Assembly (NCBI RefSeq): GCF_003344785.1
Contig: NZ_QPMK01000005.1
Location: forward strand, 62,001-126,000
From: Thalassococcus profundi
GTDB taxonomy: Bacteria; Pseudomonadota; Alphaproteobacteria; Rhodobacterales; Rhodobacteraceae
Length of the DNA stretch: 64,000 bases
Direction: 5' to 3'
Below the pieces are notes generated by a model that did no database searches, was not told the origin of the DNA, and was given only the letters and a program-made list of their open reading frames with translations. Shown piece by piece: positions 1-64,000 of the stretch; positions within the stretch are counted from its first letter, which is position 1, and every line of letters begins with the position of its first letter. A program made the position numbers and the translations under genes.

Positions 1-1770
1 CGACACCGGCTGCGTGTGGTCGGCAGACACTTCGGGCGTGGCGACCGCGTCGCCGTGGTCGACGTCCGGAAGCGGCCCGCGCGGCACGGTGGGATCGGTG
101 ATGTAGGTGTAGGGATATTGCGACGGCGGCACGAAAGGAAGCGCCCCCAGCGGAATACGGTAACCGACCGGGCTGTCGCCCGGCACGAGGAAGACATGCC
201 CGCGTCGCAGCTTCCATTTCTCGGATCGCCAGCGGCGGCCATGGGCGCGCGACTGCCAGGCCTGGATCGGCATGACATAGCCCGTGGGTTCGGTCAGACC
301 GCGCGCGAAGACCGTCGCGATGCGGTGGCGTTCCTCGGGGTCCTTGAGCTTGTTGTTCTCGGGTGTCACGTTCTCCGGCAAGTTCCCTTCCTTGATGATC
401 CACTCCGCCGGATCCTCGTAGGCGGGCACGGCAAAATCCGGCTCCAACCCCAGTTCGGTCGCCAGTGTGGCCATGAAGCTCTCGGCCGACTTGGCATCGA
501 CGCCGGTTTCGGCGGTTTCGGTGGCGATGAGATCGGCATCGGACCAGATCGGTCTCTCGTCATTGCGCCAGTAGAGCGAGAAGGTCCAGCGCGGCAGGGT
601 TTCGCCGGGATACCACTTGCCCTGCCCGTAATGCAGGAAGCCGCCGGGGGCGAAGCGGTCGCGCAGGCGGCGGATCAGCTTGTCGGCCAGCCCGCGTTTC
701 ATCGGACCGACGGCGGCGGTATTCCACTCTTCGGCCTCATAGTCGTCGATGCTGACGAAGGTCGGCTCGCCGCCCATGGTCAGGCGCACGTCGCCGGTTT
801 CGAGCGCGGTATCGACCTGCCGTCCAAGCGCGTTGAGCCGGTCCCAGGCCTCGTCCGAGAACGGCTTGGTGATGCGCGGGTGCTCGGCCACGCGGGTGAC
901 CTGCATGTCGAAATCGAAGGTGGTCTGCACCTCTCCGGCGGCGGTGAATCCACCCGCGATGGGGGCCGCGTTCTGGTAGTGCGGCGTCGCGGCCAGCGGG
1001 ATGTGCGACTCCCCTGCGAACAGCCCCGAGGTCGGGTCCAGCCCGATCCAGCCGGCGCCGGGCAGAAAGACCTCGACCCAAGCGTGCAGGTCGGTGAAAT
1101 CGTGATCGGTGCCCGACGGCCCGTCGAGCGCCTGCAGATCCGGTTTCAGCTGAATGAGGTAGCCCGAGACGAAGCGCGCCGCGATCCCGAGGTGCCGCAG
1201 CACGTTGACCAAGAGCCAGGAACTGTCGCGGCAGGACCCCAGCGCCTTGGTCAGGGTCTCTTCGGGCGTCTGGACCCCGGCCTCCATCCGGATGGTGTAT
1301 TCGATGTCGCTGGCGATCTTGGCATTCAGCATCACCAGCCAGTCGACGATGCGGGTCTTGTCGCGCGGGATTTGTGCCATGTACTCGGCCAACTGCGCGC
1401 TTGGCGGATCGACGCGGCGGTAGATCGACAGGTCGTCGGTCAGCTCGGGGGGATAGTCGAAGGGGTAATATTCGGCGCTGTCCTCGACGAAGAAATCGAA
1501 CGGATTGTAGACCGACATGTCGGCGACCACGTCGACCTCGATCCTGAATTCACGCACCGGCTCGGGAAAGACGTAACGCGCCATCCAGTTGCCGTAGGGG
1601 TCCTGCTGGTGGTTCACGAAATGCGGCTGCGGCGAGACCTTGAGCGAATGCGAAATCACCCGCGTCCGGCTGTGCGGCGCGGGTCGCAGGCGGATGATCT
1701 GGGGCGACAGGGTGACGTTGCGGTCGTAGGTGTAATGGGTGAGGTGGTGAATACTTGCGTAGATGGCCAT
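1..1770 (-). CDS. Transglutaminase-like / DUF2126 family protein (partial, C-terminus beyond window)
   Basis: The reading frame is open from the ATG at 1770 to the left edge (590 codons) with no stop, so the gene is cut by the window. The first ~110 residues are the beta-rich N-terminal domain seen in bacterial transglutaminase-like proteins. A transglutaminase core follows: the catalytic Cys is about residue 180 in LGSCRDSSW, the His about 229 in DLHAWVEVF, and the Asp about 245 in GLDPTSG. From about residue 285 ([12 protein letters not shown]) the sequence matches the DUF2126 part of the ~1100-residue two-domain family, so about half is missing. Family members are presumed cytoplasmic cysteine peptidases or transamidases; the substrate is unknown. 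The start is supported by GGAG 12 bases upstream. The gene heads away from the iron-linked operon, with a 133-base gap. Confidence 0.9.
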
Positions 1771-1903
1771 GCGGGTGAACTGCTCCGATCTTTGCCCGGA
1801 GCATCACAGTTAACGCGCGGCTTTGCACGGGTTTTCGTGCGCCCCGCGGCATAAGCGACCGGCAGCGGCGGCGGATGCCGCGCAATCCGGCAAAGCCGCC
1901 GGA

Positions 1904-2971
1904 TCAGAGCGCCACGATATGATTGTCCCAGGCCACCGGGGCACTGCCCAGAGGCCGCACGCGGTCGCCCTCGAGCAGCAGCAGCCCACCAAGTCCATCC
2001 GTGGCGAGGCACCCGCCGGGATGTGCGGCAAGTCCGCAGACATCCGCCCGGGCCACCGATCCGAGGAACGCCCCGTTCCGCCCGAACCGCTGCACCCGTC
2101 CGCCGCGCGGCGAGCTGATGGAATAGCTCCGTCCGTCGCCCGACAGAGCGATGCTGCCCGCATAACCCCACATCGCCAGCGCCTCGGCCAACGGCGGGTC
2201 CGCGAGCACCGGGGCCTCTCCGCGCAGGTGCAGACCGAGCAGCGGCACCGGGGTCCCGGGCGCGCCTTCCCACTGCATCGCAAAGCCCACCTGCCCGTCC
2301 GGCGCGACCGCAAGATGGCGGATCGAGCATTGCGCGAGGTCCGGGTCCAGGATCACCTGGTCCTGCACCCTGCCCTCGGCATCGAGATAGGTCAGGTTTG
2401 GCTGCATCTCGCCCAGGTTGGTCTTTTCCCGGCCATCCGCGCCGGTGGCGATGCCGCCGTTCGCCACCACCAGCCCGCCGTCCGGCATCAGCCGCAGGTC
2501 ATGCGGGCCGATGCCCCGGCTCGGCACCTCGCCGATGCGGGTCAGCTCGCGCTCCATGGCCCAAAGGCCGATAACCCCGGCGCTGTCCTCGTCCCGCTGC
2601 TCGACCGTGTAAAGCCGCGTACCATCGGCGCTGAAGCTGCCGTGGCCGTTGAAACTTTGCCCGGCGGGCGGGGTCAGGCGCTGACGCACCAGACCGTCGG
2701 CGCAGTCGATGACCAGCGCAAAGGCGCCGGGCCTGCGCGCGAAGGCGACCGCCAGCGGACGGGCCGGATGCCCCGCGCCCGCATGGCCGCGTGCGGGCAT
2801 CGGCACGCGGAAGGTGAGGTTGCCGCCGGTGTCCAGACCGAAGAGCGCGAAGGCACCGTCGGCTTCGCGCGCCGCGGCCAGGTAGGACGGGCTGCCCGCG
2901 TCGGCCCAGCCGATGGCCGGTGCGCTGCCCGCCGCCAGAAGCCCCGCCAGAAATCCGCGCCGCGTGGTCAT
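1904..2971 (-). CDS. DUF1513 domain protein with twin-arginine signal
   Basis: 355 residues. The N-terminus has a twin-arginine (Tat) signal (TTRRGFLAGLLAAG) followed by an AxA-type cleavage region, so export of a folded protein to the periplasm is expected. The rest reads as a beta-propeller-like protein: repeated short strands with GDG/PDG turns and motifs such as GIGPHDLRLMPDG, RHLAVAPDG and LSGDGRSYSISSPRGG. This matches DUF1513, whose biochemical role is not established. It is the last gene of a four-gene operon, starting 3 bases after the stop of the imelysin-like gene. The recurring neighbourhood (two imelysin-type proteins, a di-heme oxidoreductase, DUF1513) implies a shared, probably iron-related periplasmic function. 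That function is inferred from context. Confidence 0.9.
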   Translation of the reverse strand: MTTRRGFLAGLLAAGSAPAIGWADAGSPSYLAAAREADGAFALFGLDTGGNLTFRVPMPARGHAGAGHPARPLAVAFARRPGAFALVIDCADGLVRQRLTPPAGQSFNGHGSFSADGTRLYTVEQRDEDSAGVIGLWAMERELTRIGEVPSRGIGPHDLRLMPDGGLVVANGGIATGADGREKTNLGEMQPNLTYLDAEGRVQDQVILDPDLAQCSIRHLAVAPDGQVGFAMQWEGAPGTPVPLLGLHLRGEAPVLADPPLAEALAMWGYAGSIALSGDGRSYSISSPRGGRVQRFGRNGAFLGSVARADVCGLAAHPGGCLATDGLGGLLLLEGDRVRPLGSAPVAWDNHIVAL

Positions 2972-2974
2972 GGC

Positions 2975-3952
2975 TCAGTCCCCGTCGCTGGAGTTGAAGC
3001 CGGGGGCGATGCCCAGCGGCGCGCCCACCTCGTTGGCGATGGCCGTGCGCAGGCTGCGCACCTCCTGCGCCAGCACCTCGACCTGCAGGCGAGCCTGCGG
3101 GTCGTCGATGTCCTGAAATCCGGGATCGTTCACTTTCGCTGCCGCCTCCCGGACACTTACCATCGCCGCATCCGTCAGCGGCAAATCGGTCTCTGCCAGC
3201 GCATGAGCAAGGCTCTGCGCCGCATCTGCCGCCAGCAGGACGTTGCGCAGGCTGCGCTCCGACCGCCAGGCTTCGGCCCGCCGGGGACGCGGACGTTCGA
3301 AGGTGCCCAAGGGACGGCCCAGCCGCTGGTCCGCGGTGAACTCCAGCCCCGAGAGCACCTGCGTGTAGAGCGCGCGCATGGCCTCTTGCGGGCTGAGGAA
3401 GGTCGCATTCTCCGCGGCCCCGGCGCTGCGCAGGGCGGCGGCGAATTCGTCCGCCCAGGCCGCCTGCAGGGTTTCGGCCTGCCGGGCAAGATCCACCGCC
3501 ACCGCCGTCACCAGCTGGCAGGTGTAGGGGTCGGCGGAGTCGTAGGCCGGATCGAAGAGCAGCATGTCGAGCGCCATCAGCCCGCGCGCGGCGATGGAGA
3601 CCTCGGCATAGTCCTCGGGCTGCGTCACCACCGGATCGGCATCGGCGATCAGCCCGTTCAGCGCCTTGGGGGTAAAGCCCCGATCATCGGGCCAGAACAG
3701 CACCGACAGCGCGCCGGTGTCGGAGGGACCGATCTTTACTTCGGCGAGCGGCATCCAGGTGTCGAAGGCGGCGTGATAGGCCGGGGCCACCGTGCCCGCG
3801 GTGCAGTCCTCTTCCGCCGTCCGCGCCAAGGCGCCAGTCTCCTGCACGAAGCGGTCGAAGCCGGGCAGGATGTGCTGGTCCAGCGCTTCGGGCACGCCGG
3901 CTGCGGCGGGTGCGGCGAAAAGGCCGGCGGCAAGGATCAGGGCGGTGCGCAT
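2975..3952 (-). CDS. Imelysin-like periplasmic protein (second imelysin of the operon)
   Basis: 325 residues with a Sec signal peptide (MRTALILAAGLFAAPAAAG). The predicted mature protein is mostly helical and aligns with the imelysin/EfeO M75-like fold: an N-terminal four-helix bundle, then the segment TGALSVLFWPDDRG where family members carry their signature. The classical GxHxxE metal motif, present in the other imelysin of this operon (GYHAIE), is not evident here; the equivalent place reads GALSVLFW. It may therefore bind metal differently or not at all. Its ATG overlaps the stop of the di-heme oxidoreductase by one base (TGATG), so the two are probably translationally coupled. The name 'peptidase' for this family is historical; a role in metal or haem handling is likelier. 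Confidence 0.88.
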   Translation of the reverse strand: MRTALILAAGLFAAPAAAGVPEALDQHILPGFDRFVQETGALARTAEEDCTAGTVAPAYHAAFDTWMPLAEVKIGPSDTGALSVLFWPDDRGFTPKALNGLIADADPVVTQPEDYAEVSIAARGLMALDMLLFDPAYDSADPYTCQLVTAVAVDLARQAETLQAAWADEFAAALRSAGAAENATFLSPQEAMRALYTQVLSGLEFTADQRLGRPLGTFERPRPRRAEAWRSERSLRNVLLAADAAQSLAHALAETDLPLTDAAMVSVREAAAKVNDPGFQDIDDPQARLQVEVLAQEVRSLRTAIANEVGAPLGIAPGFNSSDGD

Positions 3953-5514
3953 CAGAGGCTCTCCAGGTAGCGGATCAGGGCCGCGCGATCCGGGGCGGGC
4001 ATCGCGACCACGGCGTCGCGCGCCGCCTGCCCTTCGCCGCCGTGCCAGAGCACCGCTTCGAGCAAGGTTCGGGCGCGACCGTCATGAAGATAGTTTTCGC
4101 CGCCGCTGACCCGGGCTGTCAAACCGACGCCCCAAAGCGGCGCGGTGCGCCATTCGCGGCCCGTGGCGCGGCCTTCGGGCCGGTTGTCGGCCAGCCCCGG
4201 CCCCATGTCGTGCAAGAGCATGTCGGTATGCGGCCAGATCAGCTGAAAGCTCTGTTCGGGCCGGTCTGGCAGCCGGTGGGTCACGAACTTGGGCCGGTGG
4301 CAGGAGGCGCAGCCGCTGTCGTGGAATACTTCCTTGCCCCGCAGCACCTCGGGGTCGTCCAAGTCGCGGCGCGCCGGCACGGCAAGGTTGCGGCTGTAGA
4401 AGGTCACGAGGTCGAGCGCCTCTTCGGTCACCTCGGCCTCGCCCACCGCCGCGCCGTGGGGCGCCGCACGGCAGTCGGCCTGTGCCGCGCTGCAATCGCC
4501 GGAATGCGCGGGGTAAAGCGCGGTCGAGAGGCCCATGTCGCCGGAAAAGGCCGCGGCGGATTGCTCGCGGATGGTCGGCATCCCGGCCTTGAGCCCGAAG
4601 CGGCCCAGCATCGGGCGTTCGTATTCCCGGGACCAGACCACGTTGGCGCGCCCGGAAATGCCGTCGCCGTCGGCATCCTCCGGATCGGCCAGCGCCAGGA
4701 TCTCCGCCGCCGGGATCGCTTCCAGAAGACCCAGGCCGATCATCTGCGGGGCGACACGCGGGCTGAGCATCGCCGCCTCGTGCAGCGGGCCATAGCCCAG
4801 ATCGGCCGCCCGGTAGGTCGGCTTGCGCAGCGTCACCACCTCGCCGCCGTTCAAAATGACCGGCACCTCGTCGTAGCGCACATCCAGCCGGTATTCGGCT
4901 GGATGACCGGGCGTGCCGAAATCCTGCAATTGCCCGCCATAGACCGGGTCGGGCGCGGTGGCGACATACTCGGCCACATCCGCCATCAACGGGTCCGCGT
5001 CGGCGGGGATCGAGACGCGCAGGAACATCGACACGGCGGTGTCCTCGGTGCCTTCGGGCGGATGTCCGCGCCCGTCCTTGAAATGGCAGTTCTGGCAGCC
5101 GCGCGCGTTGTAGAGCGGCCCCAGCCCGTCAGAGGCAAGCGTCGAGGCGGGCGACGAGACCCAGAGCTTACGGAAGAGCCCGTTGCCGACCTTGAAGTCG
5201 AGCTCGTGGGCAAAGTCGATATTGGCGGAGGGCTGGGAAAACGCATCCGCCGTGGTTCGCGCCCGCACCGTCGCGGCACCGCCGGGGTTTTCCTCGAAGG
5301 GCTCGGGCATGGTGAAATCCGTGGGGGCTGCGATGACCCGCGCGATGCGGTCCGCCTCCGCCGCCGTGCGCGGCGCGGTGTCGAGATGCGGATCGCCCGG
5401 CTCCCAGGCGCGCGCGTCCGAAGCCGCCACCGCGGCGGCAACCATCAACGCGCCGGAGACGGCGGAAAGGCGCGGACCGAAGCCCGCGCAAGGATGTCGT
5501 ACGCGCCGCGTCAT
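3952..5514 (-). CDS. Di-heme oxidoreductase family protein (thiol oxidoreductase-like c-type cytochrome)
   Basis: 520 residues with an N-terminal hydrophobic export segment (about residues 15-36). Two c-type haem sites are visible: CQNCH at residues 140-144 and CASCH at 402-406, about 260 residues apart, as in the di-heme oxidoreductase (DHOR) family formerly called thiol oxidoreductases. The C-terminal part (RTAPLWGVGL, YLHDGRARTLLEAVLWHGGEG) is the MauG/cytochrome c peroxidase-like second domain. It acts in the periplasm; the electron donor and substrate are unknown. It starts 3 bases after the stop of the first imelysin gene and overlaps the next gene by one base, so it is the core of the operon. 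A redox step on iron or on an iron complex is plausible from the imelysin neighbours but unproven. Confidence 0.92.
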   Translation of the reverse strand: MTRRVRHPCAGFGPRLSAVSGALMVAAAVAASDARAWEPGDPHLDTAPRTAAEADRIARVIAAPTDFTMPEPFEENPGGAATVRARTTADAFSQPSANIDFAHELDFKVGNGLFRKLWVSSPASTLASDGLGPLYNARGCQNCHFKDGRGHPPEGTEDTAVSMFLRVSIPADADPLMADVAEYVATAPDPVYGGQLQDFGTPGHPAEYRLDVRYDEVPVILNGGEVVTLRKPTYRAADLGYGPLHEAAMLSPRVAPQMIGLGLLEAIPAAEILALADPEDADGDGISGRANVVWSREYERPMLGRFGLKAGMPTIREQSAAAFSGDMGLSTALYPAHSGDCSAAQADCRAAPHGAAVGEAEVTEEALDLVTFYSRNLAVPARRDLDDPEVLRGKEVFHDSGCASCHRPKFVTHRLPDRPEQSFQLIWPHTDMLLHDMGPGLADNRPEGRATGREWRTAPLWGVGLTARVSGGENYLHDGRARTLLEAVLWHGGEGQAARDAVVAMPAPDRAALIRYLESL

Positions 5515-5517
5515 GGG

Positions 5518-6783
5518 TTACTGGAACACCGCATCCGGGTCGTCGAGGCTGTCGGAGCCCTCGAAGGCGATGCTGTCGAGGCCAAGCTCGGTCACCACCC
5601 GTTCGATGCTGCGGGTCTGGTCGATCAGACCGTCGACCGCCGCCATGATCAGCGCCTCGCCCTCTGCGTTGCCGCGGGCGAGCATCATGTCATAGGCAAA
5701 GCCGTCCTCTGCCGAGTCGCGGATCTTGCCAAGCGCGGCCATGGTGGTGTCGAGCTTTGCCGTCAGCTCTTCGTCGAGCGCCGGATCGACCTCGGCCACC
5801 AGATCCGCCAGCGCCGGTCCGTCGACCTTTGTGCCGTCGGTGCGGGTATACTCGCCGTGATAGACGTTCCAGATGCCCTGCCCGTCGTAGAAATGGCTCA
5901 TGTGGGTGTTGTCGGAAAAGCAATCATGCTCTTCCTCGGGATCGTTGAGCATGAGGCCCAGCCGCATCCGCTCTCCCGCCTGTTCGCCGTAGCTGAGGCT
6001 GCCCATGCCGGTCAGCATGGCGTTGAGCCCGGCATCCACATCCTCGGTCACCGCGGCGCGCGCGGCGCCGCCGGTCGCCCAGAGCGCCGCCATCTCTTCG
6101 AGGTCCGAGACCAGCAGGTCGGTCGCGGCGGAGAGATAATCGGCGCGGCGGTCGCAGTTGCCATTGGTGCAGTCGCCCCCTTGCGCGTAATCGGTCCAGG
6201 GCCGGTCACCCGCCCCCGCTTCGGTCCCGTTGAGGTCCTGGCCCCAGAGCAGGAATTCGATCGCGTGATAACCGCGCGCCACGTTGGTTTCGATCCCGTC
6301 GGCCTCGTTCAGCGTGTCGGCAATGAGGTCGGGCGTGATGCTGGTGGCATCGACCGTCTGGCCCGCGATCATCGGCTCGGGCGTGGCGATGATGTTGAGC
6401 GCCGCGAGTTCGTTGGCATCGGTCGCGCCGCCGTAGGAGGCGTCGACATAGTCGATCATCCCCTCGTCCAGCGGCCAGGCATTCACCTTGCCCTCCCAGT
6501 CGTCCACCATCGGGTTGCCGAAGCGGTAGACCTCGGTCTGCTGATACGGCACGCGGGCCGCTTTCCAGGCGGCGCGCGCATCGGTCAGTGTCGCTTCGGA
6601 CGGGTCGGCGATCAGCGCCTCGACCGCGGCCTGAAGCTCTTGCGCGGTGGCCAGGCTGTCGGCATAGGCCGCGGCGGCGATGTCAGCATAGGTGGTCAGG
6701 ACCGCGCCGCGGTCGGTCTCGGCCAGCACCATCGTGGTGAGGCCGCAAAGCGCGGTGGTGGCGGTCAAAAGGGTGCGATGCAT
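5518..6783 (-). CDS. Imelysin family protein (IrpA-like), first gene of the operon
   Basis: 421 residues from the ATG at 6783, chosen over an upstream in-frame start because it begins a good Sec signal peptide (MHRTLLTATTALCGLTTMVLA) and has AGAGGA 7 bases upstream. The imelysin signature GYHAIEFLLWGQD (GxHxxE) lies about residue 148, followed by a Cys-containing loop (GGDCTNGNC) and a second conserved block (EEHDCFSDNTHMSHFYDGQGI). This matches IrpA-type iron-regulated imelysins of about 400-450 residues. The protein is periplasmic and has a proposed role in iron acquisition or storage. A plausible promoter lies just upstream (6850-6879). I saw no clear iron-regulator box, so iron control is inferred from the family, not read from the DNA. 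Confidence 0.93.
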   Translation of the reverse strand: MHRTLLTATTALCGLTTMVLAETDRGAVLTTYADIAAAAYADSLATAQELQAAVEALIADPSEATLTDARAAWKAARVPYQQTEVYRFGNPMVDDWEGKVNAWPLDEGMIDYVDASYGGATDANELAALNIIATPEPMIAGQTVDATSITPDLIADTLNEADGIETNVARGYHAIEFLLWGQDLNGTEAGAGDRPWTDYAQGGDCTNGNCDRRADYLSAATDLLVSDLEEMAALWATGGAARAAVTEDVDAGLNAMLTGMGSLSYGEQAGERMRLGLMLNDPEEEHDCFSDNTHMSHFYDGQGIWNVYHGEYTRTDGTKVDGPALADLVAEVDPALDEELTAKLDTTMAALGKIRDSAEDGFAYDMMLARGNAEGEALIMAAVDGLIDQTRSIERVVTELGLDSIAFEGSDSLDDPDAVFQ

Positions 6784-6849
6784 GGTCTGTCCTCTCGGTG
6801 GTGACGCGTCGCGGCGTCTTAATGCGCGGGCGGCGAGTCGGGATAGCCA

Positions 6850-6879
6850 ATACCTGAGCGAAAGAGTCGGACGAGTCAA
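6850..6879 (-). promoter_or_regulatory. Candidate promoter of the imelysin operon
   Basis: On the minus strand TTGACT (-35, 6879-6874) and AGGTAT (-10, 6855-6850) are separated by 18 bases, with the operon's ATG about 65 bases downstream. The 5' end of the operon is otherwise AT-richer than the flanking DNA. The -35 is strong and the -10 moderate. Confidence 0.42.
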
Positions 6880-6926
6880 TCCTGAGTAAACTGATAAGTT
6901 TTTTTGGCGATTGCATCGGACAGGAC

Positions 6927-6966
6927 GCCGCCTTGGGCGGCGGGTTGGAAACCCACCCTACAGGCC
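6927..6966. repeat. Short double-hairpin intergenic element
   Basis: Two adjacent small hairpins: GCCGCC/GGCGGC (6927-6932, 6936-6941, loop TTG) and GGGTT/AACCC (6942-6946, 6950-6954, loop GGA), followed by CACCCTACAGG. On the other strand this reads GTAGGGTGGGTTTCC, a form I recognise as a small repeat scattered through many alphaproteobacterial genomes. There is only one copy in this window, so its repeat status rests on memory of the family, not on the sequence here. Confidence 0.35.
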
Positions 6967-6978
6967 TGGCGGAAAACG

Positions 6979-7011
6979 CAAAACGCCCGGAGCGTTTGAA
7001 AGCTCCGGGCG
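6979..7011 (-). terminator. Rho-independent terminator of fabF-mltG
   Basis: A perfect 10-bp stem CGCCCGGAGC/GCTCCGGGCG (6984-6993 and 7002-7011, 8-base loop). Read on the minus strand it is followed by TTTGCGTTTT. It lies 23 bases past the mltG stop, in the correct orientation to end that transcript. Confidence 0.8.
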
Positions 7012-7034
7012 CAAATTCAAGACCGGACCGCCGA

Positions 7035-8198
7035 TCACTGATTGGCGCGTTCCGCCTCGAGACGCCGGTAGGCCGCGACGTTGGCGTTGTGCTCGTCCAG
7101 CGTCTCGGCAAAGACGTGTCCATCGGACGGGTCGAGGGTTCGGGCGACGAAGAACAGGTACTCCGCATCGTCGGGATTCAGTGCCGCTTCGATGCTTGCG
7201 CGTCCCGGATTGGCGATGGGGGTCGGCGGCAGACCGGGAATGACGTAGGTGTTGTAAGGCGTTGCGGCGCGCAGTTCGGACTGCCGCAAGCCCCGGCCCA
7301 GCACGCCCTCGCCGTTGGTGATGCCGTAGATCACCGTGGGGTCGGTCTGCAGACGCATGCCTTCGTTCAGGCGGTTGATAAAGACAGAGGCCACCTGTTC
7401 CCGCTCGCTCGGGATGCCGGTTTCCTTTTCCACGATAGAGGCAAGGATCAGCGCCTCTTCGGGCGACTCCAGCGGCAGGCCGGGCGCGCGATCCTGCCAG
7501 GCCTGGGTCAGGATCAGGTCCTGCGCGCGTTGCATGCGCTCGACCAGCGACGCGATGGTGTCACCGGGCTGGATCTCGTAGCTGTCCGGCGCCAGGGTGC
7601 CTTCGGCCGGGATCTCCTCCAGATCGCCTTCGAGCGCGTCGACCTGCTTGAGTTCCTCGATCACCTGCCAGCTCGTCACGCCCTCGGCCAGCGCCACACG
7701 GTAACGGGTGTCGGCGCGTTCACGCACGGCGGTGTATTCGGCGGGCGCCTCATCGGCACCGGGGTCGAAATCGGCGATTTCCTCGAAGCGGCCCGTGGTG
7801 GGATCGAGTTCGCGGACCTGCACCGACGCGTTGGTGATGCCGACGCGGTAGACCACCTCGGTGCCGCAGGTGCTGGCACCGCCGCGGGTGACGATCTCGA
7901 CGATCTCGGACATCGACGCACCTTCGGGCACGAGGAAGCTGCCGGCCTTGAGCTCGGACGTCTTGTCGGCGTAGTCGGCACCGAGCCGGAACAGCATGCC
8001 GCTGCTGACGGCGTTCTGGCTCACCAGCTCGTCCGACACGCGACGGAAGTTCGAACCGCGCTCGACCTGCAGGCAGATCGGCTGATCGAGCGGCCCGGCG
8101 GTGTCGTATTCGGACTGCGCCCAGATCAGCGCCCCGCCGAAGAGGAAGACCAGAACGACGAGGAAACTCAGGGCGTTAGACGCGATGTTGCGCCACAT
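7035..8198 (-). CDS. mltG: Endolytic murein transglycosylase MltG (YceG-like)
   Basis: 387 residues. One N-terminal membrane anchor (about residues 8-27), a LysM-like region, then the YceG domain with the catalytic block ILASIVEKETG (Glu at 257) and the downstream motif VFINRLNEGMRLQTDPTV. The motif YNTY.IPGLPPTPIANPG near the end is typical. MltG cleaves nascent peptidoglycan glycan strands in the periplasm and acts with PBP1-type synthases; such a synthase (mrcA) is encoded at the other end of this window. The ATG overlaps the fabF stop by one base (TGATG), so mltG is coupled to fabF, a common arrangement in alphaproteobacteria. The terminator follows immediately. Confidence 0.96.
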   Translation of the reverse strand: MWRNIASNALSFLVVLVFLFGGALIWAQSEYDTAGPLDQPICLQVERGSNFRRVSDELVSQNAVSSGMLFRLGADYADKTSELKAGSFLVPEGASMSEIVEIVTRGGASTCGTEVVYRVGITNASVQVRELDPTTGRFEEIADFDPGADEAPAEYTAVRERADTRYRVALAEGVTSWQVIEELKQVDALEGDLEEIPAEGTLAPDSYEIQPGDTIASLVERMQRAQDLILTQAWQDRAPGLPLESPEEALILASIVEKETGIPSEREQVASVFINRLNEGMRLQTDPTVIYGITNGEGVLGRGLRQSELRAATPYNTYVIPGLPPTPIANPGRASIEAALNPDDAEYLFFVARTLDPSDGHVFAETLDEHNANVAAYRRLEAERANQ

Positions 8199-9457
8199 CA
8201 GCTGGCCTTTCCGAAGATCACGCTGGCATTGGTACCGCCGAAGCCAAAGGAGTTCGACAGCGCGTAGCGCACCTCGCGTTCGCGCTTGGCATTGGGGGCG
8301 AGGTCGAGCTTGGTCTCGACCGCGGGGTTATCGAGGTTGATCGTCGGCGGCGCCACCTGGTCGCGGATGGCGAGGATCGAGAAGATCGCCTCGATCGCGC
8401 CCGCCGCCCCCAGCAGGTGCCCGGTGGCGGACTTGGTCGAGGACATGGTGACCTTGGACGTGGCATCGCCCAGCATCCGCTCCACCGCGGCCAGTTCGAT
8501 CACGTCGGCCATGGTCGAGGTGCCATGCGCGTTGATGTAATCCAGATCGCCCGGCTCCAGCCCGGCCTTGGCCAGCGCCGCGCGCATCGAGCGTTCGGCG
8601 CCGTCGCCGTCAGAGGCGGGCGCCGTGATGTGGTAGGCGTCGCCCGAGAGGCCGTAGCCCAGCACCTCGGCATGGATATGCGCGCCGCGGGCCTTGGCGT
8701 GTTCATATTCTTCCAGAACCACGATGCCCGCGCCCTCGCCCATGACGAACCCGTCGCGGTCGGCATCGTAAGGCCGGCTGGCCTTGGTCGGATCGTCGCC
8801 GCGCGCGGTCGAGAGCGCCTTGCAGGCGTTGAATCCGGCGATGCCGATCTCGGAAATCGCGGCTTCGGCGCCGCCCGCGATCATCACGTCGGCATCGCCA
8901 TCCTTGATCAGTCGCGCCGCGTCGCCGATGGCATGGGCGCCGGTGGAGCAGGCCGTCACGACCGAATGGTTCGGCCCCTTGAAGCCGTAGCGGATCGACA
9001 CCTGCCCGGAAATCAGGTTGATCAGCGCGCCGGGAATGAAGAACGGGCTGACGCGGCGCGGGCCCTTTTCCTTGATCAGCAGCGCGGTCTCGGCAATGGA
9101 ATTCAGCCCGCCGATGCCCGATCCGATCATCACGCCGGTGCGCAGGCGGTCGGCTTCGTCCTCGGGCGTCCATCCGGCGTCGCGCACCGCCTGTTCGGCG
9201 GCGGCGATGCCGTAGAGGATGAAGTCGTCGACCTTGCGCTGTTCCTTCTTCTCCATCCAGTCGTCGGCATTGAAGGTGCCATCGCTGCCGTCGCCCAGCG
9301 GCACTTCGCAGGCATAGGTGGTGGCCAGGTGGCTGGCGTCGAACCGCGTGATGGTGCCTGCCCCGGACCGCCCGTCCAGGATCCGGCTCCAGCTTTGCTC
9401 CACCCCGCAAGCCAGCGGCGTTACCAGGCCCAGTCCCGTTACCACAACACGGCGCAT
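8198..9457 (-). CDS. fabF: Beta-ketoacyl-ACP synthase II (FabF)
   Basis: 419 residues, the normal length for the family. The Cys-His-His triad is visible: Cys170 in VVTACSTGAH, His311 in INAHGTST and His348 in KSATGHLLGAAG, with the Gly-rich C-terminal loop SNSFGFGGTNASV. The enzyme condenses malonyl-ACP with acyl-ACP in fatty acid elongation, including the 16:1 to 18:1 step that makes cis-vaccenate. The usual partner acpP is not next to it in this window; the gene upstream is an unrelated glycosyltransferase-like ORF on the same strand 291 bases away. It is followed directly by mltG. Confidence 0.97.
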   Translation of the reverse strand: MRRVVVTGLGLVTPLACGVEQSWSRILDGRSGAGTITRFDASHLATTYACEVPLGDGSDGTFNADDWMEKKEQRKVDDFILYGIAAAEQAVRDAGWTPEDEADRLRTGVMIGSGIGGLNSIAETALLIKEKGPRRVSPFFIPGALINLISGQVSIRYGFKGPNHSVVTACSTGAHAIGDAARLIKDGDADVMIAGGAEAAISEIGIAGFNACKALSTARGDDPTKASRPYDADRDGFVMGEGAGIVVLEEYEHAKARGAHIHAEVLGYGLSGDAYHITAPASDGDGAERSMRAALAKAGLEPGDLDYINAHGTSTMADVIELAAVERMLGDATSKVTMSSTKSATGHLLGAAGAIEAIFSILAIRDQVAPPTINLDNPAVETKLDLAPNAKREREVRYALSNSFGFGGTNASVIFGKAS

Positions 9458-9748
9458 GTCCTTGCCCTTCCTAAATTGATCCCGCCTGCTCTTAGCGCGC
9501 CTTCGACCGATGGGGCAAGAGCGTGCACACGTCGCGGCACGGCGTCACGGCGGGGTTTTTCCGTGGCGGCGGGGGTCCGCTCAAAATTTCCCGAGATTTT
9601 CTCCCGGTCATGAAACTTCCGATTGCCAGGATCGTATCTACCTTAGAACCGCTTGTTGATGCGCGCGTTCTTGGCCGTGAAATGGCCTGTCGTAAGGTAA
9701 CGAGTGAGCGCCCGGCACCCCCGCCGGGCGCTCTTTCGTTTCGAGGTG
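9458..9748. other. 291-base intergenic region with a possible plus-strand small transcript
   Basis: No conserved gene is seen between fabF and the glycosyltransferase-like gene (both minus strand). The segment from about 9600 to 9705 is less GC-rich than its surroundings and leads into a strong plus-strand terminator (9706-9740). No plus-strand gene otherwise ends there, so an independent short plus-strand RNA of about 100 bases is possible. A short open frame from an ATG at 9610 exists but reads through the terminator stem and shows no family resemblance. Confidence 0.35.
9706..9740 (+). terminator. Plus-strand intrinsic terminator without an assigned gene
   Basis: A perfect 11-bp stem GAGCGCCCGGC/GCCGGGCGCTC (9706-9716, 9723-9733) with a 6-base loop, followed on the plus strand by TTTCGTT. 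On the minus strand the stem is not followed by a T-run, so it fits a plus-strand transcript better than the nearby glycosyltransferase-like gene. Confidence 0.6.
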
Positions 9749-10543
9749 TCAGGCCCAGTCCGCGCCCAGGTCCGCCCGCGCCCGGTCGATCCAATGGTCC
9801 TGAAGCCAGGCGCAGGGTTTCGACCGGCGGATCAGCGATCCGCTGTATCCCGCCACCGCCTCGGGCATCTTGGGACGGCCGTGAAAACACACGACACGGG
9901 CGTCGCGGGGCAGCTGCGGCGCGCGCCAGTAATTGGCCGGGAACGGGTTGCAGTCGTATTTGAAGCTCACCACCCAGGATTCGGGGATGTATTCGAACAC
10001 GCCCCGGTCCATCGCCTTGTGGCTGGTGTAGCGCTGTTCCGACCCGCGCGCCTTTTCCACTTCGGCATAGGGATTGGCGGCAAGGTCATCGTAGAGAAAG
10101 CCATGTTCGGCCGGATCGAAGCGGAACACCGATCCGTGGCCCGTGGGCCGGCCCTTGCGCGCCTCGACCCAGTCGTGGCGCATGGCGACCGTGCCGGGCG
10201 CAAGGTTCCAGATCGGGTCGAGCGATCCGGTGATCACCACGTCGAGGTCGAAGCCCAGGAACGGCCCGTCGAGATCGGGCACCAGACCCTCCCGGAACAG
10301 CGAGGTCTTGCGCATCGCGCCCTGGCGGTTGGCGACGGCAAGCGCTGCGTCCATCTCGGTGCGGAACGGCTCTTCGGGCAGGTCCAGCACCTCGATGTCC
10401 GGGTGCAGGCCGTCGCGGTGTTCGGTCATGCAGAGGAACCGCACCGGCAGGCGGAGGTTGCGGCGCACCCCGGAATAGAGCCGGTTCACGTATTCCGGCC
10501 CGAAAAGCGTGCCCCACTTGATGCAGATGATGTTGGCAACCAT
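9749..10543 (-). CDS. Glycosyltransferase-like protein (GT-A type, DxD motif)
   Basis: 264 residues. It begins ANIICIKWGTLFGPEYVNRLYSG and carries FLGFDLDVVITGSLDP with a DxD at residues 99-101, the pattern of nucleotide-sugar-binding GT-A enzymes. The central part (MRKTSLFREGL, GSVFRFDPAEHGFLYDDL) and the end (ARVVCFHGRPKM) resemble hypothetical glycosyltransferases found in many Rhodobacteraceae. No signal or membrane segment is seen, so it should be cytosolic. Donor and acceptor are unknown. It stands alone: the next gene on its 5' side is divergent and fabF lies 291 bases downstream. Family membership is likely; the specific reaction cannot be stated. Confidence 0.82.
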   Translation of the reverse strand: MVANIICIKWGTLFGPEYVNRLYSGVRRNLRLPVRFLCMTEHRDGLHPDIEVLDLPEEPFRTEMDAALAVANRQGAMRKTSLFREGLVPDLDGPFLGFDLDVVITGSLDPIWNLAPGTVAMRHDWVEARKGRPTGHGSVFRFDPAEHGFLYDDLAANPYAEVEKARGSEQRYTSHKAMDRGVFEYIPESWVVSFKYDCNPFPANYWRAPQLPRDARVVCFHGRPKMPEAVAGYSGSLIRRSKPCAWLQDHWIDRARADLGADWA

Positions 10544-10646
10544 GCGCTGCGTCCCTTTCCGGCCCCTGCCCGGCTCTAGCGCGGCGCGCGCCGCTTTGCC
10601 AGCCCCGGCAGGTCGGCAGCCGCTTGCGCATGGACGTCATAGGTTA

Positions 10647-10674
10647 TTGTGCAGTCGCAGCATCGCGGTATTAT
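10647..10674 (+). promoter_or_regulatory. Promoter of the DUF2934 gene with overlapping TTAGCGCTA palindrome
   Basis: TTGTGC (10647-10652), 16 bases, then TATTAT (10669-10674). Immediately downstream TGTTAGCGCTA (10674-10684) repeats the core of the palindrome found upstream of edd (37614-37625), placed where a repressor would block initiation. The start codon is about 60 bases further on. Confidence 0.55.
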
Positions 10675-10733
10675 GTTAGCGCTATTTCGCGACCGCCAGA
10701 TTTTGCACCCCAGACAGGATTCGAGAGGATACC

Positions 10734-11003
10734 ATGCCGACACCCCGTATCGACGACACCCAGATCGCCCAGGCCGCCTATTTCCTGTGGCTCGACGAAG
10801 GCCAGCCCGACGGCCGCGCCGACGCGCATTGGATGCAGGCCGTGGAGGCGCTGAAAGCCACGGCACCCAAACCCAAGGTCCGCAAGCCGCGTGCGAAGGC
10901 TGCGGCGGCGCCGAAAAAAGCCGCCACGCCGAATAAGGCCGCCGCGGCGGGCGCGAAGACGTCCAAGGTTACAAAACCGCGAAAGGCCGCGAGGACCGCC
11001 TGA
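10734..11003 (+). CDS. Small DUF2934-type protein with lysine/alanine-rich tail
   Basis: 89 residues. The first ~45 residues (IAQAAYFLWLDEGQPDGRADAHWMQA) match DUF2934, a short helical module. The rest is a Lys/Ala/Pro-rich basic tail (KPKVRKPRAKAAAAPKK and similar), reminiscent of histone H1-like C-termini, which suggests but does not prove nucleic acid binding. The function of DUF2934 proteins is unknown. The start is supported by GAGAGGA 5-6 bases upstream and by a good promoter; a terminator follows 16 bases after the stop, so it is a single-gene transcript. Confidence 0.85.
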   Translation: MPTPRIDDTQIAQAAYFLWLDEGQPDGRADAHWMQAVEALKATAPKPKVRKPRAKAAAAPKKAATPNKAAAAGAKTSKVTKPRKAARTA

Positions 11004-11019
11004 AAAAGGCAAGACTGAC

Positions 11020-11056
11020 AAACGCCCGCCGATCACCACGCGGGCGTTTCTTCTTT
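11020..11056 (+). terminator. Terminator of the DUF2934 gene
   Basis: AAACGCCCGC and GCGGGCGTTT form a 10-bp stem (from 11020) with a loop of about 10 bases, followed by CTTCTTT on the plus strand. Confidence 0.72.
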
Positions 11057-11110
11057 GCAGCAACCCTACAGGCGCGAACGGTCCATCGTCGATGGCGCCC
11101 GCGGCGAACC

Positions 11111-11680
11111 TCAACGCAGTCCCGACCGCGCCACCTGCTCGGCCAGTTGCGAGGTCGCGGCGTTGCGCGCGGCGGCGATCTGCGCGGCGGAGGCATCCTC
11201 GGGCAGCGGCACGGAAATCGCGAACTGGCCCGACCGCTCCGGCCCCTCTTCTTCCGGCGCGACGAAGAACTGTCCCGACATGCGGAAGGTGTTGGCGGCA
11301 GTGGCCAGCATTTCCTCGAGCCTCACGTCGACCTTGGCATCGGGGAAGCTGCGGAACGGCCAAGGCTCAGGCGCCGCGTTGGCGCCTGTGATGGCGGCGA
11401 AATCGCGCGACAGCTGCAACGTGATGGCCCGCGCCGGATCGTCGGCCCAGAGCGGGCCCAGCTCGGTGATCGACCCGTCGGGTTCCTGCCGGTAGATACT
11501 CTCGGACGCCGCGTAGGTCGGCAGCGTCACCTCGACCACCTCGAGGCTGCGGTAGCGCGACGACACCTTGGCGGTGGGCTGCACCGCCGGGCCGGCAAAG
11601 CGGACGTCAGAGCCCGAGCAGGCCGCCAGTGCCGGCAGCGCCAGCGCGATCAGGGAGATCTTGAGAAAGGGTCTGTGCAT
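11111..11680 (-). CDS. pqiC: PqiC family lipoprotein (ABC-type transport auxiliary)
   Basis: 189 residues. A lipoprotein signal ends in LAAC with Cys21 as the lipidated residue, so it is anchored in the outer (or inner) membrane facing the periplasm. The body (SRYRSLEVVEVTLPTYA, AITLQLSRDFAAITGA) matches the PqiC/YmbA domain (also called ABC_trans_aux). It is the last gene of pqiA-pqiA-pqiB-pqiC, 5 bases after the pqiB stop. In Escherichia coli PqiC sits at the outer-membrane end of the PqiB needle in a system linked to envelope lipid homeostasis. Confidence 0.93.
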   Translation of the reverse strand: MHRPFLKISLIALALPALAACSGSDVRFAGPAVQPTAKVSSRYRSLEVVEVTLPTYAASESIYRQEPDGSITELGPLWADDPARAITLQLSRDFAAITGANAAPEPWPFRSFPDAKVDVRLEEMLATAANTFRMSGQFFVAPEEEGPERSGQFAISVPLPEDASAAQIAAARNAATSQLAEQVARSGLR

Positions 11681-11685
11681 GATGT

Positions 11686-14160
11686 TTACCGTCCAAGAAG
11701 CAGCGAATTGGGGTTGCGTTCGATGGTGCGTGCCAGCTTTTCGATGGCATCCGCCGCCGAGGTGACGCTGGTGATCGCGGCGCGGGTTTCGCGCGAGAAG
11801 CGCGAATCCTCGGCGAAATCGGCCAGCGTGGTGTTGGCCTGATCGGCCACCCGGCGCAGGTCACGCGCCAGCTGCGGCAGCACCGACGTGGCGTCGGCGA
11901 TGGCATTGGCCGCATCGCGGGCCGAGGCCAGCGTGGCATTGGCATTGGCCACCAGGCCGCCGTTCTCCAGCTCTTCCAGCGTCGCCCGCAAGGAGGCCAG
12001 CGCCGCGTTCAGCTCTCCTGGCAGCGCCCGGGTGCTGTCCTGGTCGAGCACGTCACCGGCGGCGTTGAGCAGCTCGGTCGCGGAGTCCGCCAGTTCGTCG
12101 ATCCGCGCCTCGCCGGCCTGGTCGAGGATGCCGCGCGCCTGGTTGACCAGTTCCGGCAGACCGTCCGCGGCCTGCGCCACGTCGTCCACGGCAGCCGTGA
12201 TCTGCGTGACCACGTCCTGCGCCTCGAGCTCGGTCATCACGCGGTTGAGCGATGCGGCGGTTTCCTGCAGGCGCGACAGCAGCGCGTTGGCGCGTTCGGG
12301 CAGCGCCTGCACCTCTTCGTTCTCGGTGATGTCGCGCACCGACGCGAGGATGCCGCGCAGTTCCGCCGGAACCGCCTGAAGGTCCTCGCCCGCGAGCAGC
12401 GCATCGGCCTCGGTGACCAGCGACTCGGCGCTTTCCAGCAGCGACGACAGGTTGTCGGCCAGCTCGTCCAGTGGCACCTCTTGCGCTTGGGCCAGCACCG
12501 CGCGCACGTCTTCGACCAGCGCCGGAAGCGTGTCCACGGTGGTGCCCGCGCCCTCGATCACGCCGGTAAGCTTGGTAATGGTCTCCTGCTCCTCGATCTC
12601 CGAGGTCACGTTGTCCAGCGTCTGCGCGGTTTCCAGCAACGATTCGAACAGGTCGCCCACCTGCCCCGGGATGCCCTGCACGTCGTCGCTTTCGGCGACT
12701 TCGCGCACTGCCGCCAGCAGCGCCGTCAGTTCCCGCGGCGCGCGTTGCAGGTCTTCGGAGCCGATGAGACCCGAGGCGTTGTCGAGGAAGTCGATGACCG
12801 ACTGCATCACCTCTTCGATCGGCAGGTCGCTGACGCGCTGCAGCGCGCCCTGCGCCGTGGCGCCGACGTCGGTCACGTCGGACGGACCGGTGGGAATCTG
12901 AGGCAACGGTTCCGCATCGAGGTCAAGCTCGGCCGGCTCCGCGTTCGGCAGCATTGCCAAGTCGATCTTGAGACCGCCGGTGAAAAGCGAGGCATTGGTC
13001 AGCCGCGCGCGCATGCCTTCTGCGATGCGGGTTTCGAGGTAGTCGAAAAGCTCTTCCTCGCCAGCGTCCTCGCCCAGCCCGATCCGGGTCGGGTTGAGCT
13101 GCACGGAGGCGATCAGCCGCACCTCGCTGTCGCCGAAGCGTTCTGGGTCGACGATGCCGTTGATGCTGCTCACCTCGCCCACGCGCAGGCCGCCCAGTTC
13201 CACGGCGGCGCCGGTCGACAGACCCGCGAGGTTCTCGTCGAAGATCATGATCATGTCGACGGTCTGGCCTTCGCCCGAGACAAGGAAATCGTCTCGCGCG
13301 GCATCTTCATCGGGGAAGAGGTCGAAGGTCATGCCGTCGGCCAGCCCTTCGCCGCCCGACCCGATGGTCTCGAAGGTGATGCCGCCTGAAATCAGCGAGG
13401 CAAGCGAGGTGAAATTGAGCCGCGCACCCGAGGCGCCCAGCGAGAAGCTGAAGCCCGAGATGTCCCAGAACCGGGTCGAGCTGGTAACATATTCGGTGTG
13501 CGGCTCGTAGATCACCGCCTCGGCGGTGACGCCGGTGCCGTCGGCATTGACCGTGCTCTGGCCGATGACGCCGACCTGCACGTTCTTGTAAAGGATCGGC
13601 GTGCCCTCGCCCGGCAGCCCCTCGGAGGACCGCAGGGTGAAAGACCGTCCTTCGGTGCCGGTGGACAGCAGCGGCGCCTTTTCCAGCCCGTCGAATTCGG
13701 TCTGCAGCGTCCCAGGCTGGTTGTCCCATGACCCCTGGATGTAGACCCCCGACAGCACCGTATCGAGCCCCGAGACCCCCTGCGCGCTGACCTGAGGGCG
13801 CACCACCCAGAACTGCGCGTCCTCGTTGATGTAGGGCGCCAGCGCCTTGTCGATGCGGATGCTCGCGATCACCTGGTTCAGGTCCGCGCTGAAGCTGACC
13901 TCTTCGACGCTGCCCACGGTAATGTCGCGGTAGCGCAGCTGCGTCTCGCCGCCGCGGATGCCCGCCGCCTCGTCGAAGGCCACTTCGATCACCGGGCCCT
14001 GGTCGGCATAGTTGCGCCAGGCGGCGAACAGCGCGATCGCCAGCGCGATCACCGGAACCGCCCAGACCAGGGTCGAGGAATCCCACAGCGACTTGCGCTT
14101 GGCGGTGATCGGCACGTCGCCGGGGCGGTCGCCGCCGCTGCTGGAGGGATGGTCAGCCAA
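11686..14160 (-). CDS. pqiB: PqiB-type MCE protein with extended C-terminal repeats
   Basis: 824 residues, against about 546 for E. coli PqiB. One N-terminal membrane anchor (about 30-48) is followed by three MCE/MlaD domains (about 54-145, 170-230 and 297-405). From about 446 to 778 there are three tandem helical repeats of about 116, 123 and 95 residues; LPIEEVMQSVIDFLDNASGL, VPLDELADNLSSLLESAESL and ARIDELADSATELLNAAGDV begin corresponding segments, each followed by an (L/R)ALP-type turn. A further helical stretch runs to the end. MCE rings plus C-terminal helices form a periplasm-spanning lipid tunnel in the family; the extra helices should lengthen the needle. The start overlaps the pqiA stop by 8 bases. 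Confidence 0.94.
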   Translation of the reverse strand: MADHPSSSGGDRPGDVPITAKRKSLWDSSTLVWAVPVIALAIALFAAWRNYADQGPVIEVAFDEAAGIRGGETQLRYRDITVGSVEEVSFSADLNQVIASIRIDKALAPYINEDAQFWVVRPQVSAQGVSGLDTVLSGVYIQGSWDNQPGTLQTEFDGLEKAPLLSTGTEGRSFTLRSSEGLPGEGTPILYKNVQVGVIGQSTVNADGTGVTAEAVIYEPHTEYVTSSTRFWDISGFSFSLGASGARLNFTSLASLISGGITFETIGSGGEGLADGMTFDLFPDEDAARDDFLVSGEGQTVDMIMIFDENLAGLSTGAAVELGGLRVGEVSSINGIVDPERFGDSEVRLIASVQLNPTRIGLGEDAGEEELFDYLETRIAEGMRARLTNASLFTGGLKIDLAMLPNAEPAELDLDAEPLPQIPTGPSDVTDVGATAQGALQRVSDLPIEEVMQSVIDFLDNASGLIGSEDLQRAPRELTALLAAVREVAESDDVQGIPGQVGDLFESLLETAQTLDNVTSEIEEQETITKLTGVIEGAGTTVDTLPALVEDVRAVLAQAQEVPLDELADNLSSLLESAESLVTEADALLAGEDLQAVPAELRGILASVRDITENEEVQALPERANALLSRLQETAASLNRVMTELEAQDVVTQITAAVDDVAQAADGLPELVNQARGILDQAGEARIDELADSATELLNAAGDVLDQDSTRALPGELNAALASLRATLEELENGGLVANANATLASARDAANAIADATSVLPQLARDLRRVADQANTTLADFAEDSRFSRETRAAITSVTSAADAIEKLARTIERNPNSLLLGR

Positions 14161-14794
14161 GTGTAATTCCTTCTCGTTCTTGCCGGTCCCAGAAGAGACG
14201 GGTGTCGAAAGCCTGCGCCGACAGCATGGTAAAGATCACTGACAGCGCGAATGTCAAAGAGGCGGGCCCGGGGTGGATCGAGGCGACCACCGACAGTTGC
14301 ACCAAAGCACTGAGGATGGCCACGACGAAAACGTCGATCATCGACCAGCGACCGATGAATTCGACCACTTCGTACATGTGCGTGCGGCGCTCGGCCGAGG
14401 TGTTCGACCCGCGTTTCACCGAAGTCGCGAGGTACGCGATGGCCAGAAACTTGCCGACGGGGATCAGCACGCTGGCGATGAGAATGATCGCCGCGATCCC
14501 GTAAGAGCCGTGTTTGGCGATCTCGACCGCGCCGCCGACGATGGTGCTTTGCGAGGACTCGAGCAGCGTGTCGGTCACCAGCATCGGATAAAGGTTGGCC
14601 GGGATATAGCAGATCAGGCCCGCGACCCAGAGCGCCCAGACCCGGTTCAGGCTGCCAAGGTCGCGCGATTGCAGCGTGCTGCCGCAGCGCGCGCATTCCT
14701 CGGTGCCCAAGGGCCAGACCCGGGCACAGCGCTGGCAGGTCACCAGCCCCGCCTCGCGCGCGGTCAGGAGTTCTGTGTTTCCAGGGATTTCCAT
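14153..14794 (-). CDS. pqiA: PqiA domain membrane protein (second pqiA gene)
   Basis: 213 residues from the ATG at 14794; a TTG 15 bases upstream is a weaker choice. The N-terminus carries two Cys pairs (TCQRC and CARCGST) that look like a rubredoxin-like metal site, then four membrane segments with the PqiA family pattern (ANLYPMLVTDTL, GKFLAIAYLATSV, VEFIGRWSMIDVFVVAIL). E. coli PqiA holds two such domains in one polypeptide; here they are two genes that overlap by 31 bases. It is an inner-membrane partner of PqiB. Confidence 0.92.
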   Translation of the reverse strand: MEIPGNTELLTAREAGLVTCQRCARVWPLGTEECARCGSTLQSRDLGSLNRVWALWVAGLICYIPANLYPMLVTDTLLESSQSTIVGGAVEIAKHGSYGIAAIILIASVLIPVGKFLAIAYLATSVKRGSNTSAERRTHMYEVVEFIGRWSMIDVFVVAILSALVQLSVVASIHPGPASLTFALSVIFTMLSAQAFDTRLFWDRQEREGITLG

Positions 14795-15417
14795 ACCGAC
14801 CACGTGCAAAGATATCTGTCGTTGAAGATGACGATCACGACCAGCGCCGAGAACATCCAGAACGCGGGACCAAAGCCGATTGTGGCCAGGTCCGCCACCT
14901 TGACCAGCGCCACGGCGCAGCCGATCGCGAAAATTTCCGCCATCGCCCAGGGCTTGAGTTTCTGACTAAGCCGAAACGCCCGGCGTGCATGGGGAAAGGG
15001 CGTTTCATCCCGCACGATGGGCATCAGGACGTAAAGCACCAGCATCATGCGCAGCAGTGGGATGACCAGGATCATCGCCGCTACCGCCACCGACAACAGC
15101 GCCATCGGCCCGGACTGGAACGCGGTGGCGGAATCGAGAATGGACGCCTTGTTGCCGAAGCCCTGGACGGAAATGTCGAGGAACGGAAAGAACGTCGCAG
15201 CCACCAGCAGCACCAGCATGGCAAGCGTCAGCGCGATGATCTTGATCCCGGCCTTGCGCTTGGGCGCGATCAGCACCAAGTGGCAGCGCGCACAGACGGC
15301 GCGTTCGTTCCAGCCCGGGGTGCGCGCCCGGTAGAGCGCATCGCAATGCGGGCAGGCCATAAGCTCGGACAGATCCGATGCGCCGTATGGCAATGGCGTA
15401 TGATCAAGGTCGGTCAC
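14764..15417 (-). CDS. pqiA: PqiA domain membrane protein (first pqiA gene)
   Basis: 217 residues from a GTG at 15417 (TDLDHTPLPYGASDL...). The frame stays open to 15486, so a longer form is possible; neither start has a clear Shine-Dalgarno and the region 15418-15486 encodes nothing recognisable. A zinc-type Cys pattern (ACPHCDALYR and CARCHLVL) comes first, then four membrane helices with PqiA motifs (FFPFLDISVQG, LVIPLLRMMLVLYVLMPI, KLKPWAMAEIFAIGCAVALVKV). It is the first gene of the pqi operon. Function is as for the other PqiA: the inner-membrane part of a lipid transport system, possibly induced by envelope or redox stress as in E. coli. Confidence 0.9.
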   Translation of the reverse strand: MTDLDHTPLPYGASDLSELMACPHCDALYRARTPGWNERAVCARCHLVLIAPKRKAGIKIIALTLAMLVLLVAATFFPFLDISVQGFGNKASILDSATAFQSGPMALLSVAVAAMILVIPLLRMMLVLYVLMPIVRDETPFPHARRAFRLSQKLKPWAMAEIFAIGCAVALVKVADLATIGFGPAFWMFSALVVIVIFNDRYLCTWSVWKSLETQNS

Positions 15418-15620
15418 GCGGCAACACACCCGATACACTGGCAAAACGAACCACGGACGCGCGCGATAGCACATCTCCACATGCACAGTGTACTAGCGGC
15501 TCTGTGGTGGATTGCAAGGTGAAGGCGAAATGCATCTTCACAATCTCGCCAGCCGCGCGGTTTGTCCGCATAGGGCCGGTCGGATCCGTTTCCGGTGCCG
15601 CCACACCTTCGGGGCGCGGT

Positions 15621-15809
15621 CTATTCCGGGTCGTCCGGCGTCTTGCGCAGGAAGAAGGCCCAGGCCGCCCAGGCGCCGAGGCCGCCAAAGACCAGCGCCC
15701 AGCCCGAATTGCCCTGAGACAATTCGAACAGCCCCCATCCCGCCGCCACCGCGACGATGACGATGCGGCGCCAGAGCGGCGCATAGAACGGGTCGTCCGG
15801 GTCGAGCAT
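15621..15809 (-). CDS. Small membrane protein, unknown function
   Basis: 62 residues from the ATG at 15809, chosen because GGAGAGGA lies 5 bases upstream; an in-frame ATG further upstream is weaker. It has a short acidic N-terminus (MLDPDDPFYAPLWRR), two hydrophobic segments (about 16-30 and 36-52) joined by a short polar turn, and a charged tail (RKTPDDPE), so it is predicted to be a two-helix inner-membrane protein. I do not recognise a family with certainty. It is divergent from the di-heme peroxidase gene 78 bases away. Confidence 0.72.
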   Translation of the reverse strand: MLDPDDPFYAPLWRRIVIVAVAAGWGLFELSQGNSGWALVFGGLGAWAAWAFFLRKTPDDPE

Positions 15810-15887
15810 AGCAGTCCTCTCCAACATTCGCCGCAGATGGCGCATAGCGTTCTTGCGGCGTCCCCGGCGGCCTTATATCTTGGCCCC

Positions 15888-17231
15888 ATGTCCATGTCGC
15901 CGCAACCCGTCCGCTGCCTGATCGCCCTCTCCTGCGCCCTTTTATCGACCGCGGGCGCGGCCCGGGCAGAGCTTGCCCTGCCCCCGGCCCCCACTGATGC
16001 CGACTACCGCGAGGTGAACCGCGCCGCGGCCGAGCTGGGGCAGCTTCTGTTCTACGATCCGATCCTTTCGGGCAACCGCGAAGTGTCCTGCGGCACCTGC
16101 CACCATCCGCGCTTCGGCACCGGTGACGGGCTGTCGCTGCCGCTGGGCGACGGCGGGCGCGGGCTGGGCCCCGACCGGGTGGCCGACCCGGAGAACCCGC
16201 CGGAACAGCGGGTGCCGCGCAACGCGCAGGGCCTCTTCAACCTCGGCGCGCATGAATTCACCGTGCTCTTTCACGACGGCCGGATCGAGGTCGACCCGGC
16301 CCGCCCCGGCGGATTGCGTACGCCGCTCGACACGGACATGGTCACTGGCTTCGACAGCCTGCTGTCGGCGCAGTCGATGTTTCCGGTGCTCAGCCCCGAC
16401 GAGATGGCCGGGCACTACGCCGAGAACGAGATCGCCGCGGCGGTGCGCATGGGGCGCCTGACCGGACCGGGCGGCGGCTGGGACCTGATCGCGCGCCGTG
16501 TGGCGGAAATCCCGGCCTACGCAGAGGCATTTGCCGCCGTTTACGACGACATCGACACGCCCGAACAGATCGACTTTGCCGACGTGTCGAACGCGATCGC
16601 CAGCTTCATCGAGTTCGAATGGCGCTCGGACACCGCACCCTTCGACCTCTGGCGCCGCGGCGAAGCCGAGCTGTCTCCCGAGGCCGAGGCCGGGGCGCGG
16701 ATCTTCTACGGCTGGTCGGGCTGTTCGGAGTGCCACGCCGGCACCTTCCAGACCGACCACGGTTTTCACGCCACCGGCGAGGTGCAGATCGGCCCCGGCA
16801 AGGCGCGGCGCTTCGAGGATCACGCCCGCGATCCGGGCCGGTTCGGCGTTACCGGCCATGCCGAGGACCTCTACGCCTTCCGCACGCCAAGCTTGCGCAA
16901 CGTGGCGCTGACGGCCCCCTACGGCCATGCCGGGGCCTTTGCCGATCTCGAGGCCTATGTCGCGGCGCACAGTGGCACGACCCGGGCCTTCGACAGCTAT
17001 GAGGTCGCCCGCGCTGTCCTGCCCGACCTGCCGGTCGACGACCTACGTATCCTCGCCAGCACCGAGGACCGCGCAGCGGTCGAGGCGGCGAGGGTCGACA
17101 TGCGCCCCCTGTCGGGCGAGGAGTTGCGGCTGATCCTGGCGTTTCTCCACAGCCTCACCGACCCGGTGTCCGTCACCGGGCGGCTGGGCGTGCCTGAGAG
17201 CGTTCCGAGCGGGCTGGCGGTGCCGAAGTAG
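15888..17231 (+). CDS. Di-heme cytochrome c peroxidase / MauG family protein
   Basis: 447 residues from the ATG at 15888 (a second ATG at 15894 is equally possible). A Sec signal peptide ends near AARA. Two CxxCH haem sites are at 68-72 (CGTCH) and 279-283 (CSECH), the spacing of bacterial cytochrome c peroxidases and MauG-like proteins, with [27 protein letters not shown] before the end as in that family. It acts in the periplasm and may reduce peroxide or oxidise a protein or small molecule; I cannot separate these from sequence alone. It is monocistronic as far as seen. It is a distant cousin of the di-heme protein in the imelysin operon, not a duplicate. Confidence 0.92.
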
Positions 17232-17258
17232 GGCTTGGATTGGACCTTCGTCTCGGGC

Positions 17259-17371
17259 GCGGAACAAGGCCGCTTGCGGCCGCCGCGCCATCGCCGGGCC
17301 GCCCCCCGGCACGGCGATTTGGCTGGGGTCCGCGCGGCGCTGACAGGTCGTCCGAATATGGCAACCATAAA
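17259..17371. repeat. Dispersed structured intergenic repeat, copy A
   Basis: It starts GGAACAAGGCCGCTTGCGG, has a central hairpin (ATCGCCG paired with CGGCGAT around a G/C-rich core), then TGGGGTCC, and ends GTCGTCCGAATATGGCAACC followed by ATAAAG. A second copy with the same order of blocks lies at 34797-34910. The flanking blocks are similar while the central hairpin differs on both arms and still pairs. It fills most of the 217-base gap between the peroxidase gene and xylG; the remainder holds another GC-rich inverted repeat (about 17395-17432) and no gene. Confidence 0.55.
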
Positions 17372-17448
17372 GTGCCAAGGCGGCGATGTCGGATCGCCGC
17401 GCCGCGGCCCGTCGATGGCGCGGCGCGGTCAGAATGGCAGCGAGGCTT

Positions 17449-18237
<789 letters not shown>

Positions 18238-18241
18238 GGTC

Positions 18242-19549
18242 TTACCCTCCCACGCGGCGGCGATAGATGATGTCGATGAGCACCGCGGCCACCAGGACCG
18301 AGCCCACCACGATGTTCTGAAGCGGCGCATCGACGCCGACCATCGCCATGCCCGACTGCAGCGACTGCATGATCAGCGCGCCAAGGATGGCGCCGTAGAT
18401 CGTGCCGATCCCGCCCGCCAGCGCCGTGCCGCCGATTACCGCCGCGGCGATCACGCGCAATTCGTCCAGCGTGCCGATGTCGTTGGAATGGAACGTCAGC
18501 CGCGACGAGGCCACCAGCGCCGCGATGGCCACCAGCGCGCCCATCAGGGCAAAGACCTTGACCGTCAGCAGGCGGGTGTTGATGCCCGAGAGCTCTGCCG
18601 CGTCGGGGTTGCCGCCGGTGGCAAAGACGTAGCGCCCGAACCGGGTCTTGCGCGCCACCACGGTCATCACCACGGCCACCGCGATCAGCAGCAGCACCGA
18701 GATCGGCAGGCCATAGCTGGCGGTGTAGCCCGCGGGCACCTCGAGTCCCTCTGCCGCGAATTGCCGCTCCAGCACCCGCTCGGGAATCTGGTAGGAATTG
18801 AGGATGGCGATGAAACCCATGATCGCGACGACAAAGATCGCGCCCACGGCAAACTCGGCCCACATCGGTTTCACCGGGAAATCGTGACGCTTCTTCGCGC
18901 GCCGGGCCGACACCAGCGCCAGCACCGCCGCCACCGAGGCGACCAGACCGGCGATCCAGGACCAGGTGGCCCCGAGGGTGCCGTTGATCCCGCCGAACAG
19001 CTGGAAGGTCTCGTTGAGCGGCCCGATGGTCTGGCCGCTGGTCAGGTACCAGGCGACGTTGCGCCAGACCAGCAGACCGCCAAGGGTGACGATGAAGGCC
19101 GGGATGGTGAGGTAGCCCACGAGCCAGCCCTGGAAGGCTCCGATGATCGCGCCCGCGGCAATGCCCACGACGATGGCCACCCACGCCAGCGCCGGGCTGC
19201 CCAGCGGAATGCCCAGAAGGTCGATGGCCCAGCTGGTCTGCGTCATCGCCATGATCGCCGAACAGGTGGCCAGCAGCGATCCGACCGCAAGGTCGATGTG
19301 GCGGGTGACGATGATGAACACCATCCCCGTCGCCATGATCGCCACCGACACCGTCTGGATTGTCAGGTTGAACAGGTTGCGCGGCGTCAGGAACTGGCCG
19401 CCGGTCAGGATGTTGAACAGCACGCAGATCAGCAGGAACGCCCCGATCATGCCCAGAAGGCGCAGGTCGAGTTCAAGCTGGCTGAACAGGCTGCGCGACG
19501 CGCCGCCGCGGCCCGATGAGGCGCTTTTGTCCGAAGATGTGTCTGTCAT
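18242..19549 (-). CDS. xylH: Sugar ABC transporter permease (xylose system)
   Basis: 435 residues from the ATG at 19549 (AGGAG 8 bases upstream); a longer in-frame start is not supported. About ten membrane segments have the RbsC/XylH family pattern, including [17 protein letters not shown] near the N-terminus and the EAA-like region [20 protein letters not shown] before the end. The length above 400 and the insertion between helices in the middle (about 215-290) fit XylH rather than the shorter RbsC. It forms the membrane channel for the sugar delivered by XylF. A 162-base spacer with strong hairpins separates it from xylF. Confidence 0.93.
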
Positions 19550-19605
19550 TGGGAATGCTCCTGGCGGGGCTCCGGCGGGGCGGAGCAGGAATACGGCAGG
19601 CGTCA

Positions 19606-19655
19606 CGGCGCTGTCTGCGCCGAAGGGATCGCCCGCGCCCGGTCGCGGGCGCGGG
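19606..19655 (-). other. Intercistronic hairpins between xylF and xylH
   Basis: A perfect 10-bp stem CCCGCGCCCG/CGGGCGCGGG (19632-19641, 19646-19655, 4-base loop), and next to it CGGCGC/GCGCCG (19606-19611, 19617-19622). There is no T-run on the minus strand, so this is more likely an mRNA-stabilising or processing element after the binding-protein gene than a full terminator. The same layout is seen in both TRAP operons of this window. Confidence 0.62.
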
Positions 19656-19711
19656 ACTGTGAGGCAGACCTCAGGCGTCGCCGGTGGCGGCGGCCTGGGT
19701 CCCGCGCCCGA

Positions 19712-20743
19712 TCAGTTGCAGGGGGCCGGACCGCCCGACACGCCCTGGCAGAGCTCTTCCTGGCTGATCCAGCCGGCGTCCACCACGACGCCCAGGTTGT
19801 CCTTGGTCACCGGAACCGGCTCCAGGAACTCGGCCCAGAGGGTCGTGCCCGCGGGCGAGGTCCACTCTTCGGCGCCTTCGATGCCGGACATCTCTGCCCC
19901 GCCGGCCAGCGCGATGGCGATTTCGCCCGCGTTCTGGCCAAGGTCGCGGCTGTCCTTCCAGACGCTGACGGTCTGGGTGCCCTGCGCCACACGGTTCAGC
20001 GCGGCAAAGTCCGCATCCTGGCCCGAGACCGGGATACCGTCGAGGCCCTGCGCGGTCAGCGCCGCAACGGCGCCGCCGGCGGTGCCGTCGTTGGAGGCGA
20101 CGACCGCGTCGACCTCGTTGTTGTTCTGGGTCAGGATCTGCTCCATGTTGCGCTGCGCGTTGGCGGGCAGCCAGCCATCGGTATAGGCCTCGCCGACGAT
20201 GGTGATGTCACCGGCGTCGATGGCGCTTTGCAGCACTTCCTGCTGACCGCCGCGCAGGAAGTCGGCGTTGGGATCGGTGGGCGAGCCCTTGATCATCACG
20301 TAGTTGCCGGTGGGCGCGGCTTCGAGCACGGCGCGGGCCTGCATCCGGCCAACCTCGATGTTGTCGAAGGTCAGGTAGAAGGCGCGGCTGTCCTCGATCA
20401 GGCGGTCATAGGCGATGACCGGAATGCCCGCGTCGGAGGCGGCCTGAACCGCGGGGATGATCGCCTGGGTGTCCTGCGCCAGGATGATGAGCGCGTCGAC
20501 ACCCTGCGCGATCAGCGATTCCACGTCCGACAGCTGCTTGGCCGAGGACGATTGCGCATCGGCGGAGACGTATTCGGCGCCGCCTTCTTCGAGTGCGGCC
20601 TGGATCGCGGCCTCGTCCGTCTTCCAGCGCTCTTCCTGGAAATTCGACCAGCTGACGCCGACGGTCAGATCCTGTGCAAAAACGGATGCGCCCGGGATGG
20701 CGAAGGCCATCGTCGTGGCGACGAGCAGTGTTCTCTTCTTCAT
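19712..20743 (-). CDS. xylF: D-xylose ABC transporter substrate-binding protein
   Basis: 343 residues from the ATG at 20743, chosen because it starts a Sec signal peptide (MKKRTLLVATTMAFAIPGAS) with GGGAGGA upstream. The mature protein follows XylF closely: ERWKTDEAAIQAALEEGGAEY, LIAQGVDALIILAQDTQAI, IPVIAYDRLI, a GNYVMIKGSPTDPNA block, DGWLPANAQRNMEQIL and VASNDGTAGGAVAALTAQGL. These are the sugar-contacting and hinge regions of periplasmic xylose-binding proteins. It is the first gene of the operon and divergent from a ROK-type repressor. No xylose isomerase or kinase gene is in the window, so substrate specificity rests on sequence likeness. Confidence 0.93.
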   Translation of the reverse strand: MKKRTLLVATTMAFAIPGASVFAQDLTVGVSWSNFQEERWKTDEAAIQAALEEGGAEYVSADAQSSSAKQLSDVESLIAQGVDALIILAQDTQAIIPAVQAASDAGIPVIAYDRLIEDSRAFYLTFDNIEVGRMQARAVLEAAPTGNYVMIKGSPTDPNADFLRGGQQEVLQSAIDAGDITIVGEAYTDGWLPANAQRNMEQILTQNNNEVDAVVASNDGTAGGAVAALTAQGLDGIPVSGQDADFAALNRVAQGTQTVSVWKDSRDLGQNAGEIAIALAGGAEMSGIEGAEEWTSPAGTTLWAEFLEPVPVTKDNLGVVVDAGWISQEELCQGVSGGPAPCN

Positions 20744-20804
20744 TGTAGTCCTCCCAGTGGTGCCGCGGCAGTGACTGCCGGCCGCGACGGCTTCGTATGA
20801 CGGC

Positions 20805-20838
20805 ACCATGGCGAGATTAATTTCATCTGTCAAAATAA
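20805..20838 (-). promoter_or_regulatory. xylF promoter with overlapping operator-like palindrome
   Basis: On the minus strand a perfect -35 TTGACA (20833-20828) is followed after 17 bases by CATGGT (20810-20805). An imperfect AT-rich palindrome, TTAATTTC and CAAAATAA around ATCTGT (20817-20838), covers the -35. A second short inverted repeat, GCGT...ACGC, lies at 20852-20870. ROK repressors bind such AT-rich palindromes, so this is the likely site of the divergently encoded regulator. Confidence 0.5.
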
Positions 20839-20937
20839 TTCCTTTGCGAAGGCGTCTAATTTTCATACGCTTTAAAGAACAGCCATGCTGCAGCGCCGCA
20901 TTTCGCGGCTTGGCGCGGCGGAACGGTCCGAATTTTT

Positions 20938-22245
20938 ATGGTTAGCGAAATAACTACTGAGAAAACCACCGATCCTGACGATGCCGCAGCGCAGCGTCCC
21001 GGTTGCGGCCCCCGCCGCCCGATTCGCGGCAGCGAGGATCAGTGGGGCGTTCCGCTGCGCCAGCAGATCTTCGAATCGGTGCGCGCCGAAGGCACGCTGA
21101 GTCGGGTCGAGGTGGCGCGAATCCTGCGCGTCAGCCCAGGCTCGGTCACCGCCGCCACCACCGACCTGATCGGTGCGGGCTACCTTGAGGAAGTCGCCCT
21201 GCCCCGCGCCGTCGAAACCGTGTCGCGCGGCCGCCCGCCGGTGGCGCTGGCGGTCTGCCCGGGCGCGGTGCTGGTCGCCGGCATCAAGATGTCCGAAGTC
21301 GGCCATTCCGCGGTGCTGCACGATTTCGCCGGGGGCATGATCGCCGACGTCACCCTGCCCGGCCATCCCCGCCCGATGGAGACGCCCGAGACGCTTGAGA
21401 CCATCGCGCATCTGCTGGACCGGGTGCTGGCCAAGGCCGGGCGCCACCGGTCCGAGGTGCAGGCGCTGGGTCTCGGGCTGCCGGGCTTTATCGACGGGGA
21501 AACCGGCACGGCGCTCTGGTCGTCACTGCTGGCCGAGCCGAACCTGGCGCTGGCCGACCGTGCCTCGCAGCACCTGGGCTTGCCTGTGAAGATCGACAAC
21601 GATGCCAACCTGCTGACGCTGGCCGAACTGTGGTTCGGCGACGGGCGTGACATGTCGAATTTCGCCGTGGTCACCATCGAACACGGGGTCGGCATGGGGC
21701 TGGTGCTGAACAACCGGCTCTATCGCGGTGCGCGGGGGCTGGGCACCGAGCTCGGGCACACCAAGGTGCAGCTCGACGGCGCCCTCTGCCGCTGCGGTCA
21801 GCGCGGCTGCCTCGAGGCCTATGTCGCCGATTATGCGCTGGTCCGCGAAGCCTCGACCGCGCTCGACTGGGCGCCGGGCGGGCCAATGGACAGCAACGCG
21901 ATGCTGACGCAGCTTTACGAGAACGCCAAGTCCGGGCACGCCGCCTCGCGGTCGATCTTTCGCCGCGCCGGACGGTACCTCGCGCTGGGGCTGGCGAACG
22001 TGGTCAATCTCTTCGATCCGGAACGCATCATCCTGTCGGGAGCGCGCATGGAATATGACTATCTCTATGCCGACGAGGTGCTGAGCGACTTGGCGCAAGC
22101 CGCGATCCGCGTCGACCGGCCCACGCCGCGCGTAGAAATCCACGCCTGGGGCGACATGATCTGGGCCCGGGGGGCAGCGGCGCTGGCGCTGTCGCATGTG
22201 ACGGCCGAACGGCTGGGCACCCCCGGCGCGCTGGAGGATGCATGA
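20938..22245 (+). CDS. ROK family transcriptional regulator (XylR/NagC type)
   Basis: 435 residues. A winged helix-turn-helix lies at about 40-95 (GTLSRVEVARILRVSPGSVTAAT). The ROK sugar-binding fold follows with the ATPase-like glycine motif (LGLGLPGFID), ELGHTKVQLDG and the zinc-type cysteine motif CRCGQRGCLEAYV. The family represses sugar operons and releases DNA when the sugar binds. Its position divergent from xylFHG makes xylose the likely effector. The stop overlaps the start of the next gene (ATGA), so the FG-GAP protein downstream is co-translated with the regulator. The Shine-Dalgarno is weak. Confidence 0.93.
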   Translation: MVSEITTEKTTDPDDAAAQRPGCGPRRPIRGSEDQWGVPLRQQIFESVRAEGTLSRVEVARILRVSPGSVTAATTDLIGAGYLEEVALPRAVETVSRGRPPVALAVCPGAVLVAGIKMSEVGHSAVLHDFAGGMIADVTLPGHPRPMETPETLETIAHLLDRVLAKAGRHRSEVQALGLGLPGFIDGETGTALWSSLLAEPNLALADRASQHLGLPVKIDNDANLLTLAELWFGDGRDMSNFAVVTIEHGVGMGLVLNNRLYRGARGLGTELGHTKVQLDGALCRCGQRGCLEAYVADYALVREASTALDWAPGGPMDSNAMLTQLYENAKSGHAASRSIFRRAGRYLALGLANVVNLFDPERIILSGARMEYDYLYADEVLSDLAQAAIRVDRPTPRVEIHAWGDMIWARGAAALALSHVTAERLGTPGALEDA

Positions 22246-23738
22246 GGGCGCTGGTCCCCTTGTTGCTGGCCACCGCACCGGCGCTGGCGGACCCGGCGTT
22301 CGAGCCGGTGGCCCTGCCGAGCGAGCATCTCTATTCCGGCGGTTGGGAGCATTTCGTCGGCGGCGGGGTGGCGATCTTCGATTGCAACGGCGACGCGCGG
22401 CCCGAGCTTTACGTCGCGGGCGGCACCGATCCGGCGCGGCTGTTTGTGAACCGCAGCACAGCCGGCGAAATCACCTTCGCGAGCGCGGAGATCGGCCCGC
22501 TCACCGCGGTCACCGGCGCTTATCCCCTCGACCTCGACGGCGACGGGATGCAGGACCTGATGGTGCTGCGCAACGGCCCGAACGTGCTGCTGCGGGGCCT
22601 GGGCGACTGCCGCTTCGAGGACGCCACCGACCGCTTCGGCCTGCCGCAGGACGATCGCTGGACCACCGCCTTTTCCGCCACCTGGGAGGCGCAGGGCAGC
22701 CTGCCGACGCTGGCCTTCGGCAATTACGTCGACCAGACCGATCCGAACGGCCCTTTCGGCACCTGCGACCGCAACTTTCTACTGCGCCCCGAGGGCGACC
22801 GCTACGGCGCGCCGGTCCCGCTCGATCCCGGCTATTGCGCGCTGTCGATGCTGTTCTCAGACTGGCAGCGCAGCGGCACGCCGATGCTGCGGGTGTCGAA
22901 CGACCGGCACTATTACATCCGCGAGGGCCGCGAACAGATGTGGCTGCTGGACCCGCTGCGCGAACTGACGCCCGACGAGGGCTGGCCCGAGCAGCAGTTG
23001 TGGGGCATGGGCATTGCCAGCCGCGACATCACCGGCGACGGGCGGCCCGAGGTGATGCTGACCTCGATGGGCGACCAGATCCTGATGGCCAATACCGGCG
23101 ACGGCTTCGCCGCCATGCCCTACGAGACCGGCGCCACGGCGCACCGGCCCCATACCGGCGATGACGGCCGTGCCTCGACCGGATGGCACGCGGAATTCGG
23201 CGACGTCGACAACGACGGGCGCGCGGACCTGTTTATCGCCAAGGGCAATGTCGACCAGATGCCCGACATGGCGATGCAGGACCCCAACAACCTGCTCATG
23301 CAGCAGTCCGACGGAACCTTTGCCGAGGCCGCGTCCACCGCCGGTGTCGCCTCGCCCCACCGGTCGCGTGGCGCGGGGCTGGCCGATCTCGACGGCGACG
23401 GACGGCTCGATCTCGTGGTCGTCAACCGGCGCGCGCCGCTCGAGGTCTGGCGCAACGTCACGCCCGGCACCGGCGGCTGGCTGACGGTCGCCTTGTCGCA
23501 ACCCGGTGCGAACCGCGATGCCGTGGGTGCGGTGGTGGAGCTGCGCACGGACGCGGGACCCCAAAGCCAGGAGGTGACGGTCGGCGGCGGGCACGTCAGC
23601 GGCCAGTCCGGGCCGCTGCATTTCGGCCTTGGCGCCGCGGCAGAGGCGGAGCTGCGGGTGATCTGGCCGGACGGCACGACGGAGGACTGGCAACCGGTGC
23701 AGGCGGATCAGAAGGTCAGGGTCGACCGCGACGACTGA
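22242..23738 (+). CDS. CRTAC1 family secreted protein (FG-GAP/VCBS repeats, ASPIC/UnbV C-terminus)
   Basis: 498 residues with a short Sec signal (MRALVPLLLATAPALA). Several calcium-binding FG-GAP-type repeats are visible: FDCNGDARPELYV, LDLDGDGMQDLMV, RDITGDGRPEVML, GDVDNDGRADLFI and LADLDGDGRLDLVV, consistent with a seven-bladed beta-propeller. The C-terminal ~100 residues (GANRDAVGAVVELRTDAG, VIWPDGTTEDW) are the ASPIC/UnbV domain. The protein is expected in the periplasm or outside the cell; its role is unknown, and other family members are linked to adhesion or polymer binding. It overlaps the ROK gene by 4 bases, so it is tied to the xylose regulator's transcript, which is unusual. Confidence 0.9.
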   Translation: MRALVPLLLATAPALADPAFEPVALPSEHLYSGGWEHFVGGGVAIFDCNGDARPELYVAGGTDPARLFVNRSTAGEITFASAEIGPLTAVTGAYPLDLDGDGMQDLMVLRNGPNVLLRGLGDCRFEDATDRFGLPQDDRWTTAFSATWEAQGSLPTLAFGNYVDQTDPNGPFGTCDRNFLLRPEGDRYGAPVPLDPGYCALSMLFSDWQRSGTPMLRVSNDRHYYIREGREQMWLLDPLRELTPDEGWPEQQLWGMGIASRDITGDGRPEVMLTSMGDQILMANTGDGFAAMPYETGATAHRPHTGDDGRASTGWHAEFGDVDNDGRADLFIAKGNVDQMPDMAMQDPNNLLMQQSDGTFAEAASTAGVASPHRSRGAGLADLDGDGRLDLVVVNRRAPLEVWRNVTPGTGGWLTVALSQPGANRDAVGAVVELRTDAGPQSQEVTVGGGHVSGQSGPLHFGLGAAAEAELRVIWPDGTTEDWQPVQADQKVRVDRDD

Positions 23739-23768
23739 CGCACGCGGCATTCGCCGGCTAAGCGGCGG

Positions 23769-24248
23769 TCAGTATTCGCCTTCGGCGGCCTTGCGCATTT
23801 CTTCCTCGAATTCGCGGCGCAGCCGGCGGCGGACGCTGGCGGCATGGTGGCGCTTGCGTTCGAGATCGTTCTCGACCCTCAGCGTCGGCACTTCGACGGG
23901 TCTGCCGTCGGCATCCATGGCGATCATGGTGAAATAGCACGAATTGGTGTGGCGTCGGACGCCGGTGCGGATCTCCTCGGCCTCGACCCTTATGCCGACC
24001 TCCATCGAGGTGCGCCCGGCGTGGTTGATGCTGGCGCGAAAGGTCACCAGTTCGCCCACGTTGATCGGCTCCTTGAACACCACCTGGTCGACGGAAATCG
24101 TCACAGCGTAGCGTTGCGAAAACCGCGAGGCGCAGGAAAACGCCACCCGGTCCAGCAGGTTTAGCAGTGCGCCGCCATGCACCTTGCCGCTGAAATTCGC
24201 CATGTCCGGCGTCATCAGCACCGTCATCTCGAGCTTTCTGGAATCCAT
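23769..24248 (-). CDS. Acyl-CoA thioesterase (hotdog fold, YciA/BACH type)
   Basis: 159 residues in a single hotdog domain. Visible motifs are MANFSGKVHGGALLNLLDRVAF (the N-D/E active-site helix region) and VDQVVFKEPINVGELVTFRASINHAGRTSMEVG, as in the YciA/BACH acyl-CoA hydrolases. It hydrolyses acyl-CoA thioesters in the cytosol and may recycle CoA for the neighbouring CoA-dependent catabolic genes, though it ends tail-to-tail with the FG-GAP gene and could be independent. 62 bases separate it from the amidohydrolase on the same strand, so they may be co-transcribed. Confidence 0.93.
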   Translation of the reverse strand: MDSRKLEMTVLMTPDMANFSGKVHGGALLNLLDRVAFSCASRFSQRYAVTISVDQVVFKEPINVGELVTFRASINHAGRTSMEVGIRVEAEEIRTGVRRHTNSCYFTMIAMDADGRPVEVPTLRVENDLERKRHHAASVRRRLRREFEEEMRKAAEGEY

Positions 24249-24310
24249 CCGCCTGTCCTGTCACCGCGTCCGGCCGATCATAGACGGGGCACCCCGGCGC
24301 GCAACGCGGA

Positions 24311-25192
24311 TCAGGCGACCCCGAGCAGCCGCATGGCGTTTTCCTTGAGGATCAGCGGGCGGACCTCGTCCTTGAAGGGCGCGGCCTCGAAATCCTGCAG
24401 CCAGCGGTCGGGGGTGATCGCCGGCCAGTCCGAGCCGAAGAGCATCTTCTTCTTCAGCAGGGAATTGGCGTATTTGATGAAGATCTCGGGAAAGTATTTC
24501 GGCGACCAGCCGGACATGTCGAAATAGACGTTGGGCTTGTGCTGCGCCACCGCCAACCCCTCTTCGGTCCAGGGAAAGCTGGGATGCGCCAGCACGATGG
24601 GCATGTCCGGGAAATCGACCGCGACATCGTCGAGGTGCATCGGGTTGGAGTATTTGAGCCGCATCCCCATGCCGCCGCGCATCCCCGAGCCGACCCCGGT
24701 CTGGCCGGTGTGAAAGAGCGTGATCGCCCCCTCCTCGGCGATGGCCTCGTAGAGCGTGTAGGCGCTGCGGTCGTTGGGAAAGAAGCCCTGCATCGTCGGG
24801 TGGAACTTGAAGCCGCGCACGCCGAAGTCGCGCACCAGCCGCCGCGCCTCGCGCGCGCCTGCCTTGCCCTTGGCCGGGTCGATGCTGGCGAAGGGGATCA
24901 GGATGTCCTCATTCTCGGCGCAGACCTGCGCCACTTCCTCGTTGGAATAGCGGCGAAAGCCGGTTTCCCGTTCGGCATCGACCGGAAAGATCACCGCGGC
25001 GATGTTGCGTTCGCGGTAGTAGCGCGCGGTGTCGGCCACGGTGGGCAGCATGCCGTCGACCCCGGCGGGGTTCTTGAAATAGGCCGCCAGCCCCTCCTGA
25101 AACTCGGTGTAGCCATCGTCGCGCGGGCCGCAGCAGGGCTCTTCGGCGTGGGTGTGGAAATCGATGGCGCGAACGGCGGAGAAATCGACCAT
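24311..25192 (-). CDS. Amidohydrolase family protein (ACMSD/decarboxylase-like TIM barrel)
   Basis: 293 residues. The zinc-binding HxH is at residues 13-15 (DFHTHAEE). Further conserved positions are FKFHPTMQGFFPND, a His in LFHTGQTG, LAHPSFPW and the terminal Asp in FGSDWPAITPD, the pattern of Amidohydrolase_2 proteins that include gamma-resorcylate and related decarboxylases or hydratases. The substrate is probably an aromatic or dicarboxylic acid given the feruloyl-CoA synthase-like gene in the cluster. It is transcribed divergently from the crotonase gene across a 117-base region with operator-like repeats. Confidence 0.87.
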   Translation of the reverse strand: MVDFSAVRAIDFHTHAEEPCCGPRDDGYTEFQEGLAAYFKNPAGVDGMLPTVADTARYYRERNIAAVIFPVDAERETGFRRYSNEEVAQVCAENEDILIPFASIDPAKGKAGAREARRLVRDFGVRGFKFHPTMQGFFPNDRSAYTLYEAIAEEGAITLFHTGQTGVGSGMRGGMGMRLKYSNPMHLDDVAVDFPDMPIVLAHPSFPWTEEGLAVAQHKPNVYFDMSGWSPKYFPEIFIKYANSLLKKKMLFGSDWPAITPDRWLQDFEAAPFKDEVRPLILKENAMRLLGVA

Positions 25193-25223
25193 GCCGGCGG
25201 CTCCTTCTGGCGGGTCTGTTCGC

Positions 25224-25275
25224 GTTGATCGTTAACACGCAAAACCGCTATGCTCTATAACAAACTTGTCCTATA
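25224..25275. promoter_or_regulatory. Candidate operators in the amidohydrolase/crotonase divergent region
   Basis: GTTGATCGTTAAC (25224-25236) is an imperfect version of the GTTAAC palindrome found before the MarR gene. TATAACAA and TTGTCCTATA (25256-25275) form another imperfect inverted repeat around AC. Their position between divergent catabolic genes fits control by the cluster's MarR protein. Confidence 0.35.
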
Positions 25276-25309
25276 ACCGGGGCGGAATAAGACGCCACAG
25301 GACCGACGC

Positions 25310-26083
25310 ATGACCGACACCGCCGCCACCCGGATCGACCGGCACGACGATATCGCCGTGGTCACCTTTGACCGGCCACAAAAGCGCAACGCCATGAACG
25401 ACGCGTTGATTGCCGAGCTGGATGCGTTTTTCTCCAACCCGCCCAAGGATGTACGCGCCGTTGTTATAACCGGTGCGGGCGGGCATTTCTGCTCGGGCCT
25501 CGACCTATCGGAACACCAGCACCGCAGCCCCGAAGAGACCGTCTATCATTCGCGAAACTGGCACCGGGTGGCGGATCTCATTGAATTCGGCGGGCTGCCG
25601 GTCATCGCGGCGCTCACCGGAGCGGTGATCGGCGGCGGGCTCGAGATCGCCACAGCCGCGCATGTGCGCATCGCCGAGCCGTCTGTGCGGTTCCAGCTGC
25701 CCGAGGGGCGTCGCGGCATCTTTGTCGGCGGCGGCGCCACGGTGCGCGTGGGCCGCATCCTCGGCGCCGACCGGATGCGCGAGATGATGCTGACCGGACG
25801 CAGCTACGGGGCCGAAGACGGGCATCGCTTGGGCCTTGCCCATTACAGCGTCGGTGAGGGCGAAGCGCTGCCGCTGGCACTGGAGCTGGCCCGCACAGTC
25901 GCCGACAACGCGCCCTTCTCGAACTACCTGATGATCCAGGCCATCGGCCGGATCACCGAGATGTCGCGCAGCGACGGGCTTTTTACCGAAAGCCTGTCGG
26001 CGGCCATGGCGCAGACGTCAGAGGGTGCTAAAGAGGGGTTGCGTGCCTTTCTGGAAAAGCGCGCCCCGAATTTCCGGCCCTGA
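25310..26083 (+). CDS. Crotonase / enoyl-CoA hydratase family protein
   Basis: 257 residues, normal for the family. The oxyanion-hole blocks are visible: GHFCSGLDLSEH and ALTGAVIGGGLEIATAAHVRIA. A further block, FQLPEGRRGIFVGGGATVRVGRILG, carries the usual catalytic Glu position. AGGA sits 7 bases upstream of the ATG. The family hydrates or cleaves enoyl-CoA. Next to a feruloyl-CoA synthase-like ligase it could act as a hydroxycinnamoyl-CoA hydratase (or hydratase/lyase), but the sequence alone does not show this. It begins a plus-strand run with the TRAP transporter genes, the next one starting 40 bases after its stop. Confidence 0.9.
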   Translation: MTDTAATRIDRHDDIAVVTFDRPQKRNAMNDALIAELDAFFSNPPKDVRAVVITGAGGHFCSGLDLSEHQHRSPEETVYHSRNWHRVADLIEFGGLPVIAALTGAVIGGGLEIATAAHVRIAEPSVRFQLPEGRRGIFVGGGATVRVGRILGADRMREMMLTGRSYGAEDGHRLGLAHYSVGEGEALPLALELARTVADNAPFSNYLMIQAIGRITEMSRSDGLFTESLSAAMAQTSEGAKEGLRAFLEKRAPNFRP

Positions 26084-26123
26084 GGGCGTCGGCACCAAGA
26101 CCATCATCTGGGAGGAGCATAGG

Positions 26124-27161
26124 ATGGACAGACGATTTTTCACCAAGACCCTGGGCGCCGCGGCGCTGGCACTCGCCGGCCTGCCGATGGCCGCGCAGGC
26201 ACAGGACGTGACGCTGCGCCTGCACCAGTTCCTGCCCCCGGTGGCGACGGTGCCCGCGCAGATCCTCAAGCCCTGGGGCGAACGGCTGGCGGAGGCGTCG
26301 GACGGACGCATCGCGATCCAGCATTTCGACGCCATGTCGCTGGGCGGCCGTCCGCCCGAGCTGATCGACCAGGCCCGCGACGGCGTGGCCGACATGACCA
26401 TGACCCTCGTCGGCTACACCCCCGGCCGCTTCCCGCGGACGGAAGTGTTCGAGCTGCCGTTCATGATGACCGACCCCGTGGCCACCTCGCTGGCCTTCTG
26501 GGAAATGGTGGAAAGCGACTTCCAGGCATCCGAGTACCAGGACGTCAAGATCCTTGGAGCCTGGGTACACGGACCCGGCCTTGTCCACACCGCCGATCCG
26601 GTCAATTCGCTCGAGGATATGCAGGGCAAGACCCTGCGCGGCCCGACCCGGGTGATCACCGACCTGCTGGGCGAACTGGGGGCCACCCCCGTCGGCATGC
26701 CCCTGCCCGCCATCCCCGAGGCGCTGTCCAAGGGCGTCATCAACGGCACGGTGATCCCGTGGGAGGTCACGCCGGCGGTGCGGCTCACCGAGCTGGTGAG
26801 CAACCACACCGAATTCGCGGGCGACGAGGCGCTTTACACCGCGACCATCGTGCTGGCGATGAACAAGGCGAAGTACGACGCCCTGCCCGACGACCTGCGC
26901 GCGATCCTCGACGAAGAAAGCGGCGCCAAGCTGTCGGCCTTTGCCGCCGAGGTCATGTATGCCGCCGACGCGCCCGCCCGGCAGATCGCCGTCGATGCGG
27001 GCAACACCATCGTCACGCTGGACGAGGCCGAAGTCGCGCGCTGGAAAGAGGCGGCGCAGCCGGTGATCGAGCGCTGGGTGGCCGAGATGGATGGCAAGGG
27101 CATCGACGGTCAGGCGCTGATCGACCAGGCCCGCGGTCTGATCGACGCCAAGACCAACTGA
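26124..27161 (+). CDS. TRAP transporter solute-binding protein (DctP family)
   Basis: 345 residues from the ATG at 26124 (GGGAGGAG upstream). A signal peptide, MDRRFFTKTLGAAALALAGL, contains an RR pair, so Tat export is possible. The mature part has DctP family motifs (LRLHQFLPPVATVPAQILKPW, IQHFDAMSLGG, LRGPTRVITDLLGELGATPVG with the conserved Arg, MPLPAIPEALSKGVINGTV). It captures a carboxylate in the periplasm and delivers it to the DctQM pair encoded just downstream. With the CoA ligase, SDR and crotonase around it, an aromatic or phenylpropenoid acid is the likely cargo (inference). Confidence 0.94.
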   Translation: MDRRFFTKTLGAAALALAGLPMAAQAQDVTLRLHQFLPPVATVPAQILKPWGERLAEASDGRIAIQHFDAMSLGGRPPELIDQARDGVADMTMTLVGYTPGRFPRTEVFELPFMMTDPVATSLAFWEMVESDFQASEYQDVKILGAWVHGPGLVHTADPVNSLEDMQGKTLRGPTRVITDLLGELGATPVGMPLPAIPEALSKGVINGTVIPWEVTPAVRLTELVSNHTEFAGDEALYTATIVLAMNKAKYDALPDDLRAILDEESGAKLSAFAAEVMYAADAPARQIAVDAGNTIVTLDEAEVARWKEAAQPVIERWVAEMDGKGIDGQALIDQARGLIDAKTN

Positions 27162-27168
27162 TCCGCGC

Positions 27169-27200
27169 GCGCCGGGCGCCGCGTGCGCCCGGCGCCTTTT
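27169..27200 (+). terminator. Attenuating hairpin after the TRAP binding-protein gene
   Basis: A perfect 11-bp stem GCGCCGGGCGC/GCGCCCGGCGC (27169-27179, 27185-27195, 5-base loop) followed by CTTTT. It lies 8 bases past the dctP-like stop and before dctQ, so it probably acts as a partial terminator that keeps binding protein in excess over permease. Confidence 0.72.
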
Positions 27201-27223
27201 GCCCGCAAGGACAGGCTGCCGCA

Positions 27224-27754
27224 ATGTATGCCCGACTTTTCCGGATCGCCGATGCCCTGGCGCGCGGCATGGCCTACCTCGGCGGCGCCGCGCTCTTGGT
27301 GATCGTTGTGCTTACCTGCGTGTCGATCGTTGGCCGGGCGCTGGTGCCGCTCGACATCGGCATCGGCCCGATCCGCGCCATCTATGACCTGACCGAGATC
27401 GGAATGGCCGCCGCGGTCTTTGCCTTCCTGCCGCTCTGCCAGCTGCGGCGCGGGCACGCCAGCGTCGATCTGTTCAAGCCGCTCTATCCGACCGTGCTGA
27501 ACCGGCTGCTGGACCTTCTGTTCGACGCCGGGATGCTGTTCATCGCGGTGATCGGCGCCTGGCGGCTCACCCTCGGGATGCTGGACAAGCTGCGCTACGG
27601 CGAGACGACGCTGATCGCGCAGATCCCGGTCTGGCAGGGATACGCCGCGAGCCTGCTGGGCGCGGTGGTCTTTGCGCTGGTGGCGGGTTTCTGCGTGCTG
27701 CGCAGCCTGCGCACGCTTGGCGGAAAAACCGATGCGGAGCCGGAGCATGTCTAA
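27224..27754 (+). CDS. TRAP transporter small permease (DctQ family)
   Basis: 176 residues from the ATG at 27224. Four predicted membrane segments show the DctQ pattern, with a conserved IGMAAAVFAFLPLCQLRRGHASVD-like block (the charged Gln/Arg/Gly/His loop). It is the small membrane subunit that pairs with the large DctM subunit. Its end overlaps the dctM start by 8 bases, which indicates translational coupling. An upstream extension of the frame runs back through the binding-protein gene and is not real. Confidence 0.93.
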   Translation: MYARLFRIADALARGMAYLGGAALLVIVVLTCVSIVGRALVPLDIGIGPIRAIYDLTEIGMAAAVFAFLPLCQLRRGHASVDLFKPLYPTVLNRLLDLLFDAGMLFIAVIGAWRLTLGMLDKLRYGETTLIAQIPVWQGYAASLLGAVVFALVAGFCVLRSLRTLGGKTDAEPEHV

Positions 27755-29075
27755 CATCGAGCTGGCGCTCTGGTCCTTTCCGGTCCTGCTGCTGCTGATC
27801 TTCCTGCGCGCGCCGATCGCGCTGGCGATGATCGCCGTGGGGGCCACCGGCACATACCTTGCCATCGGCACGCCGATGATGGTGCTGAACCAGCTCAAGA
27901 CCCTGACCTACGGCACGTTTTCCAACTATTCCTTCTCGATCATCCCGCTCTTCCTGCTGATGGGCCAGTTCGCCACGCTCTCGGGCATGTCAGCGTCGCT
28001 GTTTCGCGCCGCCGAGAGCTTTCTAGGGCACCGCAAGGGCGGCGTCGCCATGTCGGCCATCGGCGCATGCGCAGGCTTCGGCGCGATCTGCGGGTCGAGC
28101 CTCGCCACCGCCGCGACCATGGGCCAGGTCGCCCTGCCCGAGCTGCGGCGCTACGGCTATCCCGGCTCGCTCTCCACTGGCGCGCTGGCGGCGGGCGGGA
28201 CGCTGGGCATCCTCATCCCGCCCTCGGTGATCCTGGTGATCTACGCGATCCTGGCCGAGCAGAATATCGAGAAGCTCTTCGTCGCGGCGCTGATCCCCGG
28301 CATTATTGCCGCCCTCGGTTACATGCTGGCGATCATGGTCTGGGTGCGGGTGTCGCCCAATTCGGCCGCCGTCAAGGAGCGCGTGCCGTGGGCCGCGCGG
28401 ATGCGGGCGCTGGGGTCGGTCTGGCCGGTGCTGGCGATCTTCATCGCCGTGGTGGGCGGCATCTATGCCGGCATCTTTACCCCGACCGAGGCCGCCGCCG
28501 TCGGCGCCGCGGGCACCGGGCTGGTGGCGATGCTGTCGGGCAAGCTCGATCTTCAGGGACTGAAGGCGGCGATCCTGGCCACGGCCTCCTCGACTGCGAT
28601 GATCTTCCTGATCATCCTCGGCGCGGGCCTTTACAACAGTTTCCTGGCGCTGACGCAGCTGCCGCAAATGGCCAGCGTCTGGGTGTCCGAACAGGGGCTG
28701 TCGCCCTGGGTGGTGCTGACGGCGGTACTGATCATGTACCTGCTGTTCGGCTGCATCATGGATTCGCTGTCGATGGTGCTGCTGACGGTGCCGATCATCT
28801 ACCCGATCATGTCGGTGCTCGACTTCGGGATGAGCGCGGACGATTTCGGCCTGTGGTTCGGCATCCTGGTGCTGATCGTGGTCGAGGTCGGGCTGATCAC
28901 ACCGCCGGTCGGGATGAACCTGTTCATCATCAACTCGATGGCGCGGGACATTCCCATCGGCCAGACCTACCGCGGCGCCCTGCCCTTCGTGCTGACCGAC
29001 ATGGTGCGCGTCGTGATCCTCGCCGCCTTTCCGGCGATCACGCTGTGGCTCGTGTGGGTGATCGACGCGCTTTAG
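27747..29075 (+). CDS. TRAP transporter large permease (DctM family)
   Basis: 442 residues from the ATG at 27747 (GGAG upstream), normal size for DctM. About 12 membrane segments; typical motifs include GSSLATAATMGQVALPELRRYGY, AAGGTLGILIPPSVILVIYA, FTPTEAAAVGAAGTG, DSLSMVLLTVPIIYP and GLITPPVGMNLF. It is the sodium-driven transport channel of the tripartite system. The stop is 17 bases from the stop of the convergent CoA ligase gene. Confidence 0.95.
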   Translation: MSNIELALWSFPVLLLLIFLRAPIALAMIAVGATGTYLAIGTPMMVLNQLKTLTYGTFSNYSFSIIPLFLLMGQFATLSGMSASLFRAAESFLGHRKGGVAMSAIGACAGFGAICGSSLATAATMGQVALPELRRYGYPGSLSTGALAAGGTLGILIPPSVILVIYAILAEQNIEKLFVAALIPGIIAALGYMLAIMVWVRVSPNSAAVKERVPWAARMRALGSVWPVLAIFIAVVGGIYAGIFTPTEAAAVGAAGTGLVAMLSGKLDLQGLKAAILATASSTAMIFLIILGAGLYNSFLALTQLPQMASVWVSEQGLSPWVVLTAVLIMYLLFGCIMDSLSMVLLTVPIIYPIMSVLDFGMSADDFGLWFGILVLIVVEVGLITPPVGMNLFIINSMARDIPIGQTYRGALPFVLTDMVRVVILAAFPAITLWLVWVIDAL

Positions 29076-29091
29076 CGCTCCGTCGCGTCGC

Positions 29092-30879
29092 TCAGACCTC
29101 GATCACCCCGTCGCCGCCCGCGTATAGCTTCGCGATCTCCTCCGTGCGGCCCGCCCGCAACGCACGCTGGTTGAGGCTGCCCTTCTCGGTCACCTCTCCC
29201 CGGTCGAAGCTGGGCGGCACCTCCATGACCACGGCTCGGCATACCCGTGAAGCGGACCCTGTGGTGGTCTTGGCCGCCGACGCCAGCGCGGCAGTCAGCG
29301 CCGCCTGCCGCTCCGCCGCCGGCATCTTCAGCGCCGCGTCTGACAGCAGCAGCAGCGCGCCGAGTTCCGCACGGTCCTCGCCCACGACCACCGCGTCGCG
29401 CACCAGCCCGCCAAGCGCGTCGACCAAGGCCGCGCGCACCGCGCCGACGGCCACCCAGGTGCCGGTCGCGAGCTTGAAGTTCTCCGCCACCCGCCCGTCG
29501 AACAGGAACCCCTTGGAGAAATCCTCGGTGTCGACCGGCCGCAGCGCATCGCCGAGCGCGAAGAAGCCTTCGTCGTCAAAAGCCTCCGAAGTCCTGACCG
29601 CATCGCGGAAATACCCCGGCGTGATCGTCGGCCCCTTGAGCCGGGCCTCGAGCTTGCCGCCCGATGGCACCAGCTTGAGCACCAGTCCGCGCGCCGGGAC
29701 GCCGACATTGCCGGCCTTGTCCTGCACCTCGGTGAAGGCCAGCGCGAAGGGCGACGTCTCGGTCGAGCCGAGACCCGTGGCCAGCACCACGTCGCGGCCC
29801 GTGGCCTTGCGCCCGATGGCCGCCAGCCGGTCCCATGTGTGCTGCGCCATCCCGGCGCCCGCATAGAAGAGCATCCCGAGATCGGCAAAGAAGGTGCTCG
29901 CGAGAGCCTCGTCGGCCTCCAGCGCGGAGACCAGCAGGTCGTAGCCCACCGGCACGTTGAAATACCAGCTGCAGGAGATCTCGCGCAGGTTGCGAAGCGT
30001 CTGCTCGAAACGGCCCGGCGCCGGGCGGCCATCGTCGATGTAGTAGGTCCCGCCGTTGGTGAGCGTGAGGTAGAAGACCTTGTTGCCCGCCGCCGTGTGG
30101 TTCCACGGTGCCCAGTCCAGCACCACGGGCGGTCGATGGGCGACGAAGCGGTAGCAGTCGCGGATCATCGCCTGGCTGGTGCAGATCATCCCGTGGGTGT
30201 TGATCACCGCCTTGGGCGACCCGGTGGAGCCGGAGGTGAAAAGGTATTTCAGAACCGTGTCCGGGGTGATCCGTGCCTGCGCCGCGCGGGCCGGTTCGGG
30301 ATCGGCCTGCAGAAGCGTGTCGAAGCGCAGGGCCCCCGGCCCGGGATCGGTCAGGTTGATGACCTGCCGCCCCTCGGCGGCGATGGCCTGCAAGGCGGGA
30401 GCGAAGGCCGCGCCGTCGTCGGCAAAGACCGCGCCGGGGCGCAGCAGGTCCGCGATGTCGCGCAGCTTCGCATGGTCCTTCGACATCAGTGCATAGGCGG
30501 GGCTGACCGGCGCGAAGGGGATGCCGGTGCAGGCGCAGGCCAGCCCCAGCAGCGCGTGTTCCAGCGAATTCTCCGACAGGATCAGCAAAGGCCGATCCGG
30601 CCCCAGACCGAGGTCCAGCAGCGCCGCACCGATGGCATGGGCCTGCGCGCGTCCTTCGGCAAAACTGATCCGCCGCCAGTCGCCGTGCGTGTCGCGCCGG
30701 GCGATCCAGGTCCGGTCGGGCGCCGCCTCGGCCCAGTGGTCGAGGTAGGCGGGAAGCACCCGGTCATGCGGCTCCAAAGGATCGGGCTGCCACATCAGCA
30801 CCGTGCCGTCGGCGCGGTGCTCATAGTCGAAACGCGGCTGCCAGAACGGTGCCGGTGCCTCGGTGTCGCCTGCGGTCAT
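29092..30879 (-). CDS. Feruloyl-CoA synthase-like AMP-binding ligase
   Basis: 595 residues. The adenylation motif YLFTSGSTGSPKAVINTHGM lies at about 210-229, followed by DWAPWNHTAAGNKVFYLTLT, FYAGAGMAQHTWDRL and ATGLGSTETSPFA. The C-terminal domain runs through KGFLFDGRVAENFKLATGTW. This overall pattern and length match the feruloyl-CoA synthase branch of acyl-CoA ligases rather than acetyl-CoA or long-chain enzymes. It would activate a hydroxycinnamate or similar aromatic acid with ATP and CoA in the cytosol. It lies 25 bases downstream of the SDR gene in the order marR, SDR, ligase on the minus strand. The exact substrate is unproven. Confidence 0.87.
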   Translation of the reverse strand: MTAGDTEAPAPFWQPRFDYEHRADGTVLMWQPDPLEPHDRVLPAYLDHWAEAAPDRTWIARRDTHGDWRRISFAEGRAQAHAIGAALLDLGLGPDRPLLILSENSLEHALLGLACACTGIPFAPVSPAYALMSKDHAKLRDIADLLRPGAVFADDGAAFAPALQAIAAEGRQVINLTDPGPGALRFDTLLQADPEPARAAQARITPDTVLKYLFTSGSTGSPKAVINTHGMICTSQAMIRDCYRFVAHRPPVVLDWAPWNHTAAGNKVFYLTLTNGGTYYIDDGRPAPGRFEQTLRNLREISCSWYFNVPVGYDLLVSALEADEALASTFFADLGMLFYAGAGMAQHTWDRLAAIGRKATGRDVVLATGLGSTETSPFALAFTEVQDKAGNVGVPARGLVLKLVPSGGKLEARLKGPTITPGYFRDAVRTSEAFDDEGFFALGDALRPVDTEDFSKGFLFDGRVAENFKLATGTWVAVGAVRAALVDALGGLVRDAVVVGEDRAELGALLLLSDAALKMPAAERQAALTAALASAAKTTTGSASRVCRAVVMEVPPSFDRGEVTEKGSLNQRALRAGRTEEIAKLYAGGDGVIEV

Positions 30880-30903
30880 CGTCTCCTCCCCGATCAGATG
30901 ACC

Positions 30904-31668
30904 CTAACGCGGCGCCATGCGGATCGCCCCGTCGAGCCGGATAACCTCGCCGTTGAGCATCGGGTTGGTGACGATCTGGCCGACGAGCGCCGCATATTCC
31001 TCGGGCGCGCCCAGCCGCGACGGGAACGGCACCTGCGCGCCCAGCGATTGCTGCACGTCCTCGGGCAGGCCCTGCAGAAGCGGTGTGAGAAAGAGCCCCG
31101 GCGCGATGGTGCAGACCCGCACGCCCTTGTCGGCCAGGTCGCGGGCCATGGGCAGGGTCATGCCGACGATCCCGCCCTTCGAGGCCGCGTAGGCGATCTG
31201 GCCGATCTGTCCGTCATAGGCCGCAACGGACGCTGTGTTGACGATCACCCCGCGTGCCCCGTCGTCGCCCACGGGGTCCTGCGCCACCATCCGCGCGGCG
31301 GCCTGGCTGGCGCAGTTGAAGCTGCCCAGGAGGTTCACGCGGATGGTCTTTTCGAAAACCGCCGGATCATGCGCCGCGCCGCGCGACACGGTCTTGGCCG
31401 CGGGACCGATGCCTGCGCAGTTGACCAGCACCCGCACCGGCGCAAGCTCTTTCGCGCGGTCCAGCCCGGCGGCGACGCTGGCCGGATCGCCCACGTCGAC
31501 CTTGCAGAAGATGCCGCGCAGCTCGTGCGCATGAGCCTCTCCGGCGTCGGCGTTCAGGTCGAAGATCGCCACCTTCAGCCCCATTCCGGCCAGACCCCGC
31601 GCCGTCGCGGCCCCCAGCCCCGAGGCGCCGCCGGTCACCACCGCGCCCGTCCCACTCCACTCCTGCAT
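30904..31668 (-). CDS. Short-chain dehydrogenase/reductase (3-hydroxyacyl-CoA dehydrogenase type II-like)
   Basis: 254 residues. The NAD-binding motif TGGASGLGAATARGL is at about 11-25, the NAG-equivalent is VNCAGIGPA, and the catalytic Ser and Tyr/Lys are in NTASVAAYDGQIGQIAYAAS followed by KGGIV. The Asp after the second strand (IFDLNAD) predicts NAD over NADP. The C-terminus (LNGEVIRLDGAIRMAPR) resembles the 17-beta-HSD10 / 3-hydroxy-2-methylbutyryl-CoA dehydrogenase group. It probably oxidises a 3-hydroxyacyl-CoA made by the crotonase. It overlaps the marR stop by one base (TGATG). Confidence 0.91.
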   Translation of the reverse strand: MQEWSGTGAVVTGGASGLGAATARGLAGMGLKVAIFDLNADAGEAHAHELRGIFCKVDVGDPASVAAGLDRAKELAPVRVLVNCAGIGPAAKTVSRGAAHDPAVFEKTIRVNLLGSFNCASQAAARMVAQDPVGDDGARGVIVNTASVAAYDGQIGQIAYAASKGGIVGMTLPMARDLADKGVRVCTIAPGLFLTPLLQGLPEDVQQSLGAQVPFPSRLGAPEEYAALVGQIVTNPMLNGEVIRLDGAIRMAPR

Positions 31669-32150
31669 CAGCTCTCTCCTCCGGCTGTTGTCCTGATCTT
31701 GCGCAGCAGCGACAGAAGCTGCGCGCGCTCGGCCATGCTCAGCCCGGCCAGCACCTTTTCCTCGTGGGTCCGTACCGCCGCAACGGCTTCGGCAAAGGCC
31801 CGACGCCCGGCGTCGGTGGCCAGCAGCGCCTGCACCCGCCTGTCACCCGGCACCCGTCCGCGCTGCAACAAGCCGCGGCGTTCAAGGTCGTCGACGATCG
31901 CAACGAGACCGGAGCGTTCGATGCCCAACCGCCGCGCCAGGGCGCTCTGCGTGATGTTGGGAATCTGCACCACCAGCGACAGTGCAGAGAACGCTCGTTG
32001 GGACAGCCCGTCGTCGCCCAGGGCCTCGCGGAAATCGGTGTGAAAGATCACGTATGCGCGTTTGAGGTTGTAGCCGATCAGCTCCTCAAGCGCGAGATCG
32101 GCGCATTCGGCCTCTTCGGCGGCGCGCAAGCTGGTGACGGATCGGGCCAT
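31668..32150 (-). CDS. MarR family transcriptional regulator of the aromatic-acid cluster
   Basis: 160 residues from the ATG at 32150 (GAGGAG upstream); the frame extends further upstream but across the operator. The winged helix is clear: PNITQSALARRLGIERSGLVAIVDDLERRGLLQRGRVPGDRR, with the DxR wing motif. It is the first gene of marR-SDR-ligase. In Rhodopseudomonas and relatives, MarR proteins such as CouR repress hydroxycinnamate genes and are released by the CoA thioester; the same logic is likely here. A perfect palindrome 40 bases upstream is its probable site. Confidence 0.92.
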   Translation of the reverse strand: MARSVTSLRAAEEAECADLALEELIGYNLKRAYVIFHTDFREALGDDGLSQRAFSALSLVVQIPNITQSALARRLGIERSGLVAIVDDLERRGLLQRGRVPGDRRVQALLATDAGRRAFAEAVAAVRTHEEKVLAGLSMAERAQLLSLLRKIRTTAGGES

Positions 32151-32189
32151 CGCGGGCTCCTCGCCTGGGTCCCCGAGAGGACCGTAATT

Positions 32190-32204
32190 GTTAACCTGGT
32201 TAAC
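32190..32204. promoter_or_regulatory. MarR operator: perfect palindrome GTTAACC-T-GGTTAAC
   Basis: GTTAACCTGGTTAAC is a perfect 7-1-7 palindrome 40 bases upstream of the marR start, between a TATAAA-like -10 (about 32206-32211 on the minus strand, with TGGACA 15 bases further upstream) and the ribosome site. The position suits autorepression. Confidence 0.68.
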
Positions 32205-32363
32205 GTTTATACCTCCTCGGCCAACCTGTCCAGACGGTTGCGCGCAGCCCTTCGGACGGACCCGACTCACCCCACCGAGTCGCCGTCCGCCCTGCCTCAC
32301 CCCGCTTCGAAACCGTACGTTTACCTCGCAGTCCGCCCGCCTGCGCCCGGAAAACCGACGATT

Positions 32364-32383
32364 GTATGCGAAAGTATGCAAAA
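32364..32383 (+). promoter_or_regulatory. Tandem 10-base direct repeats upstream of icd
   Basis: GTATGCGAAA followed directly by GTATGCAAAA, two copies in phase with one DNA turn, about 100 bases upstream of icd. The TGCRAA core resembles sites of acetate/acyl-CoA regulators (RamB/ScfR type) that control central carbon genes. This link is a suggestion only. Confidence 0.4.
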
Positions 32384-32479
32384 AAATGCCGCAGGGGCGA
32401 TTTGTTGGCGCGCAGCCGGTAGACCTGCGCCGTCAGACCCGCTAGACGCAGGGCAATCTGACAGAAAGGCGTGCATCTC

Positions 32480-34687
<2,208 letters not shown>

Positions 34688-34711
34688 TCCATACAGACCG
34701 ATCTGCAAGCC

Positions 34712-34746
34712 AAAGGCCCGGTCACTGCGACCGGGCCTTTTTTTGT
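34712..34746 (+). terminator. Terminator of icd
   Basis: A 12-bp perfect stem AAAGGCCCGGTC/GACCGGGCCTTT with loop ACTGC, followed by an uninterrupted T-run (TTTTTTT). A textbook intrinsic terminator. Confidence 0.95.
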
Positions 34747-34796
34747 TTGTCCTTTACCCTCTCCCGAATTGCGCGCCCGTCCATGTTTTTCCCGGC

Positions 34797-34910
34797 CCGG
34801 AATAAAGGCCGCTTGCGGCCGCCGGGCAGCGGCAGCCAGCCCGACCGGGCTGCCGCTCTGGTGGGTCTTGGCACCGAGCTTCGACGTCGTCCGGATGTTG
34901 CTGCCATCAA
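34797..34910. repeat. Dispersed structured intergenic repeat, copy B
   Basis: It starts CGGAATAAAGGCCGCTTGCG and continues GCCGCCGGG. The central hairpin is AGCGGCAGCC paired with GGGCTGCCGCT. Then TGGGTCTTGG and GTCGTCCGGATGTTGCTGCC followed by ATCAAG. The block order equals copy A at 17259-17371. The rest of the gap up to 35007 is GC-rich with no gene. Confidence 0.55.
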
Positions 34911-35007
34911 GCGCGAGAGCGGCGCTGTCGCCGCGGCACCCCGCTGGCTGCCGTCAAGCGTTCTTCAAGGTTTGCCAGCGCCATCGTCGCGAAACGAAAG
35001 CGCCGCC

Positions 35008-35550
35008 TCACCCCGCCAGCGCCTTCCCCAGCCTCGGCAGCCGCGCCTTCTTCATCAGCGCGCGCATCTGCCAGTCGTCACCCGACAGCCGCCGCGCCTC
35101 GTTCAGCACCGAGTCGCAGACCTGGGCCACACCGCCGGGATCGCCCTGCCAGTGGCCCAGCAGGAAGGCATCGGGATCGGCGCGGCTCAGTCCTTCCTCG
35201 GCCAGCACGCCGCGGGGGAAATCGGCGGCGTTCAACGTCACGACGACATCCGCCGACCCCGCCACCGCCGCCGCAAGGACGTGGATGTCGTTGCCGTCCG
35301 GCAGCCACAGCCGCGCCTCGAGCGACGGCGGCCAGTCGACCTCGGCCGCGGGCCAGGCCGCGCGCACGGCGGCGATTTCGGCCCGCGCCTGCGCTTCACC
35401 GCCCGGCCCCAGCTTGCGCGCCGCGCGCGCCCATTCCTCGAGGATACGCGCCGACCACAGCGGCGTGTAGGCGCCGCGCGCCGCGACGCCCAGAAGAACC
35501 TCGCGCATCACCGTCGGGTAGAGGACGCAGGTGTCGAGAACGACCTTCAC
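35008..35550 (-). CDS. PIN domain protein (RSP_2648-type)
   Basis: 180 residues. The N-terminal VVLDTCVLYP carries the first PIN acidic residue (Asp6). Later acidic positions are in WARAARKLG...E and DGNDIHVLAAAVAGSADVVVTLNAADFP, typical of PIN nucleases. I recognise it as the family named after Rhodobacter sphaeroides RSP_2648. The start overlaps the end of the RNA methyltransferase gene by 4 bases, and no antitoxin-like small gene is adjacent. This argues for a housekeeping ribonuclease coupled to an RNA-modifying enzyme rather than a classical VapC toxin, but that is inference. Confidence 0.87.
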   Translation of the reverse strand: MKVVLDTCVLYPTVMREVLLGVAARGAYTPLWSARILEEWARAARKLGPGGEAQARAEIAAVRAAWPAAEVDWPPSLEARLWLPDGNDIHVLAAAVAGSADVVVTLNAADFPRGVLAEEGLSRADPDAFLLGHWQGDPGGVAQVCDSVLNEARRLSGDDWQMRALMKKARLPRLGKALAG

Positions 35551-36767
35551 AGCCGGAAGAACAGCGCCTTGAGGTAGCCCGACTCGGCCAGCTGCGGCAG
35601 CAGCGGATGGTCCGGCCCGGCGCCGCCGGTGTGAATGAGCTGTGCCCGTCGCCCGGCCCGTCCGATGCCGCGCAGGCAGGCGCCGGTGAAAGCGGTAAGA
35701 TCGGCGGCATGCGAGCAGGAGCAGAGCACGAGGTAGCCGCCCTCGCTGACCAGCGGCGCGGAGAGCCGCGCCACCCGCTCGTAGGCGCGCAGTCCCTTGT
35801 CGAGCGCCGGTTTCGACGGGGCAAAGGCGGGCGGGTCGCAGATCACGAGGTCGAAACCTTCGCCCTCATCCCCCAGCGCCGCCAACATGTCGAAGGCATC
35901 GCCCTGCCGCGTCGCGAACCGGTCGCCCGCGCCCATCCGCGCGGCGCCCGTCTCGGCCAGCGCCAGCGCCGGAGCCGATCCGTCCACCGCCAGTGCAGAC
36001 GCGGCCCCGCCCGCGAGCGCCGCCAGCGCAAAGCCGCCCACATGGCTGAAGACGTCGAGCACCCGTGCGCCCTCCGCCAGCCGTGCGGCAAAGGCGTGGT
36101 TGGGGCGCTGGTCGAAGAAGAGGCCGGTCTTCTGCCCGCCCGTCACGTCCGCCATGTAGGTGGCGCCGTTCATCTCCACCGGCAGCGGTGCTTCGGGCGC
36201 GGTGCCCAGCAGAACCGCATCCCGGTCGTCCAGCCCTTCGAGGCTGCGGCCCCGCCCGCCGGCATTCTTGAGGATCGTCGTGCAGCCCGTCACCTGTGCC
36301 AGCGCCGCCGCCAGCGGCGCGATCAGCACATCCGCCCAGGCGGCATTGGGCTGGATCACGGCCACGTCGCCGAACCGGTCGATGATGATGCCGGGCAGCC
36401 CGTCCGCCTCGGCATGGACCAGCCGGTAGAAGGGCGCATCGAAGAGCCGCTCGCGCAGGGCCAGCGCCTTCGAGAGACGCGCGGCAAACCAGGCTTCGTC
36501 GGGCGCGGAACCGCCTTCGGCATCCAGCATGCGGCAGAAAATCTTGGAGGCGGGATTGACCGCCACCAGCCCCAGCGGACTGCGCTCGGCATCCTCCAGC
36601 AGCGCGACGGTGCCGGGGGTCAGCGCGCCGGTGCGGCGGTCGACGACCATTTCATTGGCAAAGACCCATGGAAAGCCGCGGCGCACGGCGCGGGCATTGG
36701 CCTTGGGCTTGAGCCGGACGACCGGCAGGCCGGCCGACAGATCGGAAGGGGCGGAGGGCTGTGTCAT
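35547..36767 (-). CDS. Class I SAM-dependent RNA methyltransferase (RlmI-like, RSP_2647-type)
   Basis: 406 residues. The N-terminal ~95 residues (VVRLKPKANARAVRRGFPWVF, GTVALLEDAERSPLGLVAVNP) form a PUA-like RNA-binding domain. The SAM pocket is GARVLDVFSHVGGFALAALAG and the catalytic motif LVICDPPAFAPSK, followed by GYLVLCSCSHAA. These match the RlmI/RlmK-type 23S rRNA cytosine methyltransferases; the Cys in SCSH is the usual catalytic position. The target base is not determined by sequence. It is the first gene of a two-gene unit with the PIN protein. Confidence 0.92.
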   Translation of the reverse strand: MTQPSAPSDLSAGLPVVRLKPKANARAVRRGFPWVFANEMVVDRRTGALTPGTVALLEDAERSPLGLVAVNPASKIFCRMLDAEGGSAPDEAWFAARLSKALALRERLFDAPFYRLVHAEADGLPGIIIDRFGDVAVIQPNAAWADVLIAPLAAALAQVTGCTTILKNAGGRGRSLEGLDDRDAVLLGTAPEAPLPVEMNGATYMADVTGGQKTGLFFDQRPNHAFAARLAEGARVLDVFSHVGGFALAALAGGAASALAVDGSAPALALAETGAARMGAGDRFATRQGDAFDMLAALGDEGEGFDLVICDPPAFAPSKPALDKGLRAYERVARLSAPLVSEGGYLVLCSCSHAADLTAFTGACLRGIGRAGRRAQLIHTGGAGPDHPLLPQLAESGYLKALFFRL

Positions 36768-36829
36768 GCGGCCCTCTTAGCCGCTCTGCCGGTCGCTGGG
36801 AAGCGCCGTTTGCGGCGCCGCGACCGGGC

Positions 36830-37456
36830 TCAGCGCAGCGCGGCGTCCGGACCGGCGAGCGCCAGAAGCGCCGTGTCGGACCCGGCCAGTTCCTGCGCCA
36901 GCACGTCGGTCAGGTGGCGTGTGATGCGGTATTTCTGCGTGACACCGCGCGCTTCGGCCAGCATCGCCTGCTTGCCGCCATAGCCCTGCAGATCGGCGCG
37001 CACCTCGTAGGTCGGGACCACCGGCAGGCCGGTTCCGGCATCGACGAAGGTCAGGTCGAAGGTGATCGAATGCACCCCGCCGACCGTGTAGCGTGCCTTT
37101 TCCGAAATCGCGTGGAAGCGCTTGACTTCGATCCGTGCCACGACCGGGAGATCTCCGGCGACGACCCGTCCCGCACGGCCCAGGCTGGTGTCGAAGATCG
37201 CCTTCACTTGCGCATATCGGTCGCCCATCGGTTCTCCGCGCCAGACGATGTCGCCCTGGGGATAATAGAGATTGGCCTCGGACACGCGCAGCGTCTCCGG
37301 CACCCGCACCTCGTAATCGACAAGCCGCATGGACGGCGCCGCATGGGTCGCGGACAGGTCCACCCGCACGGCGTTCCGGCTGGCGGTATCGACGGTGGCG
37401 CATCCGGCGGTCGCCAGGACCATCATGGCTGCGCAAATCATTCCGGTTCTGGGCAT
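36830..37456 (-). CDS. Putative lipoprotein, unknown function (possibly DUF6778 type)
   Basis: 208 residues from the ATG at 37456 (GAGGAGAG upstream). A lipoprotein signal ends LATAGC, with Cys18 predicted to be lipidated. The rest is a mixed alpha/beta domain (RLVDYEVRVPETLRVSEANL, RIEVKRFHAISEKARYTVGG, SITFDLTFVDAGTGLPV, QKYRITRHLTDVLAQEL) that resembles DUF4410/DUF6778-type proteins; I am not sure of the family name. It should be periplasmic, membrane-anchored. It is probably transcribed alone; a GC-rich inverted repeat with CCGGTCGC/GCGACCGG arms follows the stop. Confidence 0.82.
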   Translation of the reverse strand: MPRTGMICAAMMVLATAGCATVDTASRNAVRVDLSATHAAPSMRLVDYEVRVPETLRVSEANLYYPQGDIVWRGEPMGDRYAQVKAIFDTSLGRAGRVVAGDLPVVARIEVKRFHAISEKARYTVGGVHSITFDLTFVDAGTGLPVVPTYEVRADLQGYGGKQAMLAEARGVTQKYRITRHLTDVLAQELAGSDTALLALAGPDAALR

Positions 37457-37605
37457 TCTGCTCTCCTCGTGCCGTGTCGTCTCTTTCGGACATTGAACGC
37501 TGTATGCCCGGCCTTTCAGGCCGCATTTGGGCGGCATTGGGATAAATTGGCGGTCATCCCGGCGCCGGCCCGCGCGAAACCATACCCAGTGTGTCGCGTT
37601 TGCGG

Positions 37606-37640
37606 GGTTTACTGTTAGCGCTAACCGGCCTATGTAAACC
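37606..37640 (+). promoter_or_regulatory. Nested inverted repeats upstream of edd (LacI/GntR-like operators)
   Basis: The perfect 12-base palindrome GTTAGCGCTAAC (37614-37625) lies between the arms of an outer inverted repeat GGTTTAC/GTAAACC (37606-37612, 37634-37640). Both are centred 100-110 bases upstream of the edd start. The inner site has the look of a LacI-family operator with a central CG. No candidate regulator gene is nearby. Confidence 0.6.
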
Positions 37641-37722
37641 GCATTGGAATTCCGGTCCGCGCCCGCGGCCCCTCGCCCTGCCGGACGCCGGACCTTTCGG
37701 ACCTCGGGACAAGGACACCGCC

Positions 37723-39528
37723 ATGACCCTGAACGCGACCATCGCCAAAGTCACCGACCGGATCGAGGAGCGCAGCGAGACGATGCGCGCCACATATCTA
37801 GACCGGATGCGCCGCGCCGCCGACGAAGGCCCCCGCCGCGCCCACCTGACCTGCGGCAACCAGGCCCATGCCTATGCTGCCATGGGCGGCGACAAGGACG
37901 CGCTGGCAGGCGGGCGGACGCCCAACATCGGCATCGTCACCGCCTACAACGACATGCTTTCGGCGCATCAGCCCTTCGAGAAATTCCCCGATATCATCCG
38001 CGCCGCGGCCCGCGCGCAAGGCGGCACCGCACAGGTCGCGGGCGGCGTGCCGGCCATGTGCGACGGCGTCACGCAAGGCCAGGTCGGGATGGAGCTGTCG
38101 CTGTTCTCCCGCGACGTGATCGCGCTCGCGGCGGGCGTAGCGCTGTCGCACAACGTCTTCGACACGGCGCTCTACCTCGGGGTCTGCGACAAGATCGTGC
38201 CGGGGCTGGTGATCGGCGCGGCCACCTTCGGCTACATTCCCGGCATCTTCCTGCCCGCGGGGCCGATGACCTCGGGCTTGCCCAACGACGAAAAGGCCAA
38301 GGTGCGTCAGCAGTTCGCCAGCGGCGAAGTCGGCCGCGACGCGCTGATGAAGGCCGAGATGGCGTCCTATCACGGCCCCGGCACCTGCACCTTCTACGGC
38401 ACCGCGAACAGCAACCAGATGCTGATGGAATTCATGGGCCTGCACCTGCCCGGCGCGTCCTTCGTGAACCCGAACACGCCGCTGCGCGAGGCGCTGACCG
38501 TGGCGGGCACCGAACGCGCGTTGGAGATCACGGCGCTTGGCAACGACTACCGTCCGGTCTGCGACATCCTCGACGCCAAGGCTTTCGTCAACGGCATCGT
38601 CGGGCTGATGGCGACGGGCGGGTCGACCAACCTGGTGCTGCACCTGCCGGCCATGGCGCGCGCCGCCGGCATCGCGCTGGAGCTCGAGGATTTCGACGAG
38701 ATTTCCAACGCCGTTCCGCTGATGGCCAAGGTCTATCCGAACGGCCTTGCGGACGTGAACCATTTCCACGCAGCGGGCGGGCTTGGCTACATGATGGGCG
38801 AGCTTTTGCAGGCGGGTCTGCTGCACGAGGACGTCAAGACCGTGGCGGGCGATGGCCTCGCGCTCTACACGCAGGAGCCCAAGCTGCAGGACGGCCGCGT
38901 CGTCTACGGCCCGGGCGCGGGCAAGACCGGCAACGACAAGATCCTGCGCCCCGCCAGCGACCCGTTCCAGAAGACCGGCGGCTTGCAACAGCTCTCGGGC
39001 AACCTTGGCAAGGGAATGATGAAGACCTCCGCCGTCGACCCGTCGCGCCACGTGATCGAGGCGCGCGCCCGGGTGTTCCAGGACCAGGAGGCGGTCAAGA
39101 CCGCGTTCAAGGCCGGGGAATTCACCGAGGACACCATCGTCGTCGTTCGCTTCCAGGGCCCCTCGGCCAACGGCATGCCCGAGCTGCATTCGCTGACCCC
39201 GACCCTCGCCGTGCTGCAGGACCGCGGGCTCAAGGTGGCGCTGGTCACCGACGGCCGGATGTCGGGTGCGTCGGGAAAGGTGCCCTCGGCGATTCACATC
39301 TCGCCCGAGGCCGCCAACGGCGGGCCGCTCGCGAAAGTGCAGGACGGGGACCTGATCCGGCTCGACGCGGTGCAAGGCATCATCGACTGTCTCGAAGACG
39401 GTTTCGACGCCCGCACGCCGGTCGAGGCCGACCTCGCCGACAACGGCCACGGCGTCGGACGCGAGCTGTTCCGCGCCTTCCGCGAAAACGTGGGCCTCGC
39501 CTCCAACGGTGCCGCGGTGGTGGTCTGA
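37723..39528 (+). CDS. edd: Phosphogluconate dehydratase
   Basis: 601 residues from the ATG at 37723 (AAGGA 7-8 bases upstream), normal for Edd. Motifs include [52 protein letters not shown], the second cluster Cys in [13 protein letters not shown] and [20 protein letters not shown]. It is an IlvD/Edd-type iron-sulfur dehydratase that converts 6-phosphogluconate to 2-keto-3-deoxy-6-phosphogluconate. It is followed 84 bases later by eda, giving the Entner-Doudoroff pair. Confidence 0.97.
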
Positions 39529-39612
39529 TCGCGGACTTGCTGCTGCTTCATCTTGCCAGATAAACTCCCGCCGGAGGCATCCCGACGCCTCGGCTCAAGC
39601 AAAGGTCCGATC

Positions 39613-40257
39613 ATGCTCACGCCCCTCGCCGCCTCCACCCAGACCGAAGCCGTTTGCCGCCTTGCCCCGGTGATCCCGGTGCTGGTGATCGACGATGCCA
39701 GCAGCGCCCGGGCGCTGGCCGAGGCGCTGGTCGCCGGCGGCCTGCCCGCGCTCGAGGTGACTCTGCGCACGCCCGCGGCGCTCGAGGCCATCAGCGAAAT
39801 GTCCAAGGTCGAGGGCGGCACGGTCGGCGCGGGTACGCTGCTGACGCCGCAGGACGTGCAGAACGCCGTCGCCGCGGGGGCCAAATTCGGCGTCTCGCCG
39901 GGGGCTACGGATACCATCCTCACCGCCTGTGAAGAGGCCGACCTGCCGCTCCTGCCGGGGGCCGCGACCGCCTCCGAGGCGATGCGGCTCCTGGAGCGCG
40001 GCTACAGCGTGCAGAAGTTCTTCCCGGCCGAGGCCAATGGCGGGGCGCCCGCGCTCAAGGCCATCGGCGCGCCGATCCCGCAGGTGCGCTTCTGCCCCAC
40101 CGGCGGCGTGTCACTGAAGAACGCGGGCGACTACTTGGGCCTGTCCAACACGCTTTGCGTTGGCGGCAGCTGGGTCGCGCCCAAGGATCTGGTGGCCAAG
40201 GGCGACTGGAAGGCCATCGAGGAACTGGCCGCCGAAGCCGCCGCCCTGCCCCGCTAG
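39613..40257 (+). CDS. eda: KDPG aldolase (2-dehydro-3-deoxy-phosphogluconate aldolase)
   Basis: 214 residues from the ATG at 39613. The class I aldolase catalytic residues are visible: Glu in ALEVTLRTPAAL and the Schiff-base Lys in YSVQKFFPAEANGG, with phosphate-binding CPTGGVSLKNAGDYL. It cleaves KDPG to pyruvate and glyceraldehyde 3-phosphate, the second Entner-Doudoroff step after edd. Its stop overlaps the stop of the convergent small gene by 4 bases. Confidence 0.97.
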   Translation: MLTPLAASTQTEAVCRLAPVIPVLVIDDASSARALAEALVAGGLPALEVTLRTPAALEAISEMSKVEGGTVGAGTLLTPQDVQNAVAAGAKFGVSPGATDTILTACEEADLPLLPGAATASEAMRLLERGYSVQKFFPAEANGGAPALKAIGAPIPQVRFCPTGGVSLKNAGDYLGLSNTLCVGGSWVAPKDLVAKGDWKAIEELAAEAAALPR

Positions 40258-40547
40258 GCCTGACCGTCGCCGCGGTCGCGGCCTCGCCAGCCGCCGCGGC
40301 GGCGCGGCCTGCCCATGCCTTCAAGCCCCTCGCGCAGCACGCGCGTCATCGGATGGGCAGGCGTCTCGTCATCCTCTGTTCCGTGCCGCGCGATCAGGGT
40401 GGCGATCAGCGCGGCCGTATCGGCATCCACCGGCAGCGCCAGCGCCCAGTCGAGAAAGATCGACCGGCATTCGCCATAGGTGATGCCGTCGATCGCATAG
40501 GCTTCGGCCACCAGGCCCTTGGGATCGACCGCGTCGCCCTTCCTCAT
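40254..40547 (-). CDS. Small conserved protein coupled to glnE, unknown function
   Basis: 97 residues. The ATG overlaps the glnE stop (ATGA) and has GGAGGA 8 bases upstream. The first ~60 residues (GLVAEAYAIDGITYGECRSIFLDWALALP) are helical with acidic patches; the tail is Arg/Gly-rich (GRPRRRGGWRGRDRGD), suggesting contact with nucleic acid or simple disorder. Equivalents sit next to glnE in other Rhodobacteraceae, as far as I recall. No function can be assigned. Confidence 0.78.
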   Translation of the reverse strand: MRKGDAVDPKGLVAEAYAIDGITYGECRSIFLDWALALPVDADTAALIATLIARHGTEDDETPAHPMTRVLREGLEGMGRPRRRGGWRGRDRGDGQA

Positions 40548-43324
40548 GGCGCTTCCTCCGGGTCGGGCAAGGCCGCGTCGATGATCCGCGCCGCCTCTCG
40601 TGTCATGCGCACCAGTCGGTCCTCCAGGGTTGCGATGCTGTCGGTGGCCGTCAGGCGCTGCAGCAGCGCCCGCCCGCCGGCGCCCATGTCCTCGGGGGTC
40701 ATCGGCCCGTCGCGCATCAGCCGCAGCGCGGTCTGCACCGCGGCGCAGAGCGCGTGGGTTTCGGCCAGCTGCGCCGCCTCCGCCTCGGTCAACCAGCCTG
40801 TGTCGGCGGCGGCGGCCAGCCCATCTTCGGTCCGCGATGGGGCCGAGGGCGCGATGAGCGCCCCTGCCTGAGCCACCAGTTCGATATCCTGCATCCGGCC
40901 GGGACCGACCTTGGGGTCCCACGCCCCGCCGCCGCCCTTGGCCGCGGCGATGCGGGTGCGCATCTGCGCCACGTCGCGCAGCACCGCGTCGCGGTCGCGC
41001 GGGGCTGACAGCAGGTCGGTGCGGAAGTCCGACACGTCGCAGGCCAGATCCTCGGGCCCCGCCACCACCCGCGCCCGGGTCAGCGCCAGGTGCTCCCAGG
41101 TCCAGGCGGCTTCGCGCTGGTAGGTGCGGAAGGCGTCCCAGGACGTCGCCACCGGCCCCTGGTTGCCCGAGGGGCGCAGGCGCATGTCCATCTCGTAAAG
41201 CCGTCCCTCGGCCATCGGCGCGGTCATTGCGGTGATCAGCGCCTGGGTGAGGCGCGCGTAATAGACCCGCGCCGTCAAGGGCTTGCGACCCTCGGACGAC
41301 TCCACGCCGTCGGGGTCGTAGATCACGATCACGTCGAGGTCGGACCGCGCGGTCAGCCGTCCGGCGCCGAGCGACCCCATGCCCAGCACCACCGCGCCCC
41401 GGCCCGGCGCGGGCCCGTGTTTGGCCGCGAACTCGGCTTTCACCACCGGCAAGAGACCGGCCAGCGTCGCCTGCGCCAGATCGGCATAGGCGGCCCCCGC
41501 TTCCGCCCCGTCCATCAGACCGCGCAACAGGTGCACACCGATGCGGAAGTACCATTCCTTGCCCCAGCGCCGGGTCGCATCGAGTTGGCGCTCGTAATCC
41601 TCTTCGCGCTCCAGCAGGGTTGAAAGCTCTTCGGTCAGCGCCGCGACCCCCGGCCAGGGCGCGAAGAAATCGCCGCCGATCACCGCGTCGAAGACACCCG
41701 CGTTGCGCGACAGGTACTTTGCAAGGTCCGGCGAGGTGCCGACGATATCGACAAGAAGGTCAATCAGCTGCGGATTCGCCTCGAAGAGCGAGAAGAGCTG
41801 CACCCCCGCGGGCAGGCCTTCGAGAAAGCCGTCGAAGGCCACCAGCGCCTCTTCGGGCTTGGCGGTCTGGCCCAGACGGCGCAGGATCTCGGGCTTGAGG
41901 CGCTTGAAGATCTCCACCGCGCGGCCCGAGCGCAAAGCGGCGTAGCGCGGCCAGCGGGCGGTGATCTCTTCGCTCTTGGGCAGTTCCGGCGCATCGGCAT
42001 CGCCGCAGGACGGGGCGAAGAAATCCTCGGTCAGGCTGTGGACCTCTTCCAGCCGGTCGCGCAGGTCGGTCTTCAGGGCGTCGACCTCGCAGCCCATCAG
42101 GGCCGCAAGCCGGTCAAAGCCTTCGTCGCTGCCCGGCAAGTCGTGTGTCTGGGCGTCCTGGATCATCTGCACACGATGTTCGACCTCGCGGTGGGCGCGG
42201 TAGTGGCGGATCAGCGTTTCGCCGGTGTCTTCCGGCACCCAGCCGCGGTCGATCAGAGCGCGCATCGCGGGCACGGTGCCGCGCAGACGCAGGCCCGGGT
42301 CGCGCCCGCCGGCGATGATCTGCCGGGTCTGGGTGAAGAACTCGATCTCGCGGATGCCACCCCGGCCCAGCTTCACGTTGTGCCCCGGCAGGGTGATCGG
42401 TCCGCCCAGCCCCTTGTGTTCGCGGATGCGCAGGCGCATGGCATGGGCATCCTCGATGGCGGCGAAATCCAGGTGCTTACGCCAGACGAAGGGGGTCAGC
42501 GTCTCGAGAAACCGGTCGCCGGCCGCGATGTCGCCTGCGCAGGGCCGCGCCTTGATATAGGCGGCGCGTTCCCAGGTGCGCCCGAGGCTTTCGTAATATC
42601 GCTCCGCCGCCTCCATGGCGAGGCAGACGGGCGTCACCGCGGGATCGGGCCGCAGGCGCAGATCGGTGCGGAAGACGTAGCCGTCGCCGGTCTGATCGCC
42701 AAGCAGCGCGCACATCTTGCGGGTGGCGCGGACAAAGCCCTGGCGCACCTCGAAAAAGGTGTCGGGATCGAAGCGCGTCTCGTCGAACAGGCAGATCAGG
42801 TCGACGTCCGAGGAATAGTTGAGCTCGTGCGCGCCCATCTTGCCCATGGCCAGCACCACCATGCCGCCAGCATCCTCCAGCGCCTCGGCATCGACCCCCG
42901 GCAGCTTGCCGCGTTTGACCTCCTGCGCCACGGCCGCCGTCAGCGCGGCGGTGCAGGCGCGGTCGGCAAGGTCCGAGAGCGCCCCGGTCACCTGTTCCAG
43001 CGGCCAGACCCCGGCAAGGTCCGCAAGACCCGTCAAAAGCGCCGTGCGCCGCTTGGCCTGCCGAAGCGTGGAGGCAAGGGCGCCATCCTGCCAGTCGAGG
43101 CCGTCCAGCTCGGTTCGCAGCGCCGCCTCGGGGTCGTCGAGCGCCGTTTCGAGCCAGGCGCCTTCCTTGGCCATCAACCCCTGCAGATACGGGCTGCATC
43201 CGCCGGTGCCCTGCAACAGCTCCGCCACCGGACCGCTGGCCCAGGGCACGTGGTCCAGGGTATCGCGCCCCCGGTCGGGGTCGAAGGGGCGCGGGCTGCG
43301 GGTGATGCGGTCGGCAAATGTCAT
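40544..43324 (-). CDS. glnE: Bifunctional glutamine synthetase adenylyltransferase/adenylyl-removing enzyme
   Basis: 926 residues from the ATG at 43324 (a GTG two codons upstream is possible). Two nucleotidyltransferase domains are visible with their G-x-DxD blocks: KMGAHELNYSSDVDLICLFD (N-terminal, deadenylylating) and MGSLGAGRLTARSDLDVIVI (C-terminal, adenylylating), each followed by a helical GlnD/PII-type regulatory bundle. The enzyme switches glutamine synthetase activity in response to PII and glutamine. Length and domain order are normal. No strong Shine-Dalgarno is seen. The following small gene is coupled to it. Confidence 0.97.
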   Translation of the reverse strand: MTFADRITRSPRPFDPDRGRDTLDHVPWASGPVAELLQGTGGCSPYLQGLMAKEGAWLETALDDPEAALRTELDGLDWQDGALASTLRQAKRRTALLTGLADLAGVWPLEQVTGALSDLADRACTAALTAAVAQEVKRGKLPGVDAEALEDAGGMVVLAMGKMGAHELNYSSDVDLICLFDETRFDPDTFFEVRQGFVRATRKMCALLGDQTGDGYVFRTDLRLRPDPAVTPVCLAMEAAERYYESLGRTWERAAYIKARPCAGDIAAGDRFLETLTPFVWRKHLDFAAIEDAHAMRLRIREHKGLGGPITLPGHNVKLGRGGIREIEFFTQTRQIIAGGRDPGLRLRGTVPAMRALIDRGWVPEDTGETLIRHYRAHREVEHRVQMIQDAQTHDLPGSDEGFDRLAALMGCEVDALKTDLRDRLEEVHSLTEDFFAPSCGDADAPELPKSEEITARWPRYAALRSGRAVEIFKRLKPEILRRLGQTAKPEEALVAFDGFLEGLPAGVQLFSLFEANPQLIDLLVDIVGTSPDLAKYLSRNAGVFDAVIGGDFFAPWPGVAALTEELSTLLEREEDYERQLDATRRWGKEWYFRIGVHLLRGLMDGAEAGAAYADLAQATLAGLLPVVKAEFAAKHGPAPGRGAVVLGMGSLGAGRLTARSDLDVIVIYDPDGVESSEGRKPLTARVYYARLTQALITAMTAPMAEGRLYEMDMRLRPSGNQGPVATSWDAFRTYQREAAWTWEHLALTRARVVAGPEDLACDVSDFRTDLLSAPRDRDAVLRDVAQMRTRIAAAKGGGGAWDPKVGPGRMQDIELVAQAGALIAPSAPSRTEDGLAAAADTGWLTEAEAAQLAETHALCAAVQTALRLMRDGPMTPEDMGAGGRALLQRLTATDSIATLEDRLVRMTREAARIIDAALPDPEEAP

Positions 43325-43430
43325 GGCCACAGATGGACACGACGGGCGCGGGCATGCAATGGCCTGCTTGCATCTGCCCCGCCCCGCGCGGCACTACTGG
43401 CCGCGCAGCCCATCCACCAAGGAGCCAGAG

Positions 43431-43898
43431 ATGAGCAAGAGCCTGTCCCGCGTCCGCGCCGCGCTGATCGCCGCCGGACAGAGCGACGACATCCGAGAAG
43501 TCGGCGCCGCCCGCACCGCCGCCGAGGCCGCCGAAGCCGTGGGCTGCGAGATCGACCAGATCGCCAAGTCGATCATCTTCCGCGCCGAAGAGACGGGCAC
43601 GGCGGTGCTGTTCCTGACCGCCGGCGGCAACCACGTCGACCGCGACAAGGCCTCGGCCCTGGCGGCGGAGCCTTTGGGCAAGGCGGATGCGGGGCTGATC
43701 CGGGCGCAGACCGGGTTCGCCATCGGCGGGGTCGCGCCCATCGGGCACCTCAACCCGATCCGCGCCTGGTGCGACCCGCGCCTGACCGAGTTCGAGGTGA
43801 TCTGGGCCGCCGCGGGCACCCCGCGACATGTGTTTCCGCTGGATCCGAGGGTGCTGCTGGAGCTGACCGGCGCGCCGGTGGCGGATTTCACCCAGTAA
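43431..43898 (+). CDS. YbaK/EbsC family protein (aminoacyl-tRNA deacylase-like)
   Basis: 155 residues. AAGGAG lies 6 bases upstream of the ATG. The YbaK fold is recognisable: EAVGCEIDQIAKSIIFRAEE with the conserved Lys, AVLFLTAGGNHVDRDKASAL, GFAIGGVAPIGH, and a C-terminal ELTGAPVADFTQ. Family members hydrolyse mischarged tRNA (for example Cys-tRNA-Pro) in trans. This one belongs to the freestanding group close to the YeaK/ProX-like type; its exact tRNA target is unknown. It is monocistronic. Confidence 0.92.
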   Translation: MSKSLSRVRAALIAAGQSDDIREVGAARTAAEAAEAVGCEIDQIAKSIIFRAEETGTAVLFLTAGGNHVDRDKASALAAEPLGKADAGLIRAQTGFAIGGVAPIGHLNPIRAWCDPRLTEFEVIWAAAGTPRHVFPLDPRVLLELTGAPVADFTQ

Positions 43899-44185
43899 AT
43901 CGGAACGCCATTCCTGCCGCGCAGCGCCGGACCGCGATGCGGCGGTGCTGCTGCGCGCTTTATACCAACCGAACCCGAACTGCCTTTGAATTGCGCTCTG
44001 TGATTTGCCAAATCGCCGGACCGGAGAGCGGTCCGGCCCCTACCGGCAGGTTTGGCACGCCAAACCCGCCTGCCGGGCAACGGATGCGCGGCGGCGACCA
44101 AAGGTCGACTTGAATCCGCGCAGAGATAGCCAAGGACGCGCGCAAAATATTGTCCTTGTTCCATTTTTCATTCCGCATTCAGAAA

Positions 44186-44204
44186 ATGTAAAAAACCTTC
44201 ACAT
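44186..44204. promoter_or_regulatory. Operator-like palindrome, copy 1 (ATGTAAA-N5-TTCACAT)
   Basis: A 7-5-7 inverted repeat with one mismatch to the perfect copy at 44244-44262. The centres are 58 bases apart. Confidence 0.55.
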
Positions 44205-44243
44205 CATCCCTTGAACCAGCGCCATGTCCTCTCCATCTAGATA

Positions 44244-44262
44244 ATGTGAAAGGCATTCACAT
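44244..44262. promoter_or_regulatory. Operator-like palindrome, copy 2 (ATGTGAA-N5-TTCACAT)
   Basis: A perfect 7-5-7 palindrome 30 bases upstream of the DUF2852 start, directly following a TAGATAAT -10-like sequence (44238-44245). It looks like a CRP site but its TGTGA/TCACA arms are 7 bases apart instead of 6, so a different regulator is likelier. Confidence 0.6.
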
Positions 44263-44292
44263 CGTAACGCAAGCACAGAAACGGAGACCAAC

Positions 44293-44700
44293 ATGACATC
44301 TGCCACACAACCCGTCTCGCACATGGCCAACCCCGGTTGGTTCTCCCGTGCAGAGGCCTGGCTCGACAATCGCGGCAAACCCGCCTGGATCGCGGCCATG
44401 GTGCTCGGGTTCATCTTCTTCTGGCCCGTCGGCCTTGCCCTTCTTGCCTACATGATCTGGAGCAAACGCATGTTCAGCACATCCTGCCGCAAATCCATGA
44501 AGTCCGCCGGTTTCGGCGCCATGAAATCCAGCGGCAACGCCGCCTTCGACGCCTACAAGGCCGAGACCCTGCGCCGCCTGCAGGACGAGCAGGAAAACTT
44601 CGAAGCCTTCCTGGCCCGCCTGCGCGAAGCCAAGGACAAGGCCGAGTTCGACCAGTTCATGGAAGAGCGCGCTGCCAAGTCGCAAAGCGACAGCCAGTAA
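44293..44700 (+). CDS. DUF2852 domain protein
   Basis: 135 residues. One strong membrane segment (about 32-54: AAMVLGFIFFWPVGLALLAY) is followed by YMIWSKRMF and a helical, charged C-terminus (AFDAYKAETLRRLQDEQENFEAFLARLREAKDKAEFDQFMEER in outline) predicted to be coiled coil. This matches DUF2852, an alphaproteobacterial inner-membrane family of unknown function. It is preceded by the double operator, so it should be tightly regulated, and followed by the RDD membrane protein after a hairpin. The pair may form an envelope response unit (inference). Confidence 0.88.
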   Translation: MTSATQPVSHMANPGWFSRAEAWLDNRGKPAWIAAMVLGFIFFWPVGLALLAYMIWSKRMFSTSCRKSMKSAGFGAMKSSGNAAFDAYKAETLRRLQDEQENFEAFLARLREAKDKAEFDQFMEERAAKSQSDSQ

Positions 44701-44712
44701 CCTGCCCCTTGG

Positions 44713-44741
44713 CATGGCCCCCGCGAGGGGCCATGTCTCTC
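44713..44741 (+). terminator. Hairpin between DUF2852 and RDD genes
   Basis: A perfect 9-bp stem CATGGCCCC/GGGGCCATG (44713-44721, 44727-44735, 5-base loop) followed by TCTCTCCC. The T-run is poor, so it may be partial termination or mRNA protection within an operon. Confidence 0.45.
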
Positions 44742-44766
44742 CCATTCCACGCATCCGAGGACGACC

Positions 44767-45210
44767 ATGCACGCCTATGTTTCCCACCTGCCCGACCCGG
44801 CGCACCAGCCCGAGTTCTACGCCTCCGTACCCACGAAGCGCGCGCTGGCCTGGGTCGTCGACATGCTCGTGACCGTGGTGCTGCTGCTGCCGGCGCTGGT
44901 CATGACCGCCTTCATCGGCCTCTTCTTCCTGCCGTTCCTCTACATGACGGTGGGGTTCATCTACCGCGTCGTGACCATCGCCTCCGGCTCGGCCACCTGG
45001 GGCATGCGGCTCATGTCGATCGAACTGCGCGACGCGCAAGGCGCACGTTTCGACTTCGGCCAGGCCTTCCTGCACACGGCGGGCTATACATTTTCGCTGG
45101 TGATGGCGCCCTTGCAACTGGTATCGGCGCTGTTCATGTGCGCGACCGACCGCGGCCAGGGTCTGACCGACCTCGTCATGGGATCGGTGATGATCAACCG
45201 CCGCGCGTGA
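44767..45210 (+). CDS. RDD family membrane protein
   Basis: 147 residues. The RDD signature begins in the first helix (KRALAWVVDMLVTVVLLLP, here in the form R..A..VD), with further membrane segments at about 55-75 and 105-125, WGMRLMSIELRD as the typical G-x-R-L-x-x-I block, and DRGQGLTDLVMGSVMINR at the end. Function is unknown; some RDD proteins act in ion transport. It lies 66 bases downstream of the DUF2852 gene on the same strand. Confidence 0.9.
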   Translation: MHAYVSHLPDPAHQPEFYASVPTKRALAWVVDMLVTVVLLLPALVMTAFIGLFFLPFLYMTVGFIYRVVTIASGSATWGMRLMSIELRDAQGARFDFGQAFLHTAGYTFSLVMAPLQLVSALFMCATDRGQGLTDLVMGSVMINRRA

Positions 45211-45289
45211 TCGCCATTTCCGGGGGGTTGGCGCAGGGCGCATCTGTTGCTAGGCTTTGTCCAACCTCGATCCCGGACGAACATCGCAC

Positions 45290-46102
45290 ATGCGCCATAC
45301 GCTTCCCCTAGCGCCCCAGTTCTACGTGACTGCGCCGCAGCCCTGCCCCTACCTGCCGAACCGGATGGAGCGTAAGCTGTTTACCGCGTTGCAGGGGGAA
45401 TCGGCGGAAAAACTGAACGACAGCCTGTCCAAGCAAGGTTTCCGCCGGTCGCAGAACGTGCTCTACCGCCCCAGCTGTTCGGAATGTGCGGCCTGCCTGT
45501 CGGCGCGCATTTCGGTTGCGGATTTCAAACCGTCGAAAAGCCAGCGCCGCAGCATGAACCGCAACGCGCACCTGCGCCGCCGCGCGTCGAGCCCCTGGGC
45601 CACCGAAGAGCAGTACACGCTCTTCCGCCGCTACCTCGACAACCGCCACGCCGATGGCGGCATGGCCGACATGGATGTGTTCGAATTCGCCGCCATGATC
45701 GAGGAAACGCCGATCCGCAGCCGCGTGGTGGAATATACGAACGAAAAGACCGGCGCCCTGACCGCGGTCTGCCTGACCGATGTGCTCGATGACGGGCTGT
45801 CCATGGTTTACTCTTTCTACGAACCCGACCTGCCGCGGCAAAGCCTCGGGTCCTGGATGATCCTCGACCATATCGAGATCGCGCGCGAAGCCGAACTGCC
45901 GTATGTCTACCTGGGCTACTGGGTGCCGGGCAGCCCCAAGATGGGCTACAAGGCCGGATTTTCCGGGCTGGAGATCTACCGGCACGGCAGCTGGCAGACG
46001 TTGCGCGACCCGGATGATTACAGCGCCGACACGCATCCGCTGTCCACCGACCCGATCGCCGAACAGGTGGCGAATATCTCGCTGCCGGATTCGCGCGGCT
46101 GA
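45290..46102 (+). CDS. bpt: Leucyl/aminoacyl-tRNA-protein transferase (Bpt/Ate type)
   Basis: 270 residues from the ATG at 45290; the frame extends 33 bases upstream to a TTG that I consider unlikely. The N-terminal Cys-containing region ([31 protein letters not shown]) and the C-terminal GNAT-like half ([51 protein letters not shown]) match bacterial Bpt/Ate1 enzymes. They add Leu from Leu-tRNA to proteins with N-terminal Asp or Glu, feeding the N-degron pathway (ClpS/ClpAP). Confidence 0.95.
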
Positions 46103-46387
46103 CAGCCCTTTGCCATCGGCGCGCATCGGGCCGGCATCCGCCCAAAGTCCTGAGCGCTGCATTTCCGAAAAAGTCGGCTCTGCGGACCAAGCTGCCATTC
46201 GCTGCGGACTGTGCCAACTTCGGCTTTCCTGAATGGAAAGGGGCCAATACATTTGGCTCTAGCGATGCAGTTGGCGCAGTGGCAGTGCGCACACTCCACC
46301 ATGAAGCATTTCTCGGTCAGAGAGTTGCGGCGTGCCGTTTTTCCCGGCACTCTCCGCTAGAGCATTAAGCATGAGAGAAACCGTTCC
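46103..46387. other. 285-base AT-richer intergenic segment
   Basis: No gene is visible. Base composition is clearly less GC-rich than the flanking genes and the segment contains remnants such as AAAGTCGGCTCTGCGGACC and GCTGCCATTCGCTGCGGAC, a type of sequence I have seen scattered through roseobacter genomes. It leads into the DUF4287 gene and may mark a small acquired or rearranged patch. Confidence 0.4.
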
Positions 46388-46597
46388 ATGGAAGACAAGG
46401 TCAAAGGCCCGGCCTCCTATTTCCCTTCTATCGAGAAGACTTACGGCAAGCCGGTTCAGCATTGGCTCGGCATCATCGCAGACAGACCCGAAGAGAAGCA
46501 CATGGAGACAGTTGCTTGGCTCAAGTCTGACCATGGACTCGGTCACGGCCATGCAAATGCGCTCGTGGCTCATTCGCGGGCCTCGAAGATTAGGTGA
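46388..46597 (+). CDS. DUF4287 domain protein
   Basis: 69 residues. It has the full DUF4287 pattern: GPASYFPSIEKTYGKPVQHW, a middle turn, then KHMETVAWLKSDHGLGHGHA and NALVAH. The family is small, soluble and of unknown function, sometimes fused to or found beside DUF5655-type proteins. Codon use is less GC-biased than its neighbours, consistent with the composition of the surrounding patch. It is not linked to the convergent TRAP operon. Confidence 0.87.
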   Translation: MEDKVKGPASYFPSIEKTYGKPVQHWLGIIADRPEEKHMETVAWLKSDHGLGHGHANALVAHSRASKIR

Positions 46598-46704
46598 AAA
46601 TCAACATTCCCCGCCAGCAGATCTAAAAAAACCAGTCATGTCTTGATGGCGCCGCATCCTTCATTCCGGGCTCGATCCTGCCGTTCGCTTCGCTTGAAAC
46701 GGCG

Positions 46705-46742
46705 ATGAAAAACGCCGCTCCAACCGGAGCGGCCTTCTTTCC
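46705..46742. terminator. Bidirectional terminator between DUF4287 and the TRAP operon
   Basis: Stem GCCGCTCC/GGAGCGGC with loop AACC (46714-46721, 46726-46733). On the minus strand it is followed by GTTTTTC (end of the TRAP large-subunit gene), and on the plus strand by CTTCTTT. It fits termination from both sides. Confidence 0.78.
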
Positions 46743-46758
46743 TGCTTGCTCGGCCCGA

Positions 46759-49113
<2,355 letters not shown>

Positions 49114-49115
49114 GG

Positions 49116-50060
49116 TCAGTTCCGTCCCTGGTAATCTGCGTGCGCGACGGGCTCTGCGTCCATGTCCAGCACGTCCTTGTCGAAATACTTGCCCTCGGAC
49201 TCCTCGCCCTCCTTCCATTCGAGGTAGGAGCGGAAGAAGAAGGCGATGGCCTGCAGGAAGATCAGCCCGCAGAAGGCCACGAGCAGGATTTTGAAGAGGA
49301 AGTAGGCGGTGAAGCCGTTGGGGCTGAAGCCGATGGTTTCGACGTTCCAGCGCAGCGCGCGGGATTTCGCCAACAGCCGGTCCAGCCTGTCGGAGGCCGA
49401 GGGGTTGGGCACGATCAGGTGCCGCCAGAGAAAGAACCAGCCGTAGAGCCAGATCAGCACCGCCATGGGCATCATGAAGAACAGGCTGCCGAACATGTCG
49501 ATGATGCGCTTGGTGCGGTAGCTCACGGCGGAATAGATCAGGTCGACGCGCACGTGCCCGCCCTGCACGAAGGTGTAGGTCAGGCACAAGGCGACGACCA
49601 AAGCGTTGTAAAGCTTGAGTTCTTCGGCCCACCAGCTGATGTCGAACTGCAGCGGAATGCCGAAGCCGATGGAGATGTCGGGCCGGGTGAAGATGCGTTG
49701 CAGGAAGACGATGATGACCTGTTGCAGCACCATCAGCAGGCCCGCCCAGGCGAAAAAGCGCCCGAGCCCGTTGGCCAGCCCCTCGAGCACCCGCACGCAG
49801 CCCCACATAAAGCCGTTGCGCCACAGGCCCACCGCCGTAAGCACCAGGAAGGCAGTGAAAACCACGAAGAAGAATTCGACCGATCCGCCGTAGTAGACGA
49901 AGCGCATCACCGCTTCCTTGTCGCTCCAGTCGAGCCAGAGCTGCGGATGCGTGACCGCGTAGCCGAAGTTCCAGAACGCCAGGGCGATGTTCTGCAGCAC
50001 CCAGAGGATCCCGTCCCCCAGCGCGCCGAACACCCCGTCAGATTGCGCCGCGTCTTCCAT
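49116..50060 (-). CDS. TRAP transporter small permease, enlarged (DctQ family)
   Basis: 314 residues, against about 170 for a normal DctQ. The DctQ core (WAGLLMVLQQVIIVFLQRIF, WWAEELKLYNALVVALCLTYTFVQGGHVRVDL, RTKRIIDMFGSLFFMMPMAV) lies in the centre. N-terminal (about 1-75) and C-terminal (about 240-300) extensions add membrane or amphipathic segments. The enlargement parallels that of the large subunit, so the two probably pack together. It lies between the binding-protein gene and the large subunit. Confidence 0.92.
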   Translation of the reverse strand: MEDAAQSDGVFGALGDGILWVLQNIALAFWNFGYAVTHPQLWLDWSDKEAVMRFVYYGGSVEFFFVVFTAFLVLTAVGLWRNGFMWGCVRVLEGLANGLGRFFAWAGLLMVLQQVIIVFLQRIFTRPDISIGFGIPLQFDISWWAEELKLYNALVVALCLTYTFVQGGHVRVDLIYSAVSYRTKRIIDMFGSLFFMMPMAVLIWLYGWFFLWRHLIVPNPSASDRLDRLLAKSRALRWNVETIGFSPNGFTAYFLFKILLVAFCGLIFLQAIAFFFRSYLEWKEGEESEGKYFDKDVLDMDAEPVAHADYQGRN

Positions 50061-50102
50061 GCCTCCCCCCGTCTCCGGTGTCCCCGGATGGTCTTGTCAC
50101 TG

Positions 50103-50133
50103 CAAAGGGGTTCCCGCGCGCGGCGGAAACCCC
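50103..50133 (-). terminator. Attenuating hairpin after the TakP-like gene
   Basis: An 11-bp stem GGGGTTTCCGC/GCGGGAACCCC with one T-G pair (50107-50117, 50123-50133, 5-base loop), followed on the minus strand by TTTGC. It sits between the binding-protein gene and the small permease gene and probably reduces read-through to the membrane subunits. Confidence 0.66.
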
Positions 50134-50156
50134 GTTTTCGTACGGTCAGACCTCGA

Positions 50157-51242
50157 TCACTGGCCGAGCACGCGCACGCGCTGAGCGACGTAATAGCCGT
50201 CGGACTTGTTGATCCAGCTTGCCGAGGAGGCCAGCGATTCCTCGAAAGAGGTGCGGATCTTGGCGAAAAGCTCGTCTCCCATGTTCTCGTCCATGACCTC
50301 GGCCGAAGCGCGGCCGAAGGCGTCCCAGACGTCGTCGGAGAATTGCAGCGTCTTCACGCCCTGGCTTTGCAGACGCGCCAGCGCGGCACCGTTGTTGGCC
50401 AGCGTTTCGGCCAGCTGGTAGTGGGTGACGGCCTGGCTCGCGATGTCGAGGATGTTCTTGTGGTGGTCGCTGAGGTCGTTCCACACATCAAGGTTGACCG
50501 AGGCCGCCAGCGCCGAGCCGGGCTCGTGGAAACCGGCGGTGTAGTAGATCTTGGCGACTTCCTGGAAACCCGCGCGTTCGTCGGCCATCGGGCCCACCCA
50601 CTCGAGACCGTCCAGCGCGCCCGAGGACAGCGCCTGGTACAGCTCGCCGCCGGGGATATTCTGGACCGAGGCGCCCAGCTTGCCCAGCACCTGACCGCCC
50701 AGGCCCGGCATCCGGAACTTGAGGCCGTTGAAATCGTCGGCGCTGGTGATCTCGTTGCGGAACCAGCCGCCGGACTGCGAGCCGGAGTTGCCGGCGATCA
50801 GGCCCTTGAGGTTGAAGATCGAGCCCAGCTCGTCATGCAGTTCCTGGCCGCCACCGTGGTGGTACCAGTTGGCCACTTCCTGCGCAGTGCCGCCGAAGGG
50901 CACGGCGGTGAAGAAGGCATAGCCCGGGTGCTGGCCGACGAAGTAGTAGTCGGCGGAGTGATACATGTCGGCCTGCCCCGAGGACACGGCGTCGAACACT
51001 TCCAGCGCGCCCACAAGCTCGCCCGGTGCCTTCTTGTCGATGGTCAGGCTGCCGTCGGAGATCTTGTTGACATAGTCGACGAGATAGCTGGCCGCATCGT
51101 CCAGCACGGCAAACCCGCGCGGCCAGGACGTGACCATGGTCAGCGTGCGGTTGCCCTGCGCGTAAGCCGGTGCCGCCAGGGTCGAAGCCGCCGCAGCCGA
51201 GCCGCCAAGCGCCGATGTTCTGAGAAAAGAGCGACGATCCAT
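50157..51242 (-). CDS. TRAP transporter solute-binding protein (TakP-like)
   Basis: 361 residues with a twin-arginine signal (MDRRSFLRTSALGGSAAAAS). The mature sequence follows the TakP group of DctP proteins (alpha-keto acid or related acid receptors): TLTMVTSWPRGFAVLDDAA, SADYYFVGQHPGYAFFTAVP, GNSGSQSGGWFRNEITSADDF, the conserved Arg in GLKFRMPGLGG, and LYQALSSGALDGLEWVGPM. TakP of Rhodobacter binds pyruvate-like acids with a sodium ion; the ligand here is likely similar but unproven. GGGAGGA lies upstream of the start. It is divergent from the sensor kinase gene. Confidence 0.93.
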   Translation of the reverse strand: MDRRSFLRTSALGGSAAAASTLAAPAYAQGNRTLTMVTSWPRGFAVLDDAASYLVDYVNKISDGSLTIDKKAPGELVGALEVFDAVSSGQADMYHSADYYFVGQHPGYAFFTAVPFGGTAQEVANWYHHGGGQELHDELGSIFNLKGLIAGNSGSQSGGWFRNEITSADDFNGLKFRMPGLGGQVLGKLGASVQNIPGGELYQALSSGALDGLEWVGPMADERAGFQEVAKIYYTAGFHEPGSALAASVNLDVWNDLSDHHKNILDIASQAVTHYQLAETLANNGAALARLQSQGVKTLQFSDDVWDAFGRASAEVMDENMGDELFAKIRTSFEESLASSASWINKSDGYYVAQRVRVLGQ

Positions 51243-51360
51243 AAGGTTCCTCCCGTTTTATGGATGCGCAGCGGGCTCTTCCCGACATGCGCGGATCGTG
51301 TGAGTGCCGGGACACTACGCAGACGAAAGTCGCAAAGGAATACCCACTCCTACGGAGCCG

Positions 51361-51399
51361 GTGCCGTTTTTCTGCGCAACCCGCAAAATAGTGCGGCAC
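51361..51399. promoter_or_regulatory. Imperfect inverted repeat in the TRAP/sensor-kinase divergent region
   Basis: The outer arms GTGCCG (51361) and CGGCAC (ending 51399) enclose TTTTTCTGCG and CGCAAAATA, giving a broken 39-base palindrome 76-114 bases before the kinase start. It is a candidate binding site for the LuxR-type response regulator. The rest of the 232-base gap shows no gene and no sigma-54 promoter. Confidence 0.35.
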
Positions 51400-51474
51400 G
51401 GCGCGGGAATTGTCTTGGCGGCAGGCCGCGCGAATCCCCTTGGTGCGGGCGCTGCAGGTGCGCTAAGCACGCGC

Positions 51475-52920
51475 ATGGCCCGGCTTCTCGACCGTTTCCG
51501 TTTCAGCTACGCGCAGAAGATCTTTCTTCTGGCGGCAGTGCCGCTGATCCTTGCGGTGTCGGCCATCGCGGTGCTGGTGGCGGTGCAGTCCCGGGCGCTG
51601 GCGGAGCGCGAGATCCGCAGCCTCGAGGCGCAGCTGATCGAAGCCAAGAAGGCCGAGCTGCGCAATTACGTGACGCAGGCGCGCAACGGGTTTTACTTCA
51701 TCTACGGCTCCGCCCCGCCCGACGACGAGGACGCGAAACGGCGTGTCATGCAGATCCTGGCAGCGATGATCTATGGCGAGGAAGGGTTCTTTTTCGTCTA
51801 TGACTACGACGGCACGAACCTTGTCAGCCCGCGCCAGACCGAGCTCATCAACGGCAACTGGCTGGACCTCACCGACAGCGAAGGCACGCCGGTGGTGCGG
51901 CGCTTCATCGACACGGCGCGGTCCGGCGCGGGCTATGTCGAACACCTCTGGCGCAAGCCGTCGACCGGCGAAGAGGCGCGGATGATCTCTTACGTGACCT
52001 CGTTCCCGTCCTGGCAATGGGCGGTCGGAACCGGGGTGTTCATCGACGACGTCGTGGCCTCGGTCGCGGCCTCCCGCGCCGAGGTCCAGACGCGCGTGCA
52101 GCGCACCTTTCTCTATATCGGCCTCATTACGCTGGCGGCGCTTCTCTTGGTGTTCCTGTCGGGCCTCCTGCTGAACTTCCGCGAACGGCGTCAGGCCGAT
52201 GCCAAGCTGCGCGAACTCACGCAGCGGGTGTTCGACGCCCAGGAGGAGGAACGCGGCCGCGTGGCGCGCGAGCTGCACGACGGCATCAGCCAGATCCTCG
52301 TCGGGGTGAAATACGCGCTCGACGCGGCGCGGCGGCGGATGCACACGGGCGACGCGCGCGCCGACGAAACGCTCGGCAAAGGCATCGACAACCTCGGCCT
52401 CGCCATCCAGGAGGTGCGCCGCATCAGCCGAGACCTGCGCCCCGGCGTGCTGGACGATCTGGGCCTCGGCCCCGCGCTCAAGGCGCTGACCGAGGATTTC
52501 CGCACCCGCACCGGCATCGAGACCCGGTTCGAAACGGTGGTGTTCCGCAACCGGCTGGACCAGGACGCCAAGATCGCGCTCTACCGCATCGCGCAGGAGG
52601 CGCTGACCAATGTCGAACGGCATTCCGGCGCCCGCGAAGTGTCGATCGACATCCGCGGCCACACCACCGGCGCGACGCTGCGCATCGCCGACGACGGCAA
52701 CGGCCTGCCGCCCCGCGGCTCAGAAGACGGGCGCGAGGGCATCGGCCTGCGCAACATGCAGGAACGCATGGACCAACTGGGCGGGACACTGCGCATCTTG
52801 TCGTCGCGTTCCGGCACGGTTATCGAGGCGCAGGTGCCGCTGACGCACATGCTGCCGCCCGAGCCCGCCGCCACCGATACGCCCGACACTCGTCCCCAGA
52901 CCCGGAAGGCCCGCGCATGA
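51475..52920 (+). CDS. Sensor histidine kinase with single Cache domain (NarX/DegS class)
   Basis: 481 residues from the ATG at 51475; the frame reads further upstream without support. Membrane helix 1 (about 15-38), a periplasmic single Cache domain (about 40-210; GFFFVYDYDGTNLVSP and SWQWAVGTGVFIDDV), membrane helix 2 (about 211-234), then a HisKA_3 dimerisation helix with the phospho-accepting His268 in VARELHDGISQIL, and an ATPase domain (ALTNVERHSGA, IADDGNGLPP, GIGLRNMQERM). Cache domains commonly sense small organic acids. It is paired with the next gene by a 4-base overlap and divergent from the TakP-like TRAP operon, so it most likely senses the transported acid. Confidence 0.94.
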   Translation: MARLLDRFRFSYAQKIFLLAAVPLILAVSAIAVLVAVQSRALAEREIRSLEAQLIEAKKAELRNYVTQARNGFYFIYGSAPPDDEDAKRRVMQILAAMIYGEEGFFFVYDYDGTNLVSPRQTELINGNWLDLTDSEGTPVVRRFIDTARSGAGYVEHLWRKPSTGEEARMISYVTSFPSWQWAVGTGVFIDDVVASVAASRAEVQTRVQRTFLYIGLITLAALLLVFLSGLLLNFRERRQADAKLRELTQRVFDAQEEERGRVARELHDGISQILVGVKYALDAARRRMHTGDARADETLGKGIDNLGLAIQEVRRISRDLRPGVLDDLGLGPALKALTEDFRTRTGIETRFETVVFRNRLDQDAKIALYRIAQEALTNVERHSGAREVSIDIRGHTTGATLRIADDGNGLPPRGSEDGREGIGLRNMQERMDQLGGTLRILSSRSGTVIEAQVPLTHMLPPEPAATDTPDTRPQTRKARA

Positions 52921-53561
52921 CCGACCCCATCCGTGTCGCCATCGTCGATGACCACCCGATGGTCGCCGAAGGCATCGAGGCGATCCTCGAAGGCTATGAC
53001 GACATCGCCGTGGTCGCCACCCTGTCCGACGGCCAGCAGATGATCGACCGGCTGGAGGCGCTGTCGCCCGATGTGATCCTGATGGATCTCAACATGCCCG
53101 GCCTCGGCGGGTTGTCGGCCACAGAGATCATCCTCGAACGCCGGCCCGACACGCGGGTTCTGATCCTGTCGATGCACGACAGCCCCGAATACATCTCGAC
53201 CGCGCTCAGCCACGGCGCCATGGGCTATGTGCTGAAGGACGTGCCCACCGAAGAGATCAAGCGCGCCGTGGACATGGTGATGGCCGGGCAGCGCTACCTC
53301 TGCACCGGAGCCGAAGGCGCGCTGGCCCCCGCCCGCGCCGGCGCGCGCGAACAGCTGACCAACCGTGAACAGACGATCCTGCTGCAACTGGCGCAGGGCA
53401 AGTCCAACCGCGAAGTCGGTCTGGCGCTCGATATTTCCGTCCGCACGGTCGAAACCCACCGCAAGAACATCAAGCGCAAGCTCGGGATCAGCTCGACCGC
53501 CGGTCTGACGCGCTATGCACTGGAACATGGCGTGTTGCAGGGCACCGGGGTAAAGGGCTGA
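52917..53561 (+). CDS. LuxR/NarL-type response regulator
   Basis: 214 residues; the ATG overlaps the kinase stop (ATGA). Receiver domain: acidic pocket DDHP at 11-14, phosphorylation site Asp57 (VILMDLNMPG), and the Lys in GYVLKDVP. The C-terminal LuxR helix-turn-helix (LTNREQTILLQLAQGKSNRE, ISVRTVETHRKNIKRKLG) binds DNA. It is the cognate partner of the Cache kinase and the probable activator of the adjacent TRAP genes. Confidence 0.95.
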   Translation: MTDPIRVAIVDDHPMVAEGIEAILEGYDDIAVVATLSDGQQMIDRLEALSPDVILMDLNMPGLGGLSATEIILERRPDTRVLILSMHDSPEYISTALSHGAMGYVLKDVPTEEIKRAVDMVMAGQRYLCTGAEGALAPARAGAREQLTNREQTILLQLAQGKSNREVGLALDISVRTVETHRKNIKRKLGISSTAGLTRYALEHGVLQGTGVKG

Positions 53562-53710
53562 CGGCACGCAATCTGCGAGCGGTACCGCTTACGCGGCATC
53601 ACACCCCATCCGCCCGGCGCGTTGACAGCATTCCGCGATTCGAAACGTCGCGATCGGCGCGGGCCAAGAGCCTGCGAAAGCCCGCTTTGCGCACGGGTCG
53701 TCGCGACGGC
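53562..53710. other. 149-base gap after the response regulator
   Basis: It contains the short palindrome AGCGGTACCGCT (53580-53591) soon after the stop, without a T-run, and otherwise nothing recognisable. Confidence 0.35.
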
Positions 53711-53914
53711 TCAGATCATCGGCGCAAAGACCGGCGGATCCTGGCAGTCCCAGTCGATGAACTGCACCTGACCGCCGTGAAATCCGACGTCGTCCGCATC
53801 GGTGCCGGCATGCAGCCCCTCGCCGCGGGCGGCGGCGAAGCCGATCCCGATCAATGCCGCCAGCAGGAAAGCCTGGCACAGGGTGAAATCTCTGAACGTC
53901 AGATGGCGGGGCAT
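53711..53914 (-). CDS. Small hypothetical protein with one membrane segment
   Basis: 67 residues. GGGAGG lies 6 bases upstream of the ATG. One hydrophobic helix (about 11-29: TLCQAFLLAALIGIGFAAA) is followed by a polar tail (GLHAGTDADDVGFHGGQVQF) ending IDWDCQDPPVFAPMI. No family is recognised. The good ribosome site and the helix suggest a real small membrane or secreted protein, but there is no independent support. Confidence 0.5.
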   Translation of the reverse strand: MPRHLTFRDFTLCQAFLLAALIGIGFAAARGEGLHAGTDADDVGFHGGQVQFIDWDCQDPPVFAPMI

Positions 53915-54123
53915 CGCAGCCTCCCGGTGTCGCTGAACTCATCGGTTCATTTAGCGCCGGTTTCGACGTCACGTGCAAATCACGACTTCGCGCAGAATGT
54001 GTCAGGGCGGATCTCTGCCCGCCATCGGCGCGGCTGCGGCCAAAAGTATCGCCGGAAGCGGCTCAAACGAAATTAATGAAAAAATTAATCGCCTATCCGG
54101 TAACTTTTCCGGGAAAAGTGCGG

Positions 54124-54152
54124 TTGACGCCCCCGGCCCCCCGCCATAATGT
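54124..54152 (+). promoter_or_regulatory. ilvBN promoter
   Basis: TTGACG (54124-54129), a spacer of exactly 17 bases, then TAATGT (54147-54152). The -35 differs from consensus by one base and the AT-rich block upstream (around 54070-54120) could act as an UP element. The leader peptide starts about 25 bases after the expected transcription start. Confidence 0.72.
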
Positions 54153-54183
54153 CCCGCCCACGCACGCAAGGGAGTCCCGACCA

Positions 54184-54231
54184 GTGAATCCGCTAGTCGA
54201 CATCGTAGGAACAATGCGCATGGGCCGGTGA
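54184..54231 (+). CDS. ilvBN leader peptide (attenuation)
   Basis: A 15-residue reading frame from a GTG with AAGGGAG 9 bases upstream: MNPLVDIVGTMRMGR, stop TGA. It contains Leu, Val, Ile and Val in a five-residue stretch, the end-product amino acids of the downstream enzyme. Leu is CTA and one Val is GTA, codons otherwise avoided in this GC-rich DNA, which would make the ribosome sensitive to charged tRNA. The peptide has no function of its own; ribosome position decides the RNA fold downstream. Too short for ordinary gene calling. Confidence 0.8.
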   Translation: MNPLVDIVGTMRMGR

Positions 54232-54283
54232 CGGACGCCATAACGGTACCCCATGCGCCCCCGAACCCCACGGGGGCTTTTTT
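54216..54283 (+). promoter_or_regulatory. ilvBN attenuator (antiterminator/terminator pair)
   Basis: Terminator: GCCCCCG/CGGGGGC with 7-base loop (54257-54263, 54271-54277) and six T (54278-54283). Alternative fold: GCGCATGGG (54216-54224, inside the leader frame) pairs perfectly with CCCATGCGC (54250-54258), which overlaps the base of the terminator stem. Stalling of the ribosome on the Leu/Val/Ile codons (54193-54207) would free the first arm and favour the alternative fold, giving read-through into ilvB. Confidence 0.75.
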
Positions 54284-54320
54284 GTGCGCCAAAGACGCAA
54301 CATCGTAAACGGAGAACACG

Positions 54321-56075
54321 ATGACACGCCAGATGACCGGAGCGAAAATGGTGGTTCAGGCCCTGAAGGATCAGGGTGTGGACACGGTATTCGGATATCC
54401 CGGCGGCGCCGTGCTACCGATTTACGACGAGATCTTTCAGCAGAACGGCATCCGGCATTTCCTGGTCCGTCATGAACAGGGCGCGGTCCATGCCGCCGAA
54501 GGCTACGCCCGCGCCACCGGCAAGCCCGGCGTGGTGCTCGTGACCTCGGGCCCCGGGGCCACCAACGCGGTCACCGGCCTGACCGACGCGCTGATGGATT
54601 CCATCCCGCTCGTGGTCCTGACCGGCCAGGTGCCCACCTTCATGATCGGATCGGACGCCTTCCAGGAAGCCGACACCGTCGGCATCACCCGCCCCTGCAC
54701 CAAGCACAACTGGCTGGTCAAGGACACAGAGAAGCTGTCGGGCATAATCCACCAGGCGTTTCACGTCGCCACCTCGGGCCGCCCCGGCCCGGTGCTCGTC
54801 GACATCCCCAAGGACGTGCAGTTCGCCAGCGCCGACTACACACCCAAGGCCAAGGCGCCGGTCAGCCATTACCAGCCGCAGGTCAAGGGCGACATGGAGA
54901 CGATCACCGAACTGGTCGAGGCGATCGAGACCGCCGAACGCCCGGTGTTCTACACCGGTGGCGGCGTCATCAATTCCGGCCCCGCCGCCAGCCAGTTGCT
55001 GCGCGAACTGGTGGACGCGACGGGCATCCCGATCACCTCGACCCTGATGGGGCTGGGCTGCTACCCGGCTTCGGGCAAGCACTGGCTGGGCATGCTGGGC
55101 ATGCACGGGCTGTACGAGGCGAACCTCGCCATGCACGGCTGCGACCTGATGATCAACATCGGCGCGCGGTTCGACGACCGGATCACCGGGCGGCTCGATG
55201 CGTTCAGCCCGAAATCGCGTAAGGCGCATATCGACATCGACCCCTCTTCGGTGAACAAGGTGATCCGCGTCGACATGCCGATCATCGGCGACGTGGGCCA
55301 TGTGCTCGAGGATGTGCTCAAGGTCTGGAAGGCGCGCGGCCGCAAGGTCAACCGCGAAGCGCTGGCCAAGTGGTGGAAGCGCATCGACGAGTGGAAGAAG
55401 GTCGATTGCCTCAAGTTCAAGCCGTCGCAGGGCAGCATCAAGCCGCAGCACGCGCTGGCCCGGCTCGAAGCTCTGACCAAGGGCCGCGACCGCTACATCT
55501 GCACCGAGGTCGGCCAGCACCAGATGTGGGCAGCGCAATATCTGGGGTTCGAGGATCCGAACCGCTGGATGACCTCCGGCGGGCTGGGGACCATGGGCTA
55601 CGGCTTTCCCGCCTCGATCGGCGTGCAGGTGGCCCATCCCGATGCGCTGGTGATCAACGTAGCCGGAGAGGCGTCCTGGCTGATGAACATGCAGGAGATG
55701 GGCACCGCGATCCAGTACCGACTGCCGGTGAAGCAGTTCATCCTCAACAACGAGCGTCTGGGCATGGTGCGCCAGTGGCAGGAGTTGCTGCACGGCGAGC
55801 GCTATTCGCATTCGTGGTCCGAAGCCCTGCCCGATTTCGTCAAGCTGGCCGAGGCTTTCGGCGCCAAGGGCATCCTCTGCAAGGACCCGGCGGATCTGGA
55901 CGACGCGATCATGGAGATGCTTGAGTATGACGGTCCGGTGATCTTCGACTGCCTGGTGGAAAAGCACGAGAACTGCTTCCCGATGATCCCGTCGGGCGAG
56001 CCACACAACAAGATGCTGCTGGGCGAGGCCTCGACCAAGGACGCCATCGGAACCAAGGGCGCGGTCATGGTCTGA
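54321..56075 (+). CDS. ilvB: Acetolactate synthase large subunit
   Basis: 584 residues, GGAG upstream of the ATG. A thiamine diphosphate enzyme in three domains: an N-terminal domain with the catalytic Glu in VRHEQGAVHAAEGYARATGK, a central FAD/anchor domain (GLGCYPASGKHWLGMLGMHG), and a C-terminal ThDP-binding domain (GLGTMGYGFPASIGVQVAHP then the GDG-variant AGEASWLMNMQEM). It makes acetolactate or acetohydroxybutyrate, the first common step to valine, leucine and isoleucine. Note that the usual ThDP motif GDGSF reads GEASW here; the same reading is common in alphaproteobacterial forms. Expression is expected to be controlled by the attenuator upstream. Confidence 0.97.
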   Translation: MTRQMTGAKMVVQALKDQGVDTVFGYPGGAVLPIYDEIFQQNGIRHFLVRHEQGAVHAAEGYARATGKPGVVLVTSGPGATNAVTGLTDALMDSIPLVVLTGQVPTFMIGSDAFQEADTVGITRPCTKHNWLVKDTEKLSGIIHQAFHVATSGRPGPVLVDIPKDVQFASADYTPKAKAPVSHYQPQVKGDMETITELVEAIETAERPVFYTGGGVINSGPAASQLLRELVDATGIPITSTLMGLGCYPASGKHWLGMLGMHGLYEANLAMHGCDLMINIGARFDDRITGRLDAFSPKSRKAHIDIDPSSVNKVIRVDMPIIGDVGHVLEDVLKVWKARGRKVNREALAKWWKRIDEWKKVDCLKFKPSQGSIKPQHALARLEALTKGRDRYICTEVGQHQMWAAQYLGFEDPNRWMTSGGLGTMGYGFPASIGVQVAHPDALVINVAGEASWLMNMQEMGTAIQYRLPVKQFILNNERLGMVRQWQELLHGERYSHSWSEALPDFVKLAEAFGAKGILCKDPADLDDAIMEMLEYDGPVIFDCLVEKHENCFPMIPSGEPHNKMLLGEASTKDAIGTKGAVMV

Positions 56076-56084
56076 CCAGGAGCC

Positions 56085-56132
56085 AAAAGTTTTCAGAAAA
56101 CTTTTGCCGAGACTTTTCTGAAAAGTCTCGGC
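56085..56132 (+). repeat. Twin perfect hairpins between ilvB and ilvN
   Basis: Hairpin 1: AAAAGTTTT, loop CAG, AAAACTTTT (56085-56105). Hairpin 2: GCCGAGACTTTT, loop CTG, AAAAGTCTCGGC (56106-56132). They are directly adjacent, both stems are perfect, and the loops CAG and CTG are reverse complements, so the pieces TTTTCAGAAAA and TTTTCTGAAAA are inverse copies. The first hairpin lies 10 bases after the ilvB stop. The form resembles a small repeat I have seen in roseobacter genomes. Confidence 0.7.
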
Positions 56133-56156
56133 GCCCCAGACAAAGGAACCACGAAG

Positions 56157-56717
56157 ATGTCCGCCCTACAAATCAAAAAAGGCTCGTCCAAGCATTCGGC
56201 CTACAACCTGCGCCCCACCTTTTCGGACGTGCAGGAAACCCACACCCTCGCCGTGCTGGTCGAGAACGAACCGGGCGTGCTGGCCCGCGTCATCGGTCTG
56301 TTTTCCGGGCGCGGCTACAACATCGACAGCCTCACCGTGGCCGAAGTCGACCACAAGGGCCACCTGAGCCGCATCACCATCGTCACCACCGGCACTCCAC
56401 AGGTGATCGAGCAGATCAAGGCGCAGCTGGGCCGCATCGTTTCGGTGCACGAGGTGCATGACCTGACGGTCGAAGGCGGATCGGTCGAACGCGAACTTGC
56501 GCTGCTCAAGGTCGCGGGCAAGGGCGACAATCGGGTAGAGGCGCTGCGCCTCGCGGACGTGTTCCGCGCGCAGGTGGTCGACAGCACGTTGGAAAGTTTC
56601 ATCTTTCAGCTGACGGGCACACCCGAGAAGGTCGATGCCTTCGCCGACCTCATGCGCCCGCTGGGTCTGATCGAAGTGGCCCGCACCGGCGTCGCGGCGC
56701 TCAGCCGCGGCACCTGA
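56157..56717 (+). CDS. ilvN: Acetolactate synthase small (regulatory) subunit
   Basis: 186 residues, long IlvH-type form. The N-terminal ACT domain is visible (THTLAVLVENEPGVLARVIGLFSGRGYNIDSL in outline, with TVAEVDHKGHLSRITIV), followed by the second regulatory half (RELALLKVAGKG, RLADVFRAQVVDST, ESFIFQLTGTPEKVDAF). It binds valine and gives feedback inhibition of IlvB. The stop lies inside the 3' end of the convergent gene (17-base overlap). AAAGGA upstream supports the ATG. Confidence 0.96.
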   Translation: MSALQIKKGSSKHSAYNLRPTFSDVQETHTLAVLVENEPGVLARVIGLFSGRGYNIDSLTVAEVDHKGHLSRITIVTTGTPQVIEQIKAQLGRIVSVHEVHDLTVEGGSVERELALLKVAGKGDNRVEALRLADVFRAQVVDSTLESFIFQLTGTPEKVDAFADLMRPLGLIEVARTGVAALSRGT

Positions 56718-57054
56718 GGCTCAGGCCGTCGCCGCCGCGGCGAAATCGGTCGAGCGACACGACATTGGCACCCCCCGCAGCCTGAGGCGCGGTCCTGCCG
56801 CGCGACAATTTCTGGATCAGGCCCTGCGAATGTGATTGCGCCACCAGCTGCGGGTTGCGCGCCAGGCGCAGATTGTTTTCCTGCGTGACGTCGAATTGCA
56901 CCAGGTCGCCCGCATCGAGCGACAGACCGTCATGCGCGCTGACACCGTTCGACGTGTAGAAGGCGAGATCGCCGTGATCCTCGCACCAGATGATCGCCCT
57001 GCTGTCAGCGGTATCCGTCCACAGAACGACCCCGTACATGCTGTTGCTGGACAT
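56701..57054 (-). CDS. Small conserved hypothetical protein
   Basis: 117 residues from the ATG at 57054 (AAAGG 8-9 bases upstream); an upstream in-frame extension is less likely. The N-terminal half (MYGVVLWTDTADSRAIIWCE, DHGDLAFYTS, LDAGDLVQFDV) reads as a small beta-barrel similar in rhythm to cold-shock/OB-type proteins with a DGDLAFY-like strand; the C-terminal half is polar and basic (LSRGRTAPQ, VVSLDRFRRGG). Related proteins occur in other Rhodobacteraceae, as far as I recall; no function is known. The 3' end overlaps ilvN by 17 bases tail-to-tail. Confidence 0.75.
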   Translation of the reverse strand: MSSNSMYGVVLWTDTADSRAIIWCEDHGDLAFYTSNGVSAHDGLSLDAGDLVQFDVTQENNLRLARNPQLVAQSHSQGLIQKLSRGRTAPQAAGGANVVSLDRFRRGGDGLSLRCRG

Positions 57055-57285
57055 CAAATTTGCCTTTCCAGTGCAGTATTTATCCACATTCTCGTAAAAC
57101 CTGCGACAGGCCCACGGATTTTGCCGCGACTCCATCTTGCATTTTGTGTCGATTGCCGTCAGCTTTGAAGCGTATCGGCATCAATTGTGACGCTGATTAG
57201 TGTCAGGCGCGACCGCTTCTTTCCAAGTTTTCGCGCTTCAGGTGAGTTGTAATAGATAATATCAACCATAAAGAAATCACATCCG

Positions 57286-58104
57286 ATGCCAAATACCCGA
57301 AAGTCCGGCGCGCCCTCGCCCAGCCCGGCAGAGTTACGAAGCATGCTTGGCGCGAATTTGCGTCGGCTGACGCGCGGCGCCGTGTCGATCTCTGCCCTGT
57401 GTCGCGATCTCGGGATCAACCGGACCCAGTTCAACCGCTACCTGGCCGGGGAAAGCTTTCCGCGGCCCGACGTTCTGCACCGGATTTGCAGCTTTTTCGA
57501 CGTGGACGCGCGCATCCTGCTGGAACCGGTCGAAGAGATCGAAAGCCAGCGCCGCGACCTGTTGCACCATCCCGCGATCGAACGCTTTGTCGGCGCCGGC
57601 AGCATCGCCCTGCCCGAGGAACAGTTTCCCTCCGGTTTCTACCGCTTCTCGCGCCGGAGCTTCATGGACGACAGTCAGTTCGTGCAGGGGCTTGTCTATA
57701 TCTACCGCGAAGACGCCTACACCTTCATCCGCGGATTCGAGGCCAAGGAGGCGATGCGCGCGCAGGGCATGCCGGCCGACCCGAAGACCCGCGAATTCCG
57801 CGGCTTCCTGATGCCGCAGGAAGGCGGCATCGCCGCGCTCGTCAGCCGCCGCAATTCCCTGACCACCTCGTTCAACTACCTCGCCCAGATCCCGTCGTTC
57901 CAGAACAACTACTGGGTGGGATATGCGGCGCGCACGGTGCGCGAAACCGAAACCGGCCGCCGGGTGGCACGGCTGGTCTACGAATATCTGGGGCGCGACC
58001 CGGCTTCGATCCTGCCCGCCGCACGCCAGGCCGGGTTCTGCAAGCTCGAGGACCTGCCGCCCTTCCACCGCACGCAGCTGCGGCCCGACACCCCCTTCAC
58101 ATGA
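57286..58104 (+). CDS. XRE-type helix-turn-helix regulator with large effector domain
   Basis: 272 residues. The N-terminal HTH (about 16-75) reads [60 protein letters not shown], a Cro/CI-type domain. The remaining ~190 residues ([60 protein letters not shown]) form a conserved domain of unknown ligand found in Rhodobacteraceae regulators. It is divergent from the small conserved gene across 231 bases of AT-rich DNA. The target genes are unknown; self-regulation is likely. Confidence 0.89.
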
Positions 58105-58876
58105 TCCGCTCCTCGGAGAGGAGATCGTAGAGGTGCCAGCTGGCGTGCCCCAGCATCGGCAACACCAGGATCAGCCCGAGAAAGCCCGCGGCAAGCCCGG
58201 CAAAGGTCGCCATGGCGATCAGCGCCGCCCAGCCCAGCATCGGGCCGGGATGCGCCGCAACATACTGAAAACTGGCGATCATCGCGGTGACGAAATCCAC
58301 CTCCCGGTCCAGCAACATCGGCAGCGCCAGCACCGTGAGCGCATAGACCAGCGCCGCGAACATCGCCCCCACCAGCGTGCCCGTGGCCAGCATCCCCAGC
58401 CCCTCGGGCGAGAGGTACACATCCAGCGCCGAATGCACGTTGGTCATCGGACTGAGGCCCAGGAACAGCGCGAAGATCATGTGCCCGAGAAAGAACCAGA
58501 ACAGGAACACCAGCGCCATGACCGCGCAGATCGACGGCAATTGCCGCCCTGACTGCCGCAGCACGACACCCAGCACCGGCCCCGGCGGCACCGCCAGTCC
58601 GCGGGCGCGGCGGCGGCTGACCTCGTAAAAGCCCACGGCAGCGAAGGGCCCCAGCAGCGGAAATCCGATCGCCGCCAGCACCAGCCAGAAGGTCGTGCCG
58701 GTGGCCCAGGTGACCCAGACCATCGCCCAGCCCACCAGGGCGCAGGCGCCGCCGAAGAGCAGCGCATAGCCGGGCGTGGCGCGCATGTCGCCCAGCCCGC
58801 GCATCAGCGCGGTCTTCAGATCTGAAACGGAGACGTTCCGCAGCGGCGGAACACCGGGTTGAGGCGCGTCCGACAT
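58097..58876 (-). CDS. DUF2189 domain membrane protein
   Basis: 259 residues from the ATG at 58876 (GAGGGA upstream); a start at 58888 is possible. After a short N-terminus with [20 protein letters not shown] there are six predicted membrane segments (including [59 protein letters not shown]), matching DUF2189. Function is unknown; these are integral inner-membrane proteins. The 3' end overlaps the XRE gene by 8 bases tail-to-tail. Confidence 0.9.
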
Positions 58877-58957
58877 CGTCCCTCGCATGCGTTTTGACCC
58901 AGCTTAACCGCTTGGAAAACCTGCGAAAACCTGTGATTGAGATATGACTTTCACGCT

Positions 58958-60082
58958 TCAGTCGGCGCGCGCGTCTGCCCGGCTCTTGCCCGAGACGTTC
59001 AGCGCCAGCGTCGCCGCCATGAACGGATCGAGATCGCCGTCCAGCACGCCCTTGGTGTCCGAGGTTTCGTGATGGGTGCGCAGGTCCTTGACCATCTGGT
59101 AGGGTTGCAGGACGTAGGACCGGATCTGGTTGCCCCAGCCGGCATCGCCCTTGGCCTCGTGGGCGGCGTTGATGTCGGCGTTGCGGCGGTCCAGCTCCAT
59201 TTGGTAAAGCCGCGATTTCAGCGCCTTCATGGCGATGTCGCGGTTCTGGTGCTGCGATTTCTCGGAACTGGTCACGACGATGCCCGTGGGCGCATGGGTG
59301 ATCCGCACCGCGGAATCGGTGGTGTTCACGTGCTGCCCGCCCGCGCCCGAGGACCGGTAGGTGTCGATGCGGATATCGGCCGGGTTGACCTCGATCTCGA
59401 TATTGTCGTCGACGACCGGGTAGACCCAGACCGAACAGAACGAGGTGTGGCGCTTGGCCGCCGAATCGTAGGGCGAAATGCGCACCAGACGGTGGACACC
59501 GCTCTCGGACTTGAGCCATCCGTAGGCGTTGGGCCCGCTGATCTTGTAGGCGGCGGATTTGATGCCCGCCTCGTCGCCGGCACTCTCGGACTGCAACTCG
59601 ACCGTGTAGCCCTTCTTCTCGGCCCAGCGGACGTACATCCGCGCCAGCATGCTCGCCCAGTCGCAGCTTTCGGTGCCGCCGGCGCCTGCGTTGATCTCGA
59701 GGAAGGTGTCGTTGCCATCGGCCTCGCCATCGAGCAGCGCCTCGAGCTCCTTGACCGCGGCCTTTTTCTCCAGCGCCTTCAGCGCCGCCTCGGCATCGGC
59801 CACGACCTCGGTGTCGTCCTCCATCTCGCCAAGCTCGATCAGCTCGAGATTGTCCGCCAGTTCCTGCTTGATCGAGGTGTAGGTGCCCATGGCATCGACC
59901 AGCATCTGCCGGTCGCGCATCAGTTTCTGCGCCGCCTCGGGATCATTCCAGAGGTCCGGGTCCTCGACCCGCGCGTTGAACTCTTCCAGCCGGTGCTGGG
60001 CGGTGTCCCAGTCCAGCCGCTGACGCAGCAGATCGAGCGATTTCTCGATCTTTTCAACGCTGTTCTGAAGCTCTGCGCGCAT
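58958..60082 (-). CDS. prfB: Peptide chain release factor 2
   Basis: 374 residues from the ATG at 60082 (AGGA 8 bases upstream). The GGQ motif is present in [20 protein letters not shown], and the stop-recognition region matches RF2 ([20 protein letters not shown]). It releases peptides at UGA and UAA. The frame is continuous: the in-frame TGA and shift site that many bacteria use to autoregulate prfB is absent; the equivalent region reads RQRLDWDTA. The usual alphaproteobacterial neighbour order amidase-mrcA-prfB is kept. Confidence 0.97.
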
Positions 60083-60189
60083 TGCCAAATCCTGCCTGCC
60101 TGTTGAGACCCGCGTGATAGCAAGCCCCGGAGGAAGGGACAAGATCATCGCTGAACGGCAACCCGGCGCCCGCCCCTTCTTCGGTTTAC

Positions 60190-60310
60190 AATAACCCTCA
60201 GAGAGCACGAGAGACTGGTCTCTCGTATCGCCCGAAGGGCGATCCTAATGCGCCAATCCGCAAGAGCGCCTCGGACGGCGGTCCTCGCATTGCCCGGGCG
60301 ATCCCGCCGG
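60190..60310. repeat. Structured intergenic region between mrcA and prfB
   Basis: Two hairpins lie directly side by side: ACGAGAGAC/GTCTCTCGT with a 2-base loop (60207-60226) and ATCGCCC/GGGCGAT with loop GAA (60227-60243). A third GC-rich inverted piece follows (about 60280-60305, containing GCCCGGGC). No T-run is present on either strand, so these are not typical terminators. No gene is seen in the 228 bases between the two coding regions. Confidence 0.5.
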
Positions 60311-62860
60311 TCAGTAGAGTCCGCCCGAACTCAGCGTGCCGAAGTTGGCCTTCGGCCCCACCACCGCCTTGCGCCCGGTCGAGGTGGTCACCTCGCGCGC
60401 CTGGCCGCCCGGCTGGATCACGTCGAAATTGCCGCCCATGGCAAAGCCGCCGTCGAACTGGATGCCAAAGATCGGCTCTTCGCCTTCGCGGAAACACTCG
60501 GCCACGACATTCGCGCCCGAGGCGCCGTCGCTGAGCCGCGCGCCGGTGAAGCGGTCGATGTTGATGAACTGGCAGGCCGTGGGCACCTTGAACTTGCCGC
60601 CGCCGTATTTCTTGACCGCCTCGGACATGAAGCGCTGGAACACCGGACCGCACAGCCCGCCGCCCGACGCGCCGCTGCCCAGGCTGCGCGGCTGGTCGTA
60701 ACCGATGTAGCAGCCGGCGACGATGTTGCTGGTGAATCCGACGAACCAGACGTCCTTGGCATCGTTGGTGGTGCCGGTCTTGCCCGCAGTGGGCACCGGC
60801 AGGTTGACGGTGCCGCTGGCGGTGCCGCGCTGCACGACACCTTCCATCATCGAGGTCAGCTGGTAGGCGGTGACCGGGTCCATCACCCGTTCGCGGTTGC
60901 TGACGATGCGCGGGCTGCTGTCGGGCGCGATGCCCGGATCGCCACAGTTGACGCAGTCGCGCTTGTCGTGCCGGTAGACGGTGTTGCCATAGCGGTCCTG
61001 CACCCGGTCGACCAGGGTCGGTTCCACCCGTTCGCCGCCATTGGCGAACATCGCATAGGCCGCGACCATCTGGAAGATCGTCGTCTCCTGGCTGCCGAGC
61101 GCATTGGCCAGCACCGGGCTCATGCGGTCGTAGACGCCGAATTTCTCGGCGTAGCGCCCGACCACGTCGATGCCCACCTCCTGCGCCAGGCGCACGGTCA
61201 TCAGGTTGCGCGACCGTTCGATGCCCGTCCGCAGCGGCGTCGGCCCGTAGAACTGGTTGCTGGCGTTCTTGGGGCGCCAGACGCCCTGCGGCGTGTCGAT
61301 CTCGATCGGCGCGTCCACGACGATCGTGGCCGGGCTGTAGCCCGAATCCAGCGCCGCGGCATAGACAAAGGGCTTGAAGCTCGACCCCGGCTGTCGCTTG
61401 GCCTGCGTGGCGCGGTTGAAGACAGAATGCTGATAGCTGAACCCGCCCTGCATCGCCAGCACCCGGCCGGTGTTGACGTCCATCGCCATGAAGCCGCCTT
61501 CGACCTCGGGCACCTGCCGCAGGGTCCAGCGGATGAAGGACCCGTCCGCATCGGCGGTCATGCGGCGCACATGCACCACCTCGCCCACGTCCAGCAGATC
61601 GTCCGCCACCTGCGCCCGGGGGCCGAGGCGGCCGTCGGAATTGCGCTTGCGCGCCCATTGCACGTCGTTGGCGGGGATCCAGTGACCGTCTTCGTCGTTT
61701 TCGACACCTTCGATCCCGATCCGCGCCTCGTTGGCGCCGACCTCGAGCACCACCGCCGGATACCAGGGGTTTTCGAGGTCGATGTCGCGCGCCACATCGA
61801 CGGAGGCCAGCGCCGCACGCCATGCCTCTTCCGATCCGAGCTGGTCCTCGGGGATGCTCTTGCCGGTGCCGCGCCAGACGCCCAGGCTCCGGTCGTATTG
61901 CTCGAGCGCGCGGCGCAGCGCCTCCGCCGCGACCACCTGCATCTCTGGGTCCAGCGTCGCCCGGACCGAGTAGCCGCCCGAGAAGAAATCTTCTTCGCCG
62001 CGGTCCCGGCTCAGCTGCCGGCGGATTTCATCAGTGAAGTAGTCGCGCGGCGGCAGGGATTTCTGAAACGGCTCGAAATCCCCGTTCTGCACCGACCGTA
62101 GCGGCGCATCGCGCTCGGCGGCATAGGTGGCGTCGTCGATATAGCCGTTCTCGTTCATCTCGCGCAGCACGAAATTCCGGCGCGCCATCAGACGCTCCTT
62201 CTCGCGGACGGGATGGTAATCCGACGGGGCCTTAGGCAGAGAGGCGAGGAACGCCGCCTCGTGCGGCGCGAGTTGGCTCAGCGTCTTGTTGAAATAGGTC
62301 TGCGCCGCGGCGGTCACGCCGTAGGAATTCTGTCCGAGGAAGATCTCGTTGAGATACAACTCGAGGATCTTTTCCTTGCTCAGCGCGGATTCGACGCGGC
62401 TGGCCAGGATGATCTCCTTGATCTTGCGCTCGGCCCGGCGGTCGCCGCCCAGAAGGAAGTTCTTCATCACCTGCTGGGTGATGGTCGAGGCGCCGCGTAC
62501 GTCCTGCCCGCGCGAGCGCACCGCGTCGAAGGCCGCCGCCGCGATGCCGCGCAGGTCATAGCCGTCGTGGATGTAGAAATTCTTGTCCTCGGCGCTGATG
62601 AACGCCTGCTTCACGAGGTCGGGAATTTCCTTGGCCGGGGTGAACAGGCGCCGTTCCTGCGCGAATTCGTCGATGATCTTGCCTTCGACCGAATAGATCC
62701 GGCTGATCGTCGGGGGCGTGTACTGCGCCAGCCGCTCGTGGCTGGGCAGATCGCGGCCGTACATCCAGAACACCGCACCGATGGTGATCGCGGTCATCAT
62801 CAGCCCCAGCGTGACGAGGCTGAAGATCGCACCGAAGAAAGACAGGATGAATCTGGTCAA
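60311..62860 (-). CDS. mrcA: Penicillin-binding protein 1A (bifunctional transglycosylase/transpeptidase)
   Basis: 849 residues from a TTG at 62860 (MTRFILSFFGAIFS...). An ATG ten codons upstream is in frame, but it lies too close to the -10 hexamer at 62893-62898 to be inside the transcript. One membrane anchor comes first, then the GT51 transglycosylase (ISAEDKNFYIHDGYD with the catalytic Glu, GASTITQQVMKNFLLG). The transpeptidase has the active Ser in PGSSFKP (about residue 493 of this form), SRN, and AGKTGTTNDAKD. It builds and cross-links peptidoglycan at the inner membrane and pairs functionally with MltG encoded at the left of the window. Confidence 0.95.
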   Translation of the reverse strand: MTRFILSFFGAIFSLVTLGLMMTAITIGAVFWMYGRDLPSHERLAQYTPPTISRIYSVEGKIIDEFAQERRLFTPAKEIPDLVKQAFISAEDKNFYIHDGYDLRGIAAAAFDAVRSRGQDVRGASTITQQVMKNFLLGGDRRAERKIKEIILASRVESALSKEKILELYLNEIFLGQNSYGVTAAAQTYFNKTLSQLAPHEAAFLASLPKAPSDYHPVREKERLMARRNFVLREMNENGYIDDATYAAERDAPLRSVQNGDFEPFQKSLPPRDYFTDEIRRQLSRDRGEEDFFSGGYSVRATLDPEMQVVAAEALRRALEQYDRSLGVWRGTGKSIPEDQLGSEEAWRAALASVDVARDIDLENPWYPAVVLEVGANEARIGIEGVENDEDGHWIPANDVQWARKRNSDGRLGPRAQVADDLLDVGEVVHVRRMTADADGSFIRWTLRQVPEVEGGFMAMDVNTGRVLAMQGGFSYQHSVFNRATQAKRQPGSSFKPFVYAAALDSGYSPATIVVDAPIEIDTPQGVWRPKNASNQFYGPTPLRTGIERSRNLMTVRLAQEVGIDVVGRYAEKFGVYDRMSPVLANALGSQETTIFQMVAAYAMFANGGERVEPTLVDRVQDRYGNTVYRHDKRDCVNCGDPGIAPDSSPRIVSNRERVMDPVTAYQLTSMMEGVVQRGTASGTVNLPVPTAGKTGTTNDAKDVWFVGFTSNIVAGCYIGYDQPRSLGSGASGGGLCGPVFQRFMSEAVKKYGGGKFKVPTACQFINIDRFTGARLSDGASGANVVAECFREGEEPIFGIQFDGGFAMGGNFDVIQPGGQAREVTTSTGRKAVVGPKANFGTLSSGGLY

Positions 62861-62892
62861 AAGCGTATGCCCCCATGGGTTTGCGCGCATTC

Positions 62893-62920
62893 ACTATACC
62901 GCATGGGCGGCGCGGTCAAA
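62893..62920 (-). promoter_or_regulatory. mrcA promoter
   Basis: TTTGAC (62920-62915) and TATAGT (62898-62893) are separated by 16 bases on the minus strand. The predicted transcription start (about 62886) lies downstream of the in-frame ATG at 62890, which supports the TTG start at 62860. Confidence 0.6.
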
Positions 62921-62979
62921 ACACAACGTTGCGTGTGTTGGCTGCATCCCGCGCATCCCCGTGACGGGCGCGGCGGGGT

Positions 62980-64000
62980 CTACTGGCGACGCAGGCGAGA
63001 CAGCGCCGCATCCTCCAGCGCCCAGGCGTTCAGACCGTCGCGGATGCCCGCCGCCATGCCGGCGCGCCAGATCGGATCCTGCAGGTTATCGAGGTCCGCC
63101 TCGGTCGACAGGAACCCCAGTTCGATCAGCACCGACGGGATGTCGGCGGCCTTGAGCACCGAGAAGCCCGCCTGCCGCCGCGGACGCTTGTGCACGCGTC
63201 CGACGGCGTTGCGGATGCCGCCCAGCAGGTTGTCGGCGAGCGCGGCGCTGCGCGGATTGTTGTCGAGCCGCGCCAGCGACAGCAGAACCCCCGCAACCCG
63301 GTCGTCCGTGCCCGAGAGGTCCAGCCCCGCCAGCAGGTCGTCGCGGTCGTGGCGTTCCGCCAGCGCGGCCGAGGCCGCGTCCGACGCCTCGTCGGCCAGC
63401 GTGTAGATCGCCGCGCCGCGCGCGATGCCCTCGTCGAGCGCGTCCGCATGCAGCGACAGGAACACATCCGCGTCGGTCTCGTGCGCCAGCGCCACCCGCG
63501 CCTCGAGCGACACGAAGACATCCGCGTCCCGGCTCAGCACCACCTCGTAGCCGCCGGCGCGCAGCAGCACGTCGCGCAATTCGCGGGCGAAGGTCAGCAT
63601 CAGGTCCGCTTCGTTAATACCGCCGGCCTCGGCGCCGGGGTCGATGCCACCGTGGCCGGGGTCGATCATCACCCGGATCGCGCCATCGCCGCTCGGCTCA
63701 GGCGCGCGGGCGGTGGCGGCGGGCAGATCCCAGCGCGGGTCACGCGGTGCGCCGGCGCTGGCGTCAAAAGCCGCCTGGTTCACCGGCGCCAATGCGATCC
63801 GCAGCGCGGCGCTGCCGTCCTGCGGATCGACCCGCAACTCCGCCTCGTCCAGCGCCAGCGGCTTCGCCAGCGCAGCCACCAGCCGCGACCAGCCCGGACG
63901 GAAGGCGCCGACGCGCATGTCGGCCACGGCCTCGGAACGGTCGATTTCCTCCGCGTCCGCGCCCTGCCAGTCGACCTCGCGGAAATCTACCACCAGCCGG
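62980..64000 (-). CDS. N-acetylmuramoyl-L-alanine amidase (AmiC type), N-terminus beyond window
   Basis: 340 codons are in the window; the frame is open to the right edge, so the signal peptide and the first part of the AMIN domain are missing. The end of an AMIN domain is visible (RLVVDFREVDWQG...), then the Amidase_3 catalytic domain: VMIDPGHGGIDPGAEAGGI with the first zinc His, INEADLMLTFARELRDVLL, VFLSLHADALDEGIARGAAI with the second His, and the catalytic Glu in SVLIELGFLSTEAD. It cleaves the stem peptide from glycan in the periplasm during cell division. It lies upstream of mrcA on the same strand with an 89-base gap that holds the mrcA promoter. Confidence 0.94.
   Translation of the reverse strand, partial: RLVVDFREVDWQGADAEEIDRSEAVADMRVGAFRPGWSRLVAALAKPLALDEAELRVDPQDGSAALRIALAPVNQAAFDASAGAPRDPRWDLPAATARAPEPSGDGAIRVMIDPGHGGIDPGAEAGGINEADLMLTFARELRDVLLRAGGYEVVLSRDADVFVSLEARVALAHETDADVFLSLHADALDEGIARGAAIYTLADEASDAASAALAERHDRDDLLAGLDLSGTDDRVAGVLLSLARLDNNPRSAALADNLLGGIRNAVGRVHKRPRRQAGFSVLKAADIPSVLIELGFLSTEADLDNLQDPIWRAGMAAGIRDGLNAWALEDAALSRLRRQ

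Follow-up and report, generated by a model that had tools for sequence, protein, structure and literature searches.

Background

An ilvB leader peptide in Alphaproteobacteria is called previously described in the accessible text of Corbino et al. (2005, PMC1273637), which cites Vitreschak et al. (2004). For Caulobacter crescentus, an ilvBN attenuator with a terminator and, in its leader, Ile and Val codons in tandem is attributed to Tarleton et al. (1994) in the excerpt of PMC4117421. The excerpt of PMC10272879 presents the ilvB-II motif of Corynebacterium and the ilvB-OMG motif of various phyla as ilvB leaders with peptides rich in Leu, Val and Ile codons, for which attenuation is proposed. 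Within the Rhodobacterales, the leader of cysS, uORFC-8-2, is a candidate ribosome-mediated attenuator the codons of which match the gene (PMC8632094, in the portion available). Here, we describe a leader upstream of ilvBN in Thalassococcus profundi and compare it with these systems. All coordinates refer to the forward strand of the window, i.e. the whole stretch of 64,000 nucleotides that was analysed.

Organization of the ilvBN upstream region

The ilvB gene (54321-56075), coding for the acetolactate synthase large subunit (NCBIfam NF006581, 1127.8 bits for a cut-off of 974), is followed by ilvN (56157-56717), coding for the small subunit (NF008864, 226.2 bits for a cut-off of 119). The preliminary description of this region, which was made from the letters alone, had placed upstream of ilvB a promoter, a 15-codon GTG frame, a terminator with a 7-bp stem and six T, and an alternative fold that uses bases of the leader frame and overlaps the terminator base; each of these parts was found in the sequence as described. 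The promoter (54124-54152) reads TTGACG (54124-54129) and, after a 17-base spacer, TAATGT (54147-54152), which agrees with TATAAT at three of six positions only and was therefore missed by a simple scan. A likely Shine-Dalgarno sequence, AAGGGAG (54168-54174), was recognized by eye upstream of the leader frame (54184-54231), which runs from GTG (54184-54186) to TGA (54229-54231) and encodes MNPLVDIVGTMRMGR. Its codons 4 to 8, CTA GTC GAC ATC GTA (54193-54207), are designated the regulatory codons from the Leu/Val/Ile pattern in relatives.

The last leader codons contain arm A (GCGCATGGG, 54216-54224) of a helix named P1, as seen from the pairing in the alignment of relatives, which also places arm B (CCCATGCGC) at 54250-54258. 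Arm A is adjoined by a small hairpin, P2 (CCG-GUGA-CGG, 54225-54234), identified by covariation in the alignment, and the loop of this hairpin contains the stop codon. The intrinsic terminator (54257-54283), also kept in the alignment, is made of the 7-bp stem GCCCCCG/CGGGGGC with a 7-base loop (54257-54277) and six T (54278-54283). Bases 54257-54258 (GC) are common to P1 and the terminator.

Taken alone, the signal in the region 54124-54320 is barely, or at best modestly, above chance: the fold has a z of -2.19, with 6 of 200 shuffles equally good, and the region has one terminator-like site for a mean of 0.8 in shuffles. It is the conservation in relatives that marks the element as more than chance.

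Two adjacent inverted repeats, AAAAGTTTTC..GAAAACTTTT and CCGAGACTTTTC..GAAAAGTCTCGG, were noticed by eye between ilvB and ilvN (56085-56132), and similar repeats lie between these genes in two relatives of the genus (L002 and L005).

Conservation of the leader in the Rhodobacterales

The upstream regions of 85 ilvB relatives were compared, namely five from genomes of the genus and 80 that rank best among the 596 ilvB relatives confirmed in the genome collection; the nearest named ones belong to Marivita. Arm A followed by a T run was present upstream of ilvB in 83 of the 85, with the same layout. As for the two misses, L080 is interrupted by a contig end and L075 is without the element. The latter comes from an A+T-rich genome, in which a short frame, MHQKTKRVLVTNKY, and a terminator, without arms A and B, were seen by eye upstream of ilvB. 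The promoter has the form TTGAC-16..19-xAxxxT in 80 of the 83 relatives, with a spacer of 17 in 76.

A covariance model, R1, was built from the 83 aligned ilvB leaders; among 292 genomes sampled from the order it matched 263 at E<=0.01, and these cover 108 of 113 genera. The conservation of frame and stems upstream of ilvB, which had been proposed as a check in related Rhodobacteraceae, was thus borne out both in the 83 relatives and across the order. No R1 match was present in 29 of the 292 genomes; 12 of the 20 listed among these belong to genus g7. All 12 listed g7 genomes are without a match and the genus is absent among the matches listed, which looks like a loss of the ilvB leader. The gene behind the match was read in 16 cases (4 strong matches and 12 of the weakest), and it was ilvB in 15 and a Bcr/CflA-type gene in one (L233); an R1 match alone therefore does not identify the downstream gene. 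In the divergent ilvB leaders of other genera found among the weakest matches, the Leu/Val/Ile codons, both arms and the terminator are kept and the letters are altered (by eye). In genus g9 (L234, L236 and L242), the frame ends in TAG directly before arm A and not in P2, again with the Leu/Val/Ile codons kept (by eye). These leaders constitute a natural variant of the putative switch, and the stop codon in the P2 loop is hence not universal.

In the window's own genome, a search at E<=5 gave a single R1 match, at the ilvB leader, and no further copies. Rfam gave no match at the gathering score in the window or in six leader loci. A crude terminator finder was run on 29 ilvB loci, of which one (L188) belongs to the window's family and has the leader; in the other 28, from other alphaproteobacterial families, neither a leader of this frame by this finder nor an R1 match at E<=1 was found. 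In one locus of another alphaproteobacterial family (L196), a different leader-like frame, MSKILVPRAPFLGRT, was seen by eye upstream of ilvB; a terminator is present, and the hairpin that encloses the stop codon differs as well. Six weak R1 matches (L118, L119, L121, L122, L138 and L139, E 0.003-0.02) turned out to be plain terminators on reading, which covered these among the weak rows (the others have E 0.007-0.09). When 385 genomes of the class were searched with a string pattern, 13 contained a match, and 4 contained one to the reversed pattern used as control; this pattern misses the window itself, the stop of which is TGA. Four of its matches are in the window's family and five are efflux leaders already found (see below), and L220, L222, L224 and L225 have no T run behind the match and look like chance.

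Leader peptide and codon usage

A leader frame is present in all 83 relatives and has 15 codons in 77. It starts with ATG in 67, GTG in 14 and TTG in 2, and stops with TAA in 67, TGA in 15 and TAG in one, L071, the frame of which is off the family pattern and is also without the Leu/Val/Ile pattern. At least five Leu, Val or Ile codons precede arm A in 76 of the 83 leaders (four in 5, three in 1 and two in 1), and codons 4 to 8 are mostly of this kind across the family. Furthermore, CTA accounts for 50 of the 103 Leu codons of the leaders versus 77 of 3794 in the ilvB genes that follow them (Fisher 2e-50), and GTA for 124 of 231 Val codons versus 170 of 3638 (Fisher 4e-86), corresponding to odds enrichments of 46-fold and 24-fold, respectively. 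Leu-Val-Asp-Ile-Val had been named as the regulatory residues, with CTA and GTA as rare codons. The Leu/Val/Ile residues at codons 4 to 8 and the bias towards CTA and GTA hold family-wide, but the Asp at codon 6 is peculiar to the window's peptide, this codon being Val, Ile or Leu in 80 of the 82 other leaders.

The 3' end of the frame is biased in a different manner. CGG is the last codon of 78 of the 83 leaders and accounts for 361 of the 1965 Arg codons of ilvB; three codons before the last one, CGC stands in 81 of 83. The last-codon bias points to a constraint on codons at the RNA level: the leader peptide would end in RMGR because P1 and P2 constrain those codons, and a role of the nascent peptide is therefore not needed to account for this ending.

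Helices P1 and P2 and their overlap with the terminator

P1 comprises nine pairs between arms A and B, and 99.1% of its 747 cells are paired in the 83 rows of the alignment. Two double changes keep the pairing, one from G-C to A-U (L098) and one from A-U to G-C (L071). Of six slid registers, five score higher in covariation than the true one, and the +2 slide has two double changes as well; the best slide pairs in 66.5% of cells versus 99.1% for the true register. Since P1 varies so little, its covariation lends modest support. P2 has the form CCG-GU(A/G)A-CGG and is paired in 95.2% of cells, with three double changes that keep the pairing (in L092, L055 and L089) and a covariation score reached by none of 500 shuffles; L057 and L078 have insertions, around which its pairing is maintained as well (by eye). 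This hairpin around the stop codon is a part of the alternative fold that the preliminary description did not contain. A requirement for a GNRA loop in P2 was considered and dropped, the loop being GUAA or GUGA in 79 of 83 ilvB leaders but containing UAG in 6 of 15 efflux leaders. A further hairpin, at 54237-54247, appears in the fold predicted for the window's leader and not in that for L048; it is not claimed.

The distances between the parts are nearly fixed. In 77 of 83 leaders, the beginning of arm A is 32 bases past the start codon, and in 82 of 83 the stop codon lies 13 bases beyond the beginning of arm A. Gap, overlap and fold energies were measured in 82 of the 83 leaders, L071 being left out because its frame does not stop in P2. 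The gap between stop and terminator is 24 to 26 bases in 76 of these 82 leaders and 25 in the window, and arm B overlaps the terminator by 2 bases in 69, by 1 in 12 and by 3 in 1; a cruder count that allows a tenth P1 pair gave mostly 2 or 3. The two-base overlap, which had been singled out as worth a look, is thus real and conserved, and its restriction to 1-3 bases in all 82 leaders argues for a feature and not an accident.

On average over the 82 leaders, a shortened P1 with the complete terminator is favoured by 1.0 kcal/mol over the complete P1 with a shortened terminator (range -0.5 to 1.5), and it is also the best fold predicted for the region 54124-54320. As both folds would coexist at equilibrium, exclusion of the terminator by P1 is not thermodynamic, and antitermination would therefore need kinetic or positional help.

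Proposed mechanism

These observations are best explained by ribosome-mediated attenuation of ilvBN transcription in response to charged tRNAs for Leu, Val and Ile, a reading to which we assign a probability of about 0.88. We infer leader translation, termination, the sign of the response and the way in which a two-base overlap would suffice; the sequence parts, their conservation, the codon bias, the covariation and the fixed distances are shown here. When the amino acids are ample, the ribosome would reach the stop codon at 54229 and cover arm A and P2; the terminator 25 bases downstream could then fold, and transcription would stop near 54283. Under shortage of Leu, Val or Ile, the ribosome would stall at codons 4 to 8 and leave arm A free, so that P2 and P1 could form before the second terminator arm is transcribed. 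P1 would then retain two bases at the bottom of the terminator stem, beside the T run, and the polymerase would continue into ilvB. An intrinsic terminator must close at the stem pairs adjoining the T run. The small overlap may suffice if P1 forms first, the two withheld terminator pairs being precisely those.

The ribosome footprint is given as ~30 nt in all, with ~10 nt downstream, in the excerpt of PMC4824070. With this footprint, a ribosome with codons 4 to 7 in the A site would leave arm A free and a ribosome at the stop would cover it. In the E. coli test system of the same excerpt, a ribosome at the stop no longer hinders the terminator when the gap exceeds 27 nt (PMC4824070); the gaps found here fall just under this value and some hindrance of the terminator by a ribosome at the stop is thus possible or even to be expected, which counts against the proposal. 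On the whole, the positions of arm A, stop codon and gap fit readthrough through P2 and P1 upon stalling and termination upon arrival at the stop.

It may also be that the leader and the terminator act as proposed, with P1 as a mere helper of pausing or folding, and that readthrough is decided otherwise, for instance by ribosome-polymerase coupling or by the position of the ribosome relative to the terminator. The overlap of 1-3 bases in 82 of 82 leaders and the coexistence of the two folds at equilibrium speak for such a scheme, as does the E. coli system, in which the distance between ribosome and terminator by itself tunes termination (PMC4824070, in the excerpt available). However, P1 and P2 are conserved in sequence and, within small variation, in pairing, arm A would be covered by a ribosome at the stop and free with a ribosome stalled at codons 4 to 7, and for pure coupling arm A would be superfluous. 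We therefore consider this scheme unlikely, although it is the most serious competitor of attenuation by alternative folding.

Related leaders upstream of Bcr/CflA-type efflux genes

The strong R1 matches outside the order are located before MFS genes and not before ilvB, and second R1 matches inside the order precede MFS genes as well. The same RNA frame was recognized before Bcr/CflA-type genes in many alphaproteobacterial families (L112-L117, L134-L136, L176, L180, L182-L186 and L233), and several of the peptides end like VVVG..RRMDR. Ten of the efflux proteins were scanned; the best family was TIGR00710 (Bcr/CflA efflux) in all ten, seven being over the cut-off of 200.9 bits and those of L117, L180 and L182 slightly under it. 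The L134 protein is above the TIGR00710 cut-off, and the proteins of L115, L116, L136, L137, L176 and L186 were assigned by eye from their N-termini.

A second model, R2, was built from nine efflux leaders, with no ilvB leader included, and matched at E<=0.001 in 20 of 387 genomes of the class, six in the window's family and fourteen elsewhere (six of the latter being training sequences). Each of the six matches in the window's family falls on an R1 match before ilvB, the window's leader having an E of 1.1e-16. Outside this family, all 13 places read precede a Bcr/CflA-like gene, in ten family codes; the fourteenth is G377 (L187), with an E of 8e-4 for R2 and 0.02 for R1. Since the model trained on efflux leaders finds the ilvB leader and the one trained on ilvB leaders finds efflux leaders, the two kinds of gene seem to share one RNA frame. 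P1 is weaker in the efflux set, since arms A and B are unpaired in 28 of 160 cells, a count for which the arms of L117, L183, L185 and L186 were placed manually, in whole or in part.

The 15 proteins labelled as leader-bearing in a 39-protein Bcr/CflA tree are clustered, with 5 changes versus 12.2 after shuffling (0 of 500 as low), and do not form one clade; L137 and L186 carry this label on a partial match alone, and the sample is unbalanced because the 24 without a leader (of 30 fetched) all come from the window's family. From 61 genomes, 30 Bcr/CflA genes of the order were collected by similarity, and a terminator was called upstream of five; one of these, L144 (identical in place with L135), has the leader, and the leader of L145 looks decayed.

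The efflux version is spread broadly and the ilvB version is confined to one order, which suggests that ilvBN may have borrowed the frame. In its wider form, this idea holds that a portable RNA module read by the ribosome, made of a leader that ends in the stop-codon hairpin P2, arms A and B and a terminator overlapped by 1-3 bases, controls Bcr/CflA-type genes in at least 10 alphaproteobacterial families outside the window's own, was recruited to ilvBN in the Rhodobacterales by way of rare Leu, Val and Ile codons, and works by withholding only the bottom pairs of the terminator. We hold this wider proposal to be about evenly balanced between true and false.

The occurrence of the frame before Bcr/CflA-type genes might also indicate that the leader senses a translation inhibitor or a general slowing of ribosomes rather than Leu, Val and Ile, like the leaders of some efflux genes. 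In the case at hand, however, the leader codons agree with the pathway of the gene, ilvBN, and CTA and GTA, which are rare, show strong enrichment; moreover, the efflux leaders are rich in Val and less biased towards GTA than the ilvB leaders (12 of 41 versus 124 of 231 Val codons, p 0.006). Inhibitor sensing at ilvBN is accordingly very improbable. Finally, an ordinary conserved intergenic sequence, with a terminator and a chance short frame, has a negligible likelihood despite a fold and terminator near chance in the region 54124-54320 alone, and is already refuted unless the alignment is wrong, as frame, length, codons, spacing and helices are kept in 83 of 85 relatives and R1 matches in 263 of 292 genomes.

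Comparison with known attenuators

The kind of switch proposed here is textbook and expected biology, as an alphaproteobacterial ilvB leader and the Caulobacter attenuator have been described, and the Rhodobacterales ilvB leader may already be covered in print. In the literature searched, which was seen in part and lies mostly outside subscription papers, no statement was found on the small overlap, on P2 or on the link to efflux genes. The ilvB leader of Vitreschak et al. (2004) shares with the one in the window the gene, the bacterial class and the presence of a leader peptide, a likeness drawn from the citing passage alone (PMC1273637). Likewise by description, the Caulobacter crescentus attenuator resembles it in the ilvBN leader, the Ile and Val codons and the terminator (PMC4117421, in excerpt). 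The ilvB-II and ilvB-OMG motifs are similar, as described in the available part of PMC10272879, in having an ilvB leader with a peptide rich in Leu, Val and Ile codons; the window is without an Rfam match at the gathering score. The cysS leader uORFC-8-2 belongs to the same order and shows a similar match of codons and gene, but differs in its cysteine codons, its gene and its RNA (PMC8632094, in the portion available).

With R1 matches in 263 of the 292 genomes sampled, the ilvB attenuator would be a clean and widespread case for asking how small the overlap in such a switch can be. The likeness to the efflux leaders suggests that, through a change of codons, a leader RNA can come to serve an efflux gene in place of an amino acid operon or the reverse, which, if true, would be a direct route to new ribosome-sensing switches. 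In attenuators of the E. coli trp and ilv type, the antiterminator and the terminator have most of an arm in common. The family described here has putative stalling codons, predicted alternative helices and a putative terminator as these do, but differs from them in that its two folds overlap by 1-3 bases.
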